Part shown: in pieces, positions 1 to 32,377 of the stretch | How positions within the stretch are numbered: the first letter of the stretch is position 1 | Layout: each line of letters starts with the position of its first letter | NCBI GenBank assembly: GCA_015485375.1 | Contig: WFTU01000440.1 | Span: 1 to 32,377 of the forward strand | DNA: 32,377 bases | DNA from: Paracoccaceae bacterium | GTDB taxonomy: Bacteria > Pseudomonadota > Alphaproteobacteria > Rhodobacterales > Rhodobacteraceae | Reading direction: 5' to 3' | Position numbers and translations under genes: made by a program | Notes under the pieces: model-generated | Databases searched by the model: none | Told to the model about the DNA's origin: nothing | The model's input: only the letters and a program-made list of their open reading frames with translations

Positions 1-2
1 CC

Positions 3-1172
3 GTTGACGCCGCCAACCCCGCCCGCGCCCTGCGCCCGCATCTGGCCGACCTGCCGCCAATCAAGGGCCGCTATATCGTCATCGCGCTGGGCAAGGCCGC
101 CTGCGTCATGGCCGAAGAGGCCCTCGCACACCTTCCCGACGGACCCGTCACGGCCATCGCCGTCACCAACCCCGAGAACCTCCGCCCCGTGGCAGGCTGC
201 ACCGTCCTGCCCGCCGCCCATCCGGTGCCGGACGAAAACGGCGCGCGCGCCGCACAGGCCGTCATCGACCTGCTCTCCACCACCACGCCCGACGACCGTG
301 TCATCGCCCTGATATCCGGTGGCGGCTCCGCCCTCCTGCCCGCGCCGGTCGAGGGCGTCACGCTGGAGGACAAGGCCGAAGTCAGCCGCATCCTCCTTTC
401 CGCCGGTTTCGAGATCACCGAAATGAACCTCGTGCGCCAGCATCTCTCGCGCCTCAAGGGCGGCGGCATGGCCCGCCTTGCCGCGCCGGCAAGGCTCACC
501 GCCTATATCCTCTCCGACGTGATCGGAGACGACTTGCGCGCCATCGCCAGCGGCCCGACCGTCGCCCCGATCGGCGCGCGGCAACAGGCCCGCGAACTGC
601 TGCAACAACGCGGCGTTTTCGACCGGATGCCCGCTTCCGTCAAAGCCGCCCTGCAATCGACAGAACCGGAGCCGCCAACCGCCCCCGCCGAAAACATCCT
701 CATCGGCTCCAACCGCCAGAGCCTCGCGGCCATTCAGGCCGCTTCAGGGGGAATCATTATCAGTGATTCCCTAACAGGCGATGTAGAAAACGCGGCCAAT
801 TTTATCGTTCGCGCGATTTCCGGAAACCCCGCCGAAACCCTGATCTTCGGCGGCGAGACCACCGTGAACCTCAAGGGAAACGGCAAAGGCGGCCGCAATC
901 AGGAACTGGCGCTCCGCGTCGCCCTGCAAACGGAAAACATCCCCGGCGAATGGGTTTTTCTGTCGGGCGGCACCGATGGCCGCGACGGCCCGACCGATGC
1001 GGCGGGCGGCCTCGTCGATCCGCACACGGCCTCGAAAATTCCGGATGCCGAAGCCCTGCTCGCCAACAACGACAGTTACGCCGCGTTGCAAAAAGCCGGA
1101 GCCCTGCTGATGACCGGCGGCACCGGCACCAACGTCGCGGATGTGCAGATTTTCCTGCGCCGCCAACCTTGA
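3..1172 (+). CDS. Glycerate 2-kinase, MOFRL/type-2 (GckA/TtuD-like); 5' end truncated by the window edge
   Basis: Frame is open from the window start through the 108..1172 ORF (VDAANPARALRPHLADLPPIKGRYIVIALGKAACVMAEEAL...). Motifs include LISGGGSALLPAP, NLVRQHLSRLKGGGMA, SDVIGDDLRAIASGPT, FLSGGTDGRDGPTDAAG and MTGGTGTNVADVQ, typical of glycerate kinase type-2. Confidence 0.9.
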   Translation, partial: VDAANPARALRPHLADLPPIKGRYIVIALGKAACVMAEEALAHLPDGPVTAIAVTNPENLRPVAGCTVLPAAHPVPDENGARAAQAVIDLLSTTTPDDRVIALISGGGSALLPAPVEGVTLEDKAEVSRILLSAGFEITEMNLVRQHLSRLKGGGMARLAAPARLTAYILSDVIGDDLRAIASGPTVAPIGARQQARELLQQRGVFDRMPASVKAALQSTEPEPPTAPAENILIGSNRQSLAAIQAASGGIIISDSLTGDVENAANFIVRAISGNPAETLIFGGETTVNLKGNGKGGRNQELALRVALQTENIPGEWVFLSGGTDGRDGPTDAAGGLVDPHTASKIPDAEALLANNDSYAALQKAGALLMTGGTGTNVADVQIFLRRQP

Positions 1173-1221
1173 CGCGCGCGTAACAACCCCCACCTACAAG
1201 ACAACTTGAAGGAGGATTGTT

Positions 1222-1791
1222 ATGACTGGTTACACTGAAACCTCGGTCGTCATCTCCGGTTTCGATGACAACGTATTGAAAAAATTCCGCAAGGTCAGCC
1301 TGATTGTCGGCGGCCTGCTTTTGCTGGTCGGCCTGACCGGCGTGCTCGCGCCGCAGCTCCTGTCGCTGGTCGCGAGCGCCTTCCTCGGCTGGCTGTTCCT
1401 GATCGGCGGGGCGCTGAGCCTCTACTTCGCCTTCCTCGCCCGCTGGCGCTCGGCGGTGGCGTGGATCAAGCCGGTGCTGCTTTTGCTCGCCGGTTTCCTG
1501 ATCCTGCTGAACCCGCTGGCCGGAGTTGTCGCCATCGCGCTTCTGCTGGCCTTCTACCTGTTCCTTGACGCCTTCGCGAGCTTCGCGCTGGCCCGCTTCA
1601 TGAAACCCGCCAAAGGCTGGGGGTGGATGGCATCGAACGGCGTGATTTCCATCGGCCTTGCCTTGTTGCTGGTCTTTGCCTGGCCTGCGGATTCGGCGGT
1701 TCTGGTCGGGCTCTACCTCGGCATCAGCCTGATGTTCGACGGTTTGTCGCTGCTGCTCCTCGGCCTCGCGGCTAGACAAAGCGGCGAATAG
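1222..1791 (+). CDS. HdeD/DUF308-family integral membrane protein
   Basis: 189 aa, about six hydrophobic segments, GWLFLIGGALSLYFAF-type repeats, RBS ggagg upstream. Confidence 0.75.
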   Translation: MTGYTETSVVISGFDDNVLKKFRKVSLIVGGLLLLVGLTGVLAPQLLSLVASAFLGWLFLIGGALSLYFAFLARWRSAVAWIKPVLLLLAGFLILLNPLAGVVAIALLLAFYLFLDAFASFALARFMKPAKGWGWMASNGVISIGLALLLVFAWPADSAVLVGLYLGISLMFDGLSLLLLGLAARQSGE

Positions 1792-1832
1792 GTAGCAGAA
1801 CGGCGGCAACGCTTTTACAAGGACATAAAATC

Positions 1833-2900
1833 ATGAGCATCACCCGCGAGCAAATTCTCGACACCCTGCGCCGGATCGAGGATCCCGCCAGCAAGAAAGA
1901 CATCGTCTCGGCCGACATCGTGCGCGCCCTGACCATTGACGGCGGCGAGGTCCGCTTTGTGCTGGAGGTCGCCGCCTCGCAAGGCGCGGCGATGGAGCCG
2001 ACCCGTCTGGCCGCTGTCGAGGCGGTCGAGAAACTGCCGGGCGTCACCAAGGTCTCGGCTCTGGTCACCGCCCATTCCGAAAAACAGCCGCCAAACCTCG
2101 GCACCGGTGCGAAACCTGCCGCGCCTGCCGGTCCGGCCCCGATCCCCGGCGTGAAGAAAATCATCGCTGTGGCTTCCGGCAAGGGCGGCGTGGGGAAATC
2201 CACCGTGTCGTCGAACCTCGCCGTGGCGCTGGCCGCCGAGGGCAAGAAGGTCGGGCTGCTGGACGCCGATGTTTACGGCCCGTCGCAACCGCGGATGCTC
2301 GGCGTCACCGGCCATCCGGCCTCGCCCGACGGCAAGACCATCCTGCCGCTGCGCAACCATGGTGTCACGCTGATGTCCATGGGTCTGATGATGAAGGAAA
2401 ACGAGGCCGTGGTCTGGCGCGGGCCGATGCTGATGGGGGCGCTCCAGCAGATGCTCAACCAGGTGCAGTGGGGAGAGCTGGACGTGCTGATCATCGACCT
2501 GCCGCCCGGCACCGGTGACGTGCAGATCACCATGGCGCAGAAAGCCGAGATCGAAGGCGCGATTGTTGTTTCCACCCCGCAGGATGTGGCGCTGCTGGAT
2601 GCGCGCAAGGCGCTGGATATGTTCCGCAAAACGAACACAAAGGTGCTGGGAATGGTCGAGAACATGTCGACGCATGTCTGTTCCAACTGCGGGCACGAGG
2701 AACATATCTTCGGTCATGGCGGCGCGAAAGCGGAGGCGGAAAAACTCGGCCTGCCGTTCCTTGGCGAGGTGCCGCTGGATATCGATATCCGGCTGGCCTC
2801 GGACGCGGGGGCGCCGGTTGTGGTGGCGAAGCCGGACAGTCCGCAGGCGCAGGCGTTCCGCGATATCGCGCGCAAACTGATCGATCAGGGTATCGTTTAG
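1833..2900 (+). CDS. mrp: Mrp/NBP35-family iron-sulfur cluster carrier ATPase (ApbC-like)
   Basis: N-terminal DUF59-like domain plus IAVASGKGGVGKSTVSSNLA deviant Walker A, LLDADVYGPSQPRML, DLPPGTGDVQITM and VENMSTHVCSNCGHEEHIFG. Confidence 0.95.
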   Translation: MSITREQILDTLRRIEDPASKKDIVSADIVRALTIDGGEVRFVLEVAASQGAAMEPTRLAAVEAVEKLPGVTKVSALVTAHSEKQPPNLGTGAKPAAPAGPAPIPGVKKIIAVASGKGGVGKSTVSSNLAVALAAEGKKVGLLDADVYGPSQPRMLGVTGHPASPDGKTILPLRNHGVTLMSMGLMMKENEAVVWRGPMLMGALQQMLNQVQWGELDVLIIDLPPGTGDVQITMAQKAEIEGAIVVSTPQDVALLDARKALDMFRKTNTKVLGMVENMSTHVCSNCGHEEHIFGHGGAKAEAEKLGLPFLGEVPLDIDIRLASDAGAPVVVAKPDSPQAQAFRDIARKLIDQGIV

Positions 2901-2904
2901 AGCC

Positions 2905-3354
2905 ATGCTGAAATTCGCGCGGGTGGTGCATTTCGACGATTCCGATCTGTCCCTCTATGACCCCGTCGCGCCGTCCGGAGAATGGGCGGTCAGCGGCGGG
3001 TTCGCCTTTGCCGACTGGCAGGGCTCGGAGGACGAGAAGGCGCGGAACGCGTTTGAAAAGGGCTGGCTTGGTGTCGGCTCCTTCGGGCGGGCGACAGCGG
3101 TGATGGTGGCGGAGATCGAGCCTTTGCAACTGGGCGAGGTTCGTAGCCGTCTGGCGGGCTATCTGGCGCGGGATTTCGGGGCGCCGGACCACAAGGCGGC
3201 GCTGGCAGCAGCGGATCAGGAGATCGCCTTCATGCAGGAGTTGTGCGAGTCGCAAGACCTCAACACCGTGTTGCTGGTGCATCGGGAGATGACCGAAGCC
3301 GGTGTGCATGAAGAATGCCGCGCGGTTAAACCCCGCGCGGCGACGGTGCATTGA
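2905..3354 (+). CDS. Uncharacterised alphaproteobacterial protein (possibly DUF6505 family)
   Basis: 149 aa ORF starting 4 nt after the mrp stop; GC-rich codon usage consistent with coding; family recalled by sequence feel only. Confidence 0.6.
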   Translation: MLKFARVVHFDDSDLSLYDPVAPSGEWAVSGGFAFADWQGSEDEKARNAFEKGWLGVGSFGRATAVMVAEIEPLQLGEVRSRLAGYLARDFGAPDHKAALAAADQEIAFMQELCESQDLNTVLLVHREMTEAGVHEECRAVKPRAATVH

Positions 3355-3363
3355 GGGTGGTTT

Positions 3364-3436
3364 TTCCAACTGTTCTTATTTTGATCAAGCAGCGGAAAAT
3401 ATTGGGAAAATAAGAAAGTTGGAACGTTCCAACTTT
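3364..3436. promoter_or_regulatory. Inverted-repeat cluster: 18-bp near-perfect stem plus perfect 22-bp palindrome AAAGTTGGAACGTTCCAACTTT
   Basis: TTCCAACTGTTCTTATTTT (3364-3382) is the reverse complement of AAAATAAGAA-AGTTGGAA (3407-3424) except for one bulged base. 3415-3436 is a perfect 22-bp palindrome overlapping the ParB-like gene's stop codon. Confidence 0.8.
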
Positions 3437-4326
3437 TAGCGTGCGCGGGACGGGAAGTGTTCTTCCATGAACTGGCGGAAGGATTCGGATAAAGCGGCGC
3501 GCGAAATTTCATCCGAAAATTCCAGCCGTATCAGGTTGCGCGATTTACGAAACGCGATGCCTTCGGTTTCTCCGGTGCGCGTATAAACCTTGATCGGGCG
3601 CGCGCGTTGTGCCGGTTGTTTGGCCGCATTTTTCAGGCAGGAAAAAACTTTGGCTGACTCTAGCGGATCGCCGGTTTTTTGCTGTTCCGCAAGTCTTTGC
3701 GCCACCTCGAGTATAGCCGGACCCTTGCTCGCATTTGCCAGTAACGGCTTCAAAATTCTGGCGTGGTTTACTTTGATGTCTCCGGGATGCGCATATGCCG
3801 AAACAATGTCTTTTGGCAGTTTCGCCAGATCAAGATAGCGGGACAGCCAGTCTTTCGAGACCTCCAGCGCCGCCGCCATGTCTTTTTGCCTGCCGCCGTA
3901 ATAGTCCTCCAACGCCTGTGTGTAATCCTTTGCCCGCTCGTAGTCCGAAATGTCCTGACGGTGGCGGTTTTCGATGTCGGCAAGGCGGAAGGCCTGTTCG
4001 TCGGTGAGGGGGCGGACCTCGATCAGGTACCGGAAATCGGGATGGCCGTTGGCGCGCAGCCATGTCACGGCCCAGTGGCGCCGGGCGCCGGTGATGATTT
4101 CGTAGCCCTTGCGGGTTTCGCGCACGATGGCGGGGAACTCCTGTCGGCCCTGCGCTTTCAGCCCCTCGATCAGGTCGGCGCAGGTTTCGGCGGTCAGGCG
4201 GTCGTAGTCGCGGTTGTGGCGGGACCAGAGGTGGCACAGTGCCGGATCGACGAGGTGGCGGGTTTCGCGCGGTTTCAGGAACGGAAAGACGGAGCGGCGG
4301 GTAGAAAAATCTGTGTGCTGGTTCAT
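3436..4326 (-). CDS. ParB/RepB-like partition or nucleoid-binding protein, solitary (no adjacent ParA)
   Basis: ParB N-terminal domain with FPAIVRETRKGYEIITGARRHWAVTWL (degenerate GERRxRA box), IENRHRQDISDYERAKDYTQAL, and a predicted HTH 'RQKDMAAALEVSKDWLSRYLDLAKLP'. Confidence 0.85.
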   Translation of the reverse strand: MNQHTDFSTRRSVFPFLKPRETRHLVDPALCHLWSRHNRDYDRLTAETCADLIEGLKAQGRQEFPAIVRETRKGYEIITGARRHWAVTWLRANGHPDFRYLIEVRPLTDEQAFRLADIENRHRQDISDYERAKDYTQALEDYYGGRQKDMAAALEVSKDWLSRYLDLAKLPKDIVSAYAHPGDIKVNHARILKPLLANASKGPAILEVAQRLAEQQKTGDPLESAKVFSCLKNAAKQPAQRARPIKVYTRTGETEGIAFRKSRNLIRLEFSDEISRAALSESFRQFMEEHFPSRAR

Positions 4327-4385
4327 GGAGAATCCCCTGTTGAAAAATCAGGAAGCCAGCATGGCAGATTATGGTTTCGGTATGG

Positions 4386-5315
4386 TTAATCCGGCATTTT
4401 CGGCAGGAAGTCCCCGTTCTGTTCGACCAGAAATTCCCGCACCCGCTGCGTGACCGGTGTTTCCGGCGTGCTGGCCGGACGCACGAGGAACCACTGGCGC
4501 ACGATCGGCAGGCCCGGAAGGTCGATGGTTTTGATGCGGCCGGCGACCAGCGCGTCCATGACGGTGTGGGCGGAAATCAGGGCGATGCCGAGGCCGGCGA
4601 TCACCGCCTGTTTGATGGTTTCGTTGGTGTTGAACTCCATCTGGTCGTAGGTCAGCCCCTCGCCGGTGCGGTCGAGGAATCGCTCCATAAGGATTCGCGT
4701 GCCGGAGCCGGGTTCGCGCTGGATGAAGGTTTCGGAGAACAGATCCTTGCGCGAAATGTCGCGGCTGTTGGCCAGCGGATGGTCCGGTGCGGCGATCAGA
4801 ATGTGCGGATGGGCGCCGATGGCGACGGATTCTACGGCAGGATATCGGGGCGGGCGGCCCATGATGGCGAGGTCGATGGAATGGTCCTCCAGCGCCGAAA
4901 CGATGCGGCGGCGGTTGCCGATAATCAGGTCGATACGGATGTCGGGCATGGCCTTTTTCGCCAGCGCCACGAGGGCGGGGGCGAAGTATTTTCCGGTGGA
5001 AACCACGCCGAGGGAAACCAGACCGGACTTGCCGGCGTTCAGGGATTCTATTGTTTTATAACAGTGCAGTAAGGTGGACTCGATCTTGTTGATGGTTTTC
5101 AGCACCTCCTGCCCCTGTGTGGTCAGATGTCCGTTGCCATCGGCGGCGCGGTTCAGGAGCTTGGCGCCGATGTTTGCCTCCAGCTGTTTGAGCTGGGTGG
5201 AAACGGCCGGTGCGGTCAGGTTCAGGCGCTCGGCCGCCGTGGTGATGCTGCCGCTTTCCTGCACGGCGGCGAGGGCGCGGAGCTGCTTCAGAGTGATTGC
5301 GTTCAACTGTGTCAT
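4386..5315 (-). CDS. cbbR: LysR-family transcriptional regulator CbbR
   Basis: N-terminal LysR HTH (TLKQLRALAAVQESGSITTAAERLNLTAPAVSTQLKQLE), divergently placed against cbbF of a Calvin-cycle operon. Confidence 0.93.
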   Translation of the reverse strand: MTQLNAITLKQLRALAAVQESGSITTAAERLNLTAPAVSTQLKQLEANIGAKLLNRAADGNGHLTTQGQEVLKTINKIESTLLHCYKTIESLNAGKSGLVSLGVVSTGKYFAPALVALAKKAMPDIRIDLIIGNRRRIVSALEDHSIDLAIMGRPPRYPAVESVAIGAHPHILIAAPDHPLANSRDISRKDLFSETFIQREPGSGTRILMERFLDRTGEGLTYDQMEFNTNETIKQAVIAGLGIALISAHTVMDALVAGRIKTIDLPGLPIVRQWFLVRPASTPETPVTQRVREFLVEQNGDFLPKMPD

Positions 5316-5366
5316 AAATTAATTTTAACACAGAGAATATAAAATTCAATTTGATTATTGCACGCA
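5307..5366. promoter_or_regulatory. Candidate CbbR operator region in the cbbR-cbbF intergenic space
   Basis: AT-rich island. CTGTGT-N15-ACACAG (5307-5333) encloses palindrome AAATTAATTT (5316-5325), followed by GAATATAAAATTC (5335-5347), between divergent cbbR and cbbF. Confidence 0.5.
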
Positions 5367-5412
5367 GCCGCCGGAGTATGCAGGCCATCTTATATGAGCG
5401 GAGACGTGATTC

Positions 5413-6423
5413 ATGGCTGACCATACGCCAATCGAAGAGACCCCGGGAATTCCCGCCGAGCTGATGCCGGTGATGCTGGCGCTGTGCGACGTGTCGCAGA
5501 AGCTGGCGCAGACAATTGCCGACGGTCCGCTGGCGGGGGATGACCTCGCTGCTGCCGTGGGCACCAACCTTGGCGGCGACGGGCAGAAGGCGCTCGATCT
5601 GATTGCCGACGATGCCTATGCCGAGGAACTGAAGAATACCGAGGTGCGCTGGTATGCCTCCGAGGAGCAGGACGAGGTTGTCGAGCTGAACCCGAACGGG
5701 TCGCTGGCGCTGGCGATCGATCCGCTGGACGGGTCGTCGAATATCGATGTGAATGTTTCCATCGGCACGATCTTCTCGATCTTCCCCGCCAAAGACGACG
5801 AGAACGAGAGTTTTCTGCGTCCGGCGCGCGAGCAGATTGCCGGTGGCTATTTTATCTATGGCCCGCAGACCGGACTGGTTGTGACCTTTGGCGACGGCAC
5901 CATGCAGTTCGTCATGGACAGCCGCACACGCAAGTTTATCTGTGTGGACCGCAAGCTGAATCTGAAACCGGATTCGATCGAGTATGCGATCAATGCCTCC
6001 AACTACCGTCACTGGCCGCGGCCGATCCGGGCGTTTATCGACGATTGTGTCGATGGCACCGAAGGGCCGCGCGGGCGGGATTTCAACATGCGCTGGGTGG
6101 CCTCGCTGGTGGCGGAGACGCACCGTATTCTGACGCGCGGCGGAATCTTCCTGTATCCGGGCGACGACCGCGAGGGCTACAAACGCGGCCGGTTGCGGAT
6201 GGTTTACGAATGTGCGCCGATTGCCTTTCTGATCGAGCAGGCGGGTGGCAAGGCCACCGATGCGGTTGACCCGATCATGGACCAGCAGGCGACAGAGCTG
6301 CACGGGCGCACGCCGTTCGTGTTCGGTTCCGCCAACAAGGTGGAGAAAGTCACCACCTATCACGATCTTCCTGAAAACGAGACGTCGGCGCTGTTCGGCA
6401 AACGCGGCCTTTTCCGCGCTTAA
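5413..6423 (+). CDS. cbbF: Class I fructose-1,6-bisphosphatase
   Basis: Motifs [64 protein letters not shown]. Confidence 0.95.
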
Positions 6424-6440
6424 TCACAAGGACCACAGAC

Positions 6441-7313
6441 ATGAGCACCAAACATCCTATCATCTCGGTAACCGGTTCTTCGGGCGCAGGGACTTCGACC
6501 GTCAAATCCACTTTCGACCAGATTTTCCGCCGCGAGGGCGTGAAGGCTGTGTCCATCGAGGGCGACGCATTCCACAAATACAACCGTGCCGACATGAAGG
6601 CAGAGCTGGAAAAACGACTGGCGCAAGGGGACCATTCGTTCAGCCATTTCAGCCTTGAAGCCAACGAGCTGGGCGAGTTGGAGCGGGTTTTCCGTGAATA
6701 TGGCGAGACCGGCAAGGGCAAGACGCGCTACTATGTGCATTCCGACGAGGAAGCCAAGGCGCTGGGCACGCCCTCGGGCGAGTTCACCGAGTGGGCCGAT
6801 TTCGAGGACGGCTCCGACTTGCTGTTTTACGAGGGCCTGCACGGTGCCGTGAAACAGGACGGCATCGATGTGGCCGGTTATGCCGACCTGAAAATCGGGG
6901 TTGTGCCGGTGATCAATCTGGAATGGATCCAGAAGATGCACCGTGACCGCAATGTGCGCGGCTATTCGACCGAGGCGATCACCGATGTGATCCTGCGCCG
7001 CATGGATGCCTATGTGAAGTGCATCACGCCGCAGTTCAGCCAGACGGATATCAACTTCCAGCGGGTGCCGGTGGTCGATACGTCGAACCCGTTTATCTCG
7101 CGCACCATTCCGACGCTGGATGAAAGTCTGGTGGTGATCCGGTTCAAGAATCCGGCGGGGATCGATTTTCCCTATCTGACCAGCATGATTCAGGGATCGT
7201 GGATGAGCCGTGCGAACTCCATCGTTGTGCCGGGCGGCAAGATGGACCTGTCCATGCAGCTGATCCTGACTCCGCTGATCCACCGTCTGATCGACAACGC
7301 ACGCCGCGCCTAA
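6441..7313 (+). CDS. cbbP: Phosphoribulokinase (bacterial hexadecamer/octamer type)
   Basis: ISVTGSSGAGTSTVKSTF P-loop, SIEGDAFHKYNRADMKAELE, LLFYEGLHGA, DLKIGVVPVINLEWIQKMHRD; closely resembles the recalled Rhodobacter PRK with catalytic motifs intact. Confidence 0.97.
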   Translation: MSTKHPIISVTGSSGAGTSTVKSTFDQIFRREGVKAVSIEGDAFHKYNRADMKAELEKRLAQGDHSFSHFSLEANELGELERVFREYGETGKGKTRYYVHSDEEAKALGTPSGEFTEWADFEDGSDLLFYEGLHGAVKQDGIDVAGYADLKIGVVPVINLEWIQKMHRDRNVRGYSTEAITDVILRRMDAYVKCITPQFSQTDINFQRVPVVDTSNPFISRTIPTLDESLVVIRFKNPAGIDFPYLTSMIQGSWMSRANSIVVPGGKMDLSMQLILTPLIHRLIDNARRA

Positions 7314-7325
7314 GGAGGAGTGACC

Positions 7326-9305
7326 ATGACACAGACCACCGAAACCCGTATGGCGAATGCAATCCGCGCGCTGGCGATGGATGCGATCCAGGCGGCGAAT
7401 TCCGGTCACCCCGGTATGCCGATGGGCATGGCCGATGTGGCCGCGGTTCTTTACAACCGCTATATCAATATCGATCCGAGCGCCCCGAAGTGGGCCGACC
7501 GCGACCGCTTTGTGCTGTCCGCCGGTCACGGGTCCATGCTGCTGTATAGCATCCACCATCTGCTCGGCTTCGAGGATATGGACATGGAGCAGATCCGCAA
7601 TTTCCGCCAGATGGGCTACCGCACCGCCGGCCATCCGGAATACGGCCATGCGGACGGGATCGAGACGACGACCGGCCCGCTGGGTCAGGGGATTTCCACC
7701 GCTGTCGGCTTTGCGCTGGGCGAGCGGATGCAGAACGCGCGTTTCGGTGACGATATGGTCGATCACTGGACCTATGTGATTGCCGGTGACGGCTGCCTGA
7801 TGGAGGGCATCAGCCACGAGGCGATCGATATGGCGGGGCATCTCGGCCTTGGCAGGATGATCGTGTTCTGGGATGACAATGCGATTACCATTGACGGTTC
7901 CACCGATGTTTCCACATCGACCGACCAGAAGGCGCGTTTTGCCGCTGCCGGCTGGCAGGTGCTGGAATGTGACGGGCATGACCGTGACGCCATCGGTGCC
8001 GCGATCGAGGAAGCGCGCAGCGACGAGAGCCGCCCGACGCTGATCGATTGCAAGACCATTATCGGTTTCGGTGCGCCGAACAAGCAGGGCACGGCGGCAA
8101 CGCACGGGGCGCCGCTTGGCGAGGACGAGATTGCGGCGGCGCGCAAGCAGCTGGGCTGGGAATATCCGGCATTCGAAATTCCGCAGGACGTTTATGATGC
8201 GTGGCACGCTGTTGCGGCCCGTGGCAAGGCGGCGCGCGAGAACTGGGAAGTGCGGGCCAAAGCCAGCGACAAGGCGGATGATTTCTTTGCCGCGCTGGGC
8301 GGGACGTCCCGCAAGGGGCTGACGGCCGCGATTTCCGCTTACAAGAAGAAGATGTCCGAAGAAGCGCCGAAAGTGGCGACGCGCAAAGCGTCCCAGATGG
8401 CGCTGGAGGTTATCAATGCGGCGGTGCCGAACATGGTGGGCGGCTCGGCCGACCTGACCGGTTCGAACCTGACCAAGACCTCGGGCATGAGTGGTGTTTC
8501 CAAGGGCAATTATGGTGGCGATTACATCTACTACGGCGTGCGCGAGCACGGGATGGCCGCTGCCATGAACGGGCTGGCGCTGCACGGGGGCATGATTGCC
8601 TACGGCGGCACTTTCCTGGCCTTTGCGGATTATATGCGCGGGTCGATCCGGCTGGCGGCGCTGATGGGCGTGCCGGTGACCTATGTCATGACGCATGATT
8701 CCATCGGGCTGGGCGAGGATGGCCCGACCCACCAGCCGATCGAGCAGGTGGCAAGTGTGCGGGCGATGCCGAACATCAACGTGTTCCGCCCCGCCGATGT
8801 GGTCGAGACCGCCGAAGCCTGGGAACTGGCGGTGCAGTCGAACGGCACGCCGTCGATGCTGGCGCTGTCGCGGCAGGGTCTGCCGACGCTGCGCACGGAA
8901 CATACGGACGAGAACCTGACCGCGAAGGGTGCGTATGTATTGCGCGAAGCGGACGGGGCGCGGGATGTGACGCTGATCGCTACCGGCTCGGAAGTCGAGA
9001 TCGCGATGGGTGCGGCGGATATTCTGGCCAAGGAAGGTATCCGGGCGGCGGTTGTGTCCGCGCCGTGCTTCGAATTGTTCGCGCAACAGGATGACGATTA
9101 CCGCAAAGCGACGCTGGGAAGTGCGCCGCGCGTGGGTGTTGAAGCAATGATCGAGCAGGGCTGGGGCAAAATGCTTGGTGACAACAGCCGGTTTATCGGT
9201 ATGACAGGTTTCGGAGCCTCGGCGCCGGCTGGTCAGCTCTATGAAAAATTTGGAATCACTGCAGAAGCTGCGGCACAGGCCGCGCGCGATCTGCTGGCTA
9301 ACTAA
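7326..9305 (+). CDS. cbbT: Transketolase
   Basis: [38 protein letters not shown] motif [52 protein letters not shown] at 7326 after RBS aaggagg. Confidence 0.97.
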
Positions 9306-9320
9306 AAAGGGAAGAATACC

Positions 9321-10322
9321 ATGGCTATCAAAGTAGGAATTAACGGTTTCGGCCGTATCGGTCGTAACGTTCTGCGCGCGATCATTGAATCCGGCCGCAC
9401 AGATATCGAGGTGGTTGCCATCAACGATCTGGGTCCGGTTGAAATGAACGCCCACCTGCTGCGCTTTGACTCGGTCCATGGCCGTTTCCCGCACACGGTG
9501 ACCGTGGACGGCGATACGCTGGACGTGGGTCGCGGCCCGATCAAGGTGACTGCCGAGCGTGATCCGGCGAACCTGCCCTGGGGCGATGTGGACATCGCGC
9601 TGGAATGCACCGGCTTCTTCACCAAACGCGACGCGGCTGCGAAGCATCTGGAGAACGGCTCCAAACGCGTGCTGATCTCGGCACCGGGCGCGAATGCCGA
9701 CAAGACCATCGTTTACGGTGTGAACCATGACGTTCTGACCGCCGACGATCTGGTGGTTTCCAACGCCTCCTGCACCACCAACTGCCTGTCGCCGGTTGTG
9801 AAAGCCATCAACGACGCTATCGGGATCGACCACGGTTTCATGACCACGATCCATTCCTACACCGGCGACCAGCCGACGCTGGATGCCATGCACTCCGATT
9901 TCTATCGTGCGCGTGCTGCGGCGCTGTCCATGATCCCGACATCCACCGGCGCTGCGAAAGCGGTTGGTCTGGTGCTGCCGGAAATGAACGGCAAGATGGA
10001 CGGTGTTGCCATCCGCGTTCCGACGCCGAACGTATCGGTTGTGGACCTGAAGTTCACCGCGAAACGTGCGACCACGGTCGAGGAAATCAACGACGCCATT
10101 CGTGCGGCGGCCGATGGCCCGATGAAAGGCGTTCTGGGTTACACCGACCTGCCGAACGTGTCGGTCGATTTCAACCACGATCCGCATTCCTCCACGTTCC
10201 ACATGGACCAGACCAAGGTCATGGAAGGCACCTCCTGCCGTATCCTGACATGGTATGACAACGAGTGGGGCTTCTCCAACCGTATGGCGGATACCGCCGT
10301 TGCCATGGGGGCGCTGCTGTGA
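9321..10322 (+). CDS. gap: Glyceraldehyde-3-phosphate dehydrogenase
   Basis: [44 protein letters not shown]. Confidence 0.97.
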
Positions 10323-11533
10323 GTGACTTGAATGTCATAACGCCTTCGACGGCGGCCGGACAACGCCTTGTTGTCCGTGCCGACCTCAACGCGCCTGTGC
10401 AGGACGGCAAGGTTTCCGACGCGACCCGCATCGAGCGGTTCGCCAAGGGGATCAAGCCGCTGCTGGACGCGGGGGCAAAAATTACGGTCCTGTCGCATTT
10501 TGGCCGCCCCAAGGGGCAGCGCAACATGGACTTTACCATAGCGCCGATCAAACCGGCGCTGGAGGCGGCTCTGGGCCAAACAGTGCAGTTCGCGGATGAT
10601 TGTATCAGCGCGGCTGCTGTCGCTGCCTCCGAAAATCTGGGCGAGGGCGAGATCCTGTTGTGCGAGAACCTGCGGTTTTACCCGGGCGAGGAAGCCAACG
10701 ACCCCGACTTTGCCAAATCGCTGGCGCGTCTGGGTGACATTTATGTCAACGACGCGTTCTCGACGGCGCACCGCGCCCATGCCTCCACCGCGGCGATTGC
10801 CGATCTGTTGCCGGCCTATGCCGGTCCGCTGATGGCGGAAGAGATCAAGGCGATGACGGCGGCACTGGAAGACCCGAAGCGGCCCGCGATTGCGGTTGTC
10901 GGCGGGGCGAAAGTGTCGAGCAAGATTGCGGTTCTGAAAAACCTTGTCGGCAAGGTCGATGCGGTTGTTGTGGGGGGTGGCATGGCCAACACCTTCATGC
11001 TGGCCGACGGTCACCCGATCGGCAAATCGCTGAGCGAGCCGGATCAGGTGCCGACTGTGCATGAAATCCGCGAACTGGCGGCGAAATCGGGCTGCAGGAT
11101 CATCCTGCCGGTCGATGTTGTCTGTGCCTATGACTTTGCGCCGAATGCGAAAAACGTCACCACGGATATCGACGGCTGTCCGGCCGATGCGATGATCCTT
11201 GATGCCGGTCCGAAGTCGGTCGAGATGATCGGCAAGGAATTCGAGGGTGCCAAGACGATCCTGTGGAACGGCCCGATGGGTGCGTTCGAGATGGAGCCGT
11301 TCGACATGGCAACCGTCGCGCTGGCCCGAAAGGCCGCCGAACTGACCAAAGCGGGCACGCTGGCCTCCATCGCCGGAGGCGGGGATACCGTCGCGGCGCT
11401 GAATGTGGCCGGTGTTGCCGGTGATTTCACCTATGTCTCCACCGCCGGTGGTGCGTTTCTTGAATGGCTGGAGGGCAAGGAGCTGCCCGGTATAGCCGCC
11501 CTTCGCCGCGCTGCGGCTGCCAACAAAGGATAA
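10319..11533 (+). CDS. pgk: Phosphoglycerate kinase; GTG start overlaps the gap stop (GTGA)
   Basis: [76 protein letters not shown]. The ORF-track start (10265) lies inside gap; GTG at 10319 gives the expected N-terminus MSDLNVITP. Confidence 0.95.
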
Positions 11534-11537
11534 TATC

Positions 11538-12587
11538 ATGGCCCTGATTACCCTTCGTCAATTGCTGGATCACGCTGCCGAGAACGACTATGGCATGCCG
11601 GCATTCAACATCAACAACATGGAACAAGGTCTCGCGATCATGAAAGCGGCGGCGAAGGTCGATGCGCCGGTGATCATGCAGGCCAGCCGCGGTGCGCGCT
11701 CCTATGCCGGTGACATCATGTTGCAGCATATGATCCAGGCGCTGGCCGAGATGTATCCGGATATTCCGATCTGTATGCATCAGGACCACGGCAACAACGA
11801 ACAGACCTGTATGTCCGCGATCAAATACGGATTTACCTCCGTCATGATGGACGGTTCGCTGAAAGCCGACATGAAAACGCCGGCCGATTTTGCCTATAAC
11901 GTCGACATCACCGAGCGTGTTTCGCGCATGGCCCACTGGGTCGGTGCATCGGTCGAGGGCGAGCTGGGTGTTCTGGGTTCGCTGGAAACCGGCGAAGCGG
12001 CCGAGGAAGACGGCTCCGGCGCTGTCGGCAAACTGTCGATGGACCAGCTGCTGACCGATCCGGACGAGGCGGCGGATTTCGTGGCCAAGACCAAGGTTGA
12101 CGCGCTGGCGATTGCTTGCGGCACCAGCCACGGGGCTTACAAGTTCTCCAGCAAGCCGACGGGCGACACGCTGGCAATCAGCCAGATCGAGGCGATCCAC
12201 GCCAAGATCCCGAATGTGCATCTGGTGATGCACGGCTCCTCGTCTGTTCCGCAGTATCTGCAGGACCTGATCAACGAGAATGGCGGCGAGATGGCGCAGA
12301 CCTACGGTGTGCCGGTCGAGGAAATCGAGCGCGGCATCAAGTCCGGTGTGCGCAAGGTGAATATCGACACCGACAACCGTATGGCGCTGACCGGTATGTT
12401 CCGCAAGGTTGCCAAGGACAAGCCGACCGAATTCGACCCGCGCAAGTTCATGATTCCGGCAATGGATGAAATGGAAAAGCTGGTCATCGACCGTTTCGAG
12501 CGTTTCGGTGCTGCGGGGCATGCCTCCGGTATCAAGGTCATCCCGCAGGATGACATGGCGAAGCGTTACGCCGACGGCTCGCTTTAA
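11538..12587 (+). CDS. cbbA: Class II fructose-bisphosphate aldolase (CbbA type)
   Basis: [77 protein letters not shown]. Confidence 0.96.
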
Positions 12588-12595
12588 ACGGTGTT

Positions 12596-12617
12596 GCCGG
12601 ACCTTCCCGGGTCCGGC
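12596..12617 (+). other. Intercistronic hairpin between aldolase and RuBisCO-like gene (no T-run)
   Basis: GCCGGACC-ttcccg-GGTCCGGC: 8-bp perfect stem, 6-nt loop, in the 62-nt intergenic gap. Confidence 0.6.
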
Positions 12618-12649
12618 GATGCCTTGATGCTTTCAGGAAGGGAGGGGAC

Positions 12650-14038
12650 ATGGATCACAAAGATCGCTTTATCGACCTCTCCCTTACCGAAGCGGATCTG
12701 GTTGCCGCGGGCGGGCATGTGCTGGCCGCTTATGTTCTGCAACCGGCCGAGGGGCAAGACTTCCTGACCACTGTGGCGCAGTTTGCGGCCGAGAGCGGAC
12801 GGGGCACGCAGGTGCCGCTGGGCACCGAAGACGAATTTTCCCGCAACCTCGATGTGATCGCCTATCAGGCGGAGGCGGCAAGCGGTCTGGTCAAGCTGGC
12901 CTTTCCGCTGGCGCTGTTCGATTTCAATGTGACGGACGGCGGGGCCTCGATCAGCAGTTTTCTGAATTTGCTGGTCGGCAATACGCAGGGGATGGCGGAG
13001 ATTGCTGCCGTCAAACTGCATGATTTCCATTTACCCGAAGGCTTCCTGACCACGTTCGCCGGTCCCGCGACCACCATTGCCCGCCTGTGGCGGCATCTGG
13101 GGCGGGACGAGGTGGCGGGCGGCATGATTGTCGGCGCGATCCTGAAGCCGAAGCTGGGGTTGCGGCCCGAGGGGCTGGCCGAGGCGGCCTATCAATTCTG
13201 GCGCGGCGGGGATCTGGTGGAGAATGACCAGCCGCAGGGGAACCAGAGTTTCGCGCCGCTGGCGGAGACGCTGCCGCTGATGGCCGATGCGCTGAAGCGG
13301 GCGCAGGATGAAACGGGGTCGGGGAAGGTGTTCTCGATGAACATTTCCTGCGATGATCCGGTGGAGATGGAGACGCGGGCCGCGATGGCGCTGGAGGCCT
13401 TTGCGGATATGCCGGAAAGTCTGGCGTTCCATGTGGATGCCTATCTGGCCGGTCCGATGGCGCTGGCGCATGCGCGGCGGCGGTTCGGCGGGCATTTCCT
13501 TGGCGCGCATCGCGCCGGACATGCGGCGGTGACGTCGCCGCGCTCGGACCGGGGTTATTCGGCCTTTGTGCTGACGAAGATCGCGCGGCTGCTGGGGGCC
13601 TCGGGAATCCATACCGGCACCATGGGGTTCGGGCGTATGGAGGGGGACGAGGCCGACCGGCCGATTGCCTGCATGATTGCGCAGGACAGCGCCGCGGGGC
13701 CGTATTTCGCGCAGGAATGGCACGGAATGGCGCGCAGTGCAGCGATTGTCTCCGGCGGGATCAATGCGCTGCGGCTGCCGTCGTTTCTGGAGAACCTCGG
13801 CCATTCGAATTTCATTCTGGCGGCGGGTGGCGGGGCCTTTGGCCATGTCGACGGGCCGGAAGCGGGCGCATTGTCGTTGCGGCAGGCCGAGGCTTGCTGG
13901 CTGGAACGTGCCGACCCGATCGCCTTTGCTGTCGATCATCCCGAATTCAAACGTGCCTTTCACAGTTTCGAAAGTGACGCGGATATCATCCAACCCGGCT
14001 GGCGACGTGTGTTCAGCCCCGAAACCAACAACTTGTGA
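12650..14038 (+). CDS. Form II-derived RuBisCO-like protein with substituted catalytic residues (K191E, E194Q, K329R)
   Basis: Co-linear with the R. rubrum CbbM sequence as recalled: VGAILKPKLGLRPEGLAEA, GGDLVENDQPQGNQSFAPL, HRAGHAAVTSPRSDRGYSAFV, GASGIHTGTMGFGRMEGDE, VSGGINALRLPSFLENLGHSNFILAAGGGAFGHVDGP. Codon positions checked in the DNA: gag 13220-13222 (E191), gac 13226-13228 (D193), cag 13229-13231 (Q194), cgt 13634-13636 (R329). Confidence 0.93.
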   Translation: MDHKDRFIDLSLTEADLVAAGGHVLAAYVLQPAEGQDFLTTVAQFAAESGRGTQVPLGTEDEFSRNLDVIAYQAEAASGLVKLAFPLALFDFNVTDGGASISSFLNLLVGNTQGMAEIAAVKLHDFHLPEGFLTTFAGPATTIARLWRHLGRDEVAGGMIVGAILKPKLGLRPEGLAEAAYQFWRGGDLVENDQPQGNQSFAPLAETLPLMADALKRAQDETGSGKVFSMNISCDDPVEMETRAAMALEAFADMPESLAFHVDAYLAGPMALAHARRRFGGHFLGAHRAGHAAVTSPRSDRGYSAFVLTKIARLLGASGIHTGTMGFGRMEGDEADRPIACMIAQDSAAGPYFAQEWHGMARSAAIVSGGINALRLPSFLENLGHSNFILAAGGGAFGHVDGPEAGALSLRQAEACWLERADPIAFAVDHPEFKRAFHSFESDADIIQPGWRRVFSPETNNL

Positions 14039-14046
14039 GGATCATC

Positions 14047-14733
14047 ATGGACCGTTCTATCAAAATCGCCCCGTCCATTCTGTCGGCGGATTTCGCCAAC
14101 TTCGGGCAGGAAATTCAGGCTATCGAGGCGCAGGGTTGCGACTGGGTGCATGTGGATGTCATGGACGGGCATTTCGTGCCGAACCTGACTTTCGGCCCTC
14201 CCGCTGTCGCGGCTTTCCGTCCGCATGTGAAAACCGTGATGGACGTGCATCTGATGATCGCGCCGGTGGACCAGTATATCGAGGCCTATGCCAAGGCGGG
14301 GGCAGATTTTATCTCGGCCCATCTGGAGGCGACGACGCATCCGCACCGGACCTTGCAGGCGATCCGCAATGCGGGCGCCAAGGCCGGGCTGGCGCTGAAC
14401 CCGGGCACCGGACTGGGTGATATCGAATACCTGCTGGATATGGTCGATATGTTCGTGGTGATGACCGTGAACCCCGGATTTGGCGGGCAGAAGTTCATTC
14501 ACAGCCAGATCGACAAGGTGAAAAAGCTGCGGGCGATGATTGGCGACCGTCCGATCCATATCGAGATTGACGGCGGTATCACGCCGGAGACCGCGCCGCT
14601 GATGGCGGCGGCCGGTGCCGATGTGCTGGTGGCCGGTTCTGCCGTGTTCAACGGTGGCACGGTGGACACCCCCGAGGTCTACGGCAACAACATCCGCGCC
14701 ATTCGCGATGCGGCGGAGGCTGCGCGTAAATGA
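14047..14733 (+). CDS. rpe: Ribulose-phosphate 3-epimerase
   Basis: IKIAPSILSADFANFGQEI, VHVDVMDGHFVPNLTFGP, DVHLMI, MTVNPGFGGQKFI, IEIDGGITPETAP, AGSAVF. ATG at 14047 preferred over the upstream GTG at 14035. Confidence 0.96.
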   Translation: MDRSIKIAPSILSADFANFGQEIQAIEAQGCDWVHVDVMDGHFVPNLTFGPPAVAAFRPHVKTVMDVHLMIAPVDQYIEAYAKAGADFISAHLEATTHPHRTLQAIRNAGAKAGLALNPGTGLGDIEYLLDMVDMFVVMTVNPGFGGQKFIHSQIDKVKKLRAMIGDRPIHIEIDGGITPETAPLMAAAGADVLVAGSAVFNGGTVDTPEVYGNNIRAIRDAAEAARK

Positions 14734-15425
14734 GTGTGAAGGCGATCATATTCGACGTGGACGGGACGCTTTCGGAGACCGAGGAAGCGCACCGTCAGGC
14801 GTTCAATGCGACGTTCAAGGAGTTTGGATTGCCGTGGGAGTGGTCGCAGGAGTTGTATGGCGTTCTGCTGAAAACCACCGGCGGCAAGGAGCGGATGGCG
14901 GAGTATGTGACCACCCATCTGGGTGGCACGCCGGACAAGGAAAAGATTGCCGAAATCCACAAGCGCAAGACGGTTGTCTATGGCGAGTTGATTGACTCCG
15001 GCATGGCCGAGTTGCGGCCCGGGATTGCGGCGCTGATTGCGGATGCGGCGAAAAACGGTGTGCGGGTGGCTGTGGCCACCACCACCAACCGCCCGAACGT
15101 CGATCGGCTGGCGGAATCCTGTTTCGGCAAGCCTGCGGACGAGGTGTTCGAGGTGATCGCGGCCGGTGACGAGGTGAAACACAAGAAGCCGGCGCCGGAT
15201 GTGTTCGATCTGGCGGTCGAGCGTCTGGGGCTGGACCCGTCCGAGTGTGTCGGGCTGGAGGATTCGCGAAACGGCTTGCTGTCCTGCACGGGCGCGGGCG
15301 TGCCGTGCATCGTGTCGCCCGGGGTGTATACGCTCGGCTCCGATTTCAGCGGGGCGGCGGCGGTGATCGACTGTTTCACCGAGATCGACACGGTGGAGAA
15401 ACTGAACAAAGTGATGGGGAACTGA
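14730..15425 (+). CDS. cbbY: HAD-family phosphatase CbbY (xylulose-1,5-bisphosphate phosphatase family)
   Basis: AIIFDVDGTLSETEEAHRQAFNATFKEFGLPWEWS; KPAPDVFDLAVERLGLDPSECVGLEDSRNGLLS; ATGA overlap with the rpe stop; operon context. Confidence 0.88.
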   Translation: MSVKAIIFDVDGTLSETEEAHRQAFNATFKEFGLPWEWSQELYGVLLKTTGGKERMAEYVTTHLGGTPDKEKIAEIHKRKTVVYGELIDSGMAELRPGIAALIADAAKNGVRVAVATTTNRPNVDRLAESCFGKPADEVFEVIAAGDEVKHKKPAPDVFDLAVERLGLDPSECVGLEDSRNGLLSCTGAGVPCIVSPGVYTLGSDFSGAAAVIDCFTEIDTVEKLNKVMGN

Positions 15426-15426
15426 T

Positions 15427-15981
15427 ATGGCTGTAGAGACTCCGGTATGTGATTTTGGCTGGCAGGCACCGGGTTTCACGTTGAAAAACGCGGACGGAAA
15501 GATGGTGTCGCTGAAAGATGTGGCGGGGCCGAAAGGCACGCTGGTGATGTTTATCTGCAACCACTGCCCCTACGTCAAATCGGTGCTGGACCGGATTATC
15601 CGCGATGCGAAGGATTTGCAGGCGCTGGGGATCGGGGTTGTGGCGATCAATGCGAATGATGCGGAGGACTACCCCGAGGATTCCTTCGAGGGTATGCAGG
15701 AGGTGGCGAAGGCGAATGATTTTCCGTTCCCCTATCTGCATGACGAAACACAAAGGGTTGCGATGGAATACGGCGCGGTTTGCACGCCGGATTTCTTCGG
15801 TTTTGATGCGGAGGGCGGCCTGCAGTATCGCGGGCGGCTGGATGAATCCCGCAAACAGGCCGCGCCGGAAGACGTTCGGCGCGACCTTTATCTGGGCATG
15901 AAACAAGTTGCCGAAACCGGCCACGGGCCGACCGGACAGATCCCCTCGATGGGGTGTTCGATCAAATGGAAGGATGGCTGA
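15427..15981 (+). CDS. Thioredoxin-like AhpC/TSA redoxin with CNHCPYV motif
   Basis: FICNHCPYVKSVLDRI, VAINANDAEDYPEDSFEGM, GAVCTPDFFGFD; inserted between cbbY and cbbZ in the operon. Confidence 0.88.
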   Translation: MAVETPVCDFGWQAPGFTLKNADGKMVSLKDVAGPKGTLVMFICNHCPYVKSVLDRIIRDAKDLQALGIGVVAINANDAEDYPEDSFEGMQEVAKANDFPFPYLHDETQRVAMEYGAVCTPDFFGFDAEGGLQYRGRLDESRKQAAPEDVRRDLYLGMKQVAETGHGPTGQIPSMGCSIKWKDG

Positions 15982-16652
15982 TGAAAGCGATTATTTTTGA
16001 CCTCGACGGAACGCTGGTGGACAGCGCGCCGGACCTGCGGGCGACCGCCAATGCGGTGCTGCGTTCGATGGGGTACCAACCCCTGTCGCTGGAGACCATC
16101 CGCGGCTTTATCGGCAACGGTGTGCCGAAACTGGTGGAACGGGTTATGAAGGCCTCGGACATCGAGTTTACCGAGGAGCGGCACAAGGCGCTCGTCGAGA
16201 CGTTCGAGAAGCTCTATACCGAGCATCCGGTGGATCATACGGTGCTGTATCCCGGCGTGCGCGATGCGCTGGAGATGTTGCAACGGCGCGGCTATGTCAT
16301 GGGGGTTTGCACGAACAAGGTGTATTCGATCACGCTGCGGGTGCTGGAAGGGTTGAAAATCGACCAGTATTTCGGCTCGGTCATCGGGGGCGACAGCCTG
16401 CCGACGCACAAGCCCGATCCGGCGATGTTGCACAAGTGCATTGCCGATCTGGGCGCGGACCATGCGGTTTTTGTCGGCGACAGCGAGGTCGATTCGGCCA
16501 CGGCGCAGAACGCCGGTGTGCGGTTTGCGTTTTATACCAACGGGTATCGCAAGAGTCCGATTTCGGAAATTCCGCATGACACGCGGTTCAGCAATTTTGC
16601 CGATCTGGCGGGGTTCCTGTCTACGGTCGGGGAAAACACTGTAAGGCTGTAA
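15981..16652 (+). CDS. gph: Phosphoglycolate phosphatase (HAD family)
   Basis: KAIIFDLDGTLVDSAPDLRATANAVLRSMG, GFIGNGVPKLVERVM, HKPDPAMLHKCIADLG, VFVGDSEVDSATAQNAG; TGATG overlap with the redoxin stop. Confidence 0.92.
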   Translation: MKAIIFDLDGTLVDSAPDLRATANAVLRSMGYQPLSLETIRGFIGNGVPKLVERVMKASDIEFTEERHKALVETFEKLYTEHPVDHTVLYPGVRDALEMLQRRGYVMGVCTNKVYSITLRVLEGLKIDQYFGSVIGGDSLPTHKPDPAMLHKCIADLGADHAVFVGDSEVDSATAQNAGVRFAFYTNGYRKSPISEIPHDTRFSNFADLAGFLSTVGENTVRL

Positions 16653-17805
16653 CCAGACGGTCGAGCGCCTGTTCGAGGTTGGCGCGTTGCGTGGCGAAGT
16701 TCAGGCGGGCGAAGCCTTCGCCCTCGGGTCCGAAGGCCTGTCCGCGGGTGACGGCCCAGCCGGCGTTTTCACGCAGGAATTTTGTCAGATCGTCCGGCGA
16801 CAGGCCGAGCGCGCGGAAATCCAGCCATGCGAGGAAGGTGCCTTCGGGTTTGGGGGCGCTGACTCCGCGCACATTCGCCAGCCGTTCGGTCACGAGGTCG
16901 GCGTTTCCTTCGAGGTATTGCAATGCGGCGTCGAGCCATTCGGCGCCGTTTGTGTAGGCGGCAACCATGGCGGCGTTGGCGAAAGCGTTGTTTTTATTGA
17001 CGGTCAGGCGGGAGTTTTCCCGCTGGAAGGCGGCGCGCATGTCGTCGTTGGAGATGATCGTGTGTGCGGCGGCGCAGGAGGCGATGTTGAAGGATTTCGC
17101 GGGCGACAGGCAGGTGACGGAATTGTCGGCATAGGCCGTGCCGAGCGACGCAAAGGGGGTGTAGGGGTGGCCCGCAAAGGTGATGTCGGCGTGGATTTCG
17201 TCGGACACCACGAGGACTCCGTTTTCGGCGCAGATGTCGCCGAGCCGGCGCAGTTCGTCGGCGCTCCAGACGCGGCCGACGGGGTTGTGCGGGTTGCACA
17301 GGTAGAGCATTTTCGTGCGCGGGTTGGCGGCTTTGGCCGCGAGGTCGTCGAAATCCATGCGGTAGGTCTCGCCGTCGAACAGCAGCGGGTTGCGGATGAT
17401 ACGGCGGTGGTTTTCATCCAGAATGTCGTAGAAATCGAAGAACACCGGCGGCTGGACAATGATGCCGTCGCCCGTGTCCGTGAAGATCGAGGCGGCGATG
17501 GCAAGGATGTTCAGCACGTTCGGGGCACGCAGGATATGGGCGGGGTCGAGCGCCCAGCCGTGGCGGGTTTTCTGCCACTCGGCAATGGCGGGGAACAGCG
17601 GGTCGGGAACGGCCTCGTATCCGAAAACGCCGTGATCAAGGCGGGCCTGCATGGCGTCGAGGATGCAGGGGGCGGCATGGAAATCCATGTCGGCCACACC
17701 GGCGGGGAACAGGTTGGCGCCATCCTTGCCCAGCACCATCGGATGGGCCTTGAGGGCGGGGACTTCGCGGCGGTTGACGGGGATGTCGAAATCGAAAACG
17801 GGCAT
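16621..17805 (-). CDS. MalY/PatB-family PLP-dependent aminotransferase / cystathionine beta-lyase
   Basis: FPAGVADMDFHAAPCILDAM, LYLCNPHNPVGRVW, VVSDEIHADITFAGHPYTPF, SPAKSFNIASC (PLP lysine). 3' end overlaps gph by 32 nt, convergent. Confidence 0.92.
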   Translation of the reverse strand: MPVFDFDIPVNRREVPALKAHPMVLGKDGANLFPAGVADMDFHAAPCILDAMQARLDHGVFGYEAVPDPLFPAIAEWQKTRHGWALDPAHILRAPNVLNILAIAASIFTDTGDGIIVQPPVFFDFYDILDENHRRIIRNPLLFDGETYRMDFDDLAAKAANPRTKMLYLCNPHNPVGRVWSADELRRLGDICAENGVLVVSDEIHADITFAGHPYTPFASLGTAYADNSVTCLSPAKSFNIASCAAAHTIISNDDMRAAFQRENSRLTVNKNNAFANAAMVAAYTNGAEWLDAALQYLEGNADLVTERLANVRGVSAPKPEGTFLAWLDFRALGLSPDDLTKFLRENAGWAVTRGQAFGPEGEGFARLNFATQRANLEQALDRLVTALQCFPRP

Positions 17806-17873
17806 GGCTCACCGGAGTTGTCAGGCAGGGGATTTGCTGGCAGGGTGCGGGAAATAGCGGCGAAAGGCAACAT

Positions 17874-18203
17874 ATGTTTAACGGGTTTATGGTGGCTCTG
17901 GCGCTCAATCCGCTGGCGGTGTGTCCGGTGTCGCAGAGCGAGCGGAACAATCCGCCGGAGGTGGCGGCGGAAGTGATGCAGATCACCGGTGGCTGGGTGG
18001 AGGTGCTGCCGGACGGGGAAGGCGCGCCCTTTGTCCTGCTGTCTGACGGAACCGTCGAAGGTGCGGCCTTCGGGGTGTGGCAGGTGGATGACGGCGTGGT
18101 GTATTTCGGCGAGGAAGCGCTGCGGCTGGAGTATATCGACGGGCGGGAAATGCGCCTGTTGGCCGAGGGGGCGATGTGGTCGCGGGTGTTTCGGGCGCGG
18201 TGA
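17874..18203 (+). CDS. Hypothetical protein (109 aa)
   Basis: ORF with coding-like composition, no recognised domain. Confidence 0.5.
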   Translation: MFNGFMVALALNPLAVCPVSQSERNNPPEVAAEVMQITGGWVEVLPDGEGAPFVLLSDGTVEGAAFGVWQVDDGVVYFGEEALRLEYIDGREMRLLAEGAMWSRVFRAR

Positions 18204-18281
18204 TCGCGACAAGCCGCCGAGTGCGATTGACGCGGCGCAGCAAACGGCTATTGTGCGCGGCGCAACAGCAACCACAGGACT

Positions 18282-18530
18282 TTGGCCATGACACAACGTT
18301 TGCATCTTGTTTTCGGCGGTGAGCTTGTCGATCCGCAGGGGAATACCTTTCGCGACCCTTCCGAAATTGAAACTGTGGGGTATTACCCGAACTATGCGGC
18401 GGCCTATGATGCGTGGAAAGCGGCGGCGCATGCGACGGTGGACAATGCGCATATGCGCTATTTCATTGCCCATCTGCACCGTCTGCGCGACGAGGAAACC
18501 GAAGCCAGCCCGACCGAAGAAATGGGCTGA
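18282..18530 (+). CDS. DUF4170-family small protein
   Basis: LHLVFGGELVDPQGNTFRDPSEIETVGYYPNYAAAYDAWKAAAHATVDNAHMRYFIAHLHRLRDEE, typical of DUF4170, next to waaA. Confidence 0.75.
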   Translation: MAMTQRLHLVFGGELVDPQGNTFRDPSEIETVGYYPNYAAAYDAWKAAAHATVDNAHMRYFIAHLHRLRDEETEASPTEEMG

Positions 18531-19759
18531 TGCGGCGCTCCGTCGGGCTTGGCATATATCTGTTGTATGCCCGCCTTGTGCGGGGGTTGTTTTCCGGTTC
18601 CGGCCAGAAACTTCTGACACAGGCGCGCCCTGACGGGGCGCTGGTCTGGGTGCATATCGTCAGCGCCGAGGAGACCTCGGCCGTGCTGGAGGTCATGCAG
18701 CGGTTTCTGGCAGAAAACGCCGGCTGGAATTGTCTGGTGACCGCGGGAAGTGCGGCGACGCTGGCGGAAGTCGAGCGGCGGGCCGGTGCGGGGATGGTGA
18801 CGGCGCGTTTGCCGCGCGAGATTCGTTCCGAGGTGTTTCTGGACCACTGGAAACCCGATATGCTGGTCTGGACCGAGGGCGGGTATCGGCCTGCGCTGCT
18901 GGCCGGTGCCAAGGCGCGCGATATTCCCATGGTGATGATCAACGCGCGCATGTCGCCCGGCAGCTTCCGGCGCTGGAAGTTTCTGCACGGGCTGATCGCC
19001 TCGGTTCTGGGGCGGTTTGGCTGGATTCTGGCGCAGGATACCACCACCGAGGGCAATATGCGGGCGCTCGGCGTGGATCGGGACCGGATCGAGGTGACGG
19101 GGGCGCTGCGCGAAGGTTCGGCGCCGCTGCCGCATAACGAGGACGAGCGGCGTGCCATGGCCGAGGCGATGGGCGGGCGGCCGGTCTGGCTGGCAGCGCT
19201 GACCCATGCTGGCGAGGAGGAAATCCTGCTGGAGGTTTTCCGCACGGTCCGGCGGTCGTTTCCCGAACTGCTGATGATACTGGTGCCGAACAATCCGGCG
19301 CGGGGGGACGAGCTGGCAACACTTGTGCAAGCGGCGGGCTGGTCGCTGGCGCAGCGCTCCGAAGGGAGCAGGATTGATGCGCGGGTGGATGTGTTTCTTG
19401 CCGATACGCACGGCGAGATGGGATTGTGGTATCGTCTGGCGCCGGTATCGTTTCTGGGCGGCTCGCTGGTCGATTACGGCGGCCATAATCCGTATGAGCC
19501 GACGGCGCTCGGTTCGGCCATTCTGCACGGGCCGTATGTGGCGGGCTATGCCACGGCCTATCGGGTGCTGGGCGAGGCCGGGGCCTGCGTTGCGGTGCAG
19601 GACGGGGCCGCGCTGGCGCAGGCGTTGAAGCAGGCGCTGGTGCCGGATCGCGCGGCGGAGCTGGCGACGGCAGCCTGGACGGTCGGAAGCGAGGGGGCGG
19701 AAGTGACGGATCGGGTGCTGGAAGTCCTGCAACATTTCAAACCGGAAGGCGGAGCCTGA
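18530..19759 (+). CDS. waaA: 3-deoxy-D-manno-octulosonic-acid (Kdo) transferase
   Basis: GALVWVHIVSAEETSAVLEV, WTEGGYRPALLAGAKARDIPMVMINARMSPGSFRRW, FLADTHGEMGLWYRLAPVSFLGGSLVDYGGHNPYEP. ATG at 18530 overlaps the DUF4170 stop. Confidence 0.92.
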   Translation: MRRSVGLGIYLLYARLVRGLFSGSGQKLLTQARPDGALVWVHIVSAEETSAVLEVMQRFLAENAGWNCLVTAGSAATLAEVERRAGAGMVTARLPREIRSEVFLDHWKPDMLVWTEGGYRPALLAGAKARDIPMVMINARMSPGSFRRWKFLHGLIASVLGRFGWILAQDTTTEGNMRALGVDRDRIEVTGALREGSAPLPHNEDERRAMAEAMGGRPVWLAALTHAGEEEILLEVFRTVRRSFPELLMILVPNNPARGDELATLVQAAGWSLAQRSEGSRIDARVDVFLADTHGEMGLWYRLAPVSFLGGSLVDYGGHNPYEPTALGSAILHGPYVAGYATAYRVLGEAGACVAVQDGAALAQALKQALVPDRAAELATAAWTVGSEGAEVTDRVLEVLQHFKPEGGA

Positions 19760-20775
19760 TGCGGGCGCCGCTGTTCTGGAACCGGCCGCGGGATGCCCGC
19801 GGGCTGAAGCCGTGGCTTCTGTCGCCGCTGGCGGCTGTGTGGACAGCGGTGACGCGGCGGCGTCTGGCCAAGGGGGCGTGGGAGAAGATGCCGGTGCCGG
19901 TGGTCTGTGTCGGCAATATCAATGCGGGCGGAACGGGGAAGACGCCCTCGGTCATTGCTTTGCTGGGGATGTTCGGCGAGGCGGGGATCACGGCGCATGT
20001 GGTTTCGCGCGGCTATGGCGGCTCGGTCGAGGGGCCGGTGAGGGTGGACGAGCGGGTGCATTCGGCCGACGAGGTCGGGGACGAGCCGTTGCAGATCTCG
20101 GCGTTCGGGCCGTGCTGGGTGGCGAAAGACCGGCGCGCGGGGGTTCTGGCGGCGGTGGAGGCCGACGCCGAGGTCGTTTTGCTGGATGACGGGTTCCAGA
20201 ATCCGGCGATTGCCAAGGATTTGAATATTGTGGTGGTGGATGCGGAAGTCGGCTTCGGCAATGGCATGGTGATGCCTGCGGGGCCGTTGCGCGAGCCGTT
20301 GAAGGACGGGTTGAAGCGGGCGGATGTGGTGCTGACCATCGGGCCGGAGGCGGCGCAGAAGCGGCTGGAGCGGGACTGGCCGGAGATCGCCGGGCTTCCG
20401 CGCTGGCAGGCGAGCCTGCAGCCGCTGGCGATGGGAATCGACTGGAACGGGATGGTCTGTCTGGCCTTTGCCGGAATCGGGCGGCCGGGGAAGTTTTTCG
20501 CCTCGCTAAAACGGGCCGGGGCGGATGTGGTGGCGACGCGGGCGTTTCCCGATCACGCGCCCTACTCCGATGCGGTGCTGCAACGGCTGAAGGCGGAGGC
20601 CTGGGGCAAGGGGGCCAATCTGGTGACTACGGAAAAGGATGTCGCCCGCCTGCCCGCGCATTTCAAGCCGGAGGTCATGGCCTTTCCGGTGCGGCTGGTC
20701 TTCGACAACCCCGGGGGGGTGAAGACGGCGTTACTGGCTTGGGCGGCCGAAGAGGGAATCGATAAGGCCCTGTAG
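19759..20775 (+). CDS. lpxK: Tetraacyldisaccharide 4'-kinase
   Basis: VCVGNINAGGTGKTPSVIALL Walker A, SRGYGG, LLDDGFQNPAIAKDLNIVVVDAEVGFGNGMVMPAGPLREP. Confidence 0.95.
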   Translation: MRAPLFWNRPRDARGLKPWLLSPLAAVWTAVTRRRLAKGAWEKMPVPVVCVGNINAGGTGKTPSVIALLGMFGEAGITAHVVSRGYGGSVEGPVRVDERVHSADEVGDEPLQISAFGPCWVAKDRRAGVLAAVEADAEVVLLDDGFQNPAIAKDLNIVVVDAEVGFGNGMVMPAGPLREPLKDGLKRADVVLTIGPEAAQKRLERDWPEIAGLPRWQASLQPLAMGIDWNGMVCLAFAGIGRPGKFFASLKRAGADVVATRAFPDHAPYSDAVLQRLKAEAWGKGANLVTTEKDVARLPAHFKPEVMAFPVRLVFDNPGGVKTALLAWAAEEGIDKAL

Positions 20776-22794
20776 CCCGCCGCGTTCTGTTTCGGAAACG
20801 GGGGCGACCACGGGTTCGGGCGGCTCCAGCGTCGGGTCGATCAGGGGCAGCGGGCGGATGGGCAGACCTTCGTGCACGCGGGTCATGGCCTGTTTCCAGA
20901 TTTCGGCAGGCAGGCCGCCGCCGGTGACGCCGACGAGTTTCGAGTTGTCGTCATAGCCCATCCAGACACCGGCCACGTAATCGGCGGTAAAACCGATGAA
21001 CCATGCGTCGCGGTTGCCCTGCGTGGTGCCGGTTTTGCCGGCAGCAGGGCGTTCACCGAGGTTGGCGCGTTTGCCGGAACCTTTCTCGACCACCTTGTTC
21101 ATCATGTAGATCAGATAGCCGTCGGCGCGTTCGGACAGGACGCGGAAACCGTCGGGGCGGTCGAGGCTCATCAGGATCTGGTCATCGCCGCGCACGCGCA
21201 GGTCGATCCAGCCGTAGGGTTTCGATTGGCGGCCGCCGTTGAGGATGCCGGCATAGGCGCCGGTCATCTCGATCAGGTAGACGTTGGAGGCACCAAGCGC
21301 GAGGGCCGGACCCTGTGCCAGTTCGGTCGTGATGCCGAAGTCGGAGGCGACGGCGCGGACTTTTTCCAGCCCGACCTGCATGGCCAGACGCACGGCGACG
21401 GTGTTGAGCGAGTTGGCCATGGCATCGACCATCAGGATGTTGCCGTAGTATTTGCCGGAGTAGTTCTTCGGGCTCCATGGGCCCGAGCCGGGGATGTCGA
21501 TAGTGATCGGAGCGTCCTCGACCACGTCGAGCGGGGTCATGCCGGATTCAAGCGCCGCACCGTAAACGAAGGGTTTGAAAGAGGATCCCGGCTGACGCAG
21601 GGCCTGTGTGGCGCGGTTGAACTGTCCGGCGCCGTCGATCTTGCGCCCGCCGACCATGGCGCGCACGGCCCCGTCGGGGGACATGATGACGATGGCGGCC
21701 TGTGCGTCGGAGCCTTCGTCGACGAAGTTTTCAAACACATAGGTGATGGCTTCTTCGGCGGCTTTCTGGATGGCGGGGTCGAAGGTGGTGCGGATGGCGA
21801 CGTCTTCGGTGGTTTCGCGGGTCAGGAATTGCGGGGCGTCGGACATGATCCAGTCGGCGAAATATCCGCCGGCCCGTTCCTGTGCCGCCTGCGAGAGGGT
21901 GGCAGGATCGGCGCGGGCGATGTCTGCCTCCACCCGCGTGATGTAGCCCTGTTCCTGCATCAGGCCGATAACCACCTTGGAGCGGTCCTGTGCGCGTTCC
22001 AGATTGCGCGTCGGCGCATAGTAGGACGGGGCGGTCAGCAGACCGGCGAGCATGGCGCTTTCCTGAATGGTCAGGTCGCGGGCGCTTTTGCCGAAGTAGC
22101 GTTGGGCGGCGGCCTCGAATCCGTTGGCGCCGGCACCGAGGTAGGCGCGGTTGAGATAGATCGACAGGATGTCGTCTTTTTCGTATTTCAACTCCATCGC
22201 CAGCGCGTAGGGGACTTCCTGGATTTTGCGCAGCAGGGTTTGCTTGCGGCATTCCGCTTCGGGCAGGTCCTGACCGAGGCAGAGGAGTTTTGCCACCTGT
22301 TGCGTGATGGTCGAGCCGCCGTTGCCGGAGAACGGGCCGCGCCCCTCGCTGAGGTTGATGCGGATGGCACCGGCGATGCCGCGCGGGCTGACGCCGAAGT
22401 GTTTGTAGAAACGCTTGTCCTCGGTCGCGACGACGGCGTTTTTCAGGCTGGGGGAAACAGTGCCGGCACGCAGGGTGCCGTCGAACTGTTCGCCGCGCCA
22501 GGCGAAAACCTTGTTGTCGCGGTCGAGCAGCACGACCGAGCCGCCCTTGCGACCGTCGAGCAGGGTCTCCATTGGCGGCAGGCTCATGTAATAATAGCCC
22601 ACCCATCCCGCCAGAACCAGCGCGCCGACCAGAGCGCCGCGGGTGCCGGTCCACCAGATGGCGCGGAAAATCGTGCCGAAAAACCACAGGATTGCGCGCA
22701 CGATAAAGGGCCGCGACGGTTTCGCGGGTTTGCTGGTCCGGCGTTTCGCCGGTTGGCGTTTGTTCTTCGCCGGTGTGGGTCGTCTTTTGGCCAT
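20731..22794 (-). CDS. mrcA: Penicillin-binding protein 1A (bifunctional transglycosylase/transpeptidase)
   Basis: GT51 motif VVATEDKRFYKHFGVSPRGIAGAIRIN, GGSTITQQVAKLL; transpeptidase RQPGSSFKPFVYG (SxxK) and GKTGTTQGNRDAWFIG (KTGT). 45-nt convergent overlap with lpxK. Confidence 0.95.
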   Translation of the reverse strand: MAKRRPTPAKNKRQPAKRRTSKPAKPSRPFIVRAILWFFGTIFRAIWWTGTRGALVGALVLAGWVGYYYMSLPPMETLLDGRKGGSVVLLDRDNKVFAWRGEQFDGTLRAGTVSPSLKNAVVATEDKRFYKHFGVSPRGIAGAIRINLSEGRGPFSGNGGSTITQQVAKLLCLGQDLPEAECRKQTLLRKIQEVPYALAMELKYEKDDILSIYLNRAYLGAGANGFEAAAQRYFGKSARDLTIQESAMLAGLLTAPSYYAPTRNLERAQDRSKVVIGLMQEQGYITRVEADIARADPATLSQAAQERAGGYFADWIMSDAPQFLTRETTEDVAIRTTFDPAIQKAAEEAITYVFENFVDEGSDAQAAIVIMSPDGAVRAMVGGRKIDGAGQFNRATQALRQPGSSFKPFVYGAALESGMTPLDVVEDAPITIDIPGSGPWSPKNYSGKYYGNILMVDAMANSLNTVAVRLAMQVGLEKVRAVASDFGITTELAQGPALALGASNVYLIEMTGAYAGILNGGRQSKPYGWIDLRVRGDDQILMSLDRPDGFRVLSERADGYLIYMMNKVVEKGSGKRANLGERPAAGKTGTTQGNRDAWFIGFTADYVAGVWMGYDDNSKLVGVTGGGLPAEIWKQAMTRVHEGLPIRPLPLIDPTLEPPEPVVAPVSETERGGLQGLIDSLFGRPSQ

Positions 22795-22907
22795 TGGGGT
22801 CGGGCCGCCTGCTCGTTGTTTTTTTCAAGGGATAGTCGCTTTCGCGACGCTTGTAGAGGGTGATTCTGCGATTTAGGCGATTCTTTGCCGTGGATGCGGG
22901 GTTAATA

Positions 22908-22962
22908 TATGCACAAATATTAATCATTGTAGCATTGGTGTGCATAAATTAGGCACAAATAT
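22908..22962. promoter_or_regulatory. AT-rich repeat region upstream of glnK: direct repeats GCACAAATAT and inverted TATGCAC/GTGCATA
   Basis: GCACAAATAT at 22911-22920 and 22953-22962 (42-bp period); TATGCAC 22908-22914 versus GTGCATA 22940-22946. Confidence 0.45.
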
Positions 22963-22999
22963 CAGTATTCGGTAATACACAAGGGGGAATTTCCTGTAA

Positions 23000-23428
<429 letters not shown>

Positions 23429-23454
23429 TTCCCAACTTTACGAGAGACGGAAAA

Positions 23455-24789
23455 ATGAAAAAATCTACGAAAATTCTGGGGCTTGGCGCGGCGCTTTCGC
23501 TGCTGGCCGTCCCCGCATTCGCGCAGGAGACTGCCGAATATACGCAGTTTATACTCAACTCGCTGCTGTTCCTGATCGGCGGCTTTCTGGTGTTCTGGAT
23601 GGCGGCGGGCTTTACCATGCTCGAAGCCGGTCTGGTGCGCTCCAAGAACGTCACCATGCAGCTGACCAAGAACATGGCGCTGTTTTCGCTGGCGGGGATT
23701 GTTTACTACCTGCTTGGCTATAACCTGATGTATCCGCTCGGCAACTGGTCGATCGGCACGGATGGAACCGGTGGTTACCTCGGCGCCTTCGGTGTTGCGG
23801 TTCTGGAAGCGGTCGGCGTCGGGCCGGACGGCGTGGACGACCTGTCCTATGCCTCCACCGGTTCGGACTTCTTCTTCCAGCTGATGTTTGCGGCCGCGAC
23901 GGCCTCCATCGTTTCGGGCACATTGGCCGAGCGTATCAAACTGTGGCCCTTCCTGATCTTCACCGTCATCCTGACCGGTCTGATCTATCCGATCCAGGCC
24001 AGCTGGAAATGGGGCGGCGGTTTCCTTGACAGCCAGCTCGGCTTCCTCGACTTCGCCGGGTCTACTGTTGTGCATTCCGTGGGTGGCTGGGCTGCTCTGG
24101 CCGGCGCGCTGGTTCTGGGCCCGCGTCTGGGTCGTTACACCAAAGAAGGTCGTGTCGTTCCGTTCCCGGGTTCCAACCTGCCGCTGGCTACGCTCGGCAC
24201 GTTCATCCTGTGGATGGGCTGGTTCGGGTTCAACGGCGGCTCGCAGCTGGCTATGGGCACCATCGGTGACGTGGCCGACATCAGCCGCATCTTTGCCAAC
24301 ACCAACACCGCCGCTATGGGTGGCGCGCTGGCTGCACTGGTTGCGACACAGCTGCTGTACAAGAAACCTGACCTTACCATGATCCTGAACGGCGCGCTCG
24401 CCGGTCTGGTCTCCATCACGGCCGAGCCGCTGACTCCCACGCTGGGTGAAGCAACTCTGATCGGTGCTGCCGGTGGCGTGATCGTGGTCTTCGCGGTGCC
24501 GTTCCTCGACAAGCTGAAAATCGACGATGCGGTCGGCGCCATTCCGGTGCACCTGTTCGCCGGTATCTGGGGCACCATTGCCGTGCTGTTCACCAATCCG
24601 GATGCGACGATCAAGGGCCAGTTCCTGTCGATCATCATCGTCGGTGTGTTTGTCTTCGTGGTGTCCTACATCGTCTGGACCATCCTGAAACTGACCGTGG
24701 GTATCCGCGTCAGCGAGGAGGACGAGATCACCGGTCTGGATATGGCGGAACTGGGGATGGAAGCCTACCCCGATTTCACCCGCAGTTAA
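23455..24789 (+). CDS. amtB: Ammonium transporter
   Basis: Signal peptide then FWMAAGFTMLEAGLVRSKN, FAGSTVVHSVGGWAALAGALVLGPRLGR, FNGGSQLA, HLFAGIWGTIAVLF. Confidence 0.95.
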   Translation: MKKSTKILGLGAALSLLAVPAFAQETAEYTQFILNSLLFLIGGFLVFWMAAGFTMLEAGLVRSKNVTMQLTKNMALFSLAGIVYYLLGYNLMYPLGNWSIGTDGTGGYLGAFGVAVLEAVGVGPDGVDDLSYASTGSDFFFQLMFAAATASIVSGTLAERIKLWPFLIFTVILTGLIYPIQASWKWGGGFLDSQLGFLDFAGSTVVHSVGGWAALAGALVLGPRLGRYTKEGRVVPFPGSNLPLATLGTFILWMGWFGFNGGSQLAMGTIGDVADISRIFANTNTAAMGGALAALVATQLLYKKPDLTMILNGALAGLVSITAEPLTPTLGEATLIGAAGGVIVVFAVPFLDKLKIDDAVGAIPVHLFAGIWGTIAVLFTNPDATIKGQFLSIIIVGVFVFVVSYIVWTILKLTVGIRVSEEDEITGLDMAELGMEAYPDFTRS

Positions 24790-24803
24790 AACTGTCATTC
24801 CCT

Positions 24804-24825
24804 CCGGAGCGCTCGGGCGCTCCGG
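24804..24825. other. Hairpin CCGGAGCGC-tcgg-GCGCTCCGG preceding the terminator
   Basis: 9-bp perfect stem with a tetraloop. Confidence 0.7.
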
Positions 24826-24832
24826 ACACTTG

Positions 24833-24859
24833 CCCCGGCGGAACCGCCGGGGTTTTTTT
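24833..24859 (+). terminator. Rho-independent terminator of glnK-amtB
   Basis: CCCCGGCG-gaac-CGCCGGGG followed by TTTTTTT. Confidence 0.93.
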
Positions 24860-25328
24860 ATGTCTGGTCGAGCGGGAGAAGGGTGGTGGATTTGATTTCC
24901 TCCATCGACAGCAGGGCCGTGACGTTGAAGATTTTCACGTTGGAGATCAGTGCCTGATAGAAGGCATCGTAAGCCTTGGCGTTTTTCACCCGCACTTTCA
25001 GGATGTAGTCGATGTCGCCGGCAAGGCGGTGGGCCTCCATCACTTCGGGGCGCTCCTGCAGGGTCTTGAGGAATTTCGCCTGCCAGTCGGCCTCGTGCTC
25101 CGAGGTGCGGATCAGGACGAAGAAGCAGGCCTCCAGCCCCAGGGCCTCCGGCGAGAGGAGCGCGGTCTGGCGGCCGATGACTCCGGCCTCCTTCATTTTG
25201 CGGATGCGATTCCATACCGGGGTCTTGGAGGAGCCGGTTTTGCGGGCGATTTCATCAAGGGATTGCGATGCGTCCTGTTGCAGCTCCGAGAGGATTTTCC
25301 GGTCCAGGGTGTCGATACGGTATGTCAT
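24858..25328 (-). CDS. Lrp/AsnC-family transcriptional regulator
   Basis: MTYRIDTLDRKILSELQQDASQSLDEIARKTGSSKTPVWNRIRKMKEAGVI (HTH) and an AsnC ligand-binding domain. Confidence 0.93.
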   Translation of the reverse strand: MTYRIDTLDRKILSELQQDASQSLDEIARKTGSSKTPVWNRIRKMKEAGVIGRQTALLSPEALGLEACFFVLIRTSEHEADWQAKFLKTLQERPEVMEAHRLAGDIDYILKVRVKNAKAYDAFYQALISNVKIFNVTALLSMEEIKSTTLLPLDQT

Positions 25329-25370
25329 TTTTTCCTCGGGGGTTTTGTGGAACGTGTGTTTTTCGACTTG

Positions 25371-25438
25371 GTTAGTTTTGGACGATATGTCCTATCTAAC
25401 GCGGGTATCTTGGCGATATACGGGAAAATATCCTATAT
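25371..25438. promoter_or_regulatory. Two tandem dyad-symmetric elements between divergent lrp and the small ORF
   Basis: GTTAG-tttt-GGAC-gatat-GTCC-tat-CTAAC (25371-25400) and ATATA-cg-GGA-aaata-TCC-TATAT (25416-25438, one-base register shift). Confidence 0.5.
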
Positions 25439-25471
25439 TACCGGGGAAAGCAATTCATACCGGAGGCTGTT

Positions 25472-25699
25472 ATGGCACATCAGGAAACCTACAAAGTCGT
25501 CAAGGCCCGTCGCGTTCGCGATGGTGCGAATGTCTATCTGACCTCCTGTGATGCATGGACGCCGGATATCGAGATTGCCGAGTTCCTGCCCGAAGAGGAC
25601 CACGACTGGCGGCTGGCTTTTGCCAACCGTCTGCGCGAGGTGACCGGAGCGGAGCTGGTGCTGGCGCCGGAAGAGCTGGTGCTGGAAGCGGTAGCCTGA
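25472..25699 (+). CDS. Small conserved-looking hypothetical protein (75 aa; weak resemblance to DUF2849)
   Basis: Good RBS (cggagg), coding-like codon use; KVVKARRVRDGANVYLTSCDAWTPDIEIAEFL. Confidence 0.55.
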   Translation: MAHQETYKVVKARRVRDGANVYLTSCDAWTPDIEIAEFLPEEDHDWRLAFANRLREVTGAELVLAPEELVLEAVA

Positions 25700-25700
25700 A

Positions 25701-27749
25701 CTACGTCTGACAGATTTCGAGGAAGGCCGGGCCGAAACGCTCGGCCTTTTGTTCGCCGATCAGGCGTTCCAGTGCTGATATGTCCTGCGGTCGCCGGCCT
25801 GCCACCTTTGCCAGTTCGGCGCTTGTGCAGGACAGCGGCTTGTCCGTGCCGTGCGGTCCGTTGGCAAGCGCCAGTTGTGCGGATTTCAGGCGGTCGAACA
25901 GCTCCCCCGCCGGACCGGTTGCGAGCTTGCGCCGTGCCGGATGTTGCGGGGGCGGGGCTTCGCCGTTGATGACCTCCAGAAAGATATTGCCGTATTTCTC
26001 CAGCTTTTTCGCGCCGACACCGTTCAGGCGGCTGAAATCGTCCAGCGTGACGGGGCGGTGGGTGGCCATCTCGATCAATGTGCGGTCGGGGAAGATGACG
26101 TAGGCGGGGGCGCGGGCAGCCTCGGCCAACTCGCGGCGCTTGGCCTTGAGCGCGGACATCAGGGGTTCGTCCTCCTCCGCGATCAGGGAAACGGGGGCGC
26201 GGCGGGTCGGGGATTTTCCGGCCTTGCGGATGGTGTCCATGCGCAGATCAATGCTGGCCTCGCCGCGCAGGATCGGGCGGGCGGTTTCCGTCATGAACAG
26301 GGCGCCCATGCGCTCGGAGTCGGGGCGGATCAGGTCGTGGCCCATCATCTGGCGGAATATGGCCTGCCACTGTTTGCGGTTGAATTCCTTGCCGACGCCG
26401 AAGGTGGGCAGCTGGTCGTGGCGGCGGGCAGTGACCTTGTCCGTGGAGTTGCCGAGCAGGATGTCGATCAGGTGGCCCGCGCCGAAGCTTTCACCGGTGC
26501 GGAGCATGGCCGAGAGGGCCTTGCGCACGGCGTCGGTGCCGTCCACCACCTCGGGCGGGGCGGTGCAGAGGTCGCAGTTTCCGCAGGGTTCGCTCCGGTG
26601 TTCGCCGAAGTATTCCAGCAGGTTGATGCGGCGGCATTTCAACGCCTCGGCCAGACCCAGCAGGGCATTCAGGCGGGCGTGGTCGGCGGCGCGGCGTTCG
26701 GGCGGGGCGAGGCCTTCGTCGATCTGGGCGCGGCGCAGGCGGATGTCATCGGCGCCGTAAAGGGTGAGCGTGTCGGCGGGTGCCCCGTCACGACCGGCGC
26801 GGCCGATTTCCTGATAGTAGCTTTCGATGGATTTGGGCAGGTCGGCGTGGGCGACAAAACGGATATCGGGTTTGTCCACCCCCATGCCGAAAGCGACGGT
26901 GGCACAGACGATCAGCCCGTCCTCGCGCTGGAAACGGGTTTCGGCAAGGCGGCGGTCGTCGGGATCCATGCCCGCGTGGTAGTGGAGCGCGGTATGCCCC
27001 TCGGCCCGCAGGGCATTGGCCAGCACCTCGGTCTTGTTGCGGCTGGAACAATAGACGATGCCGGCCTGCCCCTTGCGCGCGGCGACGAAATCCAGAAGCT
27101 GGCGGCGCGGCTGGTCCTTGGGCTGGAAGGCGAGGTTGAGGTTGGGGCGGTCGAAGCCTTGTATGAAGGTTTCGGGTTGCTCGCCGCCGAAAAGCTTGCG
27201 CACGATTTCCTCGCGGGTTTCGGCGTCGGCGGTGGCGGTGAAGGCGGCGGTCTGTATGTTGCCGAGTTGCGCCCGCAGTTCGCCAATTTTCAGGTAGTCG
27301 GGGCGGAAATCATGGCCCCATTGGGATACGCAGTGCGCCTCGTCCACGGCCAGCAGGGTGACGTTGATGCGGCGCAGAAGCTGGACGGCACCGCCGTTGG
27401 CAAGGCGCTCGGGCGCCATGTAGAGCAGTTTCAGGCGGCCGTCGTCGAGGGCCTGAAAGACCTCCTCGGTTTCTTCCTCGGTGTTGCCGGAGGTCAGCGC
27501 GCCGGCCTCCACCCCCGCCTCGCGAAGCGCGCGGACCTGATCGCGCATCAGGGCGATGAGGGGCGAGATGACCACCGTCACGCCCTCGCGGCACAGGGCG
27601 GGGAGCTGGAAACACAAGGATTTGCCGCCGCCGGTGGGCATGATGGCCAGCACGTTCCGGCCGGTGTTTACGGCCTCGACAATTTCGGCCTGTCCGGGGC
27701 GGTAGCTGTCGAAGCCGAAAACGGATTGCAGGAGGGCTGGTGCGTTCAT
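25701..27749 (-). CDS. recQ: ATP-dependent DNA helicase RecQ
   Basis: FGFDSYRPGQAEIVEAVNTGRNVLAIMPTGGGKSLCFQLPAL, VDEAHCVSQWGHDFRPDYLKIG, IGRAGRDG, Zn-binding C..C..C segment, HRDC domain. Confidence 0.97.
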   Translation of the reverse strand: MNAPALLQSVFGFDSYRPGQAEIVEAVNTGRNVLAIMPTGGGKSLCFQLPALCREGVTVVISPLIALMRDQVRALREAGVEAGALTSGNTEEETEEVFQALDDGRLKLLYMAPERLANGGAVQLLRRINVTLLAVDEAHCVSQWGHDFRPDYLKIGELRAQLGNIQTAAFTATADAETREEIVRKLFGGEQPETFIQGFDRPNLNLAFQPKDQPRRQLLDFVAARKGQAGIVYCSSRNKTEVLANALRAEGHTALHYHAGMDPDDRRLAETRFQREDGLIVCATVAFGMGVDKPDIRFVAHADLPKSIESYYQEIGRAGRDGAPADTLTLYGADDIRLRRAQIDEGLAPPERRAADHARLNALLGLAEALKCRRINLLEYFGEHRSEPCGNCDLCTAPPEVVDGTDAVRKALSAMLRTGESFGAGHLIDILLGNSTDKVTARRHDQLPTFGVGKEFNRKQWQAIFRQMMGHDLIRPDSERMGALFMTETARPILRGEASIDLRMDTIRKAGKSPTRRAPVSLIAEEDEPLMSALKAKRRELAEAARAPAYVIFPDRTLIEMATHRPVTLDDFSRLNGVGAKKLEKYGNIFLEVINGEAPPPQHPARRKLATGPAGELFDRLKSAQLALANGPHGTDKPLSCTSAELAKVAGRRPQDISALERLIGEQKAERFGPAFLEICQT

Positions 27750-27781
27750 GCGCCCTGTTTAGCGGGCGGGAATCGCGGCGG

Positions 27782-28942
27782 CTAGAGGGCCGCGACGATT
27801 TTACGGAACATATCGAGGTTTTGCTCGTAGGACCCATCCTCGCGGAAGCCGCGATCGGCGGAATTGACGGCGATCACCACGTTTTCCGGCTCGTTGACGT
27901 AGATATACTGACCGTAGATGCCGCGGGCGAAATATTCGCCCCCGGTGGCATCGGCGGGGACCCACCACTGGTAGCCATACTGGATTTCGCCCGGCGCGGT
28001 CGGGGCGCTGGGACGGGTGGAGGCGATGACCCAGTCGCGCGGCACGATCTGTTGTCCGTCGAGTGCGCCGCCGTTCAGGAACAGCAGGCCGAGGCGGGCG
28101 TAGTCGCGGGTGCGCAGGTTCAGGCCGCCGAGGACAAAGGCCACGCCGTCACCGTCGGTCAGGTAGTAGGGGTCGGCCTCCAACCGGAGCGGGGTAAGGA
28201 GTTTTTCCGCCAGCAGGTCGGGGATCGGGCGGCCGGTGGCGCCGCGGATCACCATGCCGATGATGTGGGTATCGATGGAGACATATTGCCATGCCTTGCC
28301 TGCGGGGCGATCCCGTTCTTTCAGGCCGGCGGCGAAACCGTCCATCGAGCCGCCCATGGCCAGCACGCGGCCCATTTTGTTGATATCGGAATTGAAGTCG
28401 AGGTAATCCTCGTTGAATGTCACGCCGCTGGCCATGTTCAGAACGTTGCGGATGCTGGCACCGTTATAGGCGCTGTCGGCCAGTTCGGGGACGTATTTGA
28501 CCACCGGATCGTCGAGGGAGTCGATGGCACCCTCGTCCAGCAGGATTCCCATGAGCGCGGAGAGGTAGCTTTTGGCGACGGACCAGGAAATGCGGAGGTC
28601 TTCGGGACTGGTGCCGAGGAAGTAGTTTTCATAGGCGACCTTGCCGTCCTTCACCACCACAAGGCCGGTGACGGAGCGGTCGGTGATCCAGCCGTCCAGT
28701 CCGGCGGGCATGTCGCGCGGCTCGGGCGGGAGCGGCGAGGGCGTGGCTGTGGGCAGGGTCATCGGCTTGTTCAGGAACATGGCGTCCATGTTGCTGAAGT
28801 TGGTGACGATGTTTTCCTCGGCGAACAGGGAATTCACGGCCATCAGGCGTTTGATGTCGGTCCATTTCCAGGCGACGCCGACAGCGGCAACAATTGTGAG
28901 GGTAAGCACTATGCGTAAAGTCCATTTCAGAAAAGATTTCAC
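27782..28942 (-). CDS. Serine hydrolase, beta-lactamase (class C/PBP4*) family
   Basis: N-terminal TM/signal; RISWSVAKSYLSALMG (SxxK), GVTFNEDYLDF, YGYQWWVPADATGGEYFARGIYGQYIYV. Confidence 0.9.
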   Translation of the reverse strand: MKSFLKWTLRIVLTLTIVAAVGVAWKWTDIKRLMAVNSLFAEENIVTNFSNMDAMFLNKPMTLPTATPSPLPPEPRDMPAGLDGWITDRSVTGLVVVKDGKVAYENYFLGTSPEDLRISWSVAKSYLSALMGILLDEGAIDSLDDPVVKYVPELADSAYNGASIRNVLNMASGVTFNEDYLDFNSDINKMGRVLAMGGSMDGFAAGLKERDRPAGKAWQYVSIDTHIIGMVIRGATGRPIPDLLAEKLLTPLRLEADPYYLTDGDGVAFVLGGLNLRTRDYARLGLLFLNGGALDGQQIVPRDWVIASTRPSAPTAPGEIQYGYQWWVPADATGGEYFARGIYGQYIYVNEPENVVIAVNSADRGFREDGSYEQNLDMFRKIVAAL

Positions 28943-28956
28943 GGGATTTCCAATCG

Positions 28957-29604
28957 TTAAGCTAGCAACATTCTGAGGCCGCTGGTGACATCCGCACGGA
29001 TGGCGAGGCGCAGGCCCGGTTCGTCGCCGACACGCAGCGCGGCAAGGATGGTGCGGTGTTTCTCGCTCGCCTGTTTTCGGTGCAGACGGGAGTAGAGCGC
29101 GCGCATGGTCGGGCCGGATTGTAGCCAGACGGTTTCCGTCAGGGCCAGCATGGCGGGGGATTGCGCGCGCAGGTAAAGGGTGCGGTGGAATTCGAGGTTG
29201 GCACGGACGTAGCCGGTGGCGTCGGCCTTCACGATGGTCTGGTCGATGGTGGAGTTGATGGCTTGCAGGCGCTCGATCAGGGCGGAGTGGACGCGCGGCA
29301 GGGCGCGCGAGCCGAGCTCGGGTTCAAGGATGGCGCGCAGGCAGGCGAGCTCCTCGATCCGGTCATTGGTGAGCGCGGGGGTGGAGACGCGGCCGGAGGC
29401 GGACAGCACCAGCGCGCCCTCGGCTGCAAGGCGGCGGACGGCTTCGCGGGCGGGGGTCATGGAGACGCCGAATTCGGCGGCGATACCGCGCAGGGTCAGG
29501 GCGGCACCGGGGGCCATTTCGCCGTGCATGATGCGGGCGCGGATGATGCGGTAGACCTGTTCGTGGGCCGGAGTCGTCGGTTCTGCGGGGCGTGTTTTGT
29601 CCAT
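28957..29604 (-). CDS. GntR-family regulator (FCD/FadR subfamily)
   Basis: EQVYRIIRARIMHGEMAPGAALTLRGIAAEFGVSMTPAREAVRRLAAEGAL HTH with a C-terminal helical domain. Confidence 0.92.
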   Translation of the reverse strand: MDKTRPAEPTTPAHEQVYRIIRARIMHGEMAPGAALTLRGIAAEFGVSMTPAREAVRRLAAEGALVLSASGRVSTPALTNDRIEELACLRAILEPELGSRALPRVHSALIERLQAINSTIDQTIVKADATGYVRANLEFHRTLYLRAQSPAMLALTETVWLQSGPTMRALYSRLHRKQASEKHRTILAALRVGDEPGLRLAIRADVTSGLRMLLA

Positions 29605-29635
29605 CCGCGCATTTTGTGATCACAAGATGCAGAGG

Positions 29636-30322
29636 TCAAGCCCCGAAATCGACCGCGTGCAGTTTTGCCCCGTGCTGGCGCAGCCAGTGGCGGTGGTCCT
29701 GATACTCCGGCATCAGGGTTTCGACTTGCGCCCAGAAGGCGGTGGAGTGGTTCATTTCAACCAGATGCGCGACCTCGTGCGCCACGACATATTCCATCAC
29801 CTTCGGCGGAGCCATGACCAGACGCCATGAAAACATCAGGTTGCCTTCGCCGGAGCAGGAGCCCCAGCGGGAGCGGGTATCGCGCAGGGTCACGCGCTTG
29901 AAGGGGCGGTTGATGCGGGTGGTGTAATGTTCGACGAGGGGCAGGATGGTGTTGCGGGCCTCGGTCCGGAAAAAGGCCCGCAGGCGGCGGGCGGGGTTTG
30001 GTGTTGCGACCTCGATATGCGGAGCGGCAAGGCGCACGGATTTGCCGGTTGTGGTGCGCAGGGTCAGGGTCTCGCCACGAAACGGGATTTCCGCACCGTC
30101 GGTCAGGGGCGCGCGCTCGGGAAGTTTGGCCATTTGCGCGCGGAGCCATTGTTCCTGCTTGACGGCAAAGGCCTTGGCCTGTCGCAGGGGTGTGCGTTTC
30201 GGCAGGGTGAGCGTGGCCTCTCCGCTGACCTGTGACAGGCGCAGGGTCAGGCGTTTGGCGCGGGCATTGCGTTTGAGGCGGACCTCGATCGGTGGATGGC
30301 CGATGGTAACGGTTTCGCTCAA
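29636..30322 (-). CDS. YgjP-like (DUF45/M48-type) metallopeptidase
   Basis: RDTRSRWGSCSGEGNLMFSWRLVMAPPKVMEYVVAHEVAHLVEMNHSTAFW (HEXXH-type zinc motif HEVAH). Confidence 0.92.
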   Translation of the reverse strand: MSETVTIGHPPIEVRLKRNARAKRLTLRLSQVSGEATLTLPKRTPLRQAKAFAVKQEQWLRAQMAKLPERAPLTDGAEIPFRGETLTLRTTTGKSVRLAAPHIEVATPNPARRLRAFFRTEARNTILPLVEHYTTRINRPFKRVTLRDTRSRWGSCSGEGNLMFSWRLVMAPPKVMEYVVAHEVAHLVEMNHSTAFWAQVETLMPEYQDHRHWLRQHGAKLHAVDFGA

Positions 30323-31572
30323 GCCTTGACCTTGCTGCGGTTGGTTTCGATGAAATCGGCCACCTTCGGCTGGATGATCTCGCGCCAGCGGGAACCGTTG
30401 AAGATACCATAATGCCCGACGCCCTCCTGCACATAATGCGCATGTTTCTTGGCGGGGAGTTTCGGGGTCAGGGTATGCGCGGCCTCGGTCTGGCCGATGC
30501 CGGTGATGTCGTCCTTCTCCCCCTCGATGGTCAGGATGGCGATGTCCCTGATCGCGGCGGGGTCCACCAGCGTATTGCGGTGGTAGTAGGCGCCGATGGC
30601 CAGCAGGCGTTTCTGGAACACCCGCTCGATGGTTTGCAGGTAGAACTCCGAGGTCAGGTCCATCACTGCCATATATTCGTCATAGAATTTTCGGTGGGCA
30701 GCGGTGCTGTCGCCGTCGCCCCTAATCAGATGGTTGAACTGGTTCTTGTGCGCATCGACGTGTTTGTCGATGTTCATGGCCAGAAAGCCGGAAAGCTGCA
30801 GGAAGCCGGGATAGACGCGGCGCATGAAGCCCGGGTTGGGCCAGGGCACGGTGACGATCACGTTGTTCTCGAACCACGAAAGCGGGCGGGTTGTGGCCAG
30901 CTCGTTCGGTTGCTTCGGGTTCTTCGCTGTGTCGATCGGGGAGCCCATCAGGGTGATCGAGGACGGGCGGAACGGGTCCTTGTTCATCGCCATCAGGCTG
31001 GCGGCGACCATCATCGGCACGCCGGGCTGGCAGACGGCCATCACGGCGGGGCGCTCGCCATCCTCGCCAAGGATACGGCAGAACTCGATCAGGTAGTCGG
31101 TGTAGTCATCGAGGTCGAACACCCCTTCGGCAAGTGGCACCTCGCGCGCGTCGATCCAGTCGGTGATATAGACGTCGTGATCCGGCAACATCTGTTTCAC
31201 CGTGCCGCGCAGCAGCGTGGCGTAGTGGCCGGACATCGGCGCGATGATCAGGACCTTGGGATCGTTGCGGGCCTCTGCGGCCCCGGAGTCGCGTTTGAAA
31301 TGCAGCAGGTTGCAGAAGGGGAGCGCGTGGGTGACCTCCTCGAGGATCGGCGTCTCCACCCCGTCAACGGTGGTCGAGTCCAGCCCGAACTCCGGTTTCC
31401 CGTAGCGGCGCGTGGCGTTGATGAACATCTCGAACGCGGCGGAGGAGGCCTTGGCGGGGTAGCTCTCGGCGAAGGGATTGAACGGTGAATTGAGCGCCTG
31501 CTGGCCCATGCGGGCATAGGTGCGCATGGGCGAAATGGCGGCGTGGGTCAGTTCGTAGGCGTGATAAAGCAT
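30319..31572 (-). CDS. phaZ: Intracellular polyhydroxyalkanoate depolymerase
   Basis: MLYHAYELTHAAISPMRTYARMG, LIIAPMSGHYATLLRGTVKQMLPDHDVYITDWIDAREVPL, VMAVCQPGVPMMVAASLM, HYVQEGVGHYGIFNGSRWR. 4-nt overlap with the YgjP-like gene. Confidence 0.93.
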   Translation of the reverse strand: MLYHAYELTHAAISPMRTYARMGQQALNSPFNPFAESYPAKASSAAFEMFINATRRYGKPEFGLDSTTVDGVETPILEEVTHALPFCNLLHFKRDSGAAEARNDPKVLIIAPMSGHYATLLRGTVKQMLPDHDVYITDWIDAREVPLAEGVFDLDDYTDYLIEFCRILGEDGERPAVMAVCQPGVPMMVAASLMAMNKDPFRPSSITLMGSPIDTAKNPKQPNELATTRPLSWFENNVIVTVPWPNPGFMRRVYPGFLQLSGFLAMNIDKHVDAHKNQFNHLIRGDGDSTAAHRKFYDEYMAVMDLTSEFYLQTIERVFQKRLLAIGAYYHRNTLVDPAAIRDIAILTIEGEKDDITGIGQTEAAHTLTPKLPAKKHAHYVQEGVGHYGIFNGSRWREIIQPKVADFIETNRSKVKA

Positions 31573-31735
31573 GGCGTTCCTGAATGGTTTCCCTGAAACT
31601 AGGGCCGATTTTGCATCGCATCAAGTCATTTCGCACTTGCAGCACATGCGACAAATCTCCTAAAGGCTTTGACAAAGGCCTTCTGCATGTGGCAGGTGGC
31701 AGCAGAAATTGTCCGAAATGATTCAGGGGATACCG

Positions 31736-32068
31736 ATGCCCAAGGAAGAGTGGGGCGTAAAGCGCCTTTGCCCGAAATGTAACGTTCGTTTTTACGATCT
31801 GCAGAAAGATCCGATGACCTGCCCGTCCTGCGGCGCGGAATTCGATCTCGCGTCCCTGACGGATACCGGCAACAAGTCCGCCGGAACCACCAAGGCGAAA
31901 GCCAAGGAGGCGGAGGTTGCGGAACCGGTAGCGGATATCGAGGATGCCGAAGTCATTCTGGACGACGACGATGCGGTTCCCGCTGACGACGACCTGCTGG
32001 ATGACGACGATGATACAGTCGCGCTCGAGGAAATCGCCGACGTTCCGGCAACCGAAGAGGAAAGCTGA
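31736..32068 (+). CDS. TIGR02300-type FYDLN acidic zinc-ribbon protein
   Basis: MPKEEWGVKRLCPKCNVRFYDLQKDPMTCPSCGAEFD, then an acidic tail. The in-frame upstream TTG (31709) and ATG (31718) are alternative starts. Confidence 0.85.
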   Translation: MPKEEWGVKRLCPKCNVRFYDLQKDPMTCPSCGAEFDLASLTDTGNKSAGTTKAKAKEAEVAEPVADIEDAEVILDDDDAVPADDDLLDDDDDTVALEEIADVPATEEES

Positions 32069-32158
32069 TTTACGCTTTCAGGCGGCATTTTTCGCTTGAA
32101 CTTGCGCGAATCCACCCATAGATACGGGGCGTTGCCGGTTGACCGGCTACACCCTAAC

Positions 32159-32234
<76 letters not shown>

Positions 32235-32377
32235 ATTTTCCGAATGCATTTCGATATATTTTAGAATGGGTTGCGGGGTAGCCGGTTACCTCTTGCGGGC
32301 GTTGTCACCGTTTCGCATGCAGTCCCGTGTCACCGTGTAGTCACTCAGGAAAGGATGAACAATATCGCAAATTCTTC

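Follow-up and report, generated by a model that had tools for sequence, protein, structure and literature searches.

A form II-derived RuBisCO-like protein without carboxylation residues in a cbb operon of Rhodobacteraceae

Organization of the locus

The DNA considered here, termed the window, is a stretch of 32,377 nucleotides from a Paracoccaceae bacterium (assembly GCA_015485375.1, contig WFTU01000440.1, positions 1 to 32,377 of the forward strand). It carries a full cbb (Calvin-cycle) operon, within which lies a gene for a cbbM-derived RuBisCO-like protein (RLP; 12650..14038, plus strand). The front of the operon is marked by a divergent cbbR on the minus strand (4386..5315), encoding a LysR-type regulator that scores 442 bits with NF045990, just under the cut-off of 450. 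A gene for a ParB/SopB-like DNA-binding protein (3436-4326) adjoins cbbR, and one is likewise found beside cbbR in the RLP-encoding genome G008 (L065). The remaining genes are all on the plus strand. Upstream of the RLP gene are fbp/cbbF (fructose-1,6-bisphosphatase, 5413..6423), cbbP (prk, phosphoribulokinase, 6441..7313), cbbT (tkt, transketolase, 7320..9305), cbbG (gap, glyceraldehyde-3-phosphate dehydrogenase, 9321..10322), pgk (phosphoglycerate kinase, 10265..11533), which has an uncertain start codon and overlaps cbbG in the ORF list, and cbbA (fba, class II fructose-bisphosphate aldolase, 11538..12587). Downstream follow cbbE/rpe (ribulose-phosphate 3-epimerase, 14035..14733), a HAD hydrolase gene in the cbbY position (14730..15425), a gene for an AhpC/TSA (redoxin) family protein (15427..15981) and a second HAD hydrolase gene in the position of gph/cbbZ (phosphoglycolate phosphatase, 15954..16652). 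CbbY of R. sphaeroides is a phosphatase for XuBP, an inhibitor of RuBisCO (PMC10212915).

Two elements are located between cbbA and the RLP gene. A strong stem-loop occupies positions 12590..12623 (plus strand), the intergenic stretch having a predicted folding energy of -31 kcal/mol (z -3.1), and could conceivably act as a processing or expression-balancing element. Inspection by eye of several orthologous loci suggested short complementary stems of differing sequence at the same site. The stem-loop is followed by the ribosome-binding leader AGGAAGGGAGGGGAC (12635..12649, plus strand), with AGGAAGGGAGGGG ahead of ATGGATCAC; the ribosome-binding site is a good one.

Residues of the window protein

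The open reading frame is uninterrupted and encodes 462 amino acids that are recognized by the Pfam models RuBisCO_large_N and RuBisCO_large, as well as by the form II model NCBIfam NF010002, with 631.7 bits against a cut-off of 489, so that the curated criterion for form II is met. The form II enzyme of R. palustris (4lf1) matches over the full length (E 1e-176), and residues 1-458 of R. rubrum CbbM align with residues 1-458 of the window protein, so that the R. rubrum numbering can be used throughout. At codon 191 (GAG, 13220..13222) Glu replaces the CO2-carbamylated Lys (K191E), at codon 194 (CAG, 13229..13231) Gln replaces a Glu that serves as Mg ligand (E194Q), and at codon 329 (CGT, 13634..13636) Arg replaces the loop-6 Lys (K329R), all on the plus strand. 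In a residue table comparing nine intact RLPs with 36 canonical form II sequences, K191, E194 and K329 are present in all 36 of the latter. The window protein retains E48, T53, N111, K166, K168, D193, H287, R288, H321, S368, G369 and G370, while further changes near the active site include, without being exhaustive, N54Q, T163A, I165L, F189L, I190V, L261H, H285G, Y286A, M371I and T391A. AlphaFold models of four orthologues reached a pLDDT of only 37 and were set aside.

The residues that are kept bind the two phosphates of the substrate, contribute to the metal site and comprise the Lys responsible for enolization; those that are lost are the carbamate carrier, one Mg ligand and the Lys by which the added CO2 is stabilized. 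When R. rubrum RuBisCO was subjected to deep mutational scanning, mutations of K191, K166, K329, D193, E194 and H287 defined a “catalytically dead” class (PMC11839469). A functional RuBisCO is expected to have Lys191 with the Mg ligands D193 and E194, of which the window protein keeps only D193 (E191, Q194), as well as the loop-6 Lys329, which is Arg in eight of the nine intact RLPs and Thr in the ninth, from G313. It does satisfy the functional definition of an RLP, namely a homologue without the carboxylation residues that is conserved as a protein. Loss of carboxylation is thus inferred from the loss of residues, the activity being unmeasured. A preliminary description, made from the sequence alone, had proposed a form II-like frame lying open inside a cbb operon, with the three substitutions at these codons and the remaining landmarks from E48 to G370 intact; all of this held when examined with the ORF, the R. 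rubrum alignment and the 36 canonical sequences. Its claim that residues required for carboxylation are missing is supported by the mutational scan.

Orthologues and variants of the slot

The genomes involved are draft assemblies, and the named ones among them are metagenome-assembled genomes (MAGs). A scan of GTDB 220, with one genome per species, for the motif E191-N-D-[EQ]-PQGNQ gave six matches, four of which are true orthologues, all from Rhodobacteraceae MAGs. The other two (L018, L023) are chance matches, around which tblastn with the window protein found no RuBisCO homologue. Searches of the genus of the window and of a second Rhodobacteraceae genus raised the total to nine intact RLP copies. 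Since the same substitutions recur in independently assembled MAGs, both read or assembly error and chance can be excluded as their source.

Seven of the nine share E191/Q194/R329, G321 has K191/Q194/R329 (L075), and G313, whose copy is 65% identical, has D191/A194/T329 together with E48D; despite its divergence, the G313 protein also passes the NF010002 cut-off. Position 194 is therefore uncharged and position 329 is not Lys in any intact copy, while position 191 varies between Glu, Lys and Asp. All nine keep T53, N111, K166, K168, D193, H287, R288, H291, H321, S368, G369, G370 and G393-395, and E48 is kept in eight. The K191 of G321 may be ancestral or a reversion from E191, which takes a single base change, and neither possibility is favoured. 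Eight of the nine intact genes and a deleted copy have almost the same leader, which is looser in G313 and unlike that of canonical cbbM genes in the same slot.

The deleted copy is a tenth RLP gene in G219 (L062, G219:C48:126389-127135), with two in-frame internal deletions, an open frame of 260 amino acids and Pro at position 329; as large in-frame parts have been lost, the gene is dispensable in this genome. In G010 the slot cbbM has been reduced to its last 47 codons, lying between fba and rpe (L017 / L063, G010:C49:9600-9740), and a canonical cbbM is located elsewhere on the same contig. G009, G319 and G324 have canonical cbbM, in G009 in the same fba-cbbM-rpe order. The G009 gene (L005 / L064, G009:C194) contains an in-frame TAG at codon 7, possibly an assembly error or a fresh nonsense mutation, and no other RuBisCO was found in that genome. 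Apparent frameshifts break up a cbbM-like gene in G124 (L043, G124:C40:92951-94306) into different frames. Outside the two genera, nothing but canonical form II turned up in a class-wide search of 387 genomes, including a protein with 60% identity that keeps K191/E194/K329 (L091), and a scan of viral contigs found nothing.

Descent and selective constraint

In phylogenetic trees the nine intact RLPs from two genera form a single clade (support 100/100) within alphaproteobacterial form II, on a long stem of 0.72 changes per site. The placement remained unchanged after the addition of other alphaproteobacterial form II enzymes, R. palustris, form I and four form IV-like proteins, although the support for the fork of the nine was lower (88/100) in one tree. 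The clade thus descends from a true form II RuBisCO. A form IV origin was rejected, since the clade lies in form II, at a distance from the form IV-like proteins; form IV was represented by these four proteins only, all from the same bacterial family, and its other families were left out.

The RLP is constrained, though more loosely than a working RuBisCO. Codon models gave an omega of 0.128 for eight and 0.148 for all nine RLPs, compared with 0.063 and 0.069 for two sets of canonical cbbM. Between the window and G008 the pairwise omega of the RLP gene is 0.185 [0.132-0.253], making it the fastest-evolving gene of the operon (neighbouring genes, 0.02-0.13), and between G310 and G312 it is 0.166 [0.115-0.229]. 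All nine frames are open and their indels are in frame, at pairwise dS of 0.4-1.8. The marks of a pseudogene, a disrupted frame or unconstrained evolution, are absent from the nine and are met only by the copies in G219 and G010, so that purifying selection across the clade argues against a simple pseudogene.

The second RuBisCO and the RLP-rpe block

On contig C33 the same assembly has a canonical cbbM followed by cbbQ and cbbO, with a LysR gene, its own CbbR, in front. This cluster makes CO2 fixation independent of the window gene, and its CbbM is presumably, by inference, the working RuBisCO of the genome. Eight of the nine genomes with an intact RLP have such a second canonical RuBisCO, usually as cbbM-cbbQ-cbbO (a form II partner in seven), and so do G219 and G010, while none was found in the three congeners whose slot holds a canonical cbbM (Fisher p 0.011, with G219 and G010 counted together with the intact-RLP genomes). 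In G008 the second enzyme is form I; its contig measures only 4.5 kb and belongs to a bin with 4% contamination, which makes this case weaker. In the G321 MAG (98% complete, 6% contamination) no second RuBisCO was found; as its RLP keeps K191, either some activity persists in this protein or part of the genome is missing from the bin.

The rpe genes of the window and G008 group with those of the second genus (100/98) and not with the congeners G009 and G010 (67 and 73% identity), while the rest of the operon follows the genus of the window. The rpe tree makes transfer of an RLP-rpe block between the two genera likely without proving it. Such a transfer would be old, because the between-genera dS of RLP, rpe and fba amounts to 0.9-1.8. 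Replacement of rpe in G009 and G010 could also give a similar pattern.

Proposed function and alternative explanations

Taken together, the RLP is very likely (probability roughly 0.88) a conserved, non-carboxylating protein into which the resident form II cbbM evolved in place, although no function has been measured. In the proposed scenario a newly acquired second RuBisCO, encoded as cbbM-cbbQ-cbbO together with a separate CbbR or, in one genome, of form I, would have taken over CO2 fixation, and the resident cbbM would thereby have been freed from selection for carboxylation, an inferred functional displacement. The absence of a charged residue at 194 and of Lys at 329 throughout, with 191 variable, indicates that the machinery for the carbamate, Mg and CO2 would have been abandoned, while both phosphate-binding ends and K166, K168, D193, H287 and H321 would have been retained. 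From these kept residues, and without binding data, it is inferred that the RLP has most likely kept the ability to bind RuBP or a comparable pentose (bis)phosphate. When positions 191, 194 and 329 are left out, 14 of 16 pocket residues are kept, against 109 of 183 other positions invariant in form II (p 0.03); this comparison was post hoc, and with the three positions included retention (14/19, p 0.32) is not above background.

The role of such a protein can only be guessed at. A carbamate-free enzyme of the enolase or isomerase type is slightly preferred, without the balance being more than marginal; in this view E191 or D191 together with D193 could hold Mg without CO2. A regulator of the Calvin cycle that binds sugar phosphates is a guess with somewhat less in its favour. 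Since the neighbouring cbbY would handle the inhibitor XuBP (PMC10212915), handling of RuBP or XuBP by the RLP is worth testing. A bolder reading, possible at most, is a new CO2-independent reaction on a pentose (bis)phosphate of the Calvin cycle, for example interconverting or clearing compounds of the RuBP/XuBP type beside rpe and cbbY, that arose from a true form II enzyme and moved between genera with rpe; if true, its stages would be visible as K191, E191 and D191.

Three other explanations were weighed. The slot gene could be a decaying relic, a resident cbbM made redundant by the second RuBisCO and caught in a passing open-frame stage of its loss. The internally deleted copy in G219 and the 47-codon remnant in G010 fit this idea, as do an omega raised above that of canonical enzymes and the fast evolution of the gene between the window and G008. 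It is nevertheless unlikely, given nine open frames with in-frame indels at dS 0.4-1.8, omega values of 0.13-0.19 with upper bounds near 0.25, a nearly identical ribosome-binding leader and a substrate pocket that is invariant outside the three sites. Continued work as a RuBisCO with an unusual active site is very unlikely: K166, K168, D193, H287 and H321 are intact along with the phosphate sites, and G321 keeps K191 with no other RuBisCO in its bin, but mutations of K191, E194 and K329 fall into the dead class of the R. rubrum form II enzyme (PMC11839469), G313 has D191/A194/T329, and nearly all hosts have another canonical RuBisCO.

The RLP might also serve as a non-catalytic partner that dimerizes with the cell's canonical CbbM. 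The lost residues all lie in the C-terminal barrel and the N-terminal E48, T53 and N111 are kept (E48 in eight, the other two in all nine), so that one working site could remain in a mixed dimer, and seven of nine genomes offer a form II partner. However, the canonical partner is only ~50% identical, G008 has a form I enzyme instead and G321 lacks a partner, and the canonical enzyme is encoded in a separate cluster with its own cbbR, which renders this explanation unlikely.

For the preferred reading, that of a conserved protein derived from the resident cbbM, the preliminary description had anticipated two main points: that the protein is maintained rather than decaying, which is supported by purifying selection across nine genomes, and that it derives from form II and not form IV, which is supported by the trees. 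The homologue search that it proposed yielded seven E191/Q194/R329 copies within one nine-member clade with omega far below 1, and placement in form IV, which it named as a refutation, was not borne out, the clade lying inside form II with four form IV-like proteins sampled. Its “new function” has not been shown; only conservation, descent and residue loss are supported. It had foreseen neither a further canonical RuBisCO nor transitional orthologues (K191; D191/A194/T329) nor the decayed copy in a relative.

Comparison with known systems

No description of a form II-derived RLP in a cbb operon was found in the open-access literature searched, subscription journals being mostly outside its scope. 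Published surveys use phylogeny or a catalytic lysine to remove RLPs from their data (PMC12663927; PMC7895386). As the RLPs score well above the NCBIfam form II cut-off, annotation pipelines would name them functional RuBisCO; where family scores alone decide, the genes would be taken for CO2-fixing ones, and a survey relying on one kept catalytic lysine, e.g. K166, could make the same mistake. Characterized RLPs belong mainly to the form IV lineages, which are old, and transitions between RuBisCO and non-carboxylating proteins are usually inferred from very deep branches. The change described here is comparatively recent and layered, with canonical, K191/Q194/R329, E191/Q194/R329, D191/A194/T329 and deleted versions sharing one slot in close relatives.

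Form II RuBisCO (CbbM; R. palustris 4lf1, R. rubrum 9rub) is a full-length homologue with the same length, numbering and operon slot. Alphaproteobacterial cbbM is 54-60% identical to the RLP and has the phosphate- and substrate-binding residues in common with it. The RLP differs by the replacement of K191, E194 and K329, by ~30 clade-specific changes, including those at N54, I165, Y286 and T391, and by its long stem branch. The form II CbbM of the C33 cluster, ~51% identical to the window RLP, keeps the three residues that the latter has lost, and its gene is accompanied by those for the CbbQ/CbbO activase and for a separate CbbR. With form IV RLPs (MtnW-type enolase, OiaX-type decarboxylase and others) the window protein shares, by established definition, the RuBisCO fold family without the CO2-fixation residues. 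Form IV is, however, a separate deep lineage, the form IV-like proteins from the same bacterial family branch outside forms I and II, and the window protein reaches only 84.7 and 52.7 bits with the OiaX and MtnW models (cut-offs 700 and 409). Unlike form IV proteins, the window RLP is derived from form II and resides in a cbb operon.
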